Part shown: positions 1 to 64,000 of the stretch, piece after piece
Layout of the letters: every line of letters begins with the position of its first letter
Numbering within the stretch: the first letter of the stretch is position 1
Assembly: GCF_003233725.1 (NCBI RefSeq)
Contig: NZ_QKQV01000001.1
Span: 62,001-126,000 of the forward strand
Direction of reading: 5' to 3'
Length of the DNA stretch: 64,000 nt
Origin: Mesonia sp. K7
Lineage (GTDB): Bacteria; Bacteroidota; Bacteroidia; Flavobacteriales; Flavobacteriaceae
The notes under the pieces: model-generated
Seen by the model: the letters and a program-made list of their open reading frames with translations, nothing else
The model's database searches: none
What the model was told of the DNA's origin: nothing
Program-made: the position numbers and the translations under genes

Positions 1-14
1 CCGCTTAAAGCGGA
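1..14. repeat. Partial palindrome, possible terminator arm at window edge
   Basis: CCGCTTAAAGCGGA is a short inverted repeat followed on the + strand by a run of T. It could end a + strand gene left of the window. It also matches the CCGCTTTAAGCG version of the dispersed palindrome seen elsewhere (48601, 53178, 57966). The window edge cuts it, so its full extent is unknown. Confidence 0.45.
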
Positions 15-42
15 TTTTTTTTATTTCTATAATATCTGTAAT

Positions 43-1535
<1,493 letters not shown>

Positions 1536-1538
1536 ACG

Positions 1539-1546
1539 CAAATGTA
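1539..1546 (-). promoter_or_regulatory. Predicted -7 element for guaB
   Basis: On the minus strand this reads TACATTTG, matching the Bacteroidota -7 consensus TAnnTTTG, 23 nt before the guaB ATG. I found no convincing TTTG -33 element at the expected distance. Confidence 0.45.
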
Positions 1547-1571
1547 CGGCTTTTAATTGAGAATTACTTTT

Positions 1572-2066
1572 TTAAGAACTTTTATTTTTAAATAACTGAA
1601 AGAAAACCACCATGACAGAAATGGTGTAGGAAAGTGTCATCAATAAACCGGAAAGCATTACCACATATTTCATCCAGAGCAAACCCGACCACATCAAGTA
1701 AATTCCACCAAAGGTGAGCAAAACCGAAGCCAACGGCTCAATCATTAAAAATTTTTTAACCCAAGGTTTTATGCTGGTAAGACTGACCAAAGCACCCAAT
1801 AAAAAGAAAATAACCGACATCGAGAGAATATGCGTATGAATAATCGTAAGCATTTCCCGTTCGGGTTTTTTAAATTTCATCACCTCAACAGCTATATCTT
1901 CTTCGTTACCAAGGTAGTTTTCTTCGATGCCTTTCAGTGAATTTTCAGTCGTTTCGCCCACAAAAGTTAATCCTGTAAAATAACCGACGCTTAACACGAT
2001 GAGAAAAGCGCCGATTAATAGTTTTACTTCTTTAGGAAGCTCTGATATCCGACCGTTAAAAGTCAT
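1572..2066 (-). CDS. Small polytopic membrane protein of the heme-locus arm
   Basis: 164 residues with about four hydrophobic segments (near 18-35, 75-97, 104-124 and 130-158) and a periplasmic-looking loop between the first two. No named family is recognised. Its start overlaps the stop of the FMN-binding gene in a TAATG junction, so the two are translationally coupled and probably act together, for example as a membrane anchor or electron-transfer partner. The function is inference only. It is the last gene of the DUF6607 arm. Confidence 0.7.
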   Translation of the reverse strand: MTFNGRISELPKEVKLLIGAFLIVLSVGYFTGLTFVGETTENSLKGIEENYLGNEEDIAVEVMKFKKPEREMLTIIHTHILSMSVIFFLLGALVSLTSIKPWVKKFLMIEPLASVLLTFGGIYLMWSGLLWMKYVVMLSGLLMTLSYTISVMVVFFQLFKNKSS

Positions 2067-2587
2067 TATAAAATATTTTCTGTTTGAAGGATTTTTACGG
2101 TTTTTAAGACATCGTTTACCGCTCTTGCCATAGATGAAGCCGAAATGGTTGCACCACTAATGGCAACCACATTTTCGCCATATTTTACTTCTGAAGTTGG
2201 TGTCATCCCGATAAACTGTTTCAACCAACGCTGTGTCCCAATTTGCTGTCCGTAATTTTCGCGGTAAATCAAAACTTTAGATTTTTTGATGACAAAATCA
2301 TTGTCGAACAAAACCACATAGTCAAACACGTTTTTCATACTCGGCGCTTGTCCCAAATAACCGTAACCTATAGATTTTTCTTCAGAAAAAATTTGGTAAA
2401 GGTTTTTGTCTCCCGTTTTGGCAGGAAGTTTTTTATTGACTTCCGCGGAAGCAACAATCTCTTTTACCTCAAACTTTTCGACATTAAAAGTAGTCTTGAT
2501 GGCATTGTGGAATTTTTCTTCCAGTTCATTGACTGCAAAAGAAAAACATGCAACGATTACAAAAAAGAAAATTAATTTCTTAAACAT
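2066..2587 (-). CDS. FMN-binding domain protein, exported
   Basis: 173 residues with an N-terminal hydrophobic signal (about 1-18) and a C-terminal FMN_bind domain. The motif SGAT at 144-147, followed by small residues, matches the site in RnfG/NqrC-like proteins where ApbE links FMN covalently to the threonine (T147 here). A role in electron transfer outside the cytoplasm is therefore likely. It sits 4 bp after the DUF6607 gene and overlaps the next membrane gene, inside a divergent cluster with a HmuY-type heme receptor. That suggests flavin-driven reduction of heme or iron, which is inferred. A dispersed palindrome copy lies in this gene at 2439-2452. Confidence 0.82.
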   Translation of the reverse strand: MFKKLIFFFVIVACFSFAVNELEEKFHNAIKTTFNVEKFEVKEIVASAEVNKKLPAKTGDKNLYQIFSEEKSIGYGYLGQAPSMKNVFDYVVLFDNDFVIKKSKVLIYRENYGQQIGTQRWLKQFIGMTPTSEVKYGENVVAISGATISASSMARAVNDVLKTVKILQTENIL

Positions 2588-2591
2588 ATTT

Positions 2592-3485
2592 TTACTTTTT
2601 AATCACGTAAGCTTCGATGGTTTCGTCGATTTTATCTTGTTTTGTAGAAGTATCCATCGGGAAAAGTTGCATAAACAAAGCCTGACCGCTTACCTTTTGC
2701 TCTAAAGCTAAATCTTTATCTCTACCGTAAACACTTGCCCACTTGCTTCTTACACGACTCCAAAAATCTTGATTGGATTTCCACCAGTTGATAGCAGCTT
2801 TACACTTTTCGTCAGCTACTTTTCGGTAAACATTGTAGCCTTTTTCTTGTACTAAAAGTACATCTTCTTTTCCGTTTTCACGAATAACTTTTTCGTTATC
2901 TTGCTCGTGTAACCACCCTTCATCAGTAATCTCTACGTGATTGCCTCGCATCATTACGTTGTAATCACTACGTTTAGAATATTCTCTTCGCGGAAGCGGC
3001 GAGCTCGCCACATCTTCCCAATAATGTCTTCCGTCTGCGTGAATCCAAGTCGCAGAACCAGAATAACGCGGACTATCATCTACTTGATACACATTTTGTG
3101 TCCACTGCCCTTTTACTTCTTTTTGAGGCATTTCTACAAACGTCCATTGGTTGTCGTGGTTATAATCATAACGCTTGGTATTTTCGTACAGCCAATCTTG
3201 ACGCCAATGTTTGATGACCATGGTATCGTTTAAAACCAATAAATGCTGAATAGAAATCTCATCTTTTTCATCTTTGATGAGTTCTGCCCATTCTAAAGCA
3301 ACTGCATTATAGTCAAACTTCTTTTCGTAATCTATTTCTGGAGCAAAAGTCTCCGTGTATTTAAAAGTTACTTCGTAACAGCCACACATATCTTTGATTG
3401 CTTTACGGTCTTCTTCTAAAGAACTTTGTGCAAAAGTTCCCGCTAAAGTTAGGCTTAACAAGGCGGTTGAAATTAGTTTTTTCAT
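2592..3485 (-). CDS. DUF6607 family secreted protein
   Basis: 297 residues with a clear signal peptide (cleavage near AGTFAQ, residues 15-20). The body is rich in Trp, Tyr and charged residues, including CGCYEVTFKYTETFAPE near 34-50, which I recall as typical of the DUF6607 family. No enzyme motif is recognised. It is the first gene of the leftward arm and is divergent from the TonB receptor at 3610, the usual company of such proteins in heme-uptake loci. A -7 box lies at 3526-3533. Family naming is from memory; a role in heme or iron handling is inferred from neighbours. Confidence 0.78.
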   Translation of the reverse strand: MKKLISTALLSLTLAGTFAQSSLEEDRKAIKDMCGCYEVTFKYTETFAPEIDYEKKFDYNAVALEWAELIKDEKDEISIQHLLVLNDTMVIKHWRQDWLYENTKRYDYNHDNQWTFVEMPQKEVKGQWTQNVYQVDDSPRYSGSATWIHADGRHYWEDVASSPLPRREYSKRSDYNVMMRGNHVEITDEGWLHEQDNEKVIRENGKEDVLLVQEKGYNVYRKVADEKCKAAINWWKSNQDFWSRVRSKWASVYGRDKDLALEQKVSGQALFMQLFPMDTSTKQDKIDETIEAYVIKK

Positions 3486-3525
3486 GTTCTTGATTTTATT
3501 GAATTGTAGTTTTTAAAATTTTCAA

Positions 3526-3533
3526 CAAAAATA
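3526..3533 (-). promoter_or_regulatory. Predicted -7 element for the DUF6607 arm
   Basis: The minus strand reads TATTTTTG, a match to TAnnTTTG, about 40 nt upstream of the DUF6607 ATG in a 124-bp divergent intergenic region shared with the TonB receptor. Confidence 0.45.
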
Positions 3534-3568
3534 TAAAATTTATTTAGATTTATTTAAAATAACTTTGA

Positions 3569-3576
3569 TATATTTG
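3569..3576 (+). promoter_or_regulatory. Predicted -7 element for the heme receptor arm
   Basis: TATATTTG matches TAnnTTTG, 33 nt before the TonB receptor ATG. It is enclosed by an inverted repeat, AACTTTG at 3561-3567 and CAAAGTT at 3581-3587, which could be an operator. No regulator was identified. Confidence 0.5.
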
Positions 3577-3609
3577 CCTCGCAAAGTTAATTAAGATTAA
3601 TTACAAATA

Positions 3610-5754
3610 ATGAAAAAACTTCTATTTTTTATTCCTCTTATACTAGTAGCTCAACTCGCAGCGGCTCAAAACAATAAAAAAGTAGAAAAAGACAGCTTAA
3701 AAACCAATACGTTAGAAGAAGTTGTACTGACAGGACAATACAACCCACAATCGGTCAACAAGTCTGTTTTTGAAGTAGAAGTCTTAACCCAACAAGATAT
3801 TCAATTATTGGCAGGAAATAACCTAGCCGATGTGCTTACCCAAACCTTAAATATGAATGTTGTACCTAATGCCAATGGTGGTAAAACTGGTATTCAGCAA
3901 TTTGGTTTCGGTTCTGATTACGTAAAAATACTAGTCGATAATGTCCCGCTAATTGGCGATTTGGGCTTCGGAAATGCCATTGATGTTTCCCAAATAAACC
4001 TTGACGATATCGAGCGAATAGAAATTATCGAAGGTTCGATGGGCGTGCAATATGGTGCCAATGCCGTAACCGGGGTAGTCAATATCATTACCAAAAAATC
4101 TTCTCAAAATAAGTGGGAGATTGTTCCTTACGTTCAAGAAGAAACGGTGGGAAACGAATACAGTTGGTTTGATGAAGGCAGACATATACAGTCTTTAAAA
4201 TTGGGACATAATTTTTCAGATAAATGGTATGCCAATGTATTTTACACTAGAAACGATTTTCAAGGATTTTTAAACGATAAACAAGGCGTTCATTATTTTA
4301 ACACAGAAAACGGAAATGATGGTTTACGAGGTTATGAATGGTTACCTAAAGAGCAAAATAGTATCAAATCGTTACTCAATTATACTAATAAAAACTTTAG
4401 GGCTTTTTATAAGTTCGAATACTTTACAGAAAAAACAGAAAGGTACGCCAACAATGTTTTTTTAAATGAAAACACTTCTACAGAAACCTTTAATCCTACA
4501 GCAAACGACGAAATATTCCGCTCTAAGCGATTTTACCATCATCTAAATGTCACAGGAAAAATAAAGGAAAAAGTCAACTATAACCTTTCTGCTTCCTACC
4601 AAGAGCAAGTGATTAATTATAAGCAGTTTACCTATTACTTATATACCGAAGAAGAAATTTTACAAAATCAGTACGATTATAACACGAGAGAAGGTTTTTT
4701 CTCACGTGGTACTTTCAGTAATTTTTTTAACAGCCAAAAAGTACAGACCGAAATTGGATATGAAGTCAATCTAGACAAAGGAACTTCAAGTAATCTTTCT
4801 GAGCAAGACATCAGCATTCGTACCCGAGAAAATCGTTTTGATACGTATAGCCTTTTCGCTTCCGCGGAAATAAAAGCCAACGAAAAACTTTCGTTTAGAC
4901 CTGGAGCAAGAGTCATTACTTCGTCTATGTTCGATGTAAAATTTCCAGTATCACTAAGTGCTAAATATAATTTCAATAAAGGTTATCAATTGCGTGTTAT
5001 TGCAGGAACAGCGCCAAAACTACCCACTTTTGAGCAATTATTTTACTACTTGGTAGATTCTAACCATAATGTTCAGGGTAATGAAAACCTCAACCCAGAA
5101 AGCGGTAAATCTGTTTTTTTACATTTCAAAAAAACTTTTTGGTCGAAAGATTATGAATCTAAATACACTCCTAAGCTTTCATTGTGGTACTTAGATGTAA
5201 AAGACAAAATAGATTTAATTGTTGTTACCCCTACTCCACTGGCTTTTCAGTATATGAATATCGACCAATACAAGAACTGGGGAGTTACTTTTAGAAATAC
5301 TTTTAAGTATAAAAATTGGTCAAGTATTTTAGGACTTGGCATTTCTGGGCAATCAAAAATCTTAAATGCAGAAGAAAATTACAACGATGATTTTCTTTAT
5401 GGTTTTCAAGCTAATTTCAATCTAGCCTACAAAGTCCCTAAATGGAATACTACTTTTTCGACTTTCTTAAAATACAACGGTCCAGAATATCAGTTTTATA
5501 CGACCACCAACGAACAAGACGAAACTATTTTTGAACGTCAAAAACTCGAAGGCTATGCTTGGTTGAATGCCTCCGTTAGAAAAATAATTTTTAAAGATTT
5601 AGAAGTAACCGTTGGAGCTCGAAACATCGCAGATGTTACGCGTATCAATTTGAGCAATTCTCAAGGTGGAGCTCACGCTTCAGGAGCAGGTTCTCAACTT
5701 TTGGGTTATGGTAGATCTTACTTCATCAAACTCTTATACAACCTTAATTTTTAA
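3610..5754 (+). CDS. TonB-dependent outer membrane receptor, heme-type candidate
   Basis: Takes up a bound ligand across the outer membrane using TonB energy. The 714 residues show a signal peptide (about 1-20, ending AAAQ), a TonB-box-like TLEEVVLTG at about 34-42, a plug domain at about 50-165 (GSMGVQYGANAVTGVVNIITKK is the plug end) and a long beta-barrel ending with Phe. No CarboxypepD-like N-terminal domain is present. The next gene, 3 bp downstream, encodes a HmuY family lipoprotein, so the ligand is probably heme; this is inference. A dispersed palindrome copy lies at 4857-4870. Confidence 0.9.
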   Translation: MKKLLFFIPLILVAQLAAAQNNKKVEKDSLKTNTLEEVVLTGQYNPQSVNKSVFEVEVLTQQDIQLLAGNNLADVLTQTLNMNVVPNANGGKTGIQQFGFGSDYVKILVDNVPLIGDLGFGNAIDVSQINLDDIERIEIIEGSMGVQYGANAVTGVVNIITKKSSQNKWEIVPYVQEETVGNEYSWFDEGRHIQSLKLGHNFSDKWYANVFYTRNDFQGFLNDKQGVHYFNTENGNDGLRGYEWLPKEQNSIKSLLNYTNKNFRAFYKFEYFTEKTERYANNVFLNENTSTETFNPTANDEIFRSKRFYHHLNVTGKIKEKVNYNLSASYQEQVINYKQFTYYLYTEEEILQNQYDYNTREGFFSRGTFSNFFNSQKVQTEIGYEVNLDKGTSSNLSEQDISIRTRENRFDTYSLFASAEIKANEKLSFRPGARVITSSMFDVKFPVSLSAKYNFNKGYQLRVIAGTAPKLPTFEQLFYYLVDSNHNVQGNENLNPESGKSVFLHFKKTFWSKDYESKYTPKLSLWYLDVKDKIDLIVVTPTPLAFQYMNIDQYKNWGVTFRNTFKYKNWSSILGLGISGQSKILNAEENYNDDFLYGFQANFNLAYKVPKWNTTFSTFLKYNGPEYQFYTTTNEQDETIFERQKLEGYAWLNASVRKIIFKDLEVTVGARNIADVTRINLSNSQGGAHASGAGSQLLGYGRSYFIKLLYNLNF

Positions 5755-5757
5755 TCT

Positions 5758-7167
5758 ATGAGAAAAATTTTAGTTTATTTCAGTTTAATTTTTGTCGCCT
5801 TAGCAACAAGTTGTTCGAGTGATGATACCACAATTACAACAGAATTTGTGGCGGCATTCGAAAAACTATCGCTCAATTTAACCAATAATGATACAGCGGT
5901 TCCAGTAAAGATTGTTTTTTCTGAAACTGCAGAAGGTGATGGCACTATTTCTATTGCTGCCACGGAAAATAATTTGGTTTACGGCGAAGATTACACCACC
6001 AATCCTGCTATCGAGAACGGAGTTCTACAAATTCCTATTACTGCTGGAAGTAGCGAAACTTCATTTACTTTTCATAAACTTTCTGAGAATCCTACCGAAG
6101 GTGAAGCTGTAAAAAGCATAGAATTTACGATTTCTGAAGTAAGCAACGGCATCACACAAGGCAACACCACTTTACAAGTCAATTTTTCGGAGAGTGCCTC
6201 GCTTGGCGGAAGTTTGAAGCCTAGTGTTGGAGGTCCAAACCAACCTAATCAAGTTTACATCGATTTAAGTACAGAAAAAGAAACCCTTGTTAAAAGAGAC
6301 AAATGGGATTTGGCATTTTACAGCGGAGAAGAATTCCGCGTGAAGCTCAATAACTCAGTCTTTATGATGGCAGCAAAATTAAACACCACTAATATCGATG
6401 AAGTTCAGTCTGTAGATGTAGAGAGTTTACAAAGCCAAATGCAGTTGTTACAGCAAGGTTCAGAAATCTATGTAGACGACCCAAGCGGAGTTATTACAGG
6501 AACGGCTATCGATGAGATTTCTACCCATCTAGAAGAGAATAAAGTTTACCTGATTCATATGGGCAACGAGATTGGCACCAACACGCCAGAACCTGGAAGT
6601 GTTGCTGTGGCTGGAGATGCGCGTGGTTGGAAAAAAATAAGGGTTTATAGAGAAAACGGAAACTATATTTTAGAGTATGCCAATTTAGAAGCTACTTCGC
6701 ACCAAGAAATAGGCATTAGCAAAACCACTGGCTATCATTTTACTTTCTACAGTATGACCACACAAAGTGTCGTAAATGTGGAGCCAGAACAAACCAAATG
6801 GGACCTAAATTTTACTGTTTTTACTGAAGTGCTCGATTATCCCGATGGTGGAAAAACAGCTTACGGCTTTTCAGATTATGTAGCGACCAATGTATTGGCG
6901 CAAGCGAAAGTTTACCCTGTTTCTACTGAAGATTTTTCTTATCAAAATTTCGCTTTCGCGGATGTAAATACAACAAATTTTGAAATCGATCAACGTACCA
7001 TTGGTGCCAACTGGCGTGATGTTTTCAGCGGAAGCGTTGACACAACTTTATTCTACATCATCGAAGATGCCGATGGCAACATTTATAAACTACGATTTAT
7101 CGCTTTAGTAAACGAAAACGGTATTCGTGGTTACCCAGAATTTGAATATCAACTATTAAATCAATAA
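5758..7167 (+). CDS. HmuY family surface lipoprotein
   Basis: 469 residues. A lipoprotein signal ends in a lipobox with Cys19, and the acidic stretch SSDD right after it is of the type linked to surface export in Bacteroidota. An N-terminal beta-sandwich-like region (about 25-145) is followed by HmuY-like sequence in two parts: KRDKWDLAFYSGEEFRVK near 178-195 and a second QTKWDLNF near 343-350. HmuY proteins are hemophores that pass heme to a TonB receptor. The gene is tightly coupled to the receptor upstream. The metal ligands of this copy cannot be assigned by eye. Confidence 0.86.
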   Translation: MRKILVYFSLIFVALATSCSSDDTTITTEFVAAFEKLSLNLTNNDTAVPVKIVFSETAEGDGTISIAATENNLVYGEDYTTNPAIENGVLQIPITAGSSETSFTFHKLSENPTEGEAVKSIEFTISEVSNGITQGNTTLQVNFSESASLGGSLKPSVGGPNQPNQVYIDLSTEKETLVKRDKWDLAFYSGEEFRVKLNNSVFMMAAKLNTTNIDEVQSVDVESLQSQMQLLQQGSEIYVDDPSGVITGTAIDEISTHLEENKVYLIHMGNEIGTNTPEPGSVAVAGDARGWKKIRVYRENGNYILEYANLEATSHQEIGISKTTGYHFTFYSMTTQSVVNVEPEQTKWDLNFTVFTEVLDYPDGGKTAYGFSDYVATNVLAQAKVYPVSTEDFSYQNFAFADVNTTNFEIDQRTIGANWRDVFSGSVDTTLFYIIEDADGNIYKLRFIALVNENGIRGYPEFEYQLLNQ

Positions 7168-7198
7168 TCATTTACCTTAACAAATTCCTTATTATATT

Positions 7199-8440
7199 AT
7201 GAAAACAAAATTATTCTTCATCAATGCTTTTATCTTTTGCTTTTTCGCAAAAGCACAAGAAACGACAGTTAATGTATCAATGGCTGCAGACTCTACAGAC
7301 GAAGTATATTATAAAATCTCTACAGATATAACTCAAAATTTTACAGCAGCCGATTGGGATCTTGCTTTTTTAAGAACAAGCGCAATGAATATGGCCATTC
7401 GTGTAAACGACGGAGTTGGTATCAAAGTTTTTGAAGCGTCTGCAGATATTAACGATTGGGCAACTATAGATATTAGTAATGAAGCCAATTGGACAGAGTT
7501 GTACAACGATTGTAAAGACTGGAACATTGGTGCTTTTGATACAGGTACGGCAACTTATGGTTGGGGCGAATACAATCCAGCAAACCACCATGTTTCAGGA
7601 ACTATCATTTTTGTATTAAAATATTCCGATGGTACCTACCGTAAATTATTTATTGATGATTATTACGGAGGTTACACCTTTAAATATGCTACTTGGGATG
7701 CCACTAACTCGGTTTGGACGGCAGATGAAACGCACACAGTGGCAAATGCGAGCAATCCCAATCAAATCTTTAACTATTACAGTTTAGCCACAGACAGCGA
7801 AGTCATTGCCGAGCCAGCTTCAACAGACTGGGATTTTGTATTTAGAAAATACACCGCCGATTATCCTTATAACGGAACTACAATAAAGTATACTCTAACC
7901 GGTGTTTTACAACATCCAGAATTAGTAGTGGCTGAAAATATTGAACCCAATGGCCAAGGCGACACTTCTAACCTAACCTACGAGTCAGAAATAGATATCA
8001 TTGGTTATGATTGGAAAAGTTTTAGCGGAACTGCTTACAGTGTAAACCCAGATTTATTTTATTACGTAAAATACCCTAACGGTTCGATTTACAGAGTGCA
8101 TTTTACAGATTATAGTGGAAATACTAACGGTAACATAATCTTTACTACAGAAGATGTAACCAGCCAATTGAACATTACTTCTTTTGAAAACGGAAATAGT
8201 TTTGGTTTTTACCCAAATCCAGCTCAAGGCGAAATTAACCTCGTTTATGAGACCGCTCAAGCAAACGATATCAAGGTGAATATTTACAACCAATTAGGCC
8301 AAAGTGTTATCGAAAAACAACTCAAAAACAATGGATTCTATAACCAAGCACTAGATATTTCACAATTAAACACAGGAACCTATCTCATACAATTTGTTTC
8401 TGGAAAACAACAAACCACCAAAAAATTAATCATTCAATAA
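7199..8440 (+). CDS. HmuY-like secreted protein with T9SS sorting domain
   Basis: 413 residues: signal peptide (about 1-19, ending AKAQ), two HmuY-like stretches (AADWDLAF near 56-63 and STDWDFVF near 215-222), then a C-terminal T9SS type A sorting domain from about 340 (FGFYPNP, then GTYLIQF and KKLIIQ at the end). It lies 31 bp after the HmuY lipoprotein. The design suggests a hemophore released or anchored at the surface by type IX secretion, complementing the lipoprotein. The T9SS tail is clear; heme binding is inferred. A UUCG-loop terminator follows. Confidence 0.85.
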   Translation: MKTKLFFINAFIFCFFAKAQETTVNVSMAADSTDEVYYKISTDITQNFTAADWDLAFLRTSAMNMAIRVNDGVGIKVFEASADINDWATIDISNEANWTELYNDCKDWNIGAFDTGTATYGWGEYNPANHHVSGTIIFVLKYSDGTYRKLFIDDYYGGYTFKYATWDATNSVWTADETHTVANASNPNQIFNYYSLATDSEVIAEPASTDWDFVFRKYTADYPYNGTTIKYTLTGVLQHPELVVAENIEPNGQGDTSNLTYESEIDIIGYDWKSFSGTAYSVNPDLFYYVKYPNGSIYRVHFTDYSGNTNGNIIFTTEDVTSQLNITSFENGNSFGFYPNPAQGEINLVYETAQANDIKVNIYNQLGQSVIEKQLKNNGFYNQALDISQLNTGTYLIQFVSGKQQTTKKLIIQ

Positions 8441-8464
8441 TTTATGTATGATTAAATAGTTTGT

Positions 8465-8490
8465 AAAGCCATCTTCGGATGGCTTTTGTT
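8465..8490 (+). terminator. Intrinsic terminator of the heme receptor operon
   Basis: AAAGCCATC-TTCG-GATGGCTTT is a perfect 9-bp stem with a UUCG tetraloop followed by TGTTTTT. It lies 24 nt after the T9SS-HmuY stop codon. Confidence 0.85.
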
Positions 8491-8589
8491 TTTAATCAAT
8501 CTAATTACAAACTGTTAAAAATCAGCTATTTATATTGTTTCTATCTTACATAGGCTGTAATTTTATAGAAATCAATAAAAAGAAAAGCT

Positions 8590-8832
8590 ATGAGTATAAG
8601 ATTAGGAAACAGTTGCGTAAATTGTAAAAAGTATGACAACGAATATTGTACGAAGCATGATACTTCGGTAAGCGATAGACATACCTGTGATAGTTTTGCG
8701 ATGATCACAAAATTAAAAGACAAAGAGAATTGCACGACTTGTGCAAGGTATATGAACCCAACTTGTGCTAACCCTAAAAAAGCGGCTCCGCATATGCTTT
8801 GCTCGCATTGGGCTCCACAAGTACAAGCTTAG
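8590..8832 (+). CDS. Small protein with duplicated four-cysteine motif
   Basis: 80 residues with eight cysteines in two tandem sets: C9-x2-C12-x7-C20-x12-C33 and C48-x2-C51-x7-C59-x11-C71. This looks like an internal duplication of a zinc-ribbon or Fe-S-like module. No signal peptide is present, so it is probably cytoplasmic. I recognise no named family. It stands alone between two terminators, in the middle of the two TonB regions, so a metal-related role is possible but unproven. The ATG has purine-rich AAAGAAAAGCT upstream. Confidence 0.75.
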   Translation: MSIRLGNSCVNCKKYDNEYCTKHDTSVSDRHTCDSFAMITKLKDKENCTTCARYMNPTCANPKKAAPHMLCSHWAPQVQA

Positions 8833-8851
8833 TTTTATGATTAACAGAGGT

Positions 8852-8880
8852 AAAAGCACACTTTAAAAAGTGTGCTTTTT
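8852..8880. terminator. Bidirectional intrinsic terminator
   Basis: AAAAGCACACTT followed by an A-rich loop and AAGTGTGCTTTT forms a strong stem with T-runs on both strands. It serves the small Cys-rich gene (+) and the convergent TonB receptor (-). Confidence 0.85.
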
Positions 8881-8886
8881 TATGTA

Positions 8887-11364
8887 TTAAATTTTTATCT
8901 GAAGTGTTGCATACCAAGATACAGGTTCTGATGGTATAATACCTGGTCCTGGATAACCCGTTGCTCTTCTGGTAAAATAACTTTCATTAAGTAAATTGTT
9001 GATTCCTGTTTCGAGACGAAATCTTTTGTACACATAAGAGAAGGACAAGTCAACAATTCCGTAAGCTGGAATTTCTCCTGTGATACCACTATTTACATCT
9101 GTTTTATCTTGTTCTGCATTGGTCGCATCGGTATATTGCGAAGACAAATAGGTGTATTGTAATCCCACTGCAAAGTTTTTGTAACCAAAACTTGTTCCTG
9201 TTTTGAGGTTAATGCTTGGGATAAACTCTACTCTATTTCCTTGGATGTTATCTAATTCTGATTTTGTTGCAGTATATGAAGAAGAAGTGAGTGCATTATT
9301 GATAAAAAAGGTCCAAGTTGTATTTTCATATGGGAATGAAAATAGTTGTTTCAAATCGAATTCAGCAAAAGTCTCTAAACCATAGATAAACGCATCGCCT
9401 ACATTTCCGCGAAAGCGTATTAATTTACCTGTTTCTTCTAACTCACCACTTGCATTTACACGTTTTTCTTCTTGTAAAATTTCACCAATACGGTTACTAT
9501 AATCCAATCCGAAAACATTCACATCGTAAGAGATCTTATGGTTCAACTCACCTTTGACACCAAAATCTGCCGTAAAACCACTTTCATCGGTAATATTTGG
9601 ATCAACTTGAAAAGACGGATTGACCACCCGAATATCATTGAAGGTTACCGATCGGTAATTTTCTGAAAAGTTAGCATACAATTCATTCTTTGCGTTGATT
9701 TTATAGTTTGTTCCGAGACCGAGTAACAGAAAACTACGATCAAATTCTCTACGTTCAGGAACGGTTTCATTAAGAAGCACATTTCCTGCCAAATCGGTCA
9801 CAATATTTTTATATTCTCCAATCGCTTGTGTATTGATAAATTCTGCTCTAAAACCAGGAGTAACACTTAGTTTATCAGTGAAATTGATGATGTTTTCCCC
9901 AAATATAGCGAGGTTTTTATTGGGAAACTCAAAGGTAGATTGCCTTGGATAAGACGAAAATTCTTCGTTAGAAAAGGAAAAATCTGCTTCTTTCCCGTTT
10001 GGTCCAGCTCCTTGTTGTTGAAAATTTTTGGCTTGGTAATATTTCACTCCCAACAAACCTATAGATAAAATTTTAAAAAGGTCATAATGCTGTAAAACTC
10101 TCGTTTCTATTCCCCAATTCTGAAATTCATCTACCAACAATTCTCGTGGAAGTTCTTCATCATCTACAATAGAAACCCTGTTTTCTCTAAAACCCAAAGC
10201 CTTACGGGAAGCTTTTAAACCAAACACCTGAAAACTAAAATCGGTATGGTGAGAGAATTGATGCTTGAGTTTAGCCGAAAACAAATTCCAGTTTACGGCA
10301 AACCAGTTGCGCTCTCTATTACTGAATTTTGGGTCATCGTAAAACTGCTTATCAGATAAGCCGCCTGGCTGTTGAGCTAAATAATCTAAAAATGTGTATT
10401 CGAAACTTAACTTCGTTTTATCCGAAATTTCATAACCTAAATGTCCGAAAGCGTTATGAGAATCATATTCACTATTTGGTCGGTAAGCTTTTCCTCCTTT
10501 ATAGTTGTAAAACGTATAATAACTCAACTTCCCTACAGTTCCACTAAGGCTATTAAAACTAGAGAATTTATTAAAAGAACCTAAGCCCAGTCTAGAAATG
10601 AGCTCGATTTTCTTTTTTGAATTGGGTTCTTTAAACTTAAAGTTGATCAATCCTCCAAATTGTGGCCCATATTGTAGTGAAGCAGCTCCTCGAAGTACTT
10701 GAATTTCTTCTAAAGCCTCTGGCGGTGGTGTATAGTAACTTTCGGGGTAACCAATAACATCGGCTGAAATATCATAGCCGTTTTGTCGGGTATTAAAGTT
10801 TTGAGAACGATTCGGGTCTAAACCTCTTCCTCCTAGATTGAGCTGTAGACCCGCTGCTGCATCTTCATAAATATTTAACCCTACGACTTTACTATAAATC
10901 TGCCTAGCGTTGTTCGAAGCAATATTTCCTACTACTTTATCCAACAATACAACTTCGGTCTTTTTTCCTGCGTAAATGGCTGTTCCTTCTACAGGTTTAA
11001 GTCTTCTTAAAGAGAAAATTTTATCTCTTCTTAGTGAAATCACGACTTCAGAAAGTTGATCTGATAATGGTAAGAGCCTATATATCTGTGTTGTATTTTG
11101 ATTGACAAAAATTTGAGTTTCCAAAATCTCATGCTCGTGACTGTAAATAAGAATTGCATAATCTCCTTCTTCTAAATCGGTAAAGGTAAACTCCCCCTTT
11201 TTATTGGTTACTTCCATTTTACCGGAAGTTTCGAGATAAACTTCGGCTTCGTTTACAGGTAAGTTATTTTCACTATTGATCACTTTTCCCGAAAGGGTAA
11301 ATTGTGCCCACGAAAATTGAGTCAATAAAAGAAAAACAATAATACTATAAGCCTTTGATTTCAT
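8887..11364 (-). CDS. TonB-dependent receptor, FecA-like with CarboxypepD-like N-terminal domain
   Basis: About 825 residues from the preferred ATG at 11364, which gives a clean signal peptide (MKSKAYSIIVF to SWAQ). An upstream ATG at 11403 would add 13 residues lying inside the HTTM gene. Domains: a CarboxypepD_reg-like beta domain (about 20-105), plug (about 130-260, with LRGAASLQYGPQFGGLINF) and a barrel ending in Ile. The fold and RNWFAVNWN-type barrel resemble ferric-citrate type receptors. It is the last gene of the DUF4856-imelysin-HTTM operon and overlaps HTTM by 20 bp. An iron compound is the likely substrate; this is inferred. Confidence 0.88.
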   Translation of the reverse strand: MKSKAYSIIVFLLLTQFSWAQFTLSGKVINSENNLPVNEAEVYLETSGKMEVTNKKGEFTFTDLEEGDYAILIYSHEHEILETQIFVNQNTTQIYRLLPLSDQLSEVVISLRRDKIFSLRRLKPVEGTAIYAGKKTEVVLLDKVVGNIASNNARQIYSKVVGLNIYEDAAAGLQLNLGGRGLDPNRSQNFNTRQNGYDISADVIGYPESYYTPPPEALEEIQVLRGAASLQYGPQFGGLINFKFKEPNSKKKIELISRLGLGSFNKFSSFNSLSGTVGKLSYYTFYNYKGGKAYRPNSEYDSHNAFGHLGYEISDKTKLSFEYTFLDYLAQQPGGLSDKQFYDDPKFSNRERNWFAVNWNLFSAKLKHQFSHHTDFSFQVFGLKASRKALGFRENRVSIVDDEELPRELLVDEFQNWGIETRVLQHYDLFKILSIGLLGVKYYQAKNFQQQGAGPNGKEADFSFSNEEFSSYPRQSTFEFPNKNLAIFGENIINFTDKLSVTPGFRAEFINTQAIGEYKNIVTDLAGNVLLNETVPERREFDRSFLLLGLGTNYKINAKNELYANFSENYRSVTFNDIRVVNPSFQVDPNITDESGFTADFGVKGELNHKISYDVNVFGLDYSNRIGEILQEEKRVNASGELEETGKLIRFRGNVGDAFIYGLETFAEFDLKQLFSFPYENTTWTFFINNALTSSSYTATKSELDNIQGNRVEFIPSINLKTGTSFGYKNFAVGLQYTYLSSQYTDATNAEQDKTDVNSGITGEIPAYGIVDLSFSYVYKRFRLETGINNLLNESYFTRRATGYPGPGIIPSEPVSWYATLQIKI

Positions 11365-12709
11365 CGTTAAAAGGTAAAATATATGATCTTGGTTGAAAAT
11401 CATTTTTATAATGCAATAAATTTAGATTAGGATTGATATAGGGTTGGCTTTTTCTTCCGTTAAGGGCAACGTAACTTTCTACATAAACTTCAATTATGCC
11501 TTTTTCTTTTTTTTGGAAATGATCTGCTAAATAATGTGCATATTCAACCATAAAATCCGGCTGAAAAGCCATTTGTTTTTCCTGAAATGTCGTGAGAAAC
11601 TGGCTATTATCAACATAAAAGTTTTTTCCCGTATTGGTGTTTACAATTTTAAAATGTGCATAACCTGCTTTTTCCATCAACATCACGCGCCATGAAAAGC
11701 GATAACCTTCTTCTGTCCAAAATAATTCGCCAGGGTAAAGCAAATAACGCCAAGGAAAAAGAAATTGAATTGCAAAAAATACTATGAGAATGGGTTTTGT
11801 TATGCGTAAATATATTTTATTGAAAACCAACTGTTTTTCATTCATAAAAACTTGATAGTTGATTTTAAAAAATTTACTGATTCTTTGTAAAACTTGATGA
11901 TGAAAACCACTTCCAAAAAAAATTGTTACTGAAACAATCATAATGTAAGGAAACATCCCAATAGGGAAAAGCACCCGTGTTAAGACGTGAAAAACAACAA
12001 CTAAAACAAAAGCTATTTTTCGGGTTGGTTGGTACAATAATAAAAAAGGGATGCATAAGTCATATAACATTCCCAACCAACTAAAGACATAATGTGTCCA
12101 GGTTTGTTGAAAAAAATCTCCTAAAAATGGAATATCGTATTTAGAAGGCAACCAAATCTTCAAAGGCATTGCCTCTAATAACCAATCGGAATTGAGCTTT
12201 GCTAGTCCTGCATAAAAATAGACGATGCAAATGAGCAGTTTGATGCTATCTATCGTCCATTTTGGAATTTGCTGATAAGATTTACTAGGGTTTAATTTCG
12301 CATCGAGCGAAAAAAAAGCTGAAGCGGGTAAAAAAATCATCAGAAAACTTAAAATACTGATGAAGTAATAATGATTGAGATAGGTAGTTTTGTCCATCAG
12401 TTCGATGTAGGTAAAACTTAAAAAAAATAGCACGATTGCTATCCTGTATTTATAACCCAACATGACCAATAAAGCAGCGATAAAGCAAATGGCAAAAACC
12501 ACATAAGTATAATTCCCGAGTGGCTTTATCCATTCAAACCCGATATATGAAAAATGAAATTTCGGTTGTAGGTAAAGTTTGTCTATCCAACCGTTAAGCG
12601 TAAATCGCAGTAAGCTCAGCATCATCATGAAACCAAAAAAAACACGAAATGCAGCTAATGGTGCTGCATCCGTACTTTCTTGAAAATATTTATGACTTAC
12701 TAAAGACAT
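11345..12709 (-). CDS. HTTM domain membrane protein (vitamin K-dependent gamma-carboxylase-like)
   Basis: 454 residues with about nine to ten hydrophobic segments in the first 330 and a soluble C-terminal part. Family signatures are FYAGLAKLNSDWLLEAMPL (near 165-185; the lysine in GLAK corresponds to the base-forming region of the carboxylase fold) and VFHVLTRVLFPIGMFPY near 238-255. HTTM proteins share the fold of gamma-glutamyl carboxylase, but most bacterial members have no proven reaction. Position between an imelysin gene (10 bp) and a TonB receptor (20-bp overlap) indicates a part in iron or peptide-ligand handling; this is inference. Confidence 0.85.
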   Translation of the reverse strand: MSLVSHKYFQESTDAAPLAAFRVFFGFMMMLSLLRFTLNGWIDKLYLQPKFHFSYIGFEWIKPLGNYTYVVFAICFIAALLVMLGYKYRIAIVLFFLSFTYIELMDKTTYLNHYYFISILSFLMIFLPASAFFSLDAKLNPSKSYQQIPKWTIDSIKLLICIVYFYAGLAKLNSDWLLEAMPLKIWLPSKYDIPFLGDFFQQTWTHYVFSWLGMLYDLCIPFLLLYQPTRKIAFVLVVVFHVLTRVLFPIGMFPYIMIVSVTIFFGSGFHHQVLQRISKFFKINYQVFMNEKQLVFNKIYLRITKPILIVFFAIQFLFPWRYLLYPGELFWTEEGYRFSWRVMLMEKAGYAHFKIVNTNTGKNFYVDNSQFLTTFQEKQMAFQPDFMVEYAHYLADHFQKKEKGIIEVYVESYVALNGRKSQPYINPNLNLLHYKNDFQPRSYILPFNDEIKGL

Positions 12710-12719
12710 ATTTGCGGTT

Positions 12720-13829
12720 TTAGTCGCCGTCTGTATCTACATAATCTACACTTATCGAAAGGGCTTGTAACATATCTAATTTTAGAAAGACTACATTTTT
12801 TTGCATGCTTTCATAAGTTTCGAGCATTTTTGAATTGTTATTTTCAACTTCAAATACCAAATTGTCATTTAATTGATTTGCCAATTGCAACGACTCTTGG
12901 TACTGGTTAACAATAAGCGCTGATAAATCTTCTCCTTCTTTAATAGTGTTTAAAAAATCTAAGTATGATTTAAAACTTTCGCCTTGCATGTTATGAAGCG
13001 TGTGCTTTCCTTCAAAAAAATCTTTACTAGCAGTTAAAGCTGTAAGCAACAAAGTTTTTGAAAACTCCGGGTTGTAATAAGATTCTACGGTTTGCGGCTC
13101 AATATTTCCTGAAAAAACACCTGCAGGAATACCTACTTTCCCACTACGTACAAACTTCTCATAATGAATGATAAAATCGTTTGCCATCTTATCTACAGCA
13201 CCTGTACTCGACGAGCTTGTATTGTTTACAAACTCATCTCTAAAGCTATTGTTCCATTGGTTGTTCACTTCGTTACCTAAAGTTTGTATTCTTTCAACAA
13301 CAGCATTTAGATAATAGGTATAAGTTTCTTTGAATTCACCTGTAGCGTAAGCATTTACAATAGCTTGGTCGCTGGTTTCAATTCCGTAAAGTAAAAAATC
13401 TAAAGCCGGAAAACCTTGTTTATCGCGCGTAGATGGTAATTCTAAATTAGGATATTCATGTGCTTTGACAATTCCATCGATAGCAGTTGCATTGGTTGGA
13501 TAAGTATTGGTGTAACTTCTAAAATCTAAACTTTCTGCTGGGCCAATTTCAAACATACTTATTTGTTGAAAAGCAATATAAGCATCCTGATAGGCCTGTC
13601 TTAACGCATTTAGATTTGCTAAACTCGCTTCTGTTACAAACTGAGCTGAAGCTGTTGCTAACACCTCTATCTTTTCTACGTAGTTAGCATAAGAAGGCAA
13701 AATAATATTGTCTGCCCAATTGGTCAACAGAACACTTCTATCGTAATTGTCTGAAGAACTGCCAGAAGATTCATCATCTGTACAAGCAGCCAAAAACAAT
13801 ACACTTAAAATTAGAATTATCTTCTTCAT
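12720..13829 (-). CDS. Imelysin family surface lipoprotein
   Basis: 369 residues with a lipobox at Cys16 followed by TDDE, an acidic tail of the type that sends lipoproteins to the cell surface in this phylum. The imelysin signature is clear: KAHEYPNLELPSTRDKQGFPALDFLLYG spans about 120-150. Imelysin (IrpA/EfeO-like) proteins are associated with iron uptake, though the bound ligand is generally unknown. It is 20 bp after the DUF4856 gene and 10 bp before HTTM, so one transcript is likely. Confidence 0.9.
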   Translation of the reverse strand: MKKIILILSVLFLAACTDDESSGSSSDNYDRSVLLTNWADNIILPSYANYVEKIEVLATASAQFVTEASLANLNALRQAYQDAYIAFQQISMFEIGPAESLDFRSYTNTYPTNATAIDGIVKAHEYPNLELPSTRDKQGFPALDFLLYGIETSDQAIVNAYATGEFKETYTYYLNAVVERIQTLGNEVNNQWNNSFRDEFVNNTSSSSTGAVDKMANDFIIHYEKFVRSGKVGIPAGVFSGNIEPQTVESYYNPEFSKTLLLTALTASKDFFEGKHTLHNMQGESFKSYLDFLNTIKEGEDLSALIVNQYQESLQLANQLNDNLVFEVENNNSKMLETYESMQKNVVFLKLDMLQALSISVDYVDTDGD

Positions 13830-13849
13830 AAAAATAGGTACTGTTTTTA

Positions 13850-15079
13850 TTAGTCAACCATTTCTACTGTGATACCATAATCAGAAGCAATTTCTTGAGA
13901 AATTTCATCTAATAAAGTTGCATCAACACTCCAGAACCCATCATTTTCCATTAATTGGTCGATATAGTTGTAGATTGCCGTATTTGAAAGGTAAGGCTCG
14001 TTAGTTTCTGGGTTTTGTGAAAAACGAATGCTATAGAAAAACCCTAAACCTTCTGATAACTCGTGGAAAGCAGCTCCCATCTCGTTATTTGCTAAAGATG
14101 TTTTTCCCGCTTGGAAATAATGAATTGCTCTCACAGCAAACAGCATCGATACATTCTCTTTGATAATTGCAATTTGTTGATCTCTTACTTCGTAATTTTT
14201 CTGAGTAATCGCTGCTCTTCCTTTTTTGAAAGCATCGAAAATAGTTGTTGCAATTCCTGCAAAATCATCATCTTCATCTACCTGAAATAAATAATTGAAC
14301 AATAATCTATCTTCGTGAACTTCTTCACTTGACAAAGGATCTGCTTGAGGCACAGAAGCATCACCAAATAAATAACCATAGGCTTCATCCCATTTATGCT
14401 CCATAGTCGTATAAGACTTGTCTGTTTCAACCACATCATTATCGTTGTTTTCTCTGTTGTTTCCTTCGTCTAAAACATCAACAGACAAATAATTATTTAA
14501 CATCTGATCGGCCAATAAGGCGCCCATTAAACTTTTGGCAAACATTTGGTTGTATTCTAAACCTTTACCGTTTACATATCTTGTTCTTGTTCCTTGAGCA
14601 ATCTGCCCAGCAACACCAGCAGAAGCTAAGGTATTTCTACTTACGTATACTTCTTGCGCTTGACCAATCATCCAGCTTTCAAAAGCATCTTTTATTTCTG
14701 CAGACTCTACCGCAGCGATAGAAAAATAATCTTTAGAAGCGGCAACTTTACTCTTAATGCTTTTATCTGAAGCGTTAAAATCAGCATTTGCAAAAGGACT
14801 GTTTTCATTAGAAAACATATTTAGCATTTTGGTTTCGAAAGAGTTAGCATCGCTTACATTTTCGAAATCCGTAAATAAGCTAGTCAACTCGTTTGCCATT
14901 TCTATTCTAGTTGTTTGACCATTATAATCTACTGTAGAAACACCATTTCTCTCGAAAGTGTAGGTTTCAGGAACATCAATTTGATTATCTGGAATATCAA
15001 CATCTAAATCGTCATTATCAGAACAACTGGTAATCAATAAACTTACAAAAAGGAAACTTGGAATAATTAGTTTTTTCAT
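13850..15079 (-). CDS. DUF4856 family surface lipoprotein
   Basis: 409 residues: lipobox with Cys19 followed by SDNDD, then a helical protein. YTFERNGVSTVDYNGQTTRIEM near 40-62 and EHKWDEAYGYLFGD near 225-240 fit the DUF4856 family as I remember it. It is the first gene of the imelysin-HTTM-TonB operon, with a recognisable promoter and palindrome upstream. The fold is probably imelysin-like (all helical), which is inference. Function unknown apart from its iron-linked company. Confidence 0.85.
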   Translation of the reverse strand: MKKLIIPSFLFVSLLITSCSDNDDLDVDIPDNQIDVPETYTFERNGVSTVDYNGQTTRIEMANELTSLFTDFENVSDANSFETKMLNMFSNENSPFANADFNASDKSIKSKVAASKDYFSIAAVESAEIKDAFESWMIGQAQEVYVSRNTLASAGVAGQIAQGTRTRYVNGKGLEYNQMFAKSLMGALLADQMLNNYLSVDVLDEGNNRENNDNDVVETDKSYTTMEHKWDEAYGYLFGDASVPQADPLSSEEVHEDRLLFNYLFQVDEDDDFAGIATTIFDAFKKGRAAITQKNYEVRDQQIAIIKENVSMLFAVRAIHYFQAGKTSLANNEMGAAFHELSEGLGFFYSIRFSQNPETNEPYLSNTAIYNYIDQLMENDGFWSVDATLLDEISQEIASDYGITVEMVD

Positions 15080-15124
15080 TTTAATTTATTTAGACTTTAT
15101 ATAAATAGTTTTATTTTACTCGCG

Positions 15125-15156
15125 CAAAAATAATTGTCTATAATGAAATAGACAAA
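15125..15156 (-). promoter_or_regulatory. Promoter with operator-like palindrome for the imelysin operon
   Basis: On the minus strand TTTG (15153-15156) and TATTTTTG (15125-15132) are separated by 20 nt, an excellent match to the Bacteroidota -33/-7 pattern. Inside the spacer is GTCTAT-N6-ATAGAC (15136-15153), which overlaps the -33 box by one base. A repressor bound there would block initiation, so regulation by iron status is plausible but not shown. Confidence 0.65.
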
Positions 15157-15237
15157 ATTTATTTGTATTAATTTTAAATAAAAATAATGCGGATAAAAAA
15201 CCCAACCCAATGAAAAGCAATAAGTAAAAAATAAATA

Positions 15238-16101
15238 TTAATGGTAAGCTGTAAATATTTTTGTCGCTTCGTTATACGATGACTCAAAACTGCTCATTTT
15301 TACAGATGTATCGGCTTTTACCGTATTAAAATAAGAAACCATTTTTTCTGTTGGCATATTTCCGGTGAGCTCATCTTTTGCCATCGGGCAACCACCAAAA
15401 CCTTGTATCGCTCCGTCAAAACGATGGCAACCGGCTTTATAAGCGGCGTCAACCTTTTCGTGCCAACTTGTTGGGGTCGTATGTAAATGTGCTCCAAATT
15501 CTATTTTTGGGTATTGTGGTATGAGATTAGAAAACAAATAATCAATGGTTTCTGGGTTTGAAGTACCAACAGTATCCGACAACGAAAGAATATGTACGCC
15601 CATTTTAGAGAGTTTTTCTGTCCAATCGGCTACAATTTCTACATTCCAAGGGTCACCATACGGATTTCCAAAACCCATCGATAAATAAGCCACTACCTTT
15701 TTATTGTGTCTTGATGCTAGTGCTAAAATTTCTTTTAAAACTTCAATTGATTCAGCAATGGTTTTATGGGTATTGCGCATCTGGAAATTTTCAGAAATCG
15801 AAAAGGGATAACCCAAATAATCGATCTCTGGGTACTGAACTGCGTCTTCTGCTCCACGTAGATTGGCGACTATTGCCAAAAGTTTAGAGGTAGTTTGCGA
15901 CAAGTCTAATTGCGATAAAACTTCTTTGGTGTCTGCCATTTGCGGTATCGCTCGAGGCGAAACAAAACTACCGAAATCAATCGTGTCAAAATCACAACGC
16001 AATAAGGATTGGATGTATTGCACCTTCTTTTCAGTAGGGATAAAATCCTTTATGCCTTGCATCGCATCCCGCGGACACTCAATAAGCTTTATCTTATTCA
16101 T
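15238..16101 (-). CDS. Hydroxymethylglutaryl-CoA lyase
   Basis: Splits HMG-CoA to acetoacetate and acetyl-CoA, the last step of leucine catabolism. The 287 residues carry the DRE-TIM barrel marks: ECPRDAMQG at 8-16, SLSDTVGTSNPE near 173-184, GAHLHTTP near 203-210 and the active-site cysteine loop GFGGCPMA near 234-241. The length fits the family. It pairs functionally with the leucine dehydrogenase at 22552. Transcribed alone; no terminator is obvious in the 158 bp between it and the DUF4856 gene. Confidence 0.93.
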   Translation of the reverse strand: MNKIKLIECPRDAMQGIKDFIPTEKKVQYIQSLLRCDFDTIDFGSFVSPRAIPQMADTKEVLSQLDLSQTTSKLLAIVANLRGAEDAVQYPEIDYLGYPFSISENFQMRNTHKTIAESIEVLKEILALASRHNKKVVAYLSMGFGNPYGDPWNVEIVADWTEKLSKMGVHILSLSDTVGTSNPETIDYLFSNLIPQYPKIEFGAHLHTTPTSWHEKVDAAYKAGCHRFDGAIQGFGGCPMAKDELTGNMPTEKMVSYFNTVKADTSVKMSSFESSYNEATKIFTAYH

Positions 16102-16155
16102 AGCCCAAATATACCAATAAGCATAGAATTTTAAAGAAATTTAAATTGAGAAAAA

Positions 16156-16914
16156 TTATATTTCTATGACAGGAAAGTATTTTGGTCCTATATGAGAAAA
16201 CCAAAGGTAATACCCAAGTAAACCTCCTACCAAACCAGCAATTATAAAAGTAAGTCTATATCTAAGTGGAATCACTTTAAAAACAATATAAAAAGCAATT
16301 ATAAGGGCAAGTATCATGGTAATCACAGGAACAAGCCATTGATTATAACCTAAATACCTAGAAATAATAAATTCGTCTCCACCAAAACTTTTATTTCCAA
16401 AAAACAAAATATCTAATAAACCTGTAATCGTATTAAATGCTTCACGTAAAACAAAAAGAGAAAGAAAAACACCCAACCAATCTAAAAATTTAAAACCTAC
16501 TTTGTGCACTGACTTTCTTAGGTATAAAATCAACAAACCAAGAAACCCTGTTAAGATCGTTTGTGCTGGTCCGCCAATCCTTATCCAAAAAAAACTTTTA
16601 TTTTGTAATTCAAATTTTTCTAATAAAGGTTTATGTTCTTTTTCAATAAGTTTTAGATTCTCTTCTTTTGAGTTGTTTTCTAATACCTCACTATTTATCT
16701 CGATAAAATTCTCCCATACACACAATTCCTCCTCAGTGAAATTATTATTCCCTTTACTACTCATACTCCCATAATATAAATAGGTATCATAACCAAAATA
16801 TTTCGCGACAGCAATATGACCTAGTTCGTGTAGTAATGTGCCGATGACCGTAAACAACATAAAAGTTGTTACTATAATAAAGAAGAATTTCAATCTAAAA
16901 TTGAAAGTTAGCAT
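16156..16914 (-). CDS. M50-like membrane metallopeptidase
   Basis: 252 residues with five to six hydrophobic segments. LLHELGHIAVAKYFGY near 27-42 holds the HExxH zinc motif within the first membrane region, as in site-2-protease-like M50 proteins. The usual second motif (NxxPxxxxDG) is not evident, so it may be a divergent member or not active. It begins 4 bp after lysE, within the pyrD-lysE-M50 run. The substrate is unknown. Confidence 0.7.
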   Translation of the reverse strand: MLTFNFRLKFFFIIVTTFMLFTVIGTLLHELGHIAVAKYFGYDTYLYYGSMSSKGNNNFTEEELCVWENFIEINSEVLENNSKEENLKLIEKEHKPLLEKFELQNKSFFWIRIGGPAQTILTGFLGLLILYLRKSVHKVGFKFLDWLGVFLSLFVLREAFNTITGLLDILFFGNKSFGGDEFIISRYLGYNQWLVPVITMILALIIAFYIVFKVIPLRYRLTFIIAGLVGGLLGYYLWFSHIGPKYFPVIEI

Positions 16915-16918
16915 TCTT

Positions 16919-17536
16919 CTAAATTACAATAAAAATCGCAATCGCCACAAAAACAATTACCTGTAACCATTTCAATACTTTTCCTGCATTTTTATTTTTA
17001 AAAATAAAACTGGAAAAATAGCCTGAAAAAAGAGCAATGGAGCCAAAAACCAAGAACGAAACTGCAATAAACAAGAAACCAAGGATAAAAAATTGGTAGG
17101 TTTCAGATAAGCTTTTACTAAATAAAAATCCGGGAAACAGCGCTAAAAAGAAGAGCGATACTTTAGGGTTCAATACATTCATCAAAAAACCTTGTTGGAA
17201 TAATGCCGAAAGTGATTTCGGTTTTTCTGACTTCTTTTCAATAGAAATATTGGCATCAGAACTATACACTTTATAAGCAAGGTAGAGTAAATAAATTGCT
17301 CCAAAAACTTTGAGCAAAGTAAAGAGTGTTTCGTTTTCGACAATGAGGTACGAAACTCCAAAAGCCACCAACGAAGTATGCACCAAACAACCCGTCATCA
17401 AACCAAAAACCACAGCTAGTCCGTACTTTTTTCCGTAAGAAAGGCTCTGTACAAGTACAAAAATATTGTCGGGTCCCGGTGAAATTGCCAACGCCAACAC
17501 CGAAACCACAAACGATATTAAGATTTCAACATTCAA
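16919..17536 (-). CDS. LysE family transporter
   Basis: 205 residues with six hydrophobic segments. The N-terminal SPGPDNIFVLVQSLSYGKKYG (about 19-39) is the hallmark of LysE/RhtB amino-acid exporters, and LNPKVSLFFLALFPGF near 121-136 is the second family block. It probably exports amino acids or related small metabolites. It directly abuts pyrD (adjacent bases), so it is co-transcribed. Confidence 0.88.
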   Translation of the reverse strand: MNVEILISFVVSVLALAISPGPDNIFVLVQSLSYGKKYGLAVVFGLMTGCLVHTSLVAFGVSYLIVENETLFTLLKVFGAIYLLYLAYKVYSSDANISIEKKSEKPKSLSALFQQGFLMNVLNPKVSLFFLALFPGFLFSKSLSETYQFFILGFLFIAVSFLVFGSIALFSGYFSSFIFKNKNAGKVLKWLQVIVFVAIAIFIVI

Positions 17537-18556
17537 TTAGGTTCGTAAAATAGCTTGGTTGATTGCTTTGATCAAATTTGGACCTTCGTAGATAAAGCCC
17601 GTATATAATTGTACCAAACTTGCTCCAGCTTCTAATTTTTCTAAGGCATCTTTTTCCGAGTGAATTCCGCCAACACCAATGATTGGGAAGGCACGGTTAC
17701 TATTTTCACTTAAAAACTTTATCACTTCCGTGGAACGATTGGTCAAGGGCTTTCCGCTTAAGCCACCCATTTCTTTTTGGTTTTCCGAATGCAAGTTATC
17801 ACGACTTATCGTAGTATTGGTCGCAATCACGCCATCAATTTTGGTTTCTGCTACAATTTCGATAATATCCAGCAATTGTTCGTCGGTTAGATCGGGAGCA
17901 ATTTTCAGTAAAATAGGTTTTTGTATAGGCCTTTGCTGATTTAATTTTTGTAACTCATTCAGCAACTGCTTTAAAGGTTCTTTTTCTTGTAATGCGCGTA
18001 AATTAGGTGTGTTTGGCGAACTCACATTGACCACAAAATAATCGACATAGGCAAACAAAGTTTCAAAATTGATTTTGTAATCATCAACAGCTTGTTCGTT
18101 AGGCGTTACTTTATTTTTCCCAATATTTCCACCAATGATAATTTGAGGCTGGTTTTCTTTTAAGCGTTTCACTACAGCTTCTACCCCATCGTTGTTAAAA
18201 CCCATCCGGTTGATGATAGCTTGATCCGCTTTTAAGCGAAACAAACGCCTTTTAGGATTTCCCTCTTGAGGTTTTGGCGTGACTGTACCTATTTCTACAA
18301 ACCCAAATCCAAATTGCGCCAACTCGTTATACAACACCGCATTTTTATCAAAACCTGCAGCCAAACCCACTGGATTTTTAAATTTTAACCCGAAAACTTC
18401 CCGTTCTAATCTCATATCCTTTACTTCATATATCTTCGAAGCTAACTTTCCGATAAAAGGAATTTTAAAACTATTTCTAATGGCCGAAAACGTAAAATAA
18501 TGCACTTTTTCTGCGTCAAACTGAAATAAAAGAGGTCGGATAAAAGATTTGTACAT
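17537..18556 (-). CDS. pyrD: Dihydroorotate dehydrogenase (quinone), class 2
   Basis: Oxidises dihydroorotate to orotate in pyrimidine synthesis, passing electrons to the membrane quinone pool. The 339 residues include the class 2 N-terminal membrane-associating helices (about 1-40), AAGFDKNA (about 67-74), the catalytic serine region [11 protein letters not shown] (about 176-186) and the FMN phosphate-binding GVGGI near the C-terminus. Normal length. First gene of pyrD-lysE-M50. Confidence 0.96.
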
Positions 18557-18661
18557 AGCGAAGCATAAAATTTCGACAAAAATACTTTATTTTCATCAGA
18601 AAAAGGTGGTTTATTAGCTTTGTTGTCGCTAACCGATTAATTATTTTTACAAAAAAAATAA

Positions 18662-19900
18662 ATGATGATCAATCCTGAAGAAATAACCAAACGCTTTATA
18701 AGCTATGTAACGATAGATACGGAAAGCGACCCCAATAGCGAAACTACGCCGAGTACCAAAAAACAATGGAATCTTGCCAACTTATTAGTCAATGAGCTAA
18801 AAGAAATTGGTATGAGTGAAGTCACCATAGACGACAATGCGTATGTAATGGCAACTTTACCCAGCAATATCGATAAAGAAGTTCCGACTATTGGGTTTGT
18901 TTCGCATTTCGACACTTCACCAGATTTTACAGGAGCAAATGTGAAACCGCAAATTGTGAAAGATTATGACGGGAAAGACATCGTTTTAAACGAAAAAGAA
19001 AACATCATACTGTCGCCAGATTATTTTGAAGATTTACTTTTATATAAAGGACAAACTTTAATCACCACCGATGGCACCACTTTGCTTGGCGCGGATGATA
19101 AAGCAGGGATTACCGAAATTGTTTCGGCAATGAAATATTTAATTGAACACCCTGAAATCAAACACGGAAAGATAAGGATTTGTTTCACGCCCGATGAAGA
19201 AATTGGTCGCGGTGCGCATAAATTTGATGTCGAAAAATTTGGTGCAGATTGGGCTTACACCATGGACGGAAGCCAAATTGGGGAGTTAGAGTACGAAAAT
19301 TTTAATGCGGCTGGTGCGAAAATAAAAATCAAAGGGAAAATTGTACACCCCGGTTATGCCAAAGACAAAATGGTAAACAGTATGTATATCGCACAAGATT
19401 TTATCAATTCGTTACCGCGCTTAGAAACCCCAGAACATACCGAAGACAGACAAGGTTTTTTTCACCTCACTAAGGTTGATGGAAAAGTAGACAAAACGCA
19501 TTTAGAGTATATCATTAGAGACCACGATAAAGAACATTTTGAGGCACGCAAGCAAATGATGGAAGATTTGGCGCAGGAAATCAATTCGCAACACGACAAA
19601 GAAGTCGTACAGATTGAAATCAAAGACCAATACTACAACATGCGCGAAAAGATTGAGCCTGTGATGCATATAGTAGAAATTGCTGAGCAAGCTATGAAAG
19701 AGTTGGGTATCAAGCCGCTCATCAAGCCTATACGTGGCGGAACAGACGGCTCACAACTTTCATTTAAAGGTTTACCTTGCCCCAATATTTTTGCGGGCGG
19801 CCATAATTTTCACGGAAGGTATGAATATGTGCCGGTAGAAAGTATGATCAAAGCCACAGAGGTAATTGTAAAAATCGCCGAACTCACGGCAAAAAGATAA
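18662..19900 (+). CDS. pepT: Peptidase T (tripeptide aminopeptidase)
   Basis: Removes N-terminal residues from tripeptides in the cytoplasm. The 412 residues carry the M20B metal and catalytic marks: SHFDTSPDF with H82 and D84, GADDKAG near 141-147, the catalytic EE in [12 protein letters not shown] near 175-186, [11 protein letters not shown] for substrate binding, and a C-terminal [13 protein letters not shown] with a metal-ligand histidine. MMIN offers two adjacent ATGs; either may start. The next gene begins 4 bp later. Confidence 0.96.
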
Positions 19901-19904
19901 AATT

Positions 19905-20501
19905 ATGGCTGTAAAAACTGTTGAAGAATACATCGCCAAACACTCAAAATGGGAAAATGAACTGAAGCAACTCAGAAAGTTACTGTTGGATGCCAAATTG
20001 GACGAAACCATCAAATGGGGCGGACCAACTTACACATGGAATGGTAAAAATGTGATTGGTATTGGTGCCTTTAAAAATCATTATGGCCTTTGGTTTTTCA
20101 ACGGAAGTTTTTTACAGAAAAACACCAAGCTTTTGGTGAATGCTCAAGAAGGAAAAACCAAAGCCCTACGCCAAATTAGGTTTGAAGAAGGTGATCCATT
20201 AAACCTTAATGAGCTAAAAAAGTATGTAGAGGAGGCTATTGAATGCCAAAAAGCAGGAAAAGAACTCAAACCAAAACGAAACACAAAACCAATTGAAATC
20301 CCAGTGGAAATGAAAGAAGCTTTTGAAAACAACCTTGCTTTTGAGCAGGCTTTTCATAAGTTAACACCAGGAAAACAACGAGAATATTGTGAGCATATTG
20401 CATCAGCAAAGCGAGAACAAACCAAGATCTCCCGTTTAGAGAAAATAATCCCGATGATTGTAGACGGCAAAGGTTTACACGATAAGTATAAGAATTGTTA
20501 A
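19905..20501 (+). CDS. DUF1801 and YdeI-like two-part protein
   Basis: 198 residues. The first part (about 1-115) looks like a DUF1801 fold (KWGGPTYTWNGKNVIGIGAFKNHYGLWF). The second (about 120-198) carries the YdeI/OmpD-associated block FEQAFHKLTPGKQREYCEHIASAKREQTKISR. Such proteins are cytosolic; I know of no firmly assigned function. It is 4 bp after pepT and ends at a bidirectional terminator. Confidence 0.82.
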   Translation: MAVKTVEEYIAKHSKWENELKQLRKLLLDAKLDETIKWGGPTYTWNGKNVIGIGAFKNHYGLWFFNGSFLQKNTKLLVNAQEGKTKALRQIRFEEGDPLNLNELKKYVEEAIECQKAGKELKPKRNTKPIEIPVEMKEAFENNLAFEQAFHKLTPGKQREYCEHIASAKREQTKISRLEKIIPMIVDGKGLHDKYKNC

Positions 20502-20505
20502 ATTC

Positions 20506-20572
20506 ATTCCGTGCTTGACACGGAATCTCCTTATAAAACTAAATGAGAATCTGAAACAAGTTCAGATTGACG
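20506..20572. repeat. Short intergenic repeat with two hairpins
   Basis: Hairpin ATTCCGTG-CTTGA-CACGGAAT (20506-20526) and hairpin AATCTGAA-ACAAG-TTCAGATT (20548-20568), followed by GACGG. It matches the GAAACAAGTTCAG...GAC core of the family at 34329, 36821, 52461 and 60217, but lacks their long outer arms. It lies between convergent genes. Confidence 0.65.
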
Positions 20573-20581
20573 GATAAAAAC

Positions 20582-20613
20582 AAAAAGGACTTCAAAATTT
20601 TGAAGTCCTTTTT
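20582..20613. terminator. Bidirectional terminator
   Basis: AAAAAGGACTTCAAAA and its exact complement TTTTGAAGTCCTTTTT form a perfect 16-bp palindrome with T-runs on both strands, between the DUF1801-type gene (+) and yajC (-). Confidence 0.9.
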
Positions 20614-20635
20614 TTATTACTAATAAGTATTAATC

Positions 20636-20923
20636 TTATTTTGAAGGTTGATTTAATCTTTTGGTTAAATCTAACGAGATTGAAGCTTTATCAAAAGTGA
20701 TTTTTCCTGCTCCGGTTTCGATGACAACGGTATGGTTGCTATCGCTAAAATCTACAATTTTGCCGTGCATTCCACTTTTGGTGACCACTTTATCGCCTCT
20801 TTTTAATTCAGAAGCAAATTGTTTTTCTTCTTTCATTTTCTTTTGCTGCGGTCTTATCATAAACAGATAAAATATAGCAATAATGGCAATAAAAGGTAAA
20901 AAGCTAGTTAGTTCTCCCATCAA
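20636..20923 (-). CDS. yajC: Preprotein translocase subunit YajC
   Basis: 95 residues: one N-terminal membrane segment (about 8-24, FIAIIAIFYLFMIRPQQKK, the YajC signature) and a cytoplasmic domain with LKRGDKVVTKSGMHGKIV. It is an accessory subunit of the SecYEG-SecDF complex in the inner membrane. Third gene of nusB-DUF1573-yajC, a common gene order in Flavobacteriaceae. YbbR and coaE, often next, are not here. Confidence 0.95.
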   Translation of the reverse strand: MMGELTSFLPFIAIIAIFYLFMIRPQQKKMKEEKQFASELKRGDKVVTKSGMHGKIVDFSDSNHTVVIETGAGKITFDKASISLDLTKRLNQPSK

Positions 20924-20932
20924 TTAAAAAGA

Positions 20933-21454
20933 TTAGTGATTGTGACCTTCGTGACCTGGCTCAGCAGCATTTACTTGTACTGGGTTTCCAGTTGCAGTTG
21001 CACCACCCGCTTTAGGAGTTACAAAAGCTTTGATTTTGATGCTCTCTTGACCAGCCTCTGTGTTAGCCGTAATTCTTACGGTCTTCATTTGGTTGTTCGG
21101 CTTACCATTTGAGTTAAACTTCACTACCATTTCTCCTTTTTCACCTGGAGCGATAGGATCTTTAGACCAAGTAGGAACTGTACATCCACAGCTACCTTTA
21201 GCATCAGTTACCACAAGTGGAGCGTCACCCGTGTTGGTGAACTCAAAAGTGTGCTCTACCACATCACCTTCGTTGATCGTACCGAAATCGTGCATGTCTT
21301 CAGTAAAAGTCATTACTGGAGTACCTTCTGCGTTAGCATCACGTTCTGCAACTTCTTTTTCGTTTTCTTCGTTTACTTTGTCTGCTGCGTTTTCCTTACA
21401 AGAGGTAAATGCAATCGCTGCAACAGCAGCTAACATTAAAATTCCTTTTTTCAT
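20933..21454 (-). CDS. DUF1573 domain lipoprotein
   Basis: 173 residues. A lipobox ends at Cys19 (AIAFTSCK). The DUF1573 domain (about 45-150) contains EHTFEFTNTGDAPLVV and SCGCTVPTW, the usual immunoglobulin-like fold block with a CGC cluster. The C-terminus is His-rich (EPGHEGHNH). It is probably periplasmic; role unknown. It lies 9 bp before yajC and 60 bp after nusB. Confidence 0.88.
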   Translation of the reverse strand: MKKGILMLAAVAAIAFTSCKENAADKVNEENEKEVAERDANAEGTPVMTFTEDMHDFGTINEGDVVEHTFEFTNTGDAPLVVTDAKGSCGCTVPTWSKDPIAPGEKGEMVVKFNSNGKPNNQMKTVRITANTEAGQESIKIKAFVTPKAGGATATGNPVQVNAAEPGHEGHNH

Positions 21455-21514
21455 AGTTAATCTATTTTTTAGTAATTAATTATTTTGGTCGCTAAAAGTA
21501 ATAAAAATTTACGA

Positions 21515-22453
21515 TTACATCAAACCTCGACCTATTTTCTTTATTTTTTTGTCGGCAAGGTATTCTTTTGATATTTTATCTAAAATACCGTTGATAAAAA
21601 TACTACTCTTGGGTGTGCTATATTCTTTGGCGATTTCTACATACTCGTTGATAGTTACTTTTATAGGAATAGAAGGAAACTTCAAAAACTCACAGATGGC
21701 CATTTTCATCAAAATGCCATCGATTTCTGCAATTCTGTCTTTATCCCAATTTGGGGTTTTCTCCTGAACGGTTTTGCTATATTCCTCTTGATTGAGTAAA
21801 GTTTTCTGTAACAATTCTTTAGAGAAAACCTGATCATCTTGATTTTTAAAAAGTTTCGAAACCTTAAGACTTTCTTCTTCACTTAGCTTTTTAATATCCT
21901 TTAAAATTGCAGTATTAATGATAGGTAAATCATCTAACCAAGTGAGTTTTTGGTCTTCTATGTAATCGTACAAACTTTCGTTGGGAGCAATTATCTCTTT
22001 AAAGATAGCGATGATAAAAGATTTATCTTCTTCAAAACTTTGTTTTTCAGTTGAAATATACTCCTTATAAAGGTCACTTTTTAAAATCTCATCCCACAAA
22101 ATCCTAACATACTCATCATCTTTTTTCCAGTTAAACAGTTTTTTATCCTCCAACTCGTTTCGCAACTTGTCGGAAGCATCAATCGCTTCCAGAACAAGAT
22201 TATTGATAAACTTTAGGTTTGGATTTTTCTCTTCTTGTGTGGCCAATTTTTTCTTGCGAAGAATTTCGAAATAAGAAATGGCCTGATGTTTTAATTGAAT
22301 AAAAATATCGAATTGTAAAAGGTATAAATGGTACATCTCCTCGATACTTTTCTGAAGAAATTTTTCATAACTCGGTAAATTATCACTCGAGGATTGGTGA
22401 AAAGCATAAATGCTTTGCATTACTTTTACTCTAATATGTCTTCTTGTTAACAT
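21515..22453 (-). CDS. nusB: Transcription antitermination factor NusB, extended form
   Basis: 312 residues, about twice the length of E. coli NusB. The C-terminal 120 residues form the canonical helical domain (IDGILMKMAICEFLKFPSIPIKVTINEYVEIAKEYSTPKSSIFINGILDKI), while the long N-terminal extension is typical of Bacteroidota NusB. It takes part in rRNA antitermination with NusE/S10. It has its own start region after the hairpin at 22483-22508. Confidence 0.93.
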   Translation of the reverse strand: MLTRRHIRVKVMQSIYAFHQSSSDNLPSYEKFLQKSIEEMYHLYLLQFDIFIQLKHQAISYFEILRKKKLATQEEKNPNLKFINNLVLEAIDASDKLRNELEDKKLFNWKKDDEYVRILWDEILKSDLYKEYISTEKQSFEEDKSFIIAIFKEIIAPNESLYDYIEDQKLTWLDDLPIINTAILKDIKKLSEEESLKVSKLFKNQDDQVFSKELLQKTLLNQEEYSKTVQEKTPNWDKDRIAEIDGILMKMAICEFLKFPSIPIKVTINEYVEIAKEYSTPKSSIFINGILDKISKEYLADKKIKKIGRGLM

Positions 22454-22482
22454 AGATTTTTAAGAACTTGAGTCAATTAAAA

Positions 22483-22508
22483 ATGGCGAAAGCTCAAACT
22501 TTCGCCAT
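22483..22508 (-). terminator. Intrinsic terminator after leucine dehydrogenase
   Basis: On the minus strand a 10-bp stem ATGGCGAAAG...CTTTCGCCAT with a 6-nt loop is followed by TTTTTAATTG. It separates the dehydrogenase from nusB. Confidence 0.85.
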
Positions 22509-22551
22509 ACAAAAATATAATTTTTCTATAGAAGTGAGAAAAAAACCGCTC

Positions 22552-23655
22552 TTATTGGTTATTTTCTTTTCTTCTTTTTTCAATACGTTCCTGAGCTACT
22601 TTCAATGCTGCCTGGTGTGTGGTGATCTCGTCACGGTCAGCAGTATTCAAAATTTCTAAAGTAGTATTGTAAATATTTTCGGTCTTTTTCATGGTTTCTG
22701 CTTTATCGTAACCCTCGATCTCTGCATACACATTAATGATTCCTCCTGCATTAATCAAGAAATCCGGCGCATAAACAATCCCTTTTTCTCTAATCATTCT
22801 TCCGTGTATTTGCTCGTTTTCTAACTGATTGTTAGCCGCACCAGCAACGATAGCTGCATTTAATTTACTAATCGTTACATCGTTTAAGGTTGCTCCTAAA
22901 GCACAAGGAGCATAAATATCGATATCAGCAGTATAAAGATCTTCACCTCCATAAATAATTGCACCGTATTTATCTCTCACTTCTTCTAAACGAGCTTGGT
23001 TGATGTCGGCAATAAATACTTCTGCTCCTTCTTTCGCCACATACTCTACTAAGGTTTCACCTACGTGACCAATACCTTGTACCAATACTTTTTTACCCTG
23101 TAAAGTGTCATTGCCATATTTATATTTCGCAGCAGCTTTCATTCCCATATAAACGCCATAAGCGGTGACAGGAGAAGGATTTCCTGAACCTCCTAAACGC
23201 TCTGAAATACCAGTAACATGCTTCGTCACTTCTCTTACCGTATCCATATCTGCTGTAGTCATTCCCACGTCTTCTGCAGTGATGTATTTTCCGCTAAGCG
23301 AATCTACAAACTCACCAAACTTACGCATCAGTTCCGGTGTCTTTTGGGTTTTAGCATCGCCAATAATAACGGCTTTCCCTCCTCCAAGATTCAATCCGGT
23401 CACAGCACTTTTAAAAGTCATCCCTCGAGAAAGCCTCAAAACATCGTTTAGAGCTTCCCATTCGTTGTTGTATGCCCACATTCTTGTTCCACCAAGTGCA
23501 GGGCCTAAAACCGTGTTATGGATACCAATTATTGCTTTTAATCCTGTATCTTTGTCGTTGCAAAAAACGATTTGTTCGTGATTATCAAAAGATAGTTGCC
23601 CAAAAACAGGAGCAACTTTTTTTAATTCGTTTGGGTTTAAAATTTCAGCATTCAT
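22552..23655 (-). CDS. Leucine dehydrogenase (Glu/Leu/Phe/Val dehydrogenase family)
   Basis: NAD-dependent oxidative deamination of leucine, valine or isoleucine. The 367 residues show GPALGGTRMW near 51-60, the catalytic lysine block NLGGGKAVI near 92-100, TAEDVGMT near 122-129 and the NAD fold VLVQGIGHVGETL near 190-202. The length fits leucine dehydrogenase (about 365) rather than glutamate dehydrogenase (about 450). It feeds the pathway that HMG-CoA lyase at 15238 completes. A TATTTTTG -7 element lies at 23695-23702. Confidence 0.9.
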   Translation of the reverse strand: MNAEILNPNELKKVAPVFGQLSFDNHEQIVFCNDKDTGLKAIIGIHNTVLGPALGGTRMWAYNNEWEALNDVLRLSRGMTFKSAVTGLNLGGGKAVIIGDAKTQKTPELMRKFGEFVDSLSGKYITAEDVGMTTADMDTVREVTKHVTGISERLGGSGNPSPVTAYGVYMGMKAAAKYKYGNDTLQGKKVLVQGIGHVGETLVEYVAKEGAEVFIADINQARLEEVRDKYGAIIYGGEDLYTADIDIYAPCALGATLNDVTISKLNAAIVAGAANNQLENEQIHGRMIREKGIVYAPDFLINAGGIINVYAEIEGYDKAETMKKTENIYNTTLEILNTADRDEITTHQAALKVAQERIEKRRKENNQ

Positions 23656-23694
23656 CTAGCTCTGTGAATTAAATTATTTTTTAATTTTATTTTG

Positions 23695-23702
23695 CAAAAA
23701 TA
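23695..23702 (-). promoter_or_regulatory. Predicted -7 element for leucine dehydrogenase
   Basis: The minus strand reads TATTTTTG, a TAnnTTTG match, about 40 nt before the ATG. No clear -33 element was found. Confidence 0.4.
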
Positions 23703-23778
23703 AGAATAGTTTAAAAATACAGACCTATTCGGTTGTTAAATTGAAAACTTTTCAATGAAAATATTTTTCTATTTGTAA

Positions 23779-25536
23779 ATGAAAGAATTAAAATTTCTCA
23801 ATAAATACTTCGCCAAATACAAAGGAAGGCTACTTTTAGGGCTTTTTATCACCATTGCTGCACGTGTTTTTGCGATGTTGGTTCCGCAATTTGTGGGAGA
23901 TATCACCAATGATATTGCTGCTTACGTCAACCAAGAAATGACCGACGAAGCCCTGCTAAAGAAAAATCTTTTAAATAATATCCTACTATTGATTGGCGCT
24001 ACCCTGTTTTCGGCTTTTCTTACCTTTATTATGCGGCAGACCTTTATTGTGGTCTCGCGTTATATCGAATTCGATTTAAAAAATGATGTTTACGAACAAT
24101 ACCAACGTTTAAGCCTTAATTTCTATAAAAAAAATAGAACTGGTGATTTGATGAACCGCATTAGCGACGATGTCTCGAAAGTGAGAATGTATGCCGGTCC
24201 GGCATTGATGTATAGTGTGACGACGATTACACTTTTTGTTGTCGCTTTGGCATATATGCTTATCACCGCTCCCTTATTGACCTTATACACGGTGATTCCC
24301 TTACCGATTCTCTCGGTCGCAATTTATAAATTAAGTCAGGTCATCAACCATAAAAGTACCATCGTACAAGAGTATTTATCACGACTCAATACGTTTACCC
24401 AAGAAAACTTTAGCGGAATTACCGTCATCAAATCCTACGGATTGGAAAAACAAATGAATAGCGAATTTACCACCCTTTCCAATGACAATCGCGATAAAAA
24501 CATCGATTTGGTAAAAGTACAAGCTTTCTTTTTTCCGCTGATGATGTTGCTTATTGGAATCAGCAATATTATTGTGATTTACGTAGGTGGCAGACAATAC
24601 ATGAACGGCACCATAGAAGAGTTTGGTACCATTGTCGAATTTTTATTGTATGTGAATATGCTCACATGGCCCGTTGCCGTTGTTGGTTGGGTAGCCAATA
24701 TGGTACAACGTGCCGAGGCTTCGCAAAAACGCATCAATGAATTTTTAGCACTTGAACCTGAAATACAAAATAAGGTGGAAGTACCGACAAGGGTAAACGG
24801 AGAAATCGAGTTTAAAAATGTTTCGTTTACGTATGATGATACTGGAATTGAAGCGTTAAAAGGAGTTTCTTTTCGCATCAATAACGGAGAAACCTTAGCT
24901 ATTCTCGGAAAAACAGGCTCAGGAAAATCGACCATTCTAGAACTCATCAGCCGTTTGTACGATATCGATCATGGGGAGATTCTCATTAATGATATTCCTA
25001 TCAAAAAGCATCACCTCGAAAATCTAAGGGATGCGATTGGCTACGTACCACAAGATGCGTTTTTATTTAGCGACAGCATCAAAAACAACATCAAATTTGG
25101 GTCGCAGGAAGCTACCGACGAAGAAGTAATAGCTGCGGCAAAAAATGCGGTAGTCCATAGAAATATTGAAGGTTTCAGTAAAGGTTATGATACCATTTTA
25201 GGCGAACGAGGCATCACGCTTTCTGGCGGACAAAAACAGCGCGTTTCCATCGCTAGAGCGATGATTAAAAATCCTGAGATTTTGTTGCTCGACGATAGTC
25301 TCTCTGCAGTAGATACCGAAACCGAAGAAGAAATTTTAAATAACCTCAAAAAAATTACACAACACAAAACCACGATTATTGTCGGACATCGGGTTTCGTC
25401 GGTAAAAAATGCCGATAAAATCTTGGTGCTCGATAACGGAAAAATCATACAGCAAGGCACACACCAGCAACTCATTAAGCAAAAAGGCTACTATCAAGAA
25501 CTCTATCTAAAACAACTTAGTGAAAAAGAAAATTGA
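23779..25536 (+). CDS. ABC exporter, fused membrane and ATPase domains
   Basis: 585-residue half-transporter with six membrane segments (about 15-320) and an ATPase domain (about 345-580). ATPase motifs: Walker A GKTGSGKST near 377-385, signature LSGGQKQR, Walker B ILLLDDSLSAVD and the H-loop VGHR. MsbA/multidrug-type architecture. No neighbour indicates the substrate. It works as a dimer in the inner membrane. Confidence 0.93.
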   Translation: MKELKFLNKYFAKYKGRLLLGLFITIAARVFAMLVPQFVGDITNDIAAYVNQEMTDEALLKKNLLNNILLLIGATLFSAFLTFIMRQTFIVVSRYIEFDLKNDVYEQYQRLSLNFYKKNRTGDLMNRISDDVSKVRMYAGPALMYSVTTITLFVVALAYMLITAPLLTLYTVIPLPILSVAIYKLSQVINHKSTIVQEYLSRLNTFTQENFSGITVIKSYGLEKQMNSEFTTLSNDNRDKNIDLVKVQAFFFPLMMLLIGISNIIVIYVGGRQYMNGTIEEFGTIVEFLLYVNMLTWPVAVVGWVANMVQRAEASQKRINEFLALEPEIQNKVEVPTRVNGEIEFKNVSFTYDDTGIEALKGVSFRINNGETLAILGKTGSGKSTILELISRLYDIDHGEILINDIPIKKHHLENLRDAIGYVPQDAFLFSDSIKNNIKFGSQEATDEEVIAAAKNAVVHRNIEGFSKGYDTILGERGITLSGGQKQRVSIARAMIKNPEILLLDDSLSAVDTETEEEILNNLKKITQHKTTIIVGHRVSSVKNADKILVLDNGKIIQQGTHQQLIKQKGYYQELYLKQLSEKEN

Positions 25537-25607
25537 TTTATTTTTTGTATTTGTTAATTTTTTTATGACTTTTGACAGGAACAAATTTTAATTTTAATAA
25601 TATTATC

Positions 25608-25967
25608 ATGAGCGATAACGGAACGATGCAGAAAGAAGAAATATTTTCTAAAGTATTAAGAGCAGGAAGAAGAACCTATTTCTTTGATGTTAGATCTACC
25701 AAAGCAGACGATTATTACTTAACCATTACCGAAAGTAAGAAGTTTACCAACGATGATGGTTCTTTTCACTACAAAAAACACAAAATCTATTTATACAAAG
25801 AGGATTTTGATGGTTTTCAGGAGATTTTAAAAGAAATGACCGATTACATCGTCAACGAAAAAGGCGAAGAAGTCATTAGTGAACGTCACCAAAAAGACTA
25901 CAAAAAAGAGTATGAAACCTCATCAGAAACCGATTCGTTTACCGATGTGAGTTTTGATGATATATAA
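25608..25967 (+). CDS. DUF3276 PUR-like nucleic acid binding protein
   Basis: About 120 residues from the ATG at 25608 (MSDNGTMQKEE). A TTG at 25572 would add 12 unlikely residues. The domain EIFSKVLRAGRRTYFFDVRSTKADDYYLTITESKKF is the PUR (purine-rich element binding) fold common in Bacteroidota, binding single-stranded DNA or RNA. The C-terminus is acidic. Single-gene unit followed by a terminator. Confidence 0.92.
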   Translation: MSDNGTMQKEEIFSKVLRAGRRTYFFDVRSTKADDYYLTITESKKFTNDDGSFHYKKHKIYLYKEDFDGFQEILKEMTDYIVNEKGEEVISERHQKDYKKEYETSSETDSFTDVSFDDI

Positions 25968-25990
25968 CATCTTGATATAAAAAAAATTAA

Positions 25991-26017
25991 AAATCGCTTT
26001 TCTCAAAGCGATTTTTT
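25991..26017. terminator. Bidirectional terminator
   Basis: AAATCGCTTT-TCTC-AAAGCGATTT, a perfect 10-bp stem with flanking T-runs, between the DUF3276 gene (+) and csaA (-). Confidence 0.9.
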
Positions 26018-26353
26018 TTATCCTATCCGTAAACCATTTTCAATTTTAGCCTCAGGCTGAATGATAATAATATCTTCCCCATTGACAGCCCCCAACAACA
26101 AGCATTCACTCATAAAAGTGGCAATCTGCTTTTTCGGAAAATTCACTACCGCAACCACTTGTTTCCCCAACAAATCTTCTTTTTGATAGCGATGCGTCAC
26201 TTGCGCTGAAGTTTTACGCATCCCTATTGCTGCTCCGAAATCTATTTTGAGTTGATACGCAGGTTTCCTCGCTTCCGGAAAATCATTTACCTCCACAATC
26301 GTTCCTACACGCATATCTACTTTTAAAAAATCTTGCCAACTGAGATCGTTCAT
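26018..26353 (-). CDS. csaA: tRNA-binding protein, CsaA family
   Basis: About 111 residues from the ATG at 26353 (MNDLSWQDFLKVDMRVGTI). A longer reading from 26413 would add 20 atypical residues and run into the divergent thioredoxin gene, so it is rejected. OB-fold family marks are VDMRVGTIVEVNDFPEARKPAYQLKIDFG and VVNFPKKQI. CsaA is a dimeric cytosolic tRNA-binding protein with chaperone-like effects. The start region contains the promoter of the divergent gene. Confidence 0.92.
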   Translation of the reverse strand: MNDLSWQDFLKVDMRVGTIVEVNDFPEARKPAYQLKIDFGAAIGMRKTSAQVTHRYQKEDLLGKQVVAVVNFPKKQIATFMSECLLLGAVNGEDIIIIQPEAKIENGLRIG

Positions 26354-26363
26354 CTTATATTTG
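26333..26363 (+). promoter_or_regulatory. Promoter of the thioredoxin-like gene
   Basis: TTG at 26333-26335 and TATATTTG at 26356-26363, spaced by 20 nt, match the Bacteroidota promoter pattern. It overlaps the start of csaA on the other strand. Confidence 0.6.
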
Positions 26364-26404
26364 TTTGGTAAGCAATTTAGGAAATAAAATTCGTTGAAAA
26401 AAAC

Positions 26405-26959
26405 ATGAAACAAGAATCACATCAAATTGAGCTAGGCAGTAAAGCACCCGATTTTACCTTGGTAGATACCGTGACCAAAGACACGCTAACTTACAACAAC
26501 ATCAAAGGCGAACGAGGAACCATGGTGATGTTTATCTGCAACCATTGCCCGTTTGTGATTCACGTGATCGACGAATTGGTAAGAGTGGCTAACGATTACC
26601 GGGTGTTAGGTTTTGGGTTTGTGGCTATCTCGAGCAACGATATAGAAAAATACCCACAAGACGGTCCGTACGAAATGTGGCAATTTGCCAGAAAACGCAA
26701 TATGTCTTTTCCTTACCTCTATGACGAAACCCAAGAAATTGCCAAAGCCTACAACGCCGCTTGCACCCCAGATTTATACATTTATGACCCTGATGACAAA
26801 TTGGTTTACCACGGACAATTAGACGATTCCCGCCCACAAAATGGTGTTGCCGTTAACGGAAGAAGTGTTCGCGAAGTGCTTGATGCCTTGTATTACAGCA
26901 AGCCTTTGCCTAAAATCCAGAAACCAAGTATGGGTTGTAGCATCAAATGGAAGGAATAA
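26405..26959 (+). CDS. Thioredoxin-fold redox protein (AhpC/TSA-like)
   Basis: 184 residues without a signal peptide. The thioredoxin-fold block MVMFICNHCPFVIHVIDEL near 39-57 has a CNHC active-site pair, then FVAISSNDIEKYP and CTPDLYIYD with the cis-proline-like position. Family members of this type are cytosolic thiol-disulfide or peroxiredoxin-like proteins. Divergent from csaA. No terminator with a T-run directly follows on the + strand. Confidence 0.88.
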   Translation: MKQESHQIELGSKAPDFTLVDTVTKDTLTYNNIKGERGTMVMFICNHCPFVIHVIDELVRVANDYRVLGFGFVAISSNDIEKYPQDGPYEMWQFARKRNMSFPYLYDETQEIAKAYNAACTPDLYIYDPDDKLVYHGQLDDSRPQNGVAVNGRSVREVLDALYYSKPLPKIQKPSMGCSIKWKE

Positions 26960-26965
26960 AAAAAA

Positions 26966-26985
26966 ATTCCTGCGTAGGCAGGAAT
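26966..26985 (-). terminator. Hairpin, minus-strand terminator candidate
   Basis: ATTCCTGC-GTAG-GCAGGAAT, a perfect 8-bp stem. On the minus strand it is followed by a T-run, so it can terminate transcription coming from the peptidylprolyl isomerase gene. It is also the first hairpin of the repeat-rich intergenic block that follows. Confidence 0.6.
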
Positions 26986-27156
26986 CTTACTCATTATATT
27001 TTTAAATGCTCACCGTCACTGCTTCTTCCGAGTAATCGGAAGAAGCAGTCTCTATACCGAGAATACTTCGTCATTCAACAAGTTGAATTCCTCGTATTGA
27101 CGTCAGTGAGATTCCGCATTAAGCCTTGCCATCGGCAGGCAAGTGCGAAATTTGCT
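26986..27156. repeat. Complex intergenic inverted-repeat block (REP-like)
   Basis: Contains the 14-bp stem 27018-27031 with 27036-27049, the hairpin ATTCAAC-AA-GTTGAAT (27073-27088), an outer CTCAC/CGTCA pairing with TGACGTCAGTGAG near 27098-27110, and CTTGCC...GGCAAG (27125-27143). No open reading frame is convincing here. The stacked palindromes resemble clustered REP/BIME units between convergent genes. Confidence 0.6.
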
Positions 27157-28086
27157 TTAAGCTTTTATCAACTCTACTTCAAAAATCAAACTAGCGTTTG
27201 GAGGAATGACACCACCTGCACCAGCTTCTCCATAAGCCAAGTGCGAAGGAATCACAAATTTTGCTTTATCGCCTTGGCTTAAAAGCATAATGCCTTCGTC
27301 CCATCCTGCAATTACTTGCCCTACACCTACTGGGAATTGTAAGGGTTGGTTTCTTTTATAAGAAGAATCAAAAACAGTTCCGTCTAACAACATCCCTTTG
27401 TAATGTACCGATACCGTATTCCCTTTTTTAGGTTTTGGGCCATTACCTTCTTGAGTGATTTTATAATACAAGCCACTATCGGTTTTTTGCATTCCTTTGG
27501 TAGCTTCTTTTAGAATTTCTTCTTGTTTCTTTTTTTCCTCCTCTTGGCGTTTGGTTTTATCTTGGTTAAAACTTTTAAAAGCCTCTACTGCATCAAAGGC
27601 TTTTGCAGCTTCTCCTGTTCTTTCGATGGTTACCCTTTTCATTTCGTCACCTTGCTCAATGGCATCTACCACATCTTGACCTTCGACTACTTCACCAAAC
27701 ACCGTATGCTTATTGTCTAACCAAGGAGTTGGCTCATGCGTGATAAAAAATTGACTTCCATTGGTTCCCGGACCTGCATTGGCCATCGACAAAATGCCTG
27801 GTTTGTTATGCTTTAAATCTTGGTGAAATTCATCGTCAAATTTATAACCTGGTCCACCAGCACCAGTTCCGTTGGGGTCACCTCCTTGAATCATAAAATT
27901 CTCAATAACCCGGTGAAATTTCAATCCGTTATAATAAGGTTCACCTTCCTTTTTAGCATCGTTTTTTATTTTTCCTTCGGCAAGACCGACAAAATTCCCT
28001 ACCGTTCCTGGTGTTTTATCGTGGGTAAGTTTGATTAAAATGTCACCTTTGGTAGTGTTGATTCTTGCGTATAATCCGTTTTCCAT
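27157..28086 (-). CDS. Cyclophilin-FKBP fusion peptidylprolyl isomerase
   Basis: About 309 residues from the ATG at 28086 ([16 protein letters not shown]). A TTG at 28110 would add eight residues. A cyclophilin domain comes first (about 5-150, with [24 protein letters not shown]), then a charged coiled linker (about 165-195), then a C-terminal FKBP domain (about 200-309, [19 protein letters not shown] and [14 protein letters not shown]). Two isomerase folds in one chain is a recognised Bacteroidota arrangement. No signal peptide is visible. Confidence 0.92.
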
Positions 28087-28157
28087 TTCTTGATTTTTAT
28101 TGAACGGCAAAGGTAGATAATTTTTAGAGCTTTCGAAAATTCAATTTTTAGAAAAAA

Positions 28158-28787
28158 CTAGATTTTCTGAGCCATCAAAACCACATGGGTTTCGGAGGTT
28201 TGATTTCCCTTATCGTAGTTGATATAATCACTTTTTTTAATTTCCAAGCCTCTATTTTCCATTTCCTCTTTTATAAAAGCTAAGGTATGGTAATTAAAAT
28301 ACACACGACTCCCTTGCTTGTTCGAAATAAAACCAGAATTTTTAGGATTTCCGGGTACAAAACTGAGGTAGAAAACGCCTTTTGGTTGAAGTAAATCTGC
28401 ACAAGCTTTAAAAAAATGTTGGCAATCTGTTTTTGATAAATACGGAATACAAAAACCCGCTATGATACCTTCAAACTTTTGCGACAAAAGACTGATATCA
28501 CGACAATCCATCACCTCAAAATCAGCAGTAGGATTGTTTTTTGCCGCTAATGCAACCATTTTGGGAGAAACATCGATACCTAAAAGTTGATGATTTGGAT
28601 TCTTTTCTAAGAGGTACCTGGTAATATTTCCCGGACCACAACCAACATCGAGAACACTAGCTTTTTGTGGAAGAAAACGGATAAACGCATCGTAGGTATG
28701 GTTGTATAAGGACAAGTCCATAAACTTTTCTTGGTAAGCCAGAGCGACCTGATCCCATGTCAGAAAAGTTTCTTGGTATTTGTCCAT
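28158..28787 (-). CDS. Class I SAM-dependent methyltransferase
   Basis: 209 residues. SAM-binding motif I is VLDVGCGPGNITRYLL near 40-55, the acidic end of strand 2 is GIDVSPKMV, and FEVMDCRDI is motif II. No substrate-specific motif is recognised. It follows the orphan gene by 3 bp, so those two and recQ are probably co-transcribed. Confidence 0.88.
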   Translation of the reverse strand: MDKYQETFLTWDQVALAYQEKFMDLSLYNHTYDAFIRFLPQKASVLDVGCGPGNITRYLLEKNPNHQLLGIDVSPKMVALAAKNNPTADFEVMDCRDISLLSQKFEGIIAGFCIPYLSKTDCQHFFKACADLLQPKGVFYLSFVPGNPKNSGFISNKQGSRVYFNYHTLAFIKEEMENRGLEIKKSDYINYDKGNQTSETHVVLMAQKI

Positions 28788-28790
28788 TAA

Positions 28791-29333
28791 TTATATACTT
28801 AGCTTTGGAAGTATAAAGTTTTTATTAGCTTCTTTTCTAATTTCTAACAAGTGTTTCTTATTGAGCGTATCTATAACTTTTCCCTTTTTGTATAATTTTC
28901 CATTGGAAAGATCTAATTTAATATTATCATCAATCAAATGCGCATGAGGTTTAGAAGGAAATGGATCTGGGTCGTATTTATGAATGAGCCATATCAAACC
29001 TTTCTTCTTAATTCGTACTTTATAATTCACAAGAAAATCTTTGTCAATTATAGTATTAGTAAGTATTCTATTATGAATTATTTTAAAATCAAAATTCTCT
29101 AAACCATTGCGGACCTCATTAAAATCTAACTTTGTAACCCATAACTCTGATGGAACTTCTAGCTTTTCTTTTTCTTTATACAATAAAAATATTGCAACAA
29201 ATACATCCTCGCGAGATATTAAAAACTTTAGACTTTTTGATAATTCTCTAGAAGATTTATCTAAAAAATCATCAAGCCTAGAGTTTTGAATTAATCTTTC
29301 TGATACTTCCTTTTCCGTTAGTTTCAACATCAA
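28791..29333 (-). CDS. Uncharacterised protein with DPDPFPSKPHAH motif
   Basis: 180 residues, no signal peptide or membrane segment. Charged and Lys/Asp/Asn rich, with visibly AT-rich codons (many ATA, AAA, TTA) compared with recQ and the methyltransferase beside it. The most distinctive part is IHKYDPDPFPSKPHAHLIDDNIKLDLSNGKLY near 115-150. I have the impression of similar His/Pro motifs in accessory proteins but cannot name a family. It sits 6 bp after recQ and 3 bp before the methyltransferase and may be a recent insertion. Confidence 0.6.
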   Translation of the reverse strand: MMLKLTEKEVSERLIQNSRLDDFLDKSSRELSKSLKFLISREDVFVAIFLLYKEKEKLEVPSELWVTKLDFNEVRNGLENFDFKIIHNRILTNTIIDKDFLVNYKVRIKKKGLIWLIHKYDPDPFPSKPHAHLIDDNIKLDLSNGKLYKKGKVIDTLNKKHLLEIRKEANKNFILPKLSI

Positions 29334-29339
29334 AAGTTT

Positions 29340-31544
29340 TTAATTCGCCACCTCGCTGATAAACTTGATACGATACAAACGAAGTTCTTCGTCTTCGTAA
29401 TCGCCGTCAAATTCATCCATGGCTGCATCGATATTATCGGTTTCGGAATCTAGGAAATATTCGTGCAGTTCTTCTTGTTGGTCTTCGTCAAGAATTTCAT
29501 CAATCCAATACGAAATATCAAGCTTAGTTCCGCTATAAACAATGGCTTCGACTTCTTTGATAAAATCCTGCATATCCATTCCCTTTGAGGAAGCAATATC
29601 CGGCAAGGGTAGCTTTCGGTCCACATTCTGGATGATGTATAACTTGATACCGCTATTGGCACCTGTAGATTTTACCACCATATCTTCTGGACGAACAATA
29701 TCGTTTTCTTCTACATAACGTTCAATCAATTCAATAAATGGTTTTCCATATTTTTTGGCTTTTCCATCTCCAACGCCATGAATATTGCCTAACTCAGTCA
29801 TGCTAATCGGATATTTGGTGGCCATATCTTCTAAAGACGGGTCTTGAAAAACAATATACGGCGGCACATCTTTCTTTTTGGCCACTTGCTTACGCAAATC
29901 TTTCAGCATTTTCATCAAGACTTCGTCTGCTGCGGCTCCAGATTTGGCTATACCGACAATACTATTGTCTTTTTCGTCGTCGTAAACGTGATCTTCGGTC
30001 ATTTTAAACTCGCTTGGCGAGCTCAAAAAGTCTTTACCTGCTTGAGTTACTTTTACAACCCCGTAAGTCTCGATGTCCTTTTTAAGGTAACCTGCTACAA
30101 TAAGTTGGCGTAACAATGCCATCCAATAGTTTTTATCATGGTGTTTCCCTTGTCCGAAAATTGGTAACGTATCCGCTTTGTGCGATTTCACCAAGGCATT
30201 TACTTTTCCTAATAAGGTATTTACAATGTCCTTGGATTTGAATAATTGGTTGGTTTCTTTTACCGCTTTGATGACCAAAACGGCTTCTTCGGTCGCTTCT
30301 ATTTGCTTTTTCGGATTTCGAACATTGTCATCCATATCGCCACCTTCACCGGTTTCAGTATCAAACTCTTCTCCGAAATAATGTAAGATAAATTTACGTC
30401 GTGACATCGAAGTTTCCGCGTAAGCGACTACTTCTTGCAACAAAGCCTGGCCAATCTCTTGCTCGGCAATAGGTTTACCGCTCATAAATTTCTCGAGCTT
30501 CTCGATGTCTTTATAGGCATAAAACGCCAAACAATGACCTTCGCCTCCATCGCGGCCAGCACGACCAGTCTCTTGGTAATAGCTCTCAATGCTTTTGGGA
30601 ATATCGTGATGAATCACAAAGCGTACGTCGGGCTTATCGATTCCCATCCCGAAGGCAATCGTGGCCACTACTACATCGGCGTCTTCCATCAAAAACATGT
30701 CCTGGTGTTTGGCTCTAGTCTTGGAATCTAAACCTGCGTGGTAAGGAATCGCATTGATCCCATTCACTTGCAGGGTTTGTGACAACTCTTCTACTTTCTT
30801 ACGGCTCAAACAATAAATAATACCACTCTTGCCTTGGTTTTGACGTACAAACTTGATGATATCGACATCGACATTGGCCGTTTTTGGACGTACTTCGTAA
30901 AATAAGTTGGGGCGGTTAAAAGACGCTTTAAAGGTATTGGCCTGTGTGATGCCTAAGTTTTTAAGGATATCTTCTTGCACTTTGGGTGTGGCCGTTGCCG
31001 TAAGGGCAATAATCGGGATGTCGTCTCCTATCTTTTTGATGATCTGACGTAAATTTCTGTATTCGGGCCTAAAGTCGTGACCCCATTCACTAATACAGTG
31101 CGCTTCATCTACCGCAAGAAAAGAGATGTTTTCGTTTTTCAGGAAATCGATATAATCTTCTTTGGTCAAGGATTCTGGTGCAACATAAAGTAACTTGGTA
31201 ATTCCGTTGGAAATATCAGACTTCACTTGTTTAACTTCGGTTTTGTTGAGCGAAGAATTGAGTACGTGTGCAACACCCTTATCGGAAGAGATTCCGCGGA
31301 TAGCGTCCACCTGGTTTTTCATCAAAGCAATAAGTGGCGAAACCACAATTGCCGTACCTTCTTTGATCAAGGCTGGAAGTTGGTAACAGAGTGACTTTCC
31401 GCCACCTGTTGGCATAATCACAAACGTGTGTTGGTTACTGATAATACTCTGGATCACACGCTCTTGCAAGCCTTTAAACTTACTGAATCCGAAATATTTT
31501 TTTAATTCTTGGTGTAAATCGATTTCTTTCAAGTTACTACTCAT
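29340..31544 (-). CDS. recQ: ATP-dependent DNA helicase RecQ
   Basis: 3'-5' helicase in recombination and fork repair. The 734 residues have Walker A MPTGGGKS (44-51), the DEAH box LAVDEAHCISEWGHDFRPEY, helicase C domain motifs (GRAGRDG), an RQC winged-helix region and a C-terminal HRDC-like region near 530-610, plus an acidic tail. It has its own promoter facing kdsD. A dispersed palindrome copy lies at 30413-30426 and another partial one at 31291-31305. Confidence 0.96.
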   Translation of the reverse strand: MSSNLKEIDLHQELKKYFGFSKFKGLQERVIQSIISNQHTFVIMPTGGGKSLCYQLPALIKEGTAIVVSPLIALMKNQVDAIRGISSDKGVAHVLNSSLNKTEVKQVKSDISNGITKLLYVAPESLTKEDYIDFLKNENISFLAVDEAHCISEWGHDFRPEYRNLRQIIKKIGDDIPIIALTATATPKVQEDILKNLGITQANTFKASFNRPNLFYEVRPKTANVDVDIIKFVRQNQGKSGIIYCLSRKKVEELSQTLQVNGINAIPYHAGLDSKTRAKHQDMFLMEDADVVVATIAFGMGIDKPDVRFVIHHDIPKSIESYYQETGRAGRDGGEGHCLAFYAYKDIEKLEKFMSGKPIAEQEIGQALLQEVVAYAETSMSRRKFILHYFGEEFDTETGEGGDMDDNVRNPKKQIEATEEAVLVIKAVKETNQLFKSKDIVNTLLGKVNALVKSHKADTLPIFGQGKHHDKNYWMALLRQLIVAGYLKKDIETYGVVKVTQAGKDFLSSPSEFKMTEDHVYDDEKDNSIVGIAKSGAAADEVLMKMLKDLRKQVAKKKDVPPYIVFQDPSLEDMATKYPISMTELGNIHGVGDGKAKKYGKPFIELIERYVEENDIVRPEDMVVKSTGANSGIKLYIIQNVDRKLPLPDIASSKGMDMQDFIKEVEAIVYSGTKLDISYWIDEILDEDQQEELHEYFLDSETDNIDAAMDEFDGDYEDEELRLYRIKFISEVAN

Positions 31545-31563
31545 TTAATGTTTCATTTTTACA

Positions 31564-31571
31564 TACCTTTG
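31564..31571 (+). promoter_or_regulatory. Predicted -7 element for kdsD-tatC
   Basis: TACCTTTG matches TAnnTTTG, 55 nt before the kdsD ATG. A 9-bp hairpin (AACTAAAGA 31575-31583 with TCTTTAGTT 31592-31600) lies in the leader. Confidence 0.45.
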
Positions 31572-31577
31572 CACAAC

Positions 31578-31608
31578 TAAAGATACAGTTTTCTTTAGTT
31601 ATGACAAA
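31578..31608 (-). promoter_or_regulatory. Promoter of recQ
   Basis: On the minus strand TTTG (31605-31608), a 19-nt spacer, then TATCTTTA (31578-31585), one mismatch to TAnnTTTG. It overlaps the leader hairpin of kdsD on the other strand. Confidence 0.5.
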
Positions 31609-31625
31609 CTCAAATTAAAATTTTA

Positions 31626-32588
31626 ATGCAAGCATCAGAAATTCTCCAAATAGCTAAAAGCACTATTCGTAATGAAGCACAAGCTATCGAGCATTTAATT
31701 TCTCTTATTAATCAAGATTTTGCTGAAGCTGTACAATACATATATAACTCCAAAGGTAGGGTAATTATTACAGGTATTGGAAAAAGTGCCATTATTGCCC
31801 AAAAAATTGTGGCGACCTTAAACAGTACGGGAACTCCTGCTATTTTTATGCACGCGGCAGATGCGATTCACGGAGATTTGGGAAATATTCTAAAAGACGA
31901 TGTCGTCATTTGCATTTCTAAAAGCGGAAACACGCCTGAGATAAAAGTTTTGGTTCCGCTTATCAAAAATTTTGACAATAAGATAATTGCCATTACTGGG
32001 AACACCGATTCTTTTCTTGGGCAACAAGCCGACTTTGTCTTGAATGCCTACATCGAAGAAGAAGCTTGCCCGAACAATTTGGCGCCCACCACCAGCACGA
32101 CAGCGCAATTGGTGATGGGCGATTCCCTGGCAGTGGCTTTGTTAAAATTAAGAGGTTTCTCCAGTCAAGATTTTGCCAAATACCATCCTGGTGGAACTTT
32201 AGGTAAAAAACTATATTTGAGAATTAGTGATATCACTGCTCAAAATATGAAACCTCAAGTAACTCCTGAAACTTCCATGACCGATGTAATTGTAGAAATT
32301 TCAGAGAAAATGTTGGGAACCACGGCAGTCATTGAAAACAACCATGTGGTGGGAATCATTACCGATGGTGATATCCGAAGAATGATTGCCAAGAACAAAG
32401 ATTTTACTTCGCTAAAAGCGAAAGATGTGATGGGCAGCAATCCTAAAACCATCGACAATACGGCCATGGCGGTCGATGCCAAGGAAATATTGGAAAAGCA
32501 TGGCATTTCACAATTGATAGCTGTAGAAAACTCAACTTACGCTGGCATCGTACATATACACAACCTCATCAAAGAAGGAATTATATAA
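31626..32588 (+). CDS. kdsD: Arabinose-5-phosphate isomerase, KpsF/GutQ family
   Basis: Interconverts ribulose-5-phosphate and arabinose-5-phosphate for Kdo synthesis in lipopolysaccharide. The 320 residues comprise a SIS sugar-isomerase domain (about 30-175; VIITGIGKSAIIAQK, ISKSGNTPE, LAPTTSTTAQLVMGDSLAVAL) and a CBS pair (about 205-320). It abuts tatC with no gap. The neighbouring lptB fits envelope lipid export. The symbol is assigned by family; a gutQ-like role is possible. Confidence 0.92.
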   Translation: MQASEILQIAKSTIRNEAQAIEHLISLINQDFAEAVQYIYNSKGRVIITGIGKSAIIAQKIVATLNSTGTPAIFMHAADAIHGDLGNILKDDVVICISKSGNTPEIKVLVPLIKNFDNKIIAITGNTDSFLGQQADFVLNAYIEEEACPNNLAPTTSTTAQLVMGDSLAVALLKLRGFSSQDFAKYHPGGTLGKKLYLRISDITAQNMKPQVTPETSMTDVIVEISEKMLGTTAVIENNHVVGIITDGDIRRMIAKNKDFTSLKAKDVMGSNPKTIDNTAMAVDAKEILEKHGISQLIAVENSTYAGIVHIHNLIKEGII

Positions 32589-33422
32589 ATGGCAAAAAAA
32601 GTAAAAAAGTCTGCCGACGATATGTCGTTTTTAGACCATCTGGAAGAACTCAGGTGGCACCTTATTCGCTCCACAGGAGCTATACTTGTCGCCGCAACTA
32701 TCGCTTTTATTGCCAAAGATTTTATTTTCGGAATTTTATTTGCGCCCAAAGATCCGAGTTTTATCACATATCAAATACTTTGTGAGGCAGCAACATCGCT
32801 TAACCTCGATGAGAGTTTTTGTTTTACTGAAATCCCTTTTAGAATACAAAGTAGACAAATGGCGGGGCAGTTCAGTGCACATATTTGGACAGCGATCACC
32901 GCAGGGTTTATCATCGCTTTCCCTTATGTACTGTATGAGTTCTGGCGATTTATCTCTCCAGCTTTAAACCCGAATGAACGAAAAGCTTCCCGCGGATTTA
33001 TTTTTGCAGCTTCTATCCTATTTTTTGTAGGCGTTTTGTTTGGGTATTATGTGATTTCTCCACTTTCCATCAACTTTTTGGGAACCTATCAAGTAAGCGA
33101 AGAAGTATTTAACGATATCGATTTGAGCAGTTATTTTGGGCTGATTAGAGCTTCTGCCTTGGCTTGTGGAGTGGTTTTTGAATTACCTATTCTTATTTTC
33201 CTGCTTACCAAAATGGGATTGGTCACTCCAGACATTTTAAGAAAATACCGAAAATTTGCCATTGTGGGTATTCTTATTGTTTCGGCTATTATTACACCTC
33301 CAGATATTGCGAGTCAGGTGATTGTAGCGATTCCGGTGATGATTTTATACGAAATAAGCATTTACTTGTCTAAATTTGTATTGAAAAAAGAAAAACAAAC
33401 CCAAACCGTGACCACAAAATAA
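32589..33422 (+). CDS. tatC: Sec-independent translocase subunit TatC
   Basis: 277 residues with six membrane segments. Signature regions are FLDHLEELRWHLIRS near 14-28 and the FWRFISPALNPNERK block near 118-132. It is the twin-arginine signal receptor in the inner membrane. The periplasmic loop near 55-95 is longer than in E. coli. The stop of kdsD directly precedes its ATG. tatA is not in this window. Confidence 0.95.
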   Translation: MAKKVKKSADDMSFLDHLEELRWHLIRSTGAILVAATIAFIAKDFIFGILFAPKDPSFITYQILCEAATSLNLDESFCFTEIPFRIQSRQMAGQFSAHIWTAITAGFIIAFPYVLYEFWRFISPALNPNERKASRGFIFAASILFFVGVLFGYYVISPLSINFLGTYQVSEEVFNDIDLSSYFGLIRASALACGVVFELPILIFLLTKMGLVTPDILRKYRKFAIVGILIVSAIITPPDIASQVIVAIPVMILYEISIYLSKFVLKKEKQTQTVTTK

Positions 33423-33467
33423 AAATCAATTTGTGGGTCTTGGCATTTTTATTGGTAGATTTGTTTT

Positions 33468-33481
33468 GCTTCCGCGGAAGC
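33468..33481. promoter_or_regulatory. Perfect GCTTCCGCGGAAGC palindrome before lptB
   Basis: A perfect 14-bp palindrome, extended by near-symmetric flanks (TTT on the left, GAA on the right), 28 bp upstream of the lptB ATG. It is the best intergenic copy of the dispersed palindrome. Its position could allow protein binding, but the same motif is found inside genes, so it may not be an operator. Confidence 0.5.
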
Positions 33482-33508
33482 GAATTTTTCAAAAAGAAAC
33501 TATAAAAA

Positions 33509-34249
33509 ATGATCTTACGAGCAGACGAACTAGTCAAATCTTATAAAGGGAGAAAAGTTGTTAAAGGTGTTTCGGTACAAGTAGAGCAAGGTGAAATTGT
33601 TGGACTGCTCGGACCCAATGGTGCCGGAAAAACCACTTCGTTTTATATGATTGTAGGTTTGATTAAACCCAATAGCGGTCATATTTACCTCGATAAAACC
33701 GATATTACCAAATTTCCGATGTACAAACGGGCACAAAATGGTATTGGTTACCTCGCCCAAGAAGCGTCGGTATTTAGAAAACTAAGCATCGAAGACAATA
33801 TCATGAGCGTGCTCGAACTCACCGATCTATCCAAAAAAGAACGGGAACATCGTATGGAAAGCCTCATCGAGGAATTCAGTTTGGGGCATATCCGTAAAAG
33901 TCGTGGCGATTTACTTTCGGGGGGTGAACGTCGTCGTACGGAAATTGCGCGTGCCTTGGCAACCGACCCTAAATTTATCTTGTTGGACGAACCTTTTGCA
34001 GGTGTCGACCCTGTTGCGGTAGAAGACATTCAACGGATTGTCGCGCAACTAAAAAACAAAAACATCGGGATTTTGATTACCGATCACAACGTACAGGAAA
34101 CCCTTGCCATTACCGATAGAACATACCTGATGTTTGAAGGAAGTATCCTAAAACACGGTATTCCCGAAGAACTCGCCGAAGACCAAATGGTACGTAAAGT
34201 TTACCTCGGACAAAACTTTGAATTACGTAAGAAGAAGTTGTTTGATTAA
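33509..34249 (+). CDS. lptB: LPS export ABC ATPase LptB
   Basis: 246-residue cytoplasmic ATPase driving lipopolysaccharide extraction with LptFG. Motifs: Walker [14 protein letters not shown] near 34-46, signature [16 protein letters not shown], Walker [16 protein letters not shown]-loop ITDHN. LptB-specific features include [14 protein letters not shown]. The C-terminal LRKKKLFD is short. Likely co-transcribed after tatC, although an 86-bp gap with a palindrome intervenes. Confidence 0.95.
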
Positions 34250-34303
34250 AATCATCTAATTTTTCTTCTTGTATCATCATTTTATATGTCTAAACATTTA
34301 TAA

Positions 34304-34332
34304 ATCAGCTATCAATCATAAAATTGCTCGTC
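34304..34332. repeat. Left arm of a 29-nt distant inverted repeat
   Basis: Pairs with 37004-37032 in inverted orientation, 27 of 29 positions identical. It lies just after lptB and runs into the CGTCA core of the repeat at 34329. Confidence 0.7.
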
Positions 34333-34412
34333 ATACTGAACTTGTTTCAGTATCTCATTTTATTTATAAATCAATATTTTATGATGAGACCCTGAAACAA
34401 GTTCAGAGTGAC
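34329..34412. repeat. Intergenic inverted-repeat element, GAAACAAGTTCAG type
   Basis: Left hairpin ATACTGAA-CTTG-TTTCAGTAT and right hairpin CTGAA-ACAAG-TTCAG are arranged as CGTCA...TCTCA...TGAGA...GTGAC. It shares the core of the elements at 20506, 36821, 52461 and 60217. It lies between the convergent lptB and pssA genes. Confidence 0.7.
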
Positions 34413-34483
34413 AAAAAAAGACAATATTTTTTATTCTTTTCCTAATCAATGGAAAAATGAACAGAAAAAGTTTATCTCAGTAG

Positions 34484-35242
34484 TTACTCAATTAATTCCT
34501 TTCGCATCAACAACGAAAAACACACATAAGCCAAAATAATAAACGGTAATGCGATAAACTTTAAAAAGATAAGCGCTAAAGCCGCTATGATTACAAACAC
34601 AAACCGGAACCAGTTTTCTTTCCAATTCAGGTTTTTAAACTTAAATGCAAAAATAGGAATCCCCGAATTGAGCAACCAACAGCTAAAAATACTCAGTACA
34701 ATCAAAAAAGTAGGATTCAAGATAAAATCCCGTACCGCAGCCGTCGATTGAAACTCTAAAATCAGTGGTAAACTCATAATCATCATAGCGTTTGCAGGTG
34801 TGGGAATTCCGCGAAAGCTGGTGGTTTGCCGATCATCAACATTAAAATTTGCCAAGCGATAAGCCGAGCCCATCACAATGAGAAAGGCAAAAAGAGCATA
34901 AGGTGAAAAATCAAAGTTGAAATCTAAAAAATGTTGATTCCATTCAGTATGGTCATTGGCATTGTTTTCAAAAAAAGTATGGTTAATCAATTGAAAAACA
35001 ACCAAACTCGGCACCAATCCCGAAGTCACCAAATCTGCCAAGGAGTCGAGCTGTAAACCCAATTCGCTTCGAGCGTCTAACACCCGAGCCGCAATACCGT
35101 CAAAAAAGTCGAGAAAAATGCCTAGAAAAACAAAAGCAGTAGCCATGACCAATTCGTTTTGAAATGTCAGCACGACAGCTATGCTTCCGCAAAGTAAGTT
35201 GAGTAAGGTAATCAGGTTGGGAATGTGTTTTTTGATCATCAA
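34484..35242 (-). CDS. pssA: CDP-diacylglycerol-serine O-phosphatidyltransferase
   Basis: Makes phosphatidylserine, the precursor of phosphatidylethanolamine, in the inner membrane. The 252 residues have about seven membrane segments and an exact CDP-alcohol phosphotransferase motif D48-G49-x2-A52-R53-x8-G62-x3-D66-x3-D70. Single gene, divergent from the PorV-like gene. A partial dispersed palindrome lies at 34806-34819. Confidence 0.95.
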   Translation of the reverse strand: MMIKKHIPNLITLLNLLCGSIAVVLTFQNELVMATAFVFLGIFLDFFDGIAARVLDARSELGLQLDSLADLVTSGLVPSLVVFQLINHTFFENNANDHTEWNQHFLDFNFDFSPYALFAFLIVMGSAYRLANFNVDDRQTTSFRGIPTPANAMMIMSLPLILEFQSTAAVRDFILNPTFLIVLSIFSCWLLNSGIPIFAFKFKNLNWKENWFRFVFVIIAALALIFLKFIALPFIILAYVCFSLLMRKELIE

Positions 35243-35729
35243 TTTGAAAAATTTTAATAAAAATACAAGAAGCCCTTGAATAACCCAAAATATGTGATGA
35301 ATTTAAGGCCAAAATAAATTTTTATCCACAGCAACCTACTGGTTGTGAGGAATTAAAATTTATGATAACGAAAAAGTCGCTCATAGTTTGGGGGCTATGA
35401 TCGAACACTTGAGTTTTATATAAGATTATTCAAGGGTTTCAAAATTATTCTCTAATAACACACCTCTGTACAATAAGTAAGCACAAATAAAGTTTTAATA
35501 TTAATATCATCTGTGTGAATGTTGAAATAAATTCGTCAATTCGAGTGTTTTTCTGAAACTTGTTTTAGAAAAAAAAAAATCGAGAATGAGAATTTATGAG
35601 GTAAAAACCTTGTTCTCGATACTTTTCTTTCAGGAAAAACTCGAACTGACGGTTTTCACAAACATAATTACGCAAAATGCACAATAGGTTAAATTATAAA
35701 TAAGATATTTGCAAAAATTTTAAACCCTC
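35243..35729. other. 487-bp AT-rich intergenic region without a gene
   Basis: Lies between the divergent pssA and PorV-like genes. It contains one TTATCCACA (35322-35330), identical to the classical DnaA box, and a large imperfect inverted repeat (35534-35651). No reading frame of plausible length or composition was found. The rest shows only AT-rich sequence that could carry the two promoters; I could not place them with confidence. Confidence 0.6.
35534..35651. repeat. 118-bp two-level inverted repeat
   Basis: Outer arms 35534-35558 and 35628-35651 (CGTCAATTCGAG... pairing with ...CTCGAACTGACG, a few mismatches) and inner arms ATCGAGAA (35579-35586) and TTCTCGAT (35613-35620). Starts and ends with CGTCA/TGACG like the other intergenic repeats, so it is probably a distant relative. 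Confidence 0.6.
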
Positions 35730-36797
35730 GTGAACATTCGATTTCTACTTTTTTTCTTCATCACTGCTTTAGCCCATAGCCAGAGTGTAAGAAAATATTC
35801 CAACGAATTTCTAAACATTGGTGTCGATGCCGCTGCTTTTGGTATGGCAAATGCCGTTGTGGCAACCACCGATGATGTCAATGCGGCTTATTGGAATCCT
35901 GCTGGTTTGGTAAACCTCGAAGACAACGAAATCGCCCTGATGCACGCAAATTACTTTGCCAATATTGCCAATTATGATTACATTGGCGGAGCGATGCCAC
36001 TGGACGACAGAAGTACGGTCGCTTTGCATATGATTCGATTTGGGGTCGACGATATTTTGAATACGACTCAGCTTATCGACGAACAGGGAAACATCGATTA
36101 CAACCGTATTAGTTTGTTTTCTGCCGCAGATTATGCTTTTACCTTTTCGTATGCCCGGAAAATGCCTTTACAGGGATTTTCCTACGGAGCCAATGCCAAA
36201 GTGATTCGTCGGGTGATCGGTGAATTTGCCAATTCATGGGGATTTGGTTTTGATCTCGGTGTGCAGTTTCAGACCGAAAACAATTGGAAGTTCGGAGCCA
36301 TGGCTCGTGATATTACAACCACTTACAACGCTTGGGCGATCAACGAAGAAGAATATGCCAAAGTGCAAGGCGCTGTAGAAGGGCAAAACCAAGAATTGCC
36401 CGAAACGACTGAGATTACACTCCCTAAACTGCAACTCGGTTTCGCCAAGATGTTTGAAATCCATTACGATTGGAAAATAAAAACCGAAGTCGATTTGTTT
36501 ACCCGCTTTACTCAAACCAATGACATCATCTCCACTTCTGCGGTGAGTATCACCCCAGCTGTTGGCTTTGAAGTAGGCTATATCGATATGATTTACCTTC
36601 GCGGCGGAATGGGAAATTTCCAGAACACTCGTCAATTAGACGGTACCGAATCGCTTGGTTTCCAACCAGGCTTTGGTGTAGGGTTTAAATACAAAGGCAT
36701 TCATATCGACTATGCCTTTACCGATATTGGTGACCAAAGCGCTGCGTTGTATTCCAATGTTTTCTCCCTAAAAATAGACTGGAGTCTGTTTAGATAG
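35730..36797 (+). CDS. PorV/PorQ family outer membrane protein
   Basis: 355 residues from a GTG start that gives a signal peptide (about 1-18, ending AHSQ). The N-terminal block NEFLNIGVDAAAFGMANAVVATTDDVNAAYWNPAGL is the PorV/PorQ family signature, and the rest is beta-barrel-like. Relatives are T9SS accessory outer membrane proteins; which subtype this is cannot be decided by eye. It stands alone between repeat-bearing spacers. Confidence 0.87.
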   Translation: MNIRFLLFFFITALAHSQSVRKYSNEFLNIGVDAAAFGMANAVVATTDDVNAAYWNPAGLVNLEDNEIALMHANYFANIANYDYIGGAMPLDDRSTVALHMIRFGVDDILNTTQLIDEQGNIDYNRISLFSAADYAFTFSYARKMPLQGFSYGANAKVIRRVIGEFANSWGFGFDLGVQFQTENNWKFGAMARDITTTYNAWAINEEEYAKVQGAVEGQNQELPETTEITLPKLQLGFAKMFEIHYDWKIKTEVDLFTRFTQTNDIISTSAVSITPAVGFEVGYIDMIYLRGGMGNFQNTRQLDGTESLGFQPGFGVGFKYKGIHIDYAFTDIGDQSAALYSNVFSLKIDWSLFR

Positions 36798-36820
36798 GCA
36801 TTTTATTTATTTTTATCAAA

Positions 36821-36946
36821 GTCATCTAAAAAGTCTATTTCCGTCAACTTGAACTTGATTCAGGCTCTCATTCTGATTTGTAAATCAAAATGGTGAGATT
36901 CTGAAATAAATTCAGAATGACGTTTTTCAATACTTTTTAGACATCC
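36821..36946. repeat. MITE-like element, copy A
   Basis: About 126 bp. Left end GTCATCTAAAAAGT (36821-36834) and right end ACTTTTTAGACATCC (36932-36946) are terminal inverted repeats. Inside is CGTCAACTTGAA...GATTCAGG...TCTCA, then GAGATTCTGAAATAAA and TTCAGAATGACG. It matches the copies at 52461 and 60217. It lies between the PorV-like gene and lnt, both on the + strand. Confidence 0.75.
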
Positions 36947-37003
36947 TCCTCATTTCACTTGCACAGCTACGTATGATGAGACATTAAATCCCCAATCTAC
37001 AAC

Positions 37004-37032
37004 GACGAGCAATTTTATGCTTGATAACTGAT
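37004..37032. repeat. Right arm of the 29-nt distant inverted repeat
   Basis: Reverse complement of 34304-34332 with two mismatches. It ends 42 bp before the lnt start codon. Confidence 0.7.
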
Positions 37033-37074
37033 ATTCATTTTTATTTATCTTATTTTTACAACTTTTAGTAGAAA

Positions 37075-38670
37075 ATGCTTAAAAAAATAGGACTTGCTCT
37101 TTTTTCTGGATTGCTGTTGGCACTTTCGTGGCCAACGTATGGTTTTCCGTTGCTCATTTTTGTTGGCTTTGTACCGCTCTTGTTTCTTAGCCAACAATTC
37201 ATCAATGGAAATAAAAAAAGAACTGGCGGAAGGTTCTTTGGTTACAGTTTTATAGCGTTTTTTATTTTTAACATTATCACGACCTTTTGGCTGTACTACT
37301 CCACTGCGTTCGGAATGGTAGTCGCTGTATTACTCAACACCACCATGATGAGTTTGGTGTTGCTTTTTTATCATTGGATAGCCAAAAAAGCCAATTTTAC
37401 GGTGAGTAGTGTGTTTCTTGTTTCCTTATGGATTTGCTTCGAAAAACTACACCTTTCGTGGCAACTCACTTGGCCGTGGCTAAATTTGGGCAATGTCTTT
37501 TCTGAATATTACCCATGGATTCAATGGTATAGCTTTACGGGAACTTTTGGCGGGACACTTTGGGTATGGACAACCAACATCTTTATTTTTAGAAGTGTTT
37601 TACTCTATCAAAAATATAGGGAAAGTGCCATCTTAAAAAGCTTAGCGGTAAAACTCGTTTTACTCATCGGAGTTCCGATTGGAATATCCTATTTACTCTA
37701 TTTCAATAAAGAAACCTCTTCTGAGAAAAACCTCAACGTAGTTATTTTACAACCCAATATCAATCCGTATACCGAAAAATACCATACAACCGATACCAGA
37801 GTGGGCGATTTACTGTTAAAGCTTACACAAGAAAAAATCACTGATTCTACCGATTTGGTCGTAGCACCAGAAACGGTATTTGCCGATGGTACCGAGCTTA
37901 AAAACTGGGATTTCTCTACCGCTAAAAACAAAATTGAAAGTTTAGTATTCAAACATCCAAAGTTGCATTTCCTTGGTGGAATTTCGATGCATGAAAAAAT
38001 CACCGATGAAACCAAACTGACACCACAAACCAACTTTTTTAGAGAAGGTTTATGGTATAATGACTTTAATTCGGCTTTTATGGTTTCCAATAAAAAAAAC
38101 TATGTATTTTACCATAAATCAAAATTAGTTGCTGGTGTCGAAAGTTTTCCTTACAAGGGAGTTTTAGAACCTATTTTTGGTAATGTTATGGTTGACCTTG
38201 GCGGAACGGTAGCCATGAAAACTACCCAAGAAAATCGTGCTGTTTTTGAAATGGAAAACGATGCCAAAGTAGGCCCGATTATTTGTTACGAATCTGTTTT
38301 CGGGGAATTTGTCACAGGTTACAGCAGAGACAACCAAGCCAACTTATTGACTATTATCACCAATGATGCTTGGTGGGACAATACACAAGGGCACCAACAA
38401 CACTTGAGTTACGCGAGACTCCGAGCCATCGAAAACAATAGAACCATCGTTAGAAGTGCTAATACGGGAATTTCGGCAGTGATTTTAAACAATGGTGAAA
38501 TTATCGAAGCATTAGGTTACGAAAAACAAGGCAGTATTGCTGCAAATGTACCCTTATTTGAAGAAGTGACTTTTTATACAAAATATGGTGATTATATAGC
38601 TAGAATTTCAATTTTTTTGGCTTTATTTACCTTTTTATTTTCCTTAACTCGAAGAAGAAATCAACTTTAA
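37075..38670 (+). CDS. lnt: Apolipoprotein N-acyltransferase
   Basis: Adds the third acyl chain to lipoproteins at the outer face of the inner membrane. The 531 residues have about six membrane segments at the N-terminus (to about 210), a carbon-nitrogen hydrolase domain (about 220-500) and a final membrane segment. The likely triad is E266 (VAPETVF), K350 (HKSK) and C404 (IICYES). First gene of a run with the TM2/DUF2752 membrane genes (14-bp gap). Confidence 0.94.
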   Translation: MLKKIGLALFSGLLLALSWPTYGFPLLIFVGFVPLLFLSQQFINGNKKRTGGRFFGYSFIAFFIFNIITTFWLYYSTAFGMVVAVLLNTTMMSLVLLFYHWIAKKANFTVSSVFLVSLWICFEKLHLSWQLTWPWLNLGNVFSEYYPWIQWYSFTGTFGGTLWVWTTNIFIFRSVLLYQKYRESAILKSLAVKLVLLIGVPIGISYLLYFNKETSSEKNLNVVILQPNINPYTEKYHTTDTRVGDLLLKLTQEKITDSTDLVVAPETVFADGTELKNWDFSTAKNKIESLVFKHPKLHFLGGISMHEKITDETKLTPQTNFFREGLWYNDFNSAFMVSNKKNYVFYHKSKLVAGVESFPYKGVLEPIFGNVMVDLGGTVAMKTTQENRAVFEMENDAKVGPIICYESVFGEFVTGYSRDNQANLLTIITNDAWWDNTQGHQQHLSYARLRAIENNRTIVRSANTGISAVILNNGEIIEALGYEKQGSIAANVPLFEEVTFYTKYGDYIARISIFLALFTFLFSLTRRRNQL

Positions 38671-38684
38671 ATTAAACTATTTTA

Positions 38685-39023
38685 ATGGATTCACAAAAAA
38701 CAGATTTGTTTATTATAAGTAACAGTAAATATTTTGAAAGTCATCATCTGCCACAAATAAGAGAACAATTACTAAAATTAGACAATTCTAAATGGGGTAT
38801 GATTCAAACCTTGCAGTTTCAAGATCCAACAACATTACTTATTGTATCGTTGCTTGTTGGCACATTAGGAATAGATCGTTTTATGATTGGTGATACAGGT
38901 TTAGGTATTGGAAAACTCTTAACTTGTGGAGGTTTTGGAATATGGGCTATTGTAGATTTATTCTTAATTATGGGAGCTACAAAAGAAAAAAACATGGCAA
39001 AATTACAGCAGGTCATATACTAA
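38685..39023 (+). CDS. TM2 domain protein
   Basis: 112 residues. A soluble N-terminal helix-rich part (about 1-38) is followed by a TM2 domain: TTLLIVSLLVGTLGIDRFMIGDTGLGIGKLLTCGGFGIWAIVDLFLI, two membrane segments joined by the typical G-x-D-RF loop. Function unknown in bacteria. It lies 14 bp after lnt and 4 bp before the DUF2752 gene. Confidence 0.88.
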   Translation: MDSQKTDLFIISNSKYFESHHLPQIREQLLKLDNSKWGMIQTLQFQDPTTLLIVSLLVGTLGIDRFMIGDTGLGIGKLLTCGGFGIWAIVDLFLIMGATKEKNMAKLQQVIY

Positions 39024-39027
39024 ATTT

Positions 39028-39435
39028 ATGACAAGAAATAGGCTCTACATACTTTTAATAGTGATGAGTTTATTAGGCTATACTTGGCTAATTTCACAAT
39101 TTTTTATCGCTGAAAATTTAAAAACAAACTCCGTCTGTTTGTTCAAAAATATAACAGACATACCTTGTCCTTCTTGCGGTTCTACAAGATCAATTCTTGA
39201 AATTTTAAAAGGAAATTTTTTGGAAGCTTTATATATTAATCCTTTAGGTTTTCTTGGTTTTGCAGTTTTAATTATTATACCTTTATGGCTGTTATTTGAT
39301 GTTTTACAGAAAAAACATACATTATATTTGGTATTTTTAAGATTAGAAAAAAACATTAAAAAAACTCCTATCGCAATAATTTTAATTTTATTAATTATTA
39401 CTAATTGGATATGGAATATCGCTAAAAATTTATGA
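39028..39435 (+). CDS. DUF2752 membrane protein
   Basis: 135 residues with a signal-anchor-like first segment and two more hydrophobic segments. DIPCPSCGSTRSILEILKGNFLEALYINPLG near 45-75 is the DUF2752 signature (CPxCGxTR, then NPLG). Its stop overlaps the next start by 4 bp. Function unknown; often found beside TM2 proteins. Confidence 0.85.
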   Translation: MTRNRLYILLIVMSLLGYTWLISQFFIAENLKTNSVCLFKNITDIPCPSCGSTRSILEILKGNFLEALYINPLGFLGFAVLIIIPLWLLFDVLQKKHTLYLVFLRLEKNIKKTPIAIILILLIITNWIWNIAKNL

Positions 39436-39869
39436 CCCCTTTAGCAAGTAGTCCTTTTTTTCAAAAAGAATATGAAGCAGAAACAGCTTCAAATAGCTAT
39501 ATTATGTCTTTAATAGGAATTATGGTTGGTTTGCCATTACCTATTATAAACTTGCTTGCCACATTTATTTTCTATCTCGCCAATAAAAACAAGACTTATT
39601 TTATACGTTGGCATTGTACGCAAGCTCTTTTATCTCAAATTTCTTTATTACCTATAAATAGCATTGCGTTTTGGTGGACAATTCGTGTTGTTTATATAGA
39701 CTTAGAGATAAATAATGCCTACCTTATTTATATGGGAATTGTAATCTTTTTTAATTTAATAGAATTTATCGCTACCATATATACAGCTATTCAGACGAGA
39801 AAAGGGAAACATATCAAATGGATTATTTATGGAAATGTTGTTGATCGCATGTGTAAATCAAACACATAA
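39432..39869 (+). CDS. Small membrane protein, DUF4870-like
   Basis: 145 residues with three to four hydrophobic segments. TYFIRWHCTQALLSQISLL near 55-73 recalls the H-x2-QA block of DUF4870/TIC20-like proteins, but the match is weak. Start overlaps the DUF2752 stop (ATGA), so the two are coupled. Last gene of the lnt-TM2-DUF2752 run. Confidence 0.7.
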   Translation: MTPLASSPFFQKEYEAETASNSYIMSLIGIMVGLPLPIINLLATFIFYLANKNKTYFIRWHCTQALLSQISLLPINSIAFWWTIRVVYIDLEINNAYLIYMGIVIFFNLIEFIATIYTAIQTRKGKHIKWIIYGNVVDRMCKSNT

Positions 39870-39924
39870 ATATATTTCTAGAACTCTATTTATTACATAA
39901 AGAAAACAAAGACTTAATTAAAAA

Positions 39925-41781
39925 ATGAACTACGTATCTGTAGAAAATATAGCCAAAGCCTACGGAGAAAATATACTTTTCCCTAACATTTCTTTTGGCA
40001 TCAACCAAGGACAAAAAATCGCTTTACTGGCCAAAAACGGAACAGGCAAAACCTCCTTGCTCAATATCCTTTCCAAAAGTGAATTGCCCGACAGCGGCGA
40101 AGTGAATTACCGAAAAGGCATTAAAGTTTCGTTCCTATCGCAAGAACCCAAACTCAATCCCAATTTTACCATTGAAGAAGCTATTCTGAATACCAATAAT
40201 GACAAATTAAGAATTATTGCCCAGTACGAAAAAGCGCTTAAAAACATGGACGATACCGAAAGCTACCAAAAAGCTTTTGATCAGATGGAGGCGGCACAAG
40301 CTTGGGATTTTGAGACGCAATACAAACAGATTTTATCGAAACTAAAACTCGATGATATCGACCAAAAAATAAGCATGCTTTCGGGCGGACAAAAAAAACG
40401 TTTGGCGTTGGCCATTCTGTTGCTCGACGAACCCGATTTGTTGATTCTCGACGAACCTACCAACCATCTCGACCTCGAAATGATCGAGTGGCTGGAAGAG
40501 TTCCTGAACAAATCCAACCTCACCTTGTTTATGGTGACCCACGATCGTTATTTCCTCGAAAGGGTTTGCAACGAAATTTTGGAGCTCGAGAACCAGCAAC
40601 TCTATACCTACAAAGGAAATTACAGTTACTACCTCGACAAAAAAGAAGCACGGGTCGAACTCGAAAACACCAATACCGACAAGGCAAAACAGTTGTATAA
40701 AAAGGAATTGGACTGGATACGACGCCAACCCAAAGCGCGAACGACCAAATCGAAATCACGTATCGACGATTTTTTTGAAATCAAAGCAAAAGCCCACCAA
40801 CGTCGAAAAGAACACGAAGTGCAACTGGAAATTAATATGGAACGTCTAGGCAATAAAATTGTCGAAATTCATAAAGTTTCTAAAAGCTATGGCGAGAAAG
40901 TCTTGCTAAATCAGTTCAGTTATAACTTTCAGCCAGGGGAACGTGTGGGTATTATTGGCAAAAACGGCACCGGAAAATCTACCTTTCTGAATATCATCAC
41001 AGGAAAACAACAACCAGATGCCGGGAAAATCATTATTGGAGAAACCATCAAATTTGGTTACTACACGCAAAAGGGTATTACCCCAAAAGAAGGGCAAAAA
41101 GTCATTGATGTGATTCGGGAGTTTGGCGATTACATTCCTTTAAAAAAAGGGAGGCAGATCTCAGCACAACAACTCTTAGAGCGCTTTTTATTCGACCGAA
41201 AAAAGCAATACGATTTTGTCGAAAAACTAAGTGGTGGCGAAAAAAAACGCTTGTATCTCTGTACGGTACTCATTCAAAACCCGAACTTCTTAATTCTCGA
41301 TGAGCCTACCAACGATCTCGATATTGTCACGCTCAATGTCTTGGAAAATTTCTTATTGGATTATCCTGGATGCTTGATTGTAGTTTCGCACGACCGTTAT
41401 TTTATGGATAAGATTGTCGATCACTTATTGGTCTTTAAAGGCAAAGGCAAAGTACAGGATTTTCCTGGAAATTATAACGATTACAGGATATACGAAGACA
41501 GTCAGCCGCCAGTGGAAAAGACCAAAGAAGAAAGCCCTAAAAACTGGAAAAACGATAACCAGCAAAACAAACTGAGTTACAACGAACAGAAAGAATACAA
41601 ACGATTGGAACGTGATATTGCACAGTTAGAACGGGACAAAACCAACCTTGAAAAAGAGTTTTTACAAGAACTCACCGAAGAACAAATACAAGAAAAATCC
41701 TTAGCTTTACAACAAATCATCGATCAAATCGAGCAAAAAACCGAACGTTGGTTTGAGCTTTCGGCGATGTTAGAAGAGTAA
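39925..41781 (+). CDS. ABC-F family ATPase, Uup-like
   Basis: 618 residues: two ATPase domains (about 1-230 and 310-520), no membrane segments, an interdomain linker rich in charged residues, and a C-terminal coiled coil (about 550-618) that binds nucleic acid in Uup proteins. Walker A GKNGTGKTS and GKNGTGKST; signatures LSGGQKKRLAL and LSGGEKKRLYL. ABC-F proteins act on ribosomes or in DNA recombination. Uup-like because of the coiled-coil tail. Confidence 0.92.
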   Translation: MNYVSVENIAKAYGENILFPNISFGINQGQKIALLAKNGTGKTSLLNILSKSELPDSGEVNYRKGIKVSFLSQEPKLNPNFTIEEAILNTNNDKLRIIAQYEKALKNMDDTESYQKAFDQMEAAQAWDFETQYKQILSKLKLDDIDQKISMLSGGQKKRLALAILLLDEPDLLILDEPTNHLDLEMIEWLEEFLNKSNLTLFMVTHDRYFLERVCNEILELENQQLYTYKGNYSYYLDKKEARVELENTNTDKAKQLYKKELDWIRRQPKARTTKSKSRIDDFFEIKAKAHQRRKEHEVQLEINMERLGNKIVEIHKVSKSYGEKVLLNQFSYNFQPGERVGIIGKNGTGKSTFLNIITGKQQPDAGKIIIGETIKFGYYTQKGITPKEGQKVIDVIREFGDYIPLKKGRQISAQQLLERFLFDRKKQYDFVEKLSGGEKKRLYLCTVLIQNPNFLILDEPTNDLDIVTLNVLENFLLDYPGCLIVVSHDRYFMDKIVDHLLVFKGKGKVQDFPGNYNDYRIYEDSQPPVEKTKEESPKNWKNDNQQNKLSYNEQKEYKRLERDIAQLERDKTNLEKEFLQELTEEQIQEKSLALQQIIDQIEQKTERWFELSAMLEE

Positions 41782-41804
41782 TTGGTTATGAGCTAAGCAA
41801 AAGG

Positions 41805-42296
41805 ATGAAACAGTATGTCATTGACAAAAAAACCATAAGATTAAAAGTTAAGAAATCTCCATTACTTGTTAGAGGAGTCATGTTTTCACTCTCGTTTTTC
41901 TCGTTTACTTTACCACTAGTTGGAATAATTACAAGAATTGCGATGGGAAAAGGCTTTCATATGGGAAGTTTTATTTTTCTTTTTTTATTTGGGCTTATCG
42001 GTTTTTATTTGCTGAGAACTTCTTTGTGGAATACCTATGGTGAAGAAACCATCAAACTATTGAAGTCAAGGATAGAGTATGAAGCAAATTATGGTTGGTT
42101 TAAAGACGGAAAAAAAAGTATAAACTTAAATGGTTTGGTTTTATCTATTGAACAAGTTGGATATCAAGAGGATAACACTGGAGTTCTAATTTTTGAAGGA
42201 GAAGAAGCACAAATTGAATCAGTTGTTAAAATGCCAATAAATCAATTGGAGCATTTAATAGAAGAAATAAAACCTATCATAGAAAATTTGCAATGA
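41805..42296 (+). CDS. Uncharacterised two-span membrane protein
   Basis: 163 residues, basic N-terminus, two hydrophobic segments (about 27-48 and 53-72), then a soluble domain with alternating beta pattern ending in an amphipathic helix. The layout resembles small bacterial PH-like membrane proteins, but no signature confirms it. Its stop overlaps the methyltransferase start by 4 bp. Confidence 0.65.
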   Translation: MKQYVIDKKTIRLKVKKSPLLVRGVMFSLSFFSFTLPLVGIITRIAMGKGFHMGSFIFLFLFGLIGFYLLRTSLWNTYGEETIKLLKSRIEYEANYGWFKDGKKSINLNGLVLSIEQVGYQEDNTGVLIFEGEEAQIESVVKMPINQLEHLIEEIKPIIENLQ

Positions 42297-42994
42297 AATT
42301 CGCTTATCCGAAATTTTGGTGGAAAAGTAAAAACCAACACGGGGTGCATTCGCCTTTTGTGTACCAATTGGTGACCCAATGTTTTTACGATAAAAACCCT
42401 GTTGAAAACCAAGCTCCAATCCAGCAGTTTCACCAGGATCTTAGCACTTCTAAAAACATCGACCATCAAACCAAAAAATCACTTATTTCACTTCCACAAG
42501 CCTATTTTTTAAATCGAGTTGCTCATTATTTCCATATCAAATATGCGCTGGAAATTGGGAACAGCTTGGGAATGGAAAGCCAGAGTTTTGCTCAAAGCGG
42601 AATCGAACGCTTACAAGTTTTTACGGAAGTAAATACATACTCAGAATTCATAAAAGAAAAGCTCAAAGCGGAACAAAAAATTGAGTGGCATCCCATTCAA
42701 ACCTTAGAAAAACAACTCGGAAATAGCGAAGAAAAATACGATTTAGTCTTTATTCACACCGAAAACCAATTCGAACGCAGTAAAAACCATTTCGAACAAA
42801 TTTTACCGCACTTGCACAACGATAGCTTGGTCATCTTCGATAATTTGTATTTGTCAGCCGAAATGCAGGAGCTGTGGTCGTATATCAAAAATCATCCGAA
42901 AGTAAAAGTAACTATCGACAGCTTTTACTTTGGTTTTGTCTTTTTTAGGGAAGAACAAGCCAAAGAAAATTTTAGGATTCGGTTGCATTTGTAA
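42293..42994 (+). CDS. SAM methyltransferase-like protein
   Basis: 233 residues. N-terminal KFWWKSKNQHGVHSPFVYQLVTQC is a conserved flavobacterial block. YALEIGNSLGMESQ near 84-97 takes the place of motif I, and KYDLVFIHTENQF and SLVIFDNLYLS follow a Rossmann methyltransferase pattern. Motif I lacks the usual GxGxG, so activity is uncertain. Coupled to the preceding membrane gene. Confidence 0.8.
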   Translation: MKFAYPKFWWKSKNQHGVHSPFVYQLVTQCFYDKNPVENQAPIQQFHQDLSTSKNIDHQTKKSLISLPQAYFLNRVAHYFHIKYALEIGNSLGMESQSFAQSGIERLQVFTEVNTYSEFIKEKLKAEQKIEWHPIQTLEKQLGNSEEKYDLVFIHTENQFERSKNHFEQILPHLHNDSLVIFDNLYLSAEMQELWSYIKNHPKVKVTIDSFYFGFVFFREEQAKENFRIRLHL

Positions 42995-43036
42995 CAAAAC
43001 TGTGCGATTTTCGTCTTATCAGAAATCCTTTGCCTT

Positions 43037-43735
43037 ATGAACAATGTTATCGATATCAAAAACATCAAGAGAGATTTTCAACTCGGACAAGAAGTCGTTA
43101 AAGTACTCAAAGGTATCGATTTGGTCATCGAAAAAGGCGAATATGTGGCATTTATGGGACCTTCAGGTTCCGGAAAATCGACCTTAATGAATCTTTTGGG
43201 TTGTCTGGATACGCCCACTTCAGGCACTTATATTCTCAACGGAAAAGATGTCTCACAACTCAGCGACGACGAACTTGCCGAAATTAGAAATAAAGAAATT
43301 GGTTTTGTCTTTCAGACCTTCAATTTACTCCCAAGAACTACTGCTTTAGACAACGTGGCCTTACCGATGATTTATGCTGGAAAATCGAAGCAAGAACGTA
43401 AAGAAAGAGCCGAAGAAGTCTTAAGAAACGTAGGTTTAGGTGATCGTATGGACCACAAGCCCAACCAACTTTCGGGCGGGCAGCGCCAGCGTGTGGCTGT
43501 AGGCAGAGCTTTGGTCAACAACCCCTCTATTATTTTGGCCGATGAGCCAACGGGAAACTTAGACTCTAAAACTTCCGTGGAAATTATGACCCTGTTTGAT
43601 CAGATTCACGCCGATGGCAACACGGTCATTTTGGTCACCCACGAAGAAGACATTGCCGAACACGCCCATCGTGTGATTCGACTCCGCGACGGCATCATCG
43701 AAAGTGACACCCGCAAAGAATTGGCCCATGTTTGA
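43037..43735 (+). CDS. ABC ATPase, LolD/MacB type
   Basis: 232 residues with Walker [10 protein letters not shown] near 41-49, [15 protein letters not shown], Walker [16 protein letters not shown] and HRVIRLRDG at the end. The Q-loop region [18 protein letters not shown] is that of the MacB/LolD group, which extracts lipoproteins or peptides. No permease gene is adjacent, so the partner lies elsewhere. The next small gene overlaps its end by 8 bp. Confidence 0.9.
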
Positions 43736-43907
43736 TAACCTCTCGCCGCTTACCCAACTTATCCTCGTCTTTGTTGGACTTGCGATTCTTTTTTTAGCCG
43801 TGGTGGCAAACAATAAACGCAACAAAGGTAAACTCTCCGACCGCAGTACCAAAAGCTTTAAAAAACGTATCGAAGAAAAACGTCGGGAAAAAGACGATAA
43901 AGACTAA
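43728..43907 (+). CDS. Small single-span membrane protein
   Basis: About 59 residues from the ATG at 43728 ([10 protein letters not shown]): one hydrophobic helix (about 9-27) followed by a highly charged Lys/Arg/Glu tail. It overlaps the ABC ATPase stop by 8 bp. An earlier start at 43704 would add residues read inside the ATPase end. Function unknown; it could be a partner of the ATPase. Confidence 0.65.
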
Positions 43908-43951
43908 ATTGTTTCAGTAGAAACTTTTATTTTTAAGGAAATTTTTAAAAA

Positions 43952-44536
43952 ATGAAAATCTACACCAAAACCGGAGATAAAGGCACCACCGCACTGTTTG
44001 GCGGTACCCGTGTCCCCAAACATCATATCCGTATCGAAAGTTACGGTACGGTGGATGAACTCAACAGCTACATCGGCCTCATAAAAGATCAAAAAATAGA
44101 ACAGGAACATCAAGATAGTTTAGCTAAAATTCAACACCAACTGTTTACGCTAGGGGCAGAACTGGCCACCGACCCCGAAAAGGCCACCTTAAAAAATGGT
44201 AAGGAACGACTTGACATTGTAAAAGTGCGTGAAAACGAAATTGACTTCCTAGAAAAAGAAATGGACCTAATGAACACCAAACTTCCCGAAATGACACATT
44301 TTATTTTACCGGGCGGTCATACCACAGTGTCATATTGTCATATAGCGAGATGCGTTTGCCGTCGTGCCGAGCGTCTTGCCACCGCTTTACAAGAAAATGA
44401 ACCTGTTGAGCCTTACATTTTAAAGTACCTCAATAGACTTTCTGACTATTTATTTGTACTGGCACGAAAGTTGACTTATGAGTTGCAAGCCGAAGAAATC
44501 AAATGGATTCCTGAAAGAAATCAAATGGATTCCTGA
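43952..44536 (+). CDS. Cob(I)alamin adenosyltransferase, PduO type
   Basis: Makes adenosylcobalamin from cob(I)alamin and ATP. The 194 residues carry the PduO marks IYTKTGDKGTTALFGGTRV near 3-21, RIESYGTVDELNSYIGL near 28-44 and HIARCVCRRAERL near 128-140. The C-terminus is altered by a 22-bp tandem duplication (44494-44536) that shifts the frame, so the chain ends ERNQMDS; the next copy in the undisturbed frame would read PEKNS. Supplies the coenzyme for methylmalonyl-CoA mutase (see MeaB). Confidence 0.92.
   Translation: MKIYTKTGDKGTTALFGGTRVPKHHIRIESYGTVDELNSYIGLIKDQKIEQEHQDSLAKIQHQLFTLGAELATDPEKATLKNGKERLDIVKVRENEIDFLEKEMDLMNTKLPEMTHFILPGGHTTVSYCHIARCVCRRAERLATALQENEPVEPYILKYLNRLSDYLFVLARKLTYELQAEEIKWIPERNQMDS
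44494..44536 (+). repeat. 22-bp tandem duplication at the end of the adenosyltransferase gene
   Basis: The unit AGAAATCAAATGGATTCCTG-A occurs at 44494-44514 and again at 44516-44536, period 22. The second copy is read one frame off, giving a new stop. The sequence after the second copy, GAGAAAAATTCTTAG, continues the reading of the first copy's frame if one unit is removed. Confidence 0.9.
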
Positions 44537-44607
44537 GAAAAATTCTTAGGCTTAAACGATTAAAAAACAAGTTCTTATAAATAATGTGGAAATAATAATT
44601 TTTTTTC

Positions 44608-44637
44608 TTGGCTTTTTCAATTAAAAAATTATTTTTG
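44608..44637 (+). promoter_or_regulatory. Promoter of the DUF2795 gene
   Basis: TTG (44608-44610), 19-nt spacer, TATTTTTG (44630-44637): a close match to the Bacteroidota -33/-7 pattern, 23 nt before the ATG. Confidence 0.6.
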
Positions 44638-44660
44638 CAGAAAATTAAACCTAATAACAG

Positions 44661-44882
44661 ATGTATTGGACATTAGAATTAGCATCGTATTTAAGTGATG
44701 CTCCTTGGCCGGCTACAAAAGATGAGTTAATTGACTATGCAATTAGAACAGGTGCTCCGCTAGAAGTTGTAGAAAACCTACAATCGATAGAAGACGAAGG
44801 AGATTCTTATGATTCTATCGAAGAAATCTGGCCAGACTATCCTACAGACGAAGATTACCTTTGGAACGAGGATGAATACTAA
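44661..44882 (+). CDS. DUF2795 protein
   Basis: 73 residues, strongly acidic, matching the DUF2795 pattern: ASYLSDAPWPATKDELIDYAIRTGAPLEVVENLQSI then an acidic tail. Small cytosolic protein of unknown function. It has its own promoter and terminator, so probably a single-gene unit, just upstream of secA. Confidence 0.88.
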   Translation: MYWTLELASYLSDAPWPATKDELIDYAIRTGAPLEVVENLQSIEDEGDSYDSIEEIWPDYPTDEDYLWNEDEY

Positions 44883-44904
44883 ATATGAAATAAATAAAAC
44901 GATA

Positions 44905-44936
44905 AAAAGCCTCTATTATGAGGCTTTTTTTGTTTT
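44905..44936 (+). terminator. Intrinsic terminator after DUF2795
   Basis: AAAAGCCTC-TATTAT-GAGGCTTTT followed by TTTGTTTTTT. A perfect 9-bp stem. Confidence 0.88.
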
Positions 44937-44958
44937 TTAACTATAAAAACAGCAAATT

Positions 44959-47900
44959 ATGAGTTTTTTAGACTCTGTCTTAAAAGTATTTGTGGGTGAT
45001 AAATCTAAAAAGGATGTCAAAGACATCCAGCCCATCGTAAATAAAATCAAGGCTTTAGAAGCCGAATTCGAAAAACTTTCACACGACCAACTTCGTCAAA
45101 AAACCATCGAGTTTAAAACTAAAATCAAGGCAGCAACACAAGCTGTAAATGATGAAATTGCCGCTTTAAACCAAAAGGTTGAAACCACAGAAGACGTCAA
45201 CGAAAAGGAAGACTTGTACAACCAAATCGATAAGTTAGAAGAAAAAGCTTACGAAGAATCAGAAAAAGTACTTAACGAAATTTTACCGGAAGCCTTTGCG
45301 ACGGTTAAAGAAACGGCTAAACGCTTTTTTCACAATTCAGCAATCGAAGTAGAAGCTTCGGAATATGACAGAGAACTTTCTGGGAGTAAAGATTACGTCA
45401 CCCTACAAGATAACAAAGCCATTTGGAGCAACCGTTGGAATGCCGCTGGAAAGGAAGTTCAGTGGGATATGATTCACTACGACGTACAGCTTATTGGTGG
45501 TGTGGCAATGCACCAAGGTAAAATTGCCGAAATGCAAACAGGGGAAGGTAAAACCTTAGTGGCTACGCTTCCGGTGTATCTCAATGCTTTAACCGGTCGT
45601 GGTGTCCATTTGGTGACCGTAAACGATTACCTCGCCAAACGTGACAGCACGTGGATGGCTCCTATTTTTCAATTTCACGGGATGAGTGTCGATTGTATCG
45701 ACAACCACAGACCTAACTCAGAGTCGCGTAGAAACGCCTATAAAGCGGACATCACCTACGGAACCAACAACGAATTTGGTTTTGATTACCTACGGGACAA
45801 CATGAGCCACTCCCCTAACGATTTGGTACAACGCAAGCATAATTATGCAATCATCGATGAGGTCGATTCGGTATTGATAGATGACGCCAGAACACCGTTG
45901 ATCATTTCAGGACCTGTACCTAAAGGAGATATCCACGAATTTGATGAACTCAAACCCCAAGTCGCCAAATTGGTAGATATCCAGAACAAATATTTGGTAG
46001 GTGTGCTTGCTGAAGCAAAAAAATTGATCCGCGAAGGAAACACCAAAGATGGTGGTTTCTTGCTCTTGCGAGTTCATCGTGGTTTACCCAAAAACAAAGC
46101 TTTGATCAAGTTTTTAAGTGAAGAAGGTAACAAACAATTATTGCAAAAAACCGAAAACCACTACATGCAGGACAACAATCGCGAAATGCCAAAGGTAGAT
46201 GAAGAACTGTATTTTGTGATTGAAGAAAAGAGTAACCAAATCGATTTAACCGATAAAGGTGTCGAGTACCTTTCGGGTAAAGACGACCCTAACTTCTTTG
46301 TGATGCCAGAAATTGGTATCGAGATTTCTAAAATCGAAAGCTTAGGACTTTCAAAAGAAGAAGAAGCCGAGAAAAAAGAAGACCTTTTTAGAGAATTTAG
46401 CGTTAAAAGTGAGCGAATTCACACCCTAAGACAATTGCTAAAAGCCTATACCCTATTCGAGAAAAACACCGAATATGTGGTCATGGAAAACAAGGTAAAA
46501 ATTGTCGATGAGCAAACCGGTCGTATCATGGACGGTCGTCGATACAGCGATGGGCTTCACCAAGCCATCGAAGCAAAAGAAAATGTAAAGATTGAAGACG
46601 CTACCCAGACTTTTGCGACCATTACCTTACAGAACTATTTTAGAATGTACAACAAACTGTCAGGCATGACAGGTACCGCTGTAACCGAAGCAGGTGAGTT
46701 TTGGGAAATCTACGAACTAGATGTGGTAGAAATCCCAACCAACAAACCCATTGCCCGTGACGACAGACAAGATTTGGTATACAAAACCAAGCGAGAAAAA
46801 TACAACGCGGTGATTGATGAAGTGACCAAGCTTTCAAAGGCAGGAAGACCGGTATTGATTGGTACCACTTCCGTGGAAATTTCGGAATTGTTGAGCCGTA
46901 TGCTGAAAATGAGAAATGTACCGCACAACGTACTGAACGCAAAGCTCCACAAGAAAGAAGCAGAAATTGTAGAAGAAGCTGGTAAATCGGGTATTGTGAC
47001 CATTGCTACCAATATGGCAGGTCGTGGTACGGATATCAAGTTGAGTGACGAAGTGAAGAAAGCAGGCGGTTTGGCTATTATCGGTACCGAAAGACACGAT
47101 TCGCGTCGTGTAGACCGACAGTTAAGAGGTCGTTCGGGTCGTCAAGGTGATGTCGGAAGTTCACAATTTTATGTTTCATTGGAAGACAATCTGATGCGCC
47201 TTTTTGGTAGTGAACGCATTGCCAAGTTAATGGACAGAATGGGACTGGACGAAGGTGAAGTGATTCAGCACAGTATGATTTCGAAATCGATCGAAAGAGC
47301 ACAGAAAAAAGTAGAGGAAAACAACTTTGGGGTACGTAAGCGATTACTCGAATATGACGATGTGATGAACGCACAACGTGAAGTGATCTACAAACGTAGG
47401 TACCATGCCTTGTTTGGCGAACGTTTGCAAGTAGATATTGCCAATATGCTTTTTGATATTGCAGAAAACATTGCTGAAACCAACAAAAACGCTAACGACT
47501 TTAAAAACTTCGAGTTTGAGTTGATTCGTTATTTCTCGATGGATTCTCCGATTACCCAAGCAGAGTTTGACAAACTAAGACCACAAGAAATAGCAGGAAA
47601 GCTGTATAAAAAAGCTTACGAACATTACCAAGAAAAGATGAAGCGTAACGCCGAGCAGGTTTTCCCGGTTATTCAGCAAGTATATGAGCAACAAGGCGAC
47701 CGTTTTGAGCGCATTGGTGTTCCTTTTACCGACGGTCAAAAAACCTTGCAAGTGGCTACCAATTTGAAAAAAGCCTACGAAACCGAAGGAAAGCAACTGG
47801 TCAACGATTTTGAGAAGAACATTACGCTTGCCATCATTGATGATGCTTGGAAAACGCACCTTCGAAAAATGGACGAATTAAAACAAAGTGTACAATTGGC

Positions 47901-48318
47901 GGTTCACGAACAAAAAGATCCGTTATTGATTTATAAGTTCGAAGCTTTTGAACTGTTTAAAGCCATGCTCGACCAGGTGAATAAAGATGTGATTTCGTTC
48001 TTATTTAAAGGAGAAATCCCAGAGCAACACACCCAAATTAGAGAAGCGAGAGAACAACGCCCAAAAGAAAATTTGGAAACCAGCAAAGAAGAAATCCCTA
48101 ATATGGATGAGAGAGCAGCACAAAACAGGGCTGCTGGCGCTGGAGCGAGTCCGCAGCAACAACAAGTGACCGAAACCATTGTACGTGAGCAACCCAAAAT
48201 AGGTAGAAACGACAAGGTGAAGCTTCGCAATATTGCAACGGGCGAAACCAAAGAGATGAAATACAAACAAGCCATCCCGCTGATAGATAAAGGCGAATGG
48301 ATTTTAGAACATTCATAA
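44959..48318 (+). CDS. secA: Preprotein translocase ATPase SecA
   Basis: Motor that pushes preproteins through SecYEG. The 1119 residues exceed E. coli SecA (901) because of extra sequence after the [20 protein letters not shown] block (about 305-325): an insertion to about residue 440, a Bacteroidota feature. Walker [14 protein letters not shown] near 193-205, [12 protein letters not shown] and GRSGRQGD in the second motor domain. The C-terminus lacks the CxCxSGKK zinc motif and ends EWILEHS. Single gene, terminator at 48339. Confidence 0.97.
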
Positions 48319-48338
48319 TTCCACTTGAAGTGAAAAAG

Positions 48339-48370
48339 AAAATCCCAGCTATGTTGTTGGGATTTTTTTT
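48339..48370 (+). terminator. Intrinsic terminator after secA
   Basis: AAAATCCCA with a 10-nt loop and TGGGATTTT followed by further T residues. Confidence 0.85.
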
Positions 48371-48401
48371 GTATATTTATTTCTATTAAACTTAACAAGT
48401 T

Positions 48402-48599
48402 ATGAAAAACAAGTATATTCTTATCATTTTTATATTGGGTGTTATTGGCGCCATCATTGGATCGCTGTTTAAAATTATGCATTGGCCAAGTGCCAACATA
48501 CTTTTAACTTTAGGAATGGGTATGCAAGTAATTGCTGGATTAGTTGCCATTTGGAAAATAGCAATCAATAAAAATTCTAAAAGTTTTTTAAATCACTAA
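48402..48599 (+). CDS. GldL-like minimal membrane protein
   Basis: 65 residues forming two membrane segments (about 4-23 and 36-54) joined by LFKIMHWPSANILLTLG, the signature loop of the T9SS/gliding motor protein GldL. The cytoplasmic or periplasmic remainder of GldL is absent, and GldK, GldM and GldN are not here. It is probably a stand-alone relative rather than the motor subunit. Terminator at 48626. Confidence 0.75.
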   Translation: MKNKYILIIFILGVIGAIIGSLFKIMHWPSANILLTLGMGMQVIAGLVAIWKIAINKNSKSFLNH

Positions 48600-48600
48600 T

Positions 48601-48618
48601 TTTCCGCTTTAAGCGAAA
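48601..48618. repeat. TTTCCGCTTTAAGCGAAA palindrome
   Basis: An 18-bp near-palindrome just after the GldL-like stop codon. It matches 53178-53193 over TCCGCTTTAAGCGAAA and resembles the arm at 1-14. Confidence 0.5.
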
Positions 48619-48625
48619 TTCTATA

Positions 48626-48655
48626 AATCTCAACATTTATCGTTGGGATTTTTTA
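48626..48655 (+). terminator. Intrinsic terminator after the GldL-like gene
   Basis: AATCTCAAC, a 7-nt loop and GTTGGGATT (one G-U pair) followed by TTTTTATTTTT. Confidence 0.8.
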
Positions 48656-48683
48656 TTTTTACACTACCATAAAACCAAAACCG

Positions 48684-49163
48684 ATGAAAAATTTTCGTAC
48701 AGAAGTCAAATGGGCTGTTATCTTTACCTTATTCACACTTTTATGGATGTGGATGGAAAAAAGTGTGGGATTACACGACGAACTCATTAGCCAACATGCG
48801 ATGTACACCATGCTTATTATTATACCTTATGTGATTTTGTTTTACTTTGCTTTACGCGAAAAAAAATACAAAGACTACAACGGAAACATCACCTGGCAAC
48901 AAGCTTTTTTATCGGGAAGTGTGGTGGCGATCATTATTGCGATTTTAGCGCCTTTGGCTCAATACATTACTTCTACTTACATCACACCCAATTATTTTGC
49001 CAATGCAACTGCATATGCGATAGAAAGCGGGATGAGCAAAGAGTCAGCTCAAATGTATTTCAATTTAAAATCCTATATTATTCAAGCCGTTTTTAGTTCA
49101 TTGGCGATGGGAATAACCACTTCGGCCATTGTAGCCCTGTTTGTTAGAAATAAGAAAAAGTAG
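48684..49163 (+). CDS. DUF4199 membrane protein
   Basis: 159 residues with four hydrophobic segments (about 10-27, 36-57, 72-95 and 130-152). KNFRTEVKWAVIFTLFTLLWMWMEKSVGLHDELI is the N-terminal block of DUF4199. Function unknown. The terminator at 49156 overlaps its stop codon. Confidence 0.85.
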   Translation: MKNFRTEVKWAVIFTLFTLLWMWMEKSVGLHDELISQHAMYTMLIIIPYVILFYFALREKKYKDYNGNITWQQAFLSGSVVAIIIAILAPLAQYITSTYITPNYFANATAYAIESGMSKESAQMYFNLKSYIIQAVFSSLAMGITTSAIVALFVRNKKK

Positions 49164-49181
49164 CTTTTTCAAGCTACTTTT
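49156..49181 (+). terminator. Terminator overlapping the DUF4199 stop
   Basis: AAAAGTAGCTT-TTTC-AAGCTACTTTT: an 11-bp perfect stem that includes the TAG stop codon, with T residues at the 3' side. Confidence 0.8.
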
Positions 49182-49241
49182 CCAAAAGAATCTCAGCAAA
49201 AACCAAATTTCTAAACTAATACACAAACTTTTAGAGATTCT

Positions 49242-50672
49242 CTATTTGATGGTAACATCACTATATTTAGCCGTAATCAAAATCGTACTTTCAGAATCGC
49301 GTGACTTAAAATAACCGTTGATCAACTCACTGTTACGGTTACCCATTTTTTTGGCGATGATGTTTTCTGGCATTTTTATTTGGCTTAGCGAACCGTTATA
49401 CGAAAAGTTAAACGCATTTTGTGGCAGTTGTATCAACAAGTCGCTGTTGTGCAGGTTGATGTCTAATTGATTAAAGTTATTCCCTAAACTATTTACTTGC
49501 AATTTGCCAAACGAACCTATAATCTCGCCGGACTCTTCAATTTTACCGAGCGTCACATTACTTGACCTTGCGTTGATCCTGATACGTTGTGCGTTATTGA
49601 TTTTACCTTCTTTGACATATTTCATCACGACATTACCGTCTTCCCAATTTTCGATGGTCAAAGGTGCATACGCAATATTTACACTGTTGTTTCCACCAGA
49701 AACTTTTGCTATTTTTACAGGTGTATGATTGGCAATGACATCTATATTTTTGATTTCATCTTGAAGGTGAAGCGCTCCATATCTGGTATTTAGAACTACT
49801 TTGGCATCTTTCGGAATCTTTACACTTACCTTTCTCACCACTTCTTCAGCTGTTTTTAGCTTTCTTTTTACAGAAATTGGCGAAGAAGATTGGTAACTAT
49901 AAGAATAAGTGGTCATGGTTCCGTTCGGGGTCGTAATTACTTCGTGATTTACATTTGGCTGACCGTTGACGACCACTACACTTGGGTTTTGACTAAAACT
50001 CATTTTTAAATTTTGCTCCATTTGTTCCATACGCTGTTTAAAGCTTTCTTCCCAGTTTTTTACAACTTCTTCGTTGCGTTGAGCGAATTCGTTCATACGC
50101 TTTTCAAAATCGCCTCCAAATTGCTCTTTAAACTTGAGCATATCTTTCTCCATGCGCTCTTCTACCATTTTTTGGTACTCCTTTACATAAGCTTCTCCTC
50201 TTTGTTCATATGCTTGATAATCGAATTTTAAATCACTCATGTTGTGGTAAAAACTAAGATTTGCCGGACTCGGATTTTCTATCACAGGCATCACAAAAGC
50301 AGAAACCATCGGTTCGATAAAGTCGTCGCTTCGCATCACTTGCACAAAATCATTGGCGTTTTGGTGGTGAACTTGCGAAGAAATACTGACACCTTGGGAG
50401 TTACCAAAAGCTTCAATGTTCCAATTTTCCGCGTAAGCTTCTAATTCTTCTTTAGAAAGCTTTTCGCTTTCTAGCGTTGCCGAAATATCGATGGCATCTT
50501 TGTTCCAGGTTTCGATATAAATGACGGTATTTTTGGCATCAAATTCTAAAGTAGCATGGTCATCTACCTTAAAAGATTCAGATAACTTTTCTATTTTTTG
50601 CTGCGCAAAGCTAAGCGTAGTGACCAGCGTAAAAGCGGTAAGAAAAGCTGTTTTTTGGATTATTGTGTTCAT
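49242..50672 (-). CDS. DUF4097-like secreted protein of the sigma factor module
   Basis: 476 residues with a signal peptide (about 1-23, ending SFAQQ). The middle (about 160-240) is a charged, Gln/Glu/Met-rich coiled-coil region. The C-terminal half has regular short beta repeats (KDAKVVLNTRYGALHLQDE, NSVNIAYAPLTIENWE, KLQVNSLGNNFNQLDINLHNSDL), as in DUF4097 beta-helix proteins. It is last in the ECF sigma and anti-sigma operon (11 bp after the anti-sigma gene), so it may be a sensor or a target of that system. A dispersed palindrome copy lies at 50426-50440. Confidence 0.78.
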   Translation of the reverse strand: MNTIIQKTAFLTAFTLVTTLSFAQQKIEKLSESFKVDDHATLEFDAKNTVIYIETWNKDAIDISATLESEKLSKEELEAYAENWNIEAFGNSQGVSISSQVHHQNANDFVQVMRSDDFIEPMVSAFVMPVIENPSPANLSFYHNMSDLKFDYQAYEQRGEAYVKEYQKMVEERMEKDMLKFKEQFGGDFEKRMNEFAQRNEEVVKNWEESFKQRMEQMEQNLKMSFSQNPSVVVVNGQPNVNHEVITTPNGTMTTYSYSYQSSSPISVKRKLKTAEEVVRKVSVKIPKDAKVVLNTRYGALHLQDEIKNIDVIANHTPVKIAKVSGGNNSVNIAYAPLTIENWEDGNVVMKYVKEGKINNAQRIRINARSSNVTLGKIEESGEIIGSFGKLQVNSLGNNFNQLDINLHNSDLLIQLPQNAFNFSYNGSLSQIKMPENIIAKKMGNRNSELINGYFKSRDSESTILITAKYSDVTIK

Positions 50673-50683
50673 CGTTATGGCTA

Positions 50684-51280
50684 TTAAATTGTTGTTCCTA
50701 AAGTTGAATTGTCGATGTTTTTGATTTCGTAAAGTTTCGATTTAAGTTTCGATAACAAGTCTAACCGCAGTTGTAAATTATTAATCAAAAGATTGATAGA
50801 TTCTTCGTTAACACTCGTTTCTTTGAGTTCTTTATTCAGGCGAATATATTCTTGGTCCAATTCTTCCAACTGCATCATAAAAGAATCGATAAGCTCTTTA
50901 TTTTCGTCGGTTATGGTGAGTTTTGCCAATTCGGTGTTGATGTTTGCCAAATAAAAATCTTCTACTTTTTTAAATTCTGGTGAAACATCGCTCAATAAAA
51001 CGGGTGTGGTTGACAGCGTATTATGCTCGTTTACCATCATGGGTATTTCACTTGAAGTGGAATTAAAAAACTGGTTTTTTATAAACACCGCAGAAACAGC
51101 TACGACTATAAGAATAGCGGCAATTTTCATCCAATAAAAGTGGTTGCTTTCTTTTTTCTGTGGTGGCAATTCTTTTTCTAAACGAGCTAAAAATCGTTCT
51201 TGGTGATTGGGTAACATTTTTTTACCCTGAACTGTGTTCTTTCTGTCATGCTTCAGTAATTCTCTAAGATCCTGTGCCAT
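50684..51280 (-). CDS. Putative anti-sigma factor
   Basis: 198 residues: cytoplasmic N-terminus (about 1-48), one membrane helix (about 50-66), periplasmic helical C-terminal half. The topology and the 17-bp overlap with the sigma factor gene support an anti-sigma role, although no zinc motif or FecR domain is seen. MAQDLRELLKHDRK at the start could contact the sigma factor. Confidence 0.75.
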   Translation of the reverse strand: MAQDLRELLKHDRKNTVQGKKMLPNHQERFLARLEKELPPQKKESNHFYWMKIAAILIVVAVSAVFIKNQFFNSTSSEIPMMVNEHNTLSTTPVLLSDVSPEFKKVEDFYLANINTELAKLTITDENKELIDSFMMQLEELDQEYIRLNKELKETSVNEESINLLINNLQLRLDLLSKLKSKLYEIKNIDNSTLGTTI

Positions 51281-51809
51281 GGTATAAATGTTTTAATTTC
51301 TGTTGTAATTTCTTTTTCCCGCGATGTACTAGCGTTCGTGACGAAATTGAGGTAATGCCTAAAATTTCTGAGATCTCTTCGTGATCATAACCTTCTATCA
51401 AAAACAACATCATCGGGTATTTGTATTTTTCCGGTAAACTTTCTATTTCTTTTTTGATGACCTCAACCGTCACTTCATCTTCTACTTCCCAATTATTATC
51501 GTCTTCTACTTTACCCAAAGTCTGTTCGTTTATCGCAATAAAATCGAGTTTTTTCGCCTTGAGCATATCTATACTTTTATTGATTACGATTCGCTTTAAC
51601 CACGCTCCAAAAGTTACTTCTCCCGTAAACTGGTGCAGCTTTAAAAACGCTTGGATAAAACTCTCTTGCATCGCTTCTTCTGCATCGTGCTCATTTTTTA
51701 GAAACCTCAAAGCAATAAAATACATGGCATCACAATACTTGTTGTAGAGCTGCATTTGAGCTTTTCTGTCGTTGTTACGACAAGCTTCTATGAGTTTGGT
51801 TTGTAACAA
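51264..51809 (-). CDS. ECF RNA polymerase sigma factor
   Basis: Sigma-70 family, extracytoplasmic-function type. Region 2 is MYFIALRFLKNEHDAEEAMQESFIQAFLKLHQF and region 4 is LPEKYKYPMMLFLIEGYDHEEISEILGI followed by RTLVHRGKKKLQQKL. The open frame extends to an ATG at 51890, but a TAAATTTG promoter element lies inside that extension (51866-51873) and the divergent gene starts at 51897, so I prefer the TTG at 51809 (LLQTKLIEACR). Co-transcribed with the anti-sigma and DUF4097-like genes, probably autoregulated. Confidence 0.88.
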   Translation of the reverse strand: MLQTKLIEACRNNDRKAQMQLYNKYCDAMYFIALRFLKNEHDAEEAMQESFIQAFLKLHQFTGEVTFGAWLKRIVINKSIDMLKAKKLDFIAINEQTLGKVEDDNNWEVEDEVTVEVIKKEIESLPEKYKYPMMLFLIEGYDHEEISEILGITSISSRTLVHRGKKKLQQKLKHLYHGTGS

Positions 51810-51865
51810 TTTGTTATGGTTAGTTGTGGTTTTATAATAAAGACGAAACAATATTCGTGATGTTG

Positions 51866-51873
51866 CAAATTTA
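51866..51873 (-). promoter_or_regulatory. Predicted -7 element for the sigma factor operon
   Basis: The minus strand reads TAAATTTG. A TTTG lies 14 nt upstream, closer than the usual 17-23 nt. Transcription would start near 51859, downstream of the ATG at 51890. Confidence 0.45.
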
Positions 51874-51896
51874 TTTTTAAATTTAACCAAAGTTTT

Positions 51897-52460
51897 ATGA
51901 GTAGAAAACCCAGATATGCGATTACAGCTTTAATAGTGCTTATTTTAGGCAGTATTTTGGTATTTTTTATTTTAAAAAACAATACCAAATCGTACAGTCC
52001 AGAAGAATTTATCACTTATCGTCATGAGAGTCTAAAGATAAATGTCTTTTATAACCGACCTTATAAAAAAGATAGGGTGATTTTTGGCGAACTTGTCCCT
52101 TTCGGGGAAGTTTGGCGTACAGGAGCTAACGAGGCCACTACTTTTGAGGTTAATCAAGATGTGCTGATTGATGGTTCTTTACTCGAAGCAGGAAAGTATA
52201 CGCTGTGGACGATCCCCAATGAAAAATCTTGGAAAGTCATTTTCAATAAAAAAATGTATGCTTGGGGTATCGACCTCAACACGCAAAAAGCAGCACGTGA
52301 CGAAGCGTTTGACGCCCTCGTGCTTGAGCTACCCGTCATGAATTCCTTAAGTGTGACCGAGCAATTTACCATTCACTTCGATAACAAAAATGATTTACAT
52401 CACATGTTTTTGTCTTGGGACAAAACCCTCATTGCGATTCCCATCAAAACCGCTAATTAA
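51897..52460 (+). CDS. DUF2911 protein
   Basis: 187 residues with an N-terminal membrane anchor or signal (about 7-27). The DUF2911 block runs through RVIFGELVPFGEVWRTGANEATTFEVNQDVLIDGSLLEAGKYTLWTIP and NKKMYAWGIDLN. Probably periplasmic or membrane-tethered; function unknown. Divergent from the sigma factor operon. Confidence 0.88.
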   Translation: MSRKPRYAITALIVLILGSILVFFILKNNTKSYSPEEFITYRHESLKINVFYNRPYKKDRVIFGELVPFGEVWRTGANEATTFEVNQDVLIDGSLLEAGKYTLWTIPNEKSWKVIFNKKMYAWGIDLNTQKAARDEAFDALVLELPVMNSLSVTEQFTIHFDNKNDLHHMFLSWDKTLIAIPIKTAN

Positions 52461-52620
52461 AAAAGCTTTCTAAAAAGTCTTTTCGTCAACCTGTCCCGAA
52501 ACTTCGGGAGTTTCAGGTTCTCAACTTACATGTAAAATATGATAAGATTCTGAAATAAACCTGTCTGACGACAGGCAGGTTCAGAATGACGTATTATTAT
52601 TTACTTTTTAGAAAGCTTTT
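52461..52620. repeat. MITE-like element, copy B, with two nested hairpins
   Basis: 160 bp bounded by perfect 18-bp terminal inverted repeats (52461-52478 and 52603-52620). The inner body matches copies A and C but has an extra hairpin TCCCGAA-AC-TTCGGGA (52494-52509) in the left arm and CCTGTCTGACGACAGGCAGG (52560-52579) in the right arm, exactly between GAAATAAA and TTCAGAATGACG. It lies between convergent DUF2911 and ohr. Confidence 0.8.
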
Positions 52621-52636
52621 ATATATGGAAAATCTT

Positions 52637-53062
52637 CTATTCGTCCAACATCAAGTTAAGCGTCACATCAATATTATCTCTTGTCGCTTTAGAAAACGGA
52701 CAGATTTCGTGAGCCTGATTGATTAAATCCTCTCCTTGCTCTACATTTAAGGTCGGTAAATAACTATCGATGACTGCATGAAGCATAAAGCCACCTTCAG
52801 GGTCTTCGCAAAATGAGATCGAAGCACTCACCGAAAAATCACCTAAATCTTGCTTTTTCTTTCCGGCAATGGCTTGCAACGCACCGCCAAAACAAGCAGC
52901 ATAAGCTGAGGCAAAAAATTGCTCAGGGTTGGCACCATCGCCTCCTTTTCCGCCCATACCTTTTGGGACACTCAAGTTAAAATCGATCACACCATCTTCG
53001 GTGCTTACACTTCCTTCTCTTCCACCAGTGGCAGTTGCCTTTGCTGTATATAATTTTTTCAT
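52637..53062 (-). CDS. ohr: Organic hydroperoxide resistance protein (Ohr family)
   Basis: Thiol-dependent peroxidase that reduces organic hydroperoxides in the cytoplasm. The 141 residues have both reactive cysteines, C57 in FFASAYAACFGGAL and C121 in AHEICPFSKATR, in the usual Ohr spacing. The N-terminus KKLYTAKATATGGREGSV is typical of Ohr. Divergent from meaB. No OhrR regulator is adjacent. Confidence 0.93.
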   Translation of the reverse strand: MKKLYTAKATATGGREGSVSTEDGVIDFNLSVPKGMGGKGGDGANPEQFFASAYAACFGGALQAIAGKKKQDLGDFSVSASISFCEDPEGGFMLHAVIDSYLPTLNVEQGEDLINQAHEICPFSKATRDNIDVTLNLMLDE

Positions 53063-53126
53063 GGTTATAAGTTTAATATTTTTTTGAAGATAGAAAGTTA
53101 ATGAATGCTTTTCAAAAATGAATTCT

Positions 53127-53134
53127 TAAATTTG
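53127..53134 (+). promoter_or_regulatory. Predicted -7 element for meaB
   Basis: TAAATTTG matches TAnnTTTG, 17 nt before the TTG start used for meaB, implying a very short leader. Confidence 0.4.
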
Positions 53135-53150
53135 TGCTAAATGTTTTCTA

Positions 53151-54236
53151 TTGAAATCAAAAGATCACGATAAAAAATCCGCTTTAAGCGAAACCAATAA
53201 TCCCAACTCTTCTGCTAACATTGGGAAGAATGCCGCGGATAAAATTAAGGCTTTACGCCGAAAAAAAATTGATACCCAGTCGCTTATCGATGAAATTTTA
53301 AAAGGAAACCACACCGCGTTGAGTCGTGCGATTACTTTGGTAGAAAGCGAACAACCAAGTCATCAAGCACAAGCCAAACAAGTTATCGATGGATGTTTAC
53401 CACACGCCAACAATTCTTTACGTATCGGAATCACCGGTGTTCCCGGTGTCGGAAAAAGTACGTTTATTGAGGCTTTTGGTAATTACCTCATCAACAAACA
53501 CCAGAAAAAAGTAGCCGTTTTGGCGATCGATCCTACGAGTTCAGTTTCCCACGGAAGTATCTTGGGCGACAAAACCCGTATGGAAGAATTGGTCAAACAA
53601 AAACACGCTTTTATCAGACCAACCGCTTCGGGCGATTCTTTGGGTGGTGTAGCCAAAAAAACGCGCGAGTCGGTCATTTTATGTGAAGCCGCAGGTTATG
53701 ATATTATTTTGATTGAAACCGTTGGCGTGGGCCAAAGTGAAACCATGGTGCACAGCATGACCGATTTTTTCTTGCTTCTAAAATTGGCTGGTGCTGGCGA
53801 CGAATTGCAAGGCATCAAAAGGGGTATTATCGAAATGGCCGATGCCATTGTCATCAACAAAGCTGATGGCGAGAATAAAATACCTGCGAAGAAAGCCAAA
53901 ACCGAGTTCACCAGAGCCTTGCATTTATACCCGCAGAAACCCAGTGCTTGGCAACCCAAAGTAGTCTTGGCAAGTGCTTTAAAAAATACCGGAGTCGATA
54001 AGGTTTGGAAACTGATTACGGATTTTGAAAAGCAAACCAAAAAGAATAACTACTTCCAAGAACACCGAAACGAACAAAACAAGTTTTGGCTCATACAAAC
54101 CATCAATGAGCATCTAAAAAGTAATTTTTACCAGCATCCTACCATCAAAAAAGAGTTGCAACGACAATTACAACTCATCGAAGAAAACAAAACCACGCCG
54201 TTTGAAGCAGCGAGTTATTTATTGAATTTGAAATAG
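53151..54236 (+). CDS. meaB: Methylmalonyl-CoA mutase-associated GTPase MeaB
   Basis: G3E GTPase that guards B12 loading of methylmalonyl-CoA mutase. The 361 residues start at a TTG; no ATG is in frame nearby. The first 40 residues are poorly conserved and include a dispersed palindrome (53178-53193, read as SALSE). Walker A is GVPGVGKS at 96-103; the rest includes HGSILGDKTRM, IETVGVGQSE and VINKADG. Works with the adenosyltransferase at 43952. Confidence 0.94.
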   Translation: MKSKDHDKKSALSETNNPNSSANIGKNAADKIKALRRKKIDTQSLIDEILKGNHTALSRAITLVESEQPSHQAQAKQVIDGCLPHANNSLRIGITGVPGVGKSTFIEAFGNYLINKHQKKVAVLAIDPTSSVSHGSILGDKTRMEELVKQKHAFIRPTASGDSLGGVAKKTRESVILCEAAGYDIILIETVGVGQSETMVHSMTDFFLLLKLAGAGDELQGIKRGIIEMADAIVINKADGENKIPAKKAKTEFTRALHLYPQKPSAWQPKVVLASALKNTGVDKVWKLITDFEKQTKKNNYFQEHRNEQNKFWLIQTINEHLKSNFYQHPTIKKELQRQLQLIEENKTTPFEAASYLLNLK

Positions 54237-54238
54237 AA

Positions 54239-54799
54239 TTACAACTGCTTTTTTTTCTTTATATATTGAAAAAGAATGAAGTAACCTAAGCCAATCAACG
54301 TTCCGAAAAACATACCGACTAACACATCGCCTAGGTAATGTACCCCCACATAAATACGACTGTAACTTACGACCAACGCCCAAATGGTGAGTAATATAAA
54401 AGCAAATCTAAAATAAGGCTTTAGGATAAGCCCCAGAAAAACAGCCAAAGCGGTACTGCTTGCCGCGTGAGCCGAAAAGAAACCGTAACGTCCACAACGT
54501 TCAGCAATATACCTGCCGTATGCTATAAAGTCTTCACGGCAAGGTCGTGGTCGCTCAAAACCGTGTTTAAAAACATTGGCGAGTTGGTCGGTACAGGTAA
54601 TCATAAGCGCTACCAAAACCATCACCACTAAAGTAGCTTTCCAACCCAGTTTTCTAAAAAGTAAAAATAATAAAACCGCATACAATGGAATCGAAGCAAA
54701 TTTGTTGGTGATAAACAGCCAAAAACCATCCCAAGAAGTATTTCCCAAATTATTGAGGTATAAAAAGGCTTCTTGGTCGAGTTGTAGCAATTCTTCCAT
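54239..54799 (-). CDS. PAP2 family phosphatase
   Basis: 186 residues with about five membrane segments and the three-part acid phosphatase motif: KHGFERPRP (about 73-81), SAHAAS (about 107-112) and SRIYVGVHYLGD (about 145-156). It is likely an inner membrane undecaprenyl-pyrophosphate or lipid phosphatase. It starts next to the 75-residue gene (1 bp gap) and follows the MATE gene in the same direction. Confidence 0.92.
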   Translation of the reverse strand: MEELLQLDQEAFLYLNNLGNTSWDGFWLFITNKFASIPLYAVLLFLLFRKLGWKATLVVMVLVALMITCTDQLANVFKHGFERPRPCREDFIAYGRYIAERCGRYGFFSAHAASSTALAVFLGLILKPYFRFAFILLTIWALVVSYSRIYVGVHYLGDVLVGMFFGTLIGLGYFILFQYIKKKKQL

Positions 54800-54800
54800 C

Positions 54801-55028
54801 CTATTCTTGGTAGCGTTCTACTTCTCTATCGTAAAATTTGGAAGCCTCCTCGATAAGGTTTCCCATTTCGCCAGAGAGTTCTTTTTCGTCATCTTTATCA
54901 AAGTCTTCCAACCATTCTACCTCATCGTCTTGCAGGTTGATGATAAATCTCGGAAACTCGGTATGTACCACAAAAATCGCATCGGGATAATCGGTGTTAT
55001 CTGCTAATAAAAATTTAGGGAAATCCAT
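54801..55028 (-). CDS. Small acidic conserved-type protein
   Basis: 75 residues, very acidic, no signal: MDFPKFLLADNTDYPDAIFVVHTEFPRFI then a helix rich in Asp and Glu. It looks like a conserved short flavobacterial protein; I cannot name a family. It lies 1 bp from the MATE gene and 1 bp from the PAP2 gene, so it is a clear operon member. Confidence 0.7.
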   Translation of the reverse strand: MDFPKFLLADNTDYPDAIFVVHTEFPRFIINLQDDEVEWLEDFDKDDEKELSGEMGNLIEEASKFYDREVERYQE

Positions 55029-55029
55029 T

Positions 55030-56376
55030 TTATTGATTTTTTAAAATTAAATCCTTACTTAAAAAGTTAAATCGAAGATACAACAATATCGCCGAACTGG
55101 TAAGTCCGACCAAAAGTCCGAGCCAAATCCCAAAACTACCGTAGTTTTCGGGTTTACCTAGCCAAAAGCTTACCGGAAAACCGATGACCCAATAGGCAAT
55201 AAAAGTAATTATCGTTGGAATTTTGACGTCTTGTAATCCGCGTAAAGCGCCCAAAATCACTACTTGTAAACCATCGCTAAGCTGAAACAGTGCGGCTACG
55301 ATAAGCAACTGTGCCGCAATAAGGATTACTTCGGTATTATCGATATAGAAAGTGGGCATCCAATCTTTCGAAAGGATAAACATCACTGCAAAAACCGCTT
55401 CGATAAGAAAAACCAATAAAAAGGTAGATAAGGCTATACGCCGTAAATCATGGTAATTTCCCATTCCTTTTTGGTTACCTACACGAATAGTTGCCGTTAC
55501 GCCTATTCCGACAGCAATCATAAAAGTCATCGAGGCTAGATTGAGTGCAATCTGATTGGCCGCTTGAGCATTGGTGCCTATCAAGCCAGCCAAAAAAATA
55601 GAACCCGTAAATAGGCCAACTTCAAAAAATACTTGCAATGCCGTTGGAAACCCAAGGTTAAACAGTTTGATAAATACTTTACTATCGAGCGATCTTTTCA
55701 TCAATTGGAAATATTCAGCAAATTTGTCTCTGGATTTTAAAATAAAAAACAAAAAGAAAAGCATAAAAACCCTTGAAATGAGCGTTCCTATCGCTGCTCC
55801 TTCTAATTCTAATCGTGGAAAAATCCAAACGCCGTAAATCAATAAATAGTTGAAGATTACATTTACCACATTCGCGATAAGCGTTGCATACATGGCGTAT
55901 TTGGTTTGTGAAAGTCCGTCACCAAACTGCTTTAAGGCTTGAAAAAACATGAGCGGAATCAACGAAAAAGCCACTATATCAATATAAGGCATCGCCAAAT
56001 CCACCACTTCTTCAGGCTGGTCTAACCAATACAAAATAGGTTTGCAAAGCAGCAAAAGTAAAAATAAGAAAATACCGTTGGCACCACACATCACTACGCC
56101 ATGTTGAAAATAAGACCGTCCAGTTGAAATGTCTTGTGCGCCATCTGCTTCCGCGACAAGCGGCGTGATCGCAAAACTAAAACCGATACCGATAGAGAGC
56201 GCGATAAAAATAAGACTATTTCCTAAAGAAACAGCGGCCAAAGGAGCTGCTCCTAATTGCCCGACCATCAAATTATCGGCAAGACCTACTAAAACATGGC
56301 CCAATTGCCCTAACATCACCGGAAAAGCGATGTTGAGATTTCGTCGAAACTCTTTGGTATAGGCTTGAAACTGCAA
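55030..56376 (-). CDS. MATE family efflux transporter
   Basis: 448 residues with twelve membrane segments in two pseudo-repeats (FPVMLGQLGHVLVGLADNLMVGQLG at about 15-39 is the first-half signature). Exports cationic drugs or metabolites with Na+ or H+. First gene of MATE-75aa-PAP2. A near copy of the dispersed palindrome (56147-56163) encodes VAEADG at the end of the second segment. Confidence 0.93.
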   Translation of the reverse strand: MQFQAYTKEFRRNLNIAFPVMLGQLGHVLVGLADNLMVGQLGAAPLAAVSLGNSLIFIALSIGIGFSFAITPLVAEADGAQDISTGRSYFQHGVVMCGANGIFLFLLLLLCKPILYWLDQPEEVVDLAMPYIDIVAFSLIPLMFFQALKQFGDGLSQTKYAMYATLIANVVNVIFNYLLIYGVWIFPRLELEGAAIGTLISRVFMLFFLFFILKSRDKFAEYFQLMKRSLDSKVFIKLFNLGFPTALQVFFEVGLFTGSIFLAGLIGTNAQAANQIALNLASMTFMIAVGIGVTATIRVGNQKGMGNYHDLRRIALSTFLLVFLIEAVFAVMFILSKDWMPTFYIDNTEVILIAAQLLIVAALFQLSDGLQVVILGALRGLQDVKIPTIITFIAYWVIGFPVSFWLGKPENYGSFGIWLGLLVGLTSSAILLYLRFNFLSKDLILKNQ

Positions 56377-56496
56377 TTTATAGAATTTTGCAGCAAATAT
56401 ATTTTAAATATGTGCAATCTATTCTAACTTTTAAAGAGAAGTTTTATGATGACTTTAATAAAAAATAAAATTCAAATGAATATTTTACGGTAAAAA

Positions 56497-56504
56497 TAGA
56501 TTTG
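56497..56504 (+). promoter_or_regulatory. TAGATTTG element overlapping the metallopeptidase start
   Basis: TAGATTTG matches TAnnTTTG but its last three bases are the proposed TTG start codon at 56502. Either it is chance, or the true start lies further downstream. Confidence 0.3.
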
Positions 56505-57095
56505 TATACCAATAAAGTCATTCCAAAAATTATAGCCCCCGAAGTAGAAAAAGCGCTCTCTTTTTATCCTGAATTAAAAGAAGTTCCTATTACTTTTAAA
56601 TTCAAGGATAAAATTAAAAAATCTACCATGCAGGCACAACCTAAATACAAGAGCTTTTTTGTATCGAAAGAGAATCGGGAATACATCATCTTAATTAGTC
56701 GAAAGTTTCATATCGAGCATGAAGAATTTAAGATTACCGATATGGACAAAGAAGTCTTAATTGGGTGGATAGGTCACGAGTTGGGTCACGTGATGGATTA
56801 TAAAGACCGTAGTGCCATTGGAATGCTTATTTTTGGGTTAAAATACCTTTTTTCTTCAGTACACATCAAAGAAGTAGAACGGGCTGCTGATACTTATGCC
56901 ATACAACATGGAATGTACAAATATATTCTTGCCACTAAAAATTTCATTTTAGACAACACACATATATCTCCCAAATATAGAGCACGTATCAAACGGCTAT
57001 ATATGTCTCCCGAGGAGATTATGGAATTGGTGAATGAATTGAGTACCCAAGAAACCGAAGAAAAAGTGGATGAAGAATATAGAAAATCAACTTAG
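56502..57095 (+). CDS. Zinc metallopeptidase-like protein
   Basis: 197 residues, no signal peptide. HELGHVMDYKDRS near 89-101 gives the HExxH zinc motif, and EVERAADTYAIQHG near 125-138 the downstream glutamate ligand, as in M48-like gluzincins. No membrane segment is evident. The start is uncertain: the TTG overlaps a promoter-like element, and no ATG is near. Convergent with the GH3 gene, overlapping it by 4 bp. Confidence 0.8.
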   Translation: MYTNKVIPKIIAPEVEKALSFYPELKEVPITFKFKDKIKKSTMQAQPKYKSFFVSKENREYIILISRKFHIEHEEFKITDMDKEVLIGWIGHELGHVMDYKDRSAIGMLIFGLKYLFSSVHIKEVERAADTYAIQHGMYKYILATKNFILDNTHISPKYRARIKRLYMSPEEIMELVNELSTQETEEKVDEEYRKST

Positions 57096-58618
57096 AGGTT
57101 TGTAATAAATTTCTGAAATTCTTTTAGTTTTTCCTCCTTCATTACTTTTTCCATTTTTACTTGCCCCCCTTTTTTCTTCTGGGCGCCACTCCATTCGTGA
57201 AAAGCTTCTAAGGGAATAATTTTTACTTGCACCCCTTTTAAAGCTTTCCCTCTAGCGACTTTATAGTTTTTATTGGATTCTTTTAAAATTTCGTCTAGTT
57301 TTTCTGCTAATTCTGTGGTAGCAATATCAACTTGCTGATCAGAACCTAAATACCATTGGTGGTAAAACTCATCGTCTATTTTAATAGCACCTACCGTAAA
57401 CTCTGGTAATTGCACCTCATATATTTCTTCTAGTCTTTTTACAGCAGCATTCATTTTATTAACCGATAGTTGCGAGCCAACTACATTGAGAAAAAACTTA
57501 GTCCGCCCGGTGATTCTAATTTCTGCTCTTTTTTTATCCGTAAAGGCAATCGTATCTCCTATCAAATAGCGCCATGCTCCAGAAACAGTACTAATCAATA
57601 ACACATAATCTACCCCTTCCTTTACTTCATCAATCCGCAATGCCGGAGCTTTTTCCGAAAGCGATCCATCTTCGTTTATGTATTCTGGTTGAAAAGGTAC
57701 AAACTCAAAAAAAATTCCATTGCCAGTTACCAATTTCATGGCGTTTGTTTCTGGTCTATTTTGAAAGGCAAGAAAGCCTTCTGAAGCTAAATAGGTATCG
57801 ATCACTGTAATTGGTTTACCTAACAAAGCATTAAAGCTTCTTTCGTAGGGTTCAAAAGCCACCCCTCCAGAAGTGTACACTTCTAAGTTGGGCCAAATTT
57901 GATGGATATGGTCTACTCCGTGGTATTTTATAACTTCCTTAAGCATCAATTCCATCCATGACGGGATTCCGCTTAAAGCACCTATATCCCAATTTTTAGC
58001 ATTTTGGGCAATGTGTTTTACACGCTCGTCCCAATCGTCTATTTTGGCGATTTCATCTCCAGGTTTGTAATACCCTCTAAACCAAAAGGGAATGCTACTA
58101 GCGCTTATTCCGCTGATTTCTCCCTCCAAGTGTCCATTTTTTTCTTTTAAATTGGTGGAGCTTCCCAGCATCATGATTTCCTTTTCAAAAAAATCAGCTG
58201 GTAAATCAAAGTTTGACAAAGCGGCTACTTGCTTGATTCCCGTTTGTCTAATCGATTCTATCATCTCGTCAGTTACAGGAATACGTTTGCTTGATTTACC
58301 CGTCGTTCCCGAACTCAAAGCAAAGTAGCTGGGAAAGCCTGGCCATGTGATATCTTGATTTCCTTCGTGTAACTGAACCCACCATCGCTCTTGTAATTGA
58401 TGGTAATCAAAATAAGGAACTTTCTTTTGAAAACTGTCAATAATATTTTCTGATTCCAAAATCTCAGAAAAATTATAAAATTTTCCGAAGGAAGTGTTTT
58501 TAGCCTTTTCCAATAACTTCCTCAATGTTCTTTCTTGATTTTCAACAACATTTTCTTCGGTTGTTAAATTTCCTGTAAAATCAATTACTTTTTTAATGAT
58601 AGAACCTATTACCGCCAT
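57092..58618 (-). CDS. GH3 family adenylate-forming enzyme
   Basis: 508 residues related to plant GH3 acyl-acid amido synthetases. AMP-binding motifs are SSGTTGKSSKRIPVT near 104-118 and WRYLIGDTIAFTDKK near 340-354. In plants these conjugate hormones to amino acids; in Bacteroidota the substrate is unknown. It lies 16 bp after the PPK2 gene on the same strand. A palindrome variant lies at 57966-57979. Confidence 0.88.
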   Translation of the reverse strand: MAVIGSIIKKVIDFTGNLTTEENVVENQERTLRKLLEKAKNTSFGKFYNFSEILESENIIDSFQKKVPYFDYHQLQERWWVQLHEGNQDITWPGFPSYFALSSGTTGKSSKRIPVTDEMIESIRQTGIKQVAALSNFDLPADFFEKEIMMLGSSTNLKEKNGHLEGEISGISASSIPFWFRGYYKPGDEIAKIDDWDERVKHIAQNAKNWDIGALSGIPSWMELMLKEVIKYHGVDHIHQIWPNLEVYTSGGVAFEPYERSFNALLGKPITVIDTYLASEGFLAFQNRPETNAMKLVTGNGIFFEFVPFQPEYINEDGSLSEKAPALRIDEVKEGVDYVLLISTVSGAWRYLIGDTIAFTDKKRAEIRITGRTKFFLNVVGSQLSVNKMNAAVKRLEEIYEVQLPEFTVGAIKIDDEFYHQWYLGSDQQVDIATTELAEKLDEILKESNKNYKVARGKALKGVQVKIIPLEAFHEWSGAQKKKGGQVKMEKVMKEEKLKEFQKFITNL

Positions 58619-58634
58619 AATAAAATTATCTTGT

Positions 58635-59513
58635 TTATTCTTTTTCCAGCTCGTTAATATATTGTTTAAGGTTTTCTAACACCTCAGGAGCTAAAGTCGG
58701 ATTTTTGACATCATCGAGTTCCGAGAGCTGATCGTATAAAATTTTTGCCACCAAATACCTTGCAGTCGCTTTATCATCGGCTGGAATCACATACCAAGGT
58801 GCTTTTTGTGTGGTCGTATTTTTGATGGCTTCTTCATAACAATATTGGTAATTATCCCACAATTTGCGTTCTTCAAGGTCACCAGGAGAAAACTTCCAAT
58901 TTTTATCGGGTTTGTTTAAACGCCTAAGCAATCTATTTTTCTGTTCTTCTTTTGATAAGTGAAGAAAGAATTTAAAAACCTTTATTCCGTTTTCGATAAT
59001 GTGGTTCTCAAAATTTCTGATTTGCTCAAAACGATTTTCCCAAAAGGTTTCGTCGATATCTTCTACTTTAGTGATAGAAGGAATGTTTTCACTCAAAATA
59101 TAATTGGGATGAACACGTGTCACCAATACATTTTCGTAATGTGTTCGGTTGAAAACACTAAATTTTCCTCTTTCGGGAAGCGCACAATAATGTCGCCACA
59201 GGTAATCGTGTTGCAATTCTTTTTTGGAAGGAGTTTTAAAACTATGCACAACAACGCCACGCGAGTTAAAATCTTGAAAAACCTCACGAATTAAGCTGTC
59301 TTTACCTGCGGTGTCCATCCCTTGTAAGCAAATCAAAACGGCATATTTGCCATGAGCGTACATCACATCTTGCCATTCGCTCAAGGCTTCACGGGTTTTG
59401 TTCAATGCTTTTTTGATGGTCTTTTCATCGGTTTGTAAATCCACGTAAGTGGCATAATTTTTAAGCTGAAAATCTTTGTTAGCTATAAGATTCTTAGTGT
59501 TAATTTCTTTCAT
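58635..59513 (-). CDS. ppk2: Polyphosphate kinase 2 (PPK2) family
   Basis: Transfers phosphate between polyphosphate and nucleotides. 292 residues with Walker A GMDTAGKDS near 65-73, the lid arginine block and FNRTHYE near 122-128. The single-domain form of this length often acts on AMP and ADP, but the subclass is not decided here. First gene of the PPK2-GH3 pair. Confidence 0.92.
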   Translation of the reverse strand: MKEINTKNLIANKDFQLKNYATYVDLQTDEKTIKKALNKTREALSEWQDVMYAHGKYAVLICLQGMDTAGKDSLIREVFQDFNSRGVVVHSFKTPSKKELQHDYLWRHYCALPERGKFSVFNRTHYENVLVTRVHPNYILSENIPSITKVEDIDETFWENRFEQIRNFENHIIENGIKVFKFFLHLSKEEQKNRLLRRLNKPDKNWKFSPGDLEERKLWDNYQYCYEEAIKNTTTQKAPWYVIPADDKATARYLVAKILYDQLSELDDVKNPTLAPEVLENLKQYINELEKE

Positions 59514-59561
59514 TTGTTGTGGCTTAGACCTTAAATATACAGCTTTGTGTTTAAATATTTT

Positions 59562-59569
59562 TATATTTG
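59562..59569 (+). promoter_or_regulatory. Predicted -7 element for the GNAT gene
   Basis: TATATTTG is a TAnnTTTG match. Its last three bases would form a TTG start at 59567, so the real start is probably the TTG at 59591, 22 nt downstream. A TTTG lies 14 nt upstream, shorter than usual. Confidence 0.45.
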
Positions 59570-59590
59570 TTTTTTACATCAATTATAGAT

Positions 59591-60172
59591 TTGGATAAAG
59601 CAATCATCATCAGTCGTGTAGCCGAAATTTTAAAAGAAACGCCCTCTGCACAGGAAGTCGTCAAACAAGGTAAAAACCGCCAAAAGCGTTTTGATTATTT
59701 GGCTACACATATGGTTAACAAAGCCATAGAAGAAGATGCGCTTATTTTATCTGAAGACGCTTCTGGAATTGCCATTTTGTTTAAAATGAATGCTTCCAAA
59801 AAGACTTTACAGGATCGCATAGACGAGCTAAAGTTGGTTTGGAATGTAACAGGTTTTAAAAACGCCCTGAAAATTTTAGATAAACAGAAATACATCAAAA
59901 ACCAACGTCCTCAAACAGGTGATTATCTTTATTGTTGGTTTTGGGGAATCACCAAAAACAGTCGTGGTGCCGACACCCAAATTGGCAAAGAAATGAAGGA
60001 CGAATTTTTACGTCGTGCCGACAAAGACAATATTCCGCTTTATGCAGAAACCGCGATTAGAAAAAATGCCATTGTGTACCAAAAATTTGGCTTTGAACTC
60101 TTTCATACCTGGAAAAGAGAAGACGGTAGTAAGATGTGGTTTTTACGGTATTTGCCGAACCAGAAGGGCTAG
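59591..60172 (+). CDS. GNAT-like N-acetyltransferase
   Basis: About 193 residues from the TTG at 59591 (MDKAIIISRVAEIL). The C-terminal LYAETAIRKNAIVYQKFGFELFHTWK is the typical GNAT acetyl-CoA region end, and IGKEMKDEFLRRADK matches the helix before it. N-terminal part resembles a GNAT fold of the bulky-substrate type. Substrate unknown. Convergent with the sigma-54 regulator. Confidence 0.75.
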   Translation: MDKAIIISRVAEILKETPSAQEVVKQGKNRQKRFDYLATHMVNKAIEEDALILSEDASGIAILFKMNASKKTLQDRIDELKLVWNVTGFKNALKILDKQKYIKNQRPQTGDYLYCWFWGITKNSRGADTQIGKEMKDEFLRRADKDNIPLYAETAIRKNAIVYQKFGFELFHTWKREDGSKMWFLRYLPNQKG

Positions 60173-60216
60173 ACTTTTTAGATTTTTAGACTTGTTAGAT
60201 TGGTTAGACAAATAAA

Positions 60217-60340
60217 GGTCATCTAAAAGTAATTTTCGTCAACCTGAATTTATTTCAGGTTCTCACAAAAATTTGTAAATCATTAGGATAAGATTCTGAA
60301 ATAAATTCAGAATGACGTTTTTTATACTTTTCAGACAGCC
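60217..60340. repeat. MITE-like element, copy C
   Basis: About 124 bp. Left end GGTCATCTAAAAGT (60217-60230) and right end ACTTTTCAGACAGCC (60326-60340) are imperfect terminal inverted repeats. Core: CGTCAACCTGAATTTATTTCAGG and GATTCTGAAATAAA followed by TTCAGAATGACG. Lies between convergent GNAT and sigma-54 regulator genes. Confidence 0.75.
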
Positions 60341-60404
60341 ACTTTAGCTTTAAATTATAAAAAAGTACTACTGTTATTTGATAATATTGAGACTAATTAT
60401 CAAC

Positions 60405-61571
60405 TTACTTCCCAGCAAAAGTTTTCACCGCTTCTTCGCCAACGGTTTTTTCTGAAGTTAGAATAATCAATCTTTCGACTACATTTCGCAGCTCTCTAAT
60501 GTTCCCTGACCAATCATAGGATTTGAGAACTTCCAAAGCTTTTTTATCAAAATCTTTAATGGCATTGCCCTGCTCTTCTGCTATTTTTTCAGCAAAATAT
60601 TCGACCAGTATTGGAATATCGTCTTTTCTATCGTTAAGTTTCGGTACCTTTATGAGTATTACCGCCAAACGGTGGTATAAATCTTCCCGAAACTTTTTGT
60701 CTTTGATTTCGTTTTTCAGATTTTTGTTGGTTGCTGCAATTACACGCACATCTACCTTAATGTCTTTATCACTACCTACGCGTTGTATTTTGTTTTCCTG
60801 TAAAGCTCGTAAGACTTTGGCTTGCGCAGCCAAACTCATATCGCCAATTTCATCTAGAAAAATTGTTCCGCCATTGGCCGCTTCAAACTTACCAGCTCTG
60901 TCTTTATTTGCCGAAGTAAAAGCACCTTTGACGTGACCAAACAGTTCACTCTCTATCAATTCTGAAGGAATGGCCGCACAGTTCACCTCAATCATCGGAC
61001 CTGTAGAACGGTTACTTTTTTGGTGCAACCAATGTGCCACCAATTCTTTTCCCGTACCATTTTCTCCCGTAATCAAAACACGTGCTTCGGTGGGAGCCAC
61101 TTTTTCGATCATATCTTTAATGGTATTGATTTCTGGAGATTCCCCAATCATCTCATATTTCTTACTGATTTTCTTTTTGAGACGCTTGTTCTCGGTCACT
61201 AATTGTTTGGTATCTAAGGCTATTCGCACCGTATTGAGCAACCGGTTAAGGTCGGGTGGTTTAGAGATATAATCGAAGGCTCCTTTACGCATGGTCTCGA
61301 CTGCGGTTTCGATATCACCATGACCGGAAATCATAATAATCGTGGTTTCTGGTTTTATTTTTTTGATGGCTTCAAGCACTTCCACTCCATCCATTTTTGG
61401 CATTTTGATATCGCAGAGGACGAGGTCGTAATCATTGTCTTTGGCTTTTTCCACCCCATCTAAGCCATCTTCTGCTTCATCTAATTGGTAATCTTTGTTT
61501 TCTTCGGTAAGTATTTTTACAAGCACACGTCTAATCGCTGCTTCGTCTTCAATAATTAAAATTTTCTTCAT
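60405..61571 (-). CDS. Sigma-54 dependent response regulator without DNA-binding domain
   Basis: 388 residues: receiver domain (about 1-120, phospho-acceptor D54 in VLCDIKMPKMDG) and an AAA+ sigma-54 activation domain (about 142-380; Walker A GENGTGKE at 169-176). The sigma-54 contact loop reads GAFTSA (216-221) instead of GAFTGA. The chain ends a few residues after the AAA+ domain, so the usual C-terminal Fis-type helix-turn-helix is missing. It may act from solution. Starts 2 bp after the DUF6268-like gene. No histidine kinase is adjacent. Confidence 0.93.
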   Translation of the reverse strand: MKKILIIEDEAAIRRVLVKILTEENKDYQLDEAEDGLDGVEKAKDNDYDLVLCDIKMPKMDGVEVLEAIKKIKPETTIIMISGHGDIETAVETMRKGAFDYISKPPDLNRLLNTVRIALDTKQLVTENKRLKKKISKKYEMIGESPEINTIKDMIEKVAPTEARVLITGENGTGKELVAHWLHQKSNRSTGPMIEVNCAAIPSELIESELFGHVKGAFTSANKDRAGKFEAANGGTIFLDEIGDMSLAAQAKVLRALQENKIQRVGSDKDIKVDVRVIAATNKNLKNEIKDKKFREDLYHRLAVILIKVPKLNDRKDDIPILVEYFAEKIAEEQGNAIKDFDKKALEVLKSYDWSGNIRELRNVVERLIILTSEKTVGEEAVKTFAGK

Positions 61572-61573
61572 GT

Positions 61574-62500
61574 TTAAAGTTTAAACTTGATTCCACTACG
61601 TATATAAAAAGTATTGTCGTTTTCAATGACATAAACATCTTCTCTGTCGTTGTCCCTTAACCTGTATTCGTTATAAACCGTGTGACCGCCATATGCATAA
61701 AAAACGATATGATCGGTAAAATAGTGTTCGTAACCAAAACCTAAAATAATTTGTGTCGCCGATATGTTTTGGGCGATATTTTTACTTCCTTCTACCGCAA
61801 AATCTTCTTGAATATTAGCAAAAAAATTGTCTAGCATCGCATAAGCCTGAACGTGGTTTGTGGCATTAAACTTATAACGCAAGGCCATTTTTGGAACCCC
61901 TACGGTGTAGGTCCATTGCGGATGAAACTCCCGGAAATAATTAATAAAAGGAAGTGGGTAATTTCGCCCTGGAGTCGTCGAATATAAAGCTCCTATAATC
62001 AAACGGTATGGTTTAACGGTTGCATCATCTCCTTTTTTATCGAGAATGGCGTATGCACTTATCGAATAAATATAATCATCTGAAATGGGTTTACCTTGTA
62101 AATTGGATGCTATTCTCACTCCTGTGTTTACTGCCAATCGCCAGTCGCTCTCTGGTTTGGGTTTAAAAACATACCCTAAACTTGCTTGTATGTTATGTAA
62201 TTCTTTTAAATTTTCTGTTGAAAAGGGAAAAGTGTCATCAAAATCGATATCGAACTTACGGTAATCTAAACCTATCACTAAAAAATTATCGTTCCATAAA
62301 GGAATTGGACCTTGTAAAAATCCGCGAAAGCGATTGACCGATTGTCTTCCTTCTGTGTATGGAATTCTGGTATATTCTAGTCTAACTAAATCTGTGGTTT
62401 GAGCTTTAGAATGGCTTGGTGCAATGGTTAATAAAATCAACAGCAAACCTGATAACGAAAGTAATCTCATAGAGTTATGGTTAGATTTTGTGGATAACAA
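61574..62500 (-). CDS. DUF6268-like outer membrane beta-barrel protein
   Basis: 308 residues with a signal peptide (about 1-33, ending SKAQ) and alternating hydrophobic strands ending in aromatic/Phe-x-Leu (GIKFKL). The pattern IRSGIKFKL and strands such as TYTVGVPKMALRYKF suggest a 12- or more stranded porin-like barrel of the DUF6268 type. Coupled to the sigma-54 regulator. A TCCGCGAAAGCG copy of the dispersed palindrome lies at 62321-62332. Confidence 0.75.
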   Translation of the reverse strand: MLSTKSNHNSMRLLSLSGLLLILLTIAPSHSKAQTTDLVRLEYTRIPYTEGRQSVNRFRGFLQGPIPLWNDNFLVIGLDYRKFDIDFDDTFPFSTENLKELHNIQASLGYVFKPKPESDWRLAVNTGVRIASNLQGKPISDDYIYSISAYAILDKKGDDATVKPYRLIIGALYSTTPGRNYPLPFINYFREFHPQWTYTVGVPKMALRYKFNATNHVQAYAMLDNFFANIQEDFAVEGSKNIAQNISATQIILGFGYEHYFTDHIVFYAYGGHTVYNEYRLRDNDREDVYVIENDNTFYIRSGIKFKL

Positions 62501-62564
62501 TATAGAAATTTTTCAGCTAGCTCATGATTGCGTTAACGATACTTTGGCTGTTTTTTAGAAAGAA

Positions 62565-63851
62565 TTAGTATTTCAACCATTTAAACATTTCTTTAAACGT
62601 GGGCTTTTTCCCGTATTTTAAAATGCCTACTTTATAGATTTTTGCGCCAATTCTCACCATCATAAAGACAGAAATCATTAAAATAAGTACTGAAATAAGA
62701 ATTTCCCACCAAGCAACACCAAAAGGAATTCGCATGAGCATGACAATAGGAGAAGTAAGCGGGATATGTGAGAAAACCACAGAAATCATTCCGTGTGGAT
62801 TGTTGATGACGGAGAAAAAACCTACATAAACGGCCAACATCAGTGGCATAATAATCGGAAACATAAATTGTTGGGTATCGGTCTCGCTATCTACAGCAGC
62901 TCCAATAGCCGCATAAATCGCGCTGTATAAAAAATAACCCAAAACAAAATAGATGATAAACATCACACAAAGTAAAAGTATGGGTAGGTTCATGACACTT
63001 TGTAAAATATAGGCAAATTCGTTATTTTCTATCGCGGTTGCGGTATGGTTTACTTGGTTGATTTCTACTCCAAAAACGCTAGAAACGACAACAAGTAAAA
63101 AAGAACCGATGATTGTCCAAAGTACAAATTGTGTCACACCAGCTAAACTTGTACCGATAATCTTGCCGAGCATCAGATCGACTGGTTTGACCGATGAGAT
63201 AATGATTTCGACAATGCGATTGGTCTTTTCTTCAATTACACTACGCATAATCATATTTCCGTAAATAATGATAAACATCATAATGAGGTAACCCGCTATC
63301 CCGCCAAAAAAAATTTTGATGTAACTTTCTATTTTTGAGGTTTTTTCTCCAGAGAAATTTTCTATTTTTAAATCGATACGGGTTTTGGCATCATTCAATT
63401 TAGAAATATCAACTCCAGCTTTTTCTAATTTCTTATTGGTGATGATTTTAGAAATATCATTCTCAATTTTAGAAATAATTGCGTTTCCTGCAGCATTCGA
63501 AAAAAATTCAATTTCGCTTTCATAATCAGAACTCTCGATCTCTTTAGGAATATACAATAAGCCATCATATTCTTTTTCCATCACGTCTATTAAAGCGGAA
63601 TTCAAATCGGTATTTTCGTACTTTTTAAACTGAAAATTATCGGTAGAATTAGCTTCGTAAGTATATAGACTTGTTGGATCTAAAATACCGATGGTTTTTA
63701 CTTCTTGGTTATTGACCATCGTGAGGTAATAAACCAAAAAAAACATGGCGGTCATGATAAGCGGACTCAAAAAAGTCATCACCACAAAGGTTTTGTTTTT
63801 TACCCTTGCTAAATACTCTCGCGTAATGATAAGTTTTAGATTACGATGCAT
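62565..63851 (-). CDS. ABC-2 type permease, NatB-like
   Basis: About 428 residues from the ATG at 63851 (MHRNLKLIITREYLARVKNKTFV); the frame extends to 63905 but the added 18 residues overlap the ATPase gene. First membrane segment about 25-45, a long extracytoplasmic loop (about 45-170), then five membrane segments, with MRSVIEEKTNRIVEIIISSVKPVDLMLGKIIG in between, the NatB/YhaP signature. Exports an unidentified substrate, often Na+ or a peptide. Overlaps the ATPase end by 11 bp. Confidence 0.9.
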   Translation of the reverse strand: MHRNLKLIITREYLARVKNKTFVVMTFLSPLIMTAMFFLVYYLTMVNNQEVKTIGILDPTSLYTYEANSTDNFQFKKYENTDLNSALIDVMEKEYDGLLYIPKEIESSDYESEIEFFSNAAGNAIISKIENDISKIITNKKLEKAGVDISKLNDAKTRIDLKIENFSGEKTSKIESYIKIFFGGIAGYLIMMFIIIYGNMIMRSVIEEKTNRIVEIIISSVKPVDLMLGKIIGTSLAGVTQFVLWTIIGSFLLVVVSSVFGVEINQVNHTATAIENNEFAYILQSVMNLPILLLCVMFIIYFVLGYFLYSAIYAAIGAAVDSETDTQQFMFPIIMPLMLAVYVGFFSVINNPHGMISVVFSHIPLTSPIVMLMRIPFGVAWWEILISVLILMISVFMMVRIGAKIYKVGILKYGKKPTFKEMFKWLKY

Positions 63852-64000
63852 AACCAGCCACTTTTTGAATAAAAATTTCGTTGACACTAGGAATTCTTTC
63901 CGCAAAAGCTTGCACTTTTCCTAGCTGTATCAATTCTCTTAAAATATCGTTTTCACTGAAATTGTCTGCCGCTTTCATTTGAAACTCTAAATGATTTGAA
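63841..64000 (-). CDS. ABC transporter ATPase (NatA-like), C-terminal fragment
   Basis: Reading the minus strand from the window end gives SNHLEFQMKAADNFSEN..., then AFAERIPSVNEIFIQKVAGYAS and a TAA stop at 63841. Such a tail (ERIPSLNEIFIQ-like) is typical for the ATPase that partners NatB-type permeases. The rest lies outside the window. The stop overlaps the permease start by 11 bp. Palindrome-like sequence 63897-63911 codes QAFAER. Confidence 0.85.
   Translation of the reverse strand, partial: SNHLEFQMKAADNFSENDILRELIQLGKVQAFAERIPSVNEIFIQKVAGYAS

Follow-up and report, generated by a model that had tools for sequence, protein, structure and literature searches.

A predicted iron-acquisition operon of Mesonia sp. 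K7 encodes a homolog of the vitamin K-dependent γ-carboxylase

We find that a four-gene operon of Mesonia sp. K7, strongly linked to iron, encodes what is by sequence comparison a full homolog of the vitamin K-dependent γ-carboxylase (VKGC), next to two lipoproteins and a FecA-like TonB-dependent receptor. The human vitamin K-dependent enzyme activates clotting factors, and γ-carboxyglutamate (Gla) is a calcium-binding modification of animals. We favor a model in which Fur represses the operon, whose products acquire iron and include a dedicated membrane-bound modification enzyme: an inner-membrane, menaquinol-dependent glutamate carboxylase would modify a secreted partner, from which ferric iron would be handed to the receptor. 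We place the probability of this full reading at roughly 45%, a little short of even odds.

Results

Operon layout and iron regulation

The window analyzed here is the 64,000-nt stretch at positions 62,001–126,000 of the forward strand of NZ_QKQV01000001.1 (Mesonia sp. K7, GCF_003233725.1); its features are collected in Table 1. Genes for a DUF4856 lipoprotein, an imelysin lipoprotein, an HTTM/VKGC protein, and the receptor follow one another on the minus strand, with gaps of 20 bp (DUF4856/imelysin) and 10 bp (imelysin/HTTM). The mechanically called open reading frame of the receptor begins at 11403; an alternative in-frame ATG at 11364 is followed by an ordinary signal peptide and gives a 20-bp overlap with the HTTM gene. 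The gene layout described in the first-pass annotation is reproduced in full with this start, and by that layout the four genes make up one predicted transcription unit, within which no inner-membrane transporter gene was found.

Table 1. Features of the operon and its flanks in the Mesonia sp. K7 window
Feature	Position	Strand	Evidence
Terminator-like hairpin after receptor gene	8852..8879	.	12 pairs, loop of 4
FecA-like TonB-dependent receptor with carboxypeptidase-regulatory-like N-terminal domain	8887..11364	-	PF00593, PF07715, PF13715
VKGC homolog, HTTM + VKGC lumenal domain, 454 aa	11345..12709	-	PF05090 281.7 bits, PF22777 193.2 bits
Lys171 = GGCX Lys218 (base deprotonating vitamin K hydroquinone)	12197..12199	-	Conserved in 151/151
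Asn112-His113 = GGCX Asn159-His160 (glutamate-binding pocket)	12371..12376	-	Alignment; conserved in 151/151
Imelysin-family lipoprotein, IPPA/PA4372 type, 369 aa	12720..13829	-	PF09375 94 bits
C-terminal Asp-Gly-Asp (DGD) of imelysin	12723..12731	-	DGD in 143/144 VKGC-linked imelysins, DGDS in 1
DUF4856 lipoprotein, first gene, 409 aa	13850..15079	-	PF16148 443 bits
Second Fur-box-like site, by start codon	15082..15112	-	20.3 bits
Fur-box-like operator, top match of the 64-kb window	15155..15185	-	31.9 bits; 10 shuffles ≤10.5

The upstream operator scores 20.0 bits under a shorter matrix built without the window. A Fur box precedes 120 of the 121 DUF4856 operons, compared with 18 of 384 upstream regions taken as controls and, for VKGC genes that lack an adjacent imelysin gene, 4 of 29. 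The same gene order in Riemerella anatipestifer (RAYM_09779-09794: a TonB-dependent receptor, a “Vitamin K-dependent gamma-carboxylase”, a “Putative lipoprotein Imelysin”, and one gene annotated as hypothetical) is raised in low iron and listed as Fur-regulated (PMC5609570); each gene appears singly there, and DUF4856, a module, and carboxylation go unmentioned in the parts considered. Because of the Fur box and this iron-repressed gene order, we regard the iron link of the operon as strong, in agreement with the first-pass annotation. Our analysis gave nothing in support of the calcium or copper role that had also been raised. The HmuR/HmuY haem-uptake operon at 3610–8440 of the same window has the same type of Fur box in front, but it lacks a VKGC gene and its lipoproteins are of HmuY type.

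The HTTM protein as a VKGC homolog

Both domain profiles of the HTTM protein are above cut-off, with the PF05090 domain followed by the lumenal domain, and human GGCX chains match it over residues 11–447 (E 1e-43). The two proteins share a two-domain architecture over ~440 residues, in which N159, H160, K218, and the greater part of the vitamin K pocket are retained. In GGCX, Asn159 and His160 act in the pocket and Lys218 as the base (PMC12589487). The equivalents of N159, H160, K218, W223, F286, H287, F294, F299, W399, and M402 are kept in all 151 members of the clade. Unlike human GGCX, however, clade members carry Ala at the K217 position (150/151), Leu at N158 (151/151), Val at M401 (151/151), and Thr at N290 (150/151), and ~250 C-terminal residues of the human enzyme, including much of its propeptide-binding region, have no counterpart. 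The bacterial protein also differs in being encoded in an iron operon, and its carboxylase activity is putative. Lys217, Asn158, Met401, and Asn290 belong to the pocket and coupling region as found in the human enzyme and do not define the family; the K217A substitution in GGCX impairs substrate binding and spares catalysis (PMC12589487).

The cofactor is native, since the genome encodes both MenB (407.5 bits) and MenA (246.8 bits), each above cut-off. No VKOR-family vitamin K epoxide reductase was found in this genome, and of the 82 genomes with VKGC, 18 carry VKOR where 19.1 would be expected, so that VKOR was ruled out as an associated recycling partner.

The lipoproteins and the search for a substrate signature

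The PF09375 match, the structure model, and a sequence motif assign the second-gene protein to the imelysin fold and the IPPA/PA4372 family. The model, with a pLDDT of 92.5, is matched by Foldseek to 4ecg, 3pf0, and 7xrx, and the profile match to 3pf0 extends to the last residue. GFPALD stands at the position of GxHxxE, with the His replaced, as in the definition of the family (PMC3143127), and with the final Glu also changed to Asp.

The DUF4856 protein was likewise annotated initially as imelysin-type, and this part of the description found no support: hhalign places its similarity to imelysin at the signal peptide only. Its AlphaFold2 model is largely helical (mean pLDDT 91.2) and has no match in the PDB at E < 0.001, the best being 0.95. 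The top structural rows are helical bundles (Z ≤7.8), which is not evidence of a new fold, and imelysin is absent among the structural matches, which does not in itself exclude an imelysin fold. The NCBIfam model FEA1_rel_lipo scores 28.5 bits against a cut-off of 250, and the lipobox Cys19 is kept in 46 of 46 sequences. Both lipoproteins are probably located at the cell surface. For the receptor, the NCBIfam siderophore/FecA models score below cut-off.

A comparison of 144 VKGC-linked imelysins with 9 + 5 others revealed no glutamate that is specific to the linked set. Glu224 and Glu249 are each present in 144/144 imelysins of VKGC operons; outside such operons E224 is kept in 4/9 and 3/5 and E249 in 7/9 and 4/5, leaving both unsupported as VKGC-specific sites. 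The C-terminal DGD was ruled out as such a carboxylation site because it also ends 9/9 proteobacterial and 5/5 Bacteroidota imelysins from di-haem operons, as well as 3pf0. For DUF4856, four loci from five genomes without a VKGC match were tallied (G128 was left out). E175, E227, E232, and E343 are Glu in 7 of 16 cells, against 34 of 56 for the remaining fourteen conserved columns with charged or polar residues, in a set of loci too small and too divergent to carry weight.

The proposal that the HTTM protein is a glutamate carboxylase gains weight from full VKGC homology and an intact catalytic pocket in an organism that makes menaquinone. The iron part of the first interpretation is supported; its calcium and copper part is not.

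A conserved gene cluster in Bacteroidota

Gene-neighborhood statistics, proposed at the outset as a check, place the association of VKGC with DUF4856 far above chance in our sample of 395 genomes. The two co-occur in 53 of the 395 (12.0 expected), and VKGC adjoins 53 of 59 DUF4856 matches, where ~0.16 neighboring pairs were expected. An imelysin gene lies immediately upstream of 69 of 97 VKGC genes in the same genomes, and the full four-gene set is present at 75 of 80 named loci. With starts as mechanically called, the VKGC and receptor genes overlap in 131 of 144 cases. The imelysin-linked enzymes form a single clade (SH-aLRT 99), in which they account for 70 of 71 rows. This four-gene order is a conserved Bacteroidota module, and the operon occurs in many cultivated marine Flavobacteriaceae; Zobellia uliginosa and Bizionia argentinensis are two marine flavobacteria that have it.

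Discussion

In the model that we favor, low iron would lead to production of all four proteins, and the VKGC homolog would be an inner-membrane protein whose active site lies on the periplasmic side. There, with menaquinol, O2, and CO2 as reactants, it would carboxylate one or several glutamates of another protein of the operon (candidates being DUF4856, imelysin, or the receptor) while that protein is still on its way to the outer membrane. The resulting malonate-like Gla side chain would bind a hard cation strongly, in this case most probably Fe3+ or ferric citrate, and the bound iron could then pass to the FecA-like receptor. The model draws on VKGC homology, the invariant pocket, the single clade, the gene order, the Fur box, MenA/MenB, and the R. 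anatipestifer response (PMC5609570). Against it stand the lack of a substrate signature in imelysin, the absence here of VKOR and its lack of association with VKGC, the altered K217, N158, M401, and N290 equivalents, the ~250 missing C-terminal residues, and one genome in which VKGC is present without its three operon partners alongside. The more specific proposal that Bacteroidota make Gla, with a Fur-controlled, menaquinol-dependent carboxylase acting on DUF4856 or on the DGD-tailed imelysin as a lipoprotein of the surface, so that Gla serves as a ferric ligand for the receptor, is tentative and in our view less likely than not.

The VKGC homolog might instead perform menaquinol/O2 chemistry other than glutamate carboxylation, epoxidizing menaquinol or acting on a residue other than glutamate or on a small molecule, for example a ferric chelate that the cell has taken up. 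The N158, K217, M401, and N290 equivalents depart from GGCX in essentially all members, imelysin has no VKGC-specific conserved Glu, and a Leptospira homolog reportedly does not carboxylate. However, the N159–H160 pair and K218 are invariant and K217A spares catalysis (PMC12589487), and we consider this alternative unlikely. Less probable is a true carboxylase whose substrate is encoded elsewhere, the gene lying in the operon only because the enzyme is needed in low iron. The lone VKGC gene mentioned above, which scores 16.4 bits for a Fur box, would fit such an arrangement, as would VKGC paralogs at unrelated sites (for example, after ribF) and a locus where the VKGC and receptor genes are preceded by one for a CARDB-domain surface protein, in a genome in which a search for imelysin found none. 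Yet members of the clade nearly always occur together with the three partners, and in two Roseivirga genomes VKGC lies away from imelysin and the receptor but still with a DUF4856 gene. We give least credence to an ordinary iron-uptake operon in which HTTM provides an inner-membrane step, as a menaquinol-linked ferric reductase or permease, and no modification enzyme is involved. HTTM proteins are polytopic and the operon encodes no inner-membrane transporter, as such a role would have it, but invariant VKGC catalytic residues and a lumenal domain would be unexpected in a permease.

If the carboxylase model is correct, a hallmark of vertebrate blood clotting has a bacterial counterpart that serves to capture iron, and the organisms concerned produce vitamin K2 themselves; protein γ-carboxylation is then also a bacterial tool for iron acquisition, beyond calcium binding in animals. 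The presence of this gene in an iron-uptake cluster suggests that in these bacteria a surface protein may undergo the chemical change made by the human enzyme, as a means of catching iron. HTTM/VKGC proteins, which are common in bacterial annotation without a settled role, would gain a concrete, testable function, with neighboring operon genes as candidate substrates.

In the open literature (subscription papers and preprints being outside the scope), we found no paper joining any two of imelysin, DUF4856, and HTTM and no mention of DUF4856, and none of the matches listed concerned bacterial protein γ-carboxylation; bacterial-homolog terms were not found in PMC9146348. Among the closest described systems is the proteobacterial imelysin operon of the PA4370-PA4373 type, which comprises imelysin, a di-haem oxidoreductase, an IPPA-type imelysin, and DUF1513 and is Fur-regulated in P. 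aeruginosa (PMC3143127). It has in common the IPPA-type imelysin with a C-terminal DGD but, in the annotated loci compared, differs in its di-haem enzyme and in lacking VKGC, DUF4856, and an adjacent same-strand receptor. One hybrid locus carries both VKGC and the di-haem enzyme.

Operon layout and conservation

Gene calls and domain matches confirmed the four genes of the first-pass annotation, all on the minus strand, with their gaps of 20 and 10 bp, on an assembly of 2.55 Mb in 34 contigs; the 20-bp overlap between the receptor and HTTM genes agrees if the receptor starts at the candidate ATG. The gamma-carboxylase-like HTTM protein is indeed a homolog of vitamin-K-dependent gamma-carboxylase (VKGC), by PF05090, PF22777 and phmmer to human GGCX chains (1e-43; bacterial residues 11-447 vs human 57-505). 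Only one of the two lipoproteins described as imelysin-type is recognisably so: a profile comparison of DUF4856 with imelysins matched the signal peptide only.

Coordinates of operon genes and associated features in the window
Feature	Position	Strand	Remarks
DUF4856 gene	13850-15079	minus	PF16148, 443 bits
Imelysin gene	12720-13829	minus	PF09375, 94 bits
C-terminal DGD (Asp-Gly-Asp) of imelysin	12723-12731		also in loci L170, L253-L260
HTTM/VKGC gene	11345-12709	minus	HTTM PF05090, 282 bits; VKGC lumenal domain PF22777, 193 bits
TonB-dependent receptor gene	end 8887; candidate ATG start 11364	minus	
Terminator-like hairpin	8852-8879		after receptor gene
Fur-box-like site	15155-15185		before DUF4856, 31.9 bits
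Fur-box-like site	15082-15112		before DUF4856, 20.3 bits
Fur-box-like site	3536-3566		before HmuR/HmuY-like operon, 28.9 bits
Fur-box-like site	3584-3614		before HmuR/HmuY-like operon, 17.5 bits

We searched one set of 395 Bacteroidota genomes for PF22777, PF16148 and PF09375, which occurred in 82, 58 and 90 genomes, respectively. An imelysin gene lies directly upstream, on the same strand, of 69 of the 97 VKGC genes (52 of these 69 also with DUF4856), and 53/59 DUF4856 matches adjoin both VKGC and imelysin. VKGC co-occurs with DUF4856 in 53 genomes (12.0 expected) and with imelysin in 72 (18.7 expected), in a sample whose genomes are not independent of each other, so that p-values carry no weight here. 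The gene-neighbourhood statistics proposed by the first-pass annotation show partners that adjoin and co-occur above expectation.

Gene maps of 100 fetched stretches gave a single order, DUF4856, imelysin, VKGC, receptor, in every whole operon. Where DUF4856 was not called, a 356-471-aa ORF occupies its position in 16 rows; one is a di-haem oxidoreductase (locus L081), and six others, combined into a profile, align with DUF4856 along its length (hhalign probability 99.9). Of at least 572 relatives, the top 80 provided a set of named genome loci, in 75 of which all four genes stand in order; the remaining five are two from Roseivirga (L200, L217), two at contig edges (L203, L244) and one without a called DUF4856 (L223). 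With mechanically called starts in both locus sets, the median distance from imelysin end to VKGC start is 7 bp (145 pairs), and the receptor gene overlaps VKGC in 131/144 pairs. Among the matches listed, the closest named relatives of the HTTM/VKGC protein are from Mesonia, Salegentibacter, Zunongwangia and other Flavobacteriaceae, at no more than 71% identity.

Iron regulation

That the operon is real, conserved and iron-linked is nearly certain. In Riemerella anatipestifer RNA-seq, four genes (RAYM_09779-09794) are listed as Fur-regulated, with WT-Fe/WT+Fe and fur deletion with iron values, respectively, of 2.11 and 1.90 for RAYM_09779 (TonB-dependent receptor), 2.64 and 1.39 for RAYM_09784 ('Vitamin K-dependent gamma-carboxylase'), 3.07 and 1.93 for RAYM_09789 ('Putative lipoprotein Imelysin'), and 2.41 and 1.36 for the hypothetical RAYM_09794; the qPCR of that study covered other genes (PMC5609570). 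From its position, we infer that RAYM_09794 is DUF4856.

The 19-bp R. anatipestifer Fur box as given in PMC5609570, allowing up to four mismatches, matched 118/128 DUF4856 upstream regions, compared with 49/905 other upstream regions, some of which lie in the operon's own intergenic region, and 9/640 shuffles. This count uses the published box alone and is independent of a matrix that we built from the matched sites, the window's own included. Against a shuffled maximum of 10.5 bits in the 64-kb window, just four sites scored higher, two before DUF4856 and two before the HmuR/HmuY-like operon; the window still scored 20.0 bits when left out of a shorter matrix. Scores of at least 12 bits were found at 120/121 DUF4856 operons, a figure that is partly circular because these upstream regions also supplied the matrix, at 17/22 imelysin-VKGC loci without a called DUF4856, at 4/29 VKGC genes that have no imelysin next to them, and in 18/384 controls.

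In Tenacibaculum maritimum under low iron, outer-membrane vesicles are reported to contain abundant FecA homolog, together with four imelysin-like lipoproteins associated with it that are likewise abundant (PMC10288586). Transcripts lowered in a B. argentinensis mliR mutant include an imelysin-like gene and a TonB-dependent siderophore receptor (PMC9478572); the operon is present in that species (L239), and the passage does not specify which imelysin is meant. Of the metals named in the first-pass annotation, iron is the one left, through the Fur boxes and the R. anatipestifer data in PMC5609570; nothing we found supports calcium or copper. The plus-strand genes at 3610-8440, behind the two Fur-box-like sites at 3536-3614, encode a TonB-dependent receptor and two HmuY-domain proteins, the first a lipoprotein and the second bearing a T9SS sorting tail.

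Imelysin type and related operons

The operon imelysin is of the IPPA/PA4372 type, with GFPALD and the His of GxHxxE replaced, and its AlphaFold2 model (pLDDT 92.5) is closest to 4ecg and 3pf0. DGD ends 143/144 VKGC-linked imelysins (the other has DGDS) and also 9/9 proteobacterial IPPA-type imelysins; we rejected it as a carboxylase-linked signature, since these controls place it in the IPPA family at large. The tail is disordered in 3pf0 (PMC3143127).

In the annotated proteobacterial loci examined, the gene before the IPPA-type imelysin encodes a di-haem oxidoreductase or a c-type cytochrome. L081 combines both arrangements: an imelysin piece, a di-haem oxidoreductase (PF06537), an IPPA imelysin, VKGC and receptor. 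Because Proteobacteria share the imelysin type and L081 joins the two arrangements, the VKGC module appears to have been reworked within Bacteroidota from an older iron system based on imelysin. The operon of canonical imelysin, di-haem oxidoreductase and IPPA imelysin also occurs in Bacteroidota without VKGC (L223:10922-14731, L261-L264), and sometimes beside the VKGC operon.

The VKGC homolog and its candidate substrate

In human GGCX, as described in PMC12589487, K218 is the active base, N159, H160 and Y395 hold the glutamate, and K217A harms substrate binding rather than catalysis. We compared the pocket residues described there across the imelysin-linked clade. Equivalents of N159, H160, K218, A214, W223, F286, H287, F294, G297, F299, W399 and M402 are identical to GGCX in 151/151 sequences. 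The K217 equivalent is Ala and that of N290 Thr (150/151 each), those of N158 and M401 are Leu and Val (151/151 each), and the Y395 position varies between Tyr (114 sequences) and Phe (37). Set against these GGCX roles, the catalytic core is preserved and the coupling residue is lost. The bacterial protein is shorter than human GGCX by about 250 residues at the C-terminus.

Menaquinone is the native form of vitamin K2, and the window's organism, whose genome holds menA and menB, is predicted to make it. VKOR was not found in this genome and showed no association with VKGC across the genome sample; any recycling of the epoxide would fall to a different enzyme, or menaquinone would be replaced by synthesis. 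The HTTM protein likely performs VKGC chemistry of some kind.

The chances that it carboxylates glutamate on an operon partner are about even. Sequence comparison identified no substrate, and VKGC-linked imelysins have no specific glutamate relative to imelysins outside VKGC operons. In two Roseivirga genomes, VKGC stays with a DUF4856 gene and imelysin and receptor are located elsewhere, accompanied in one by a second DUF4856; this split leans toward DUF4856 as the VKGC partner. L081, whose operon has VKGC, imelysin and receptor without DUF4856, leans against that pairing, although a complete operon (L080) is present in the same genome. In a Flavobacteriaceae MAG where no imelysin was found, the gene at L244:2-982, upstream of VKGC and receptor, encodes a CARDB-domain protein that has a stretch rich in Asp and resembling a calcium site.

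VKGC phylogeny and paralogs

A phylogeny of 94 VKGC proteins groups the imelysin-linked or receptor-linked members in one clade, where they make up 70/71 rows (SH-aLRT 99). The exception, L134 in genome G108, is a lone VKGC, missing DUF4856, imelysin and receptor and flanked by the same 525-aa and 444-aa proteins that border the full operon in L112; it retains a Fur-box score of 16.4 bits, and may reflect loss or an assembly artefact. Elsewhere, its genome encodes a canonical imelysin, a di-haem oxidoreductase and a DGD-tailed imelysin (L261). A second VKGC in the window's own genome (L130:8066-9397, contig C30), after ribF with a small overlap, falls in a separate clade. Related genes also follow ribF in other Flavobacteriaceae-like genomes, and these retain N159, H160 and K218, with His in the place of Y395.
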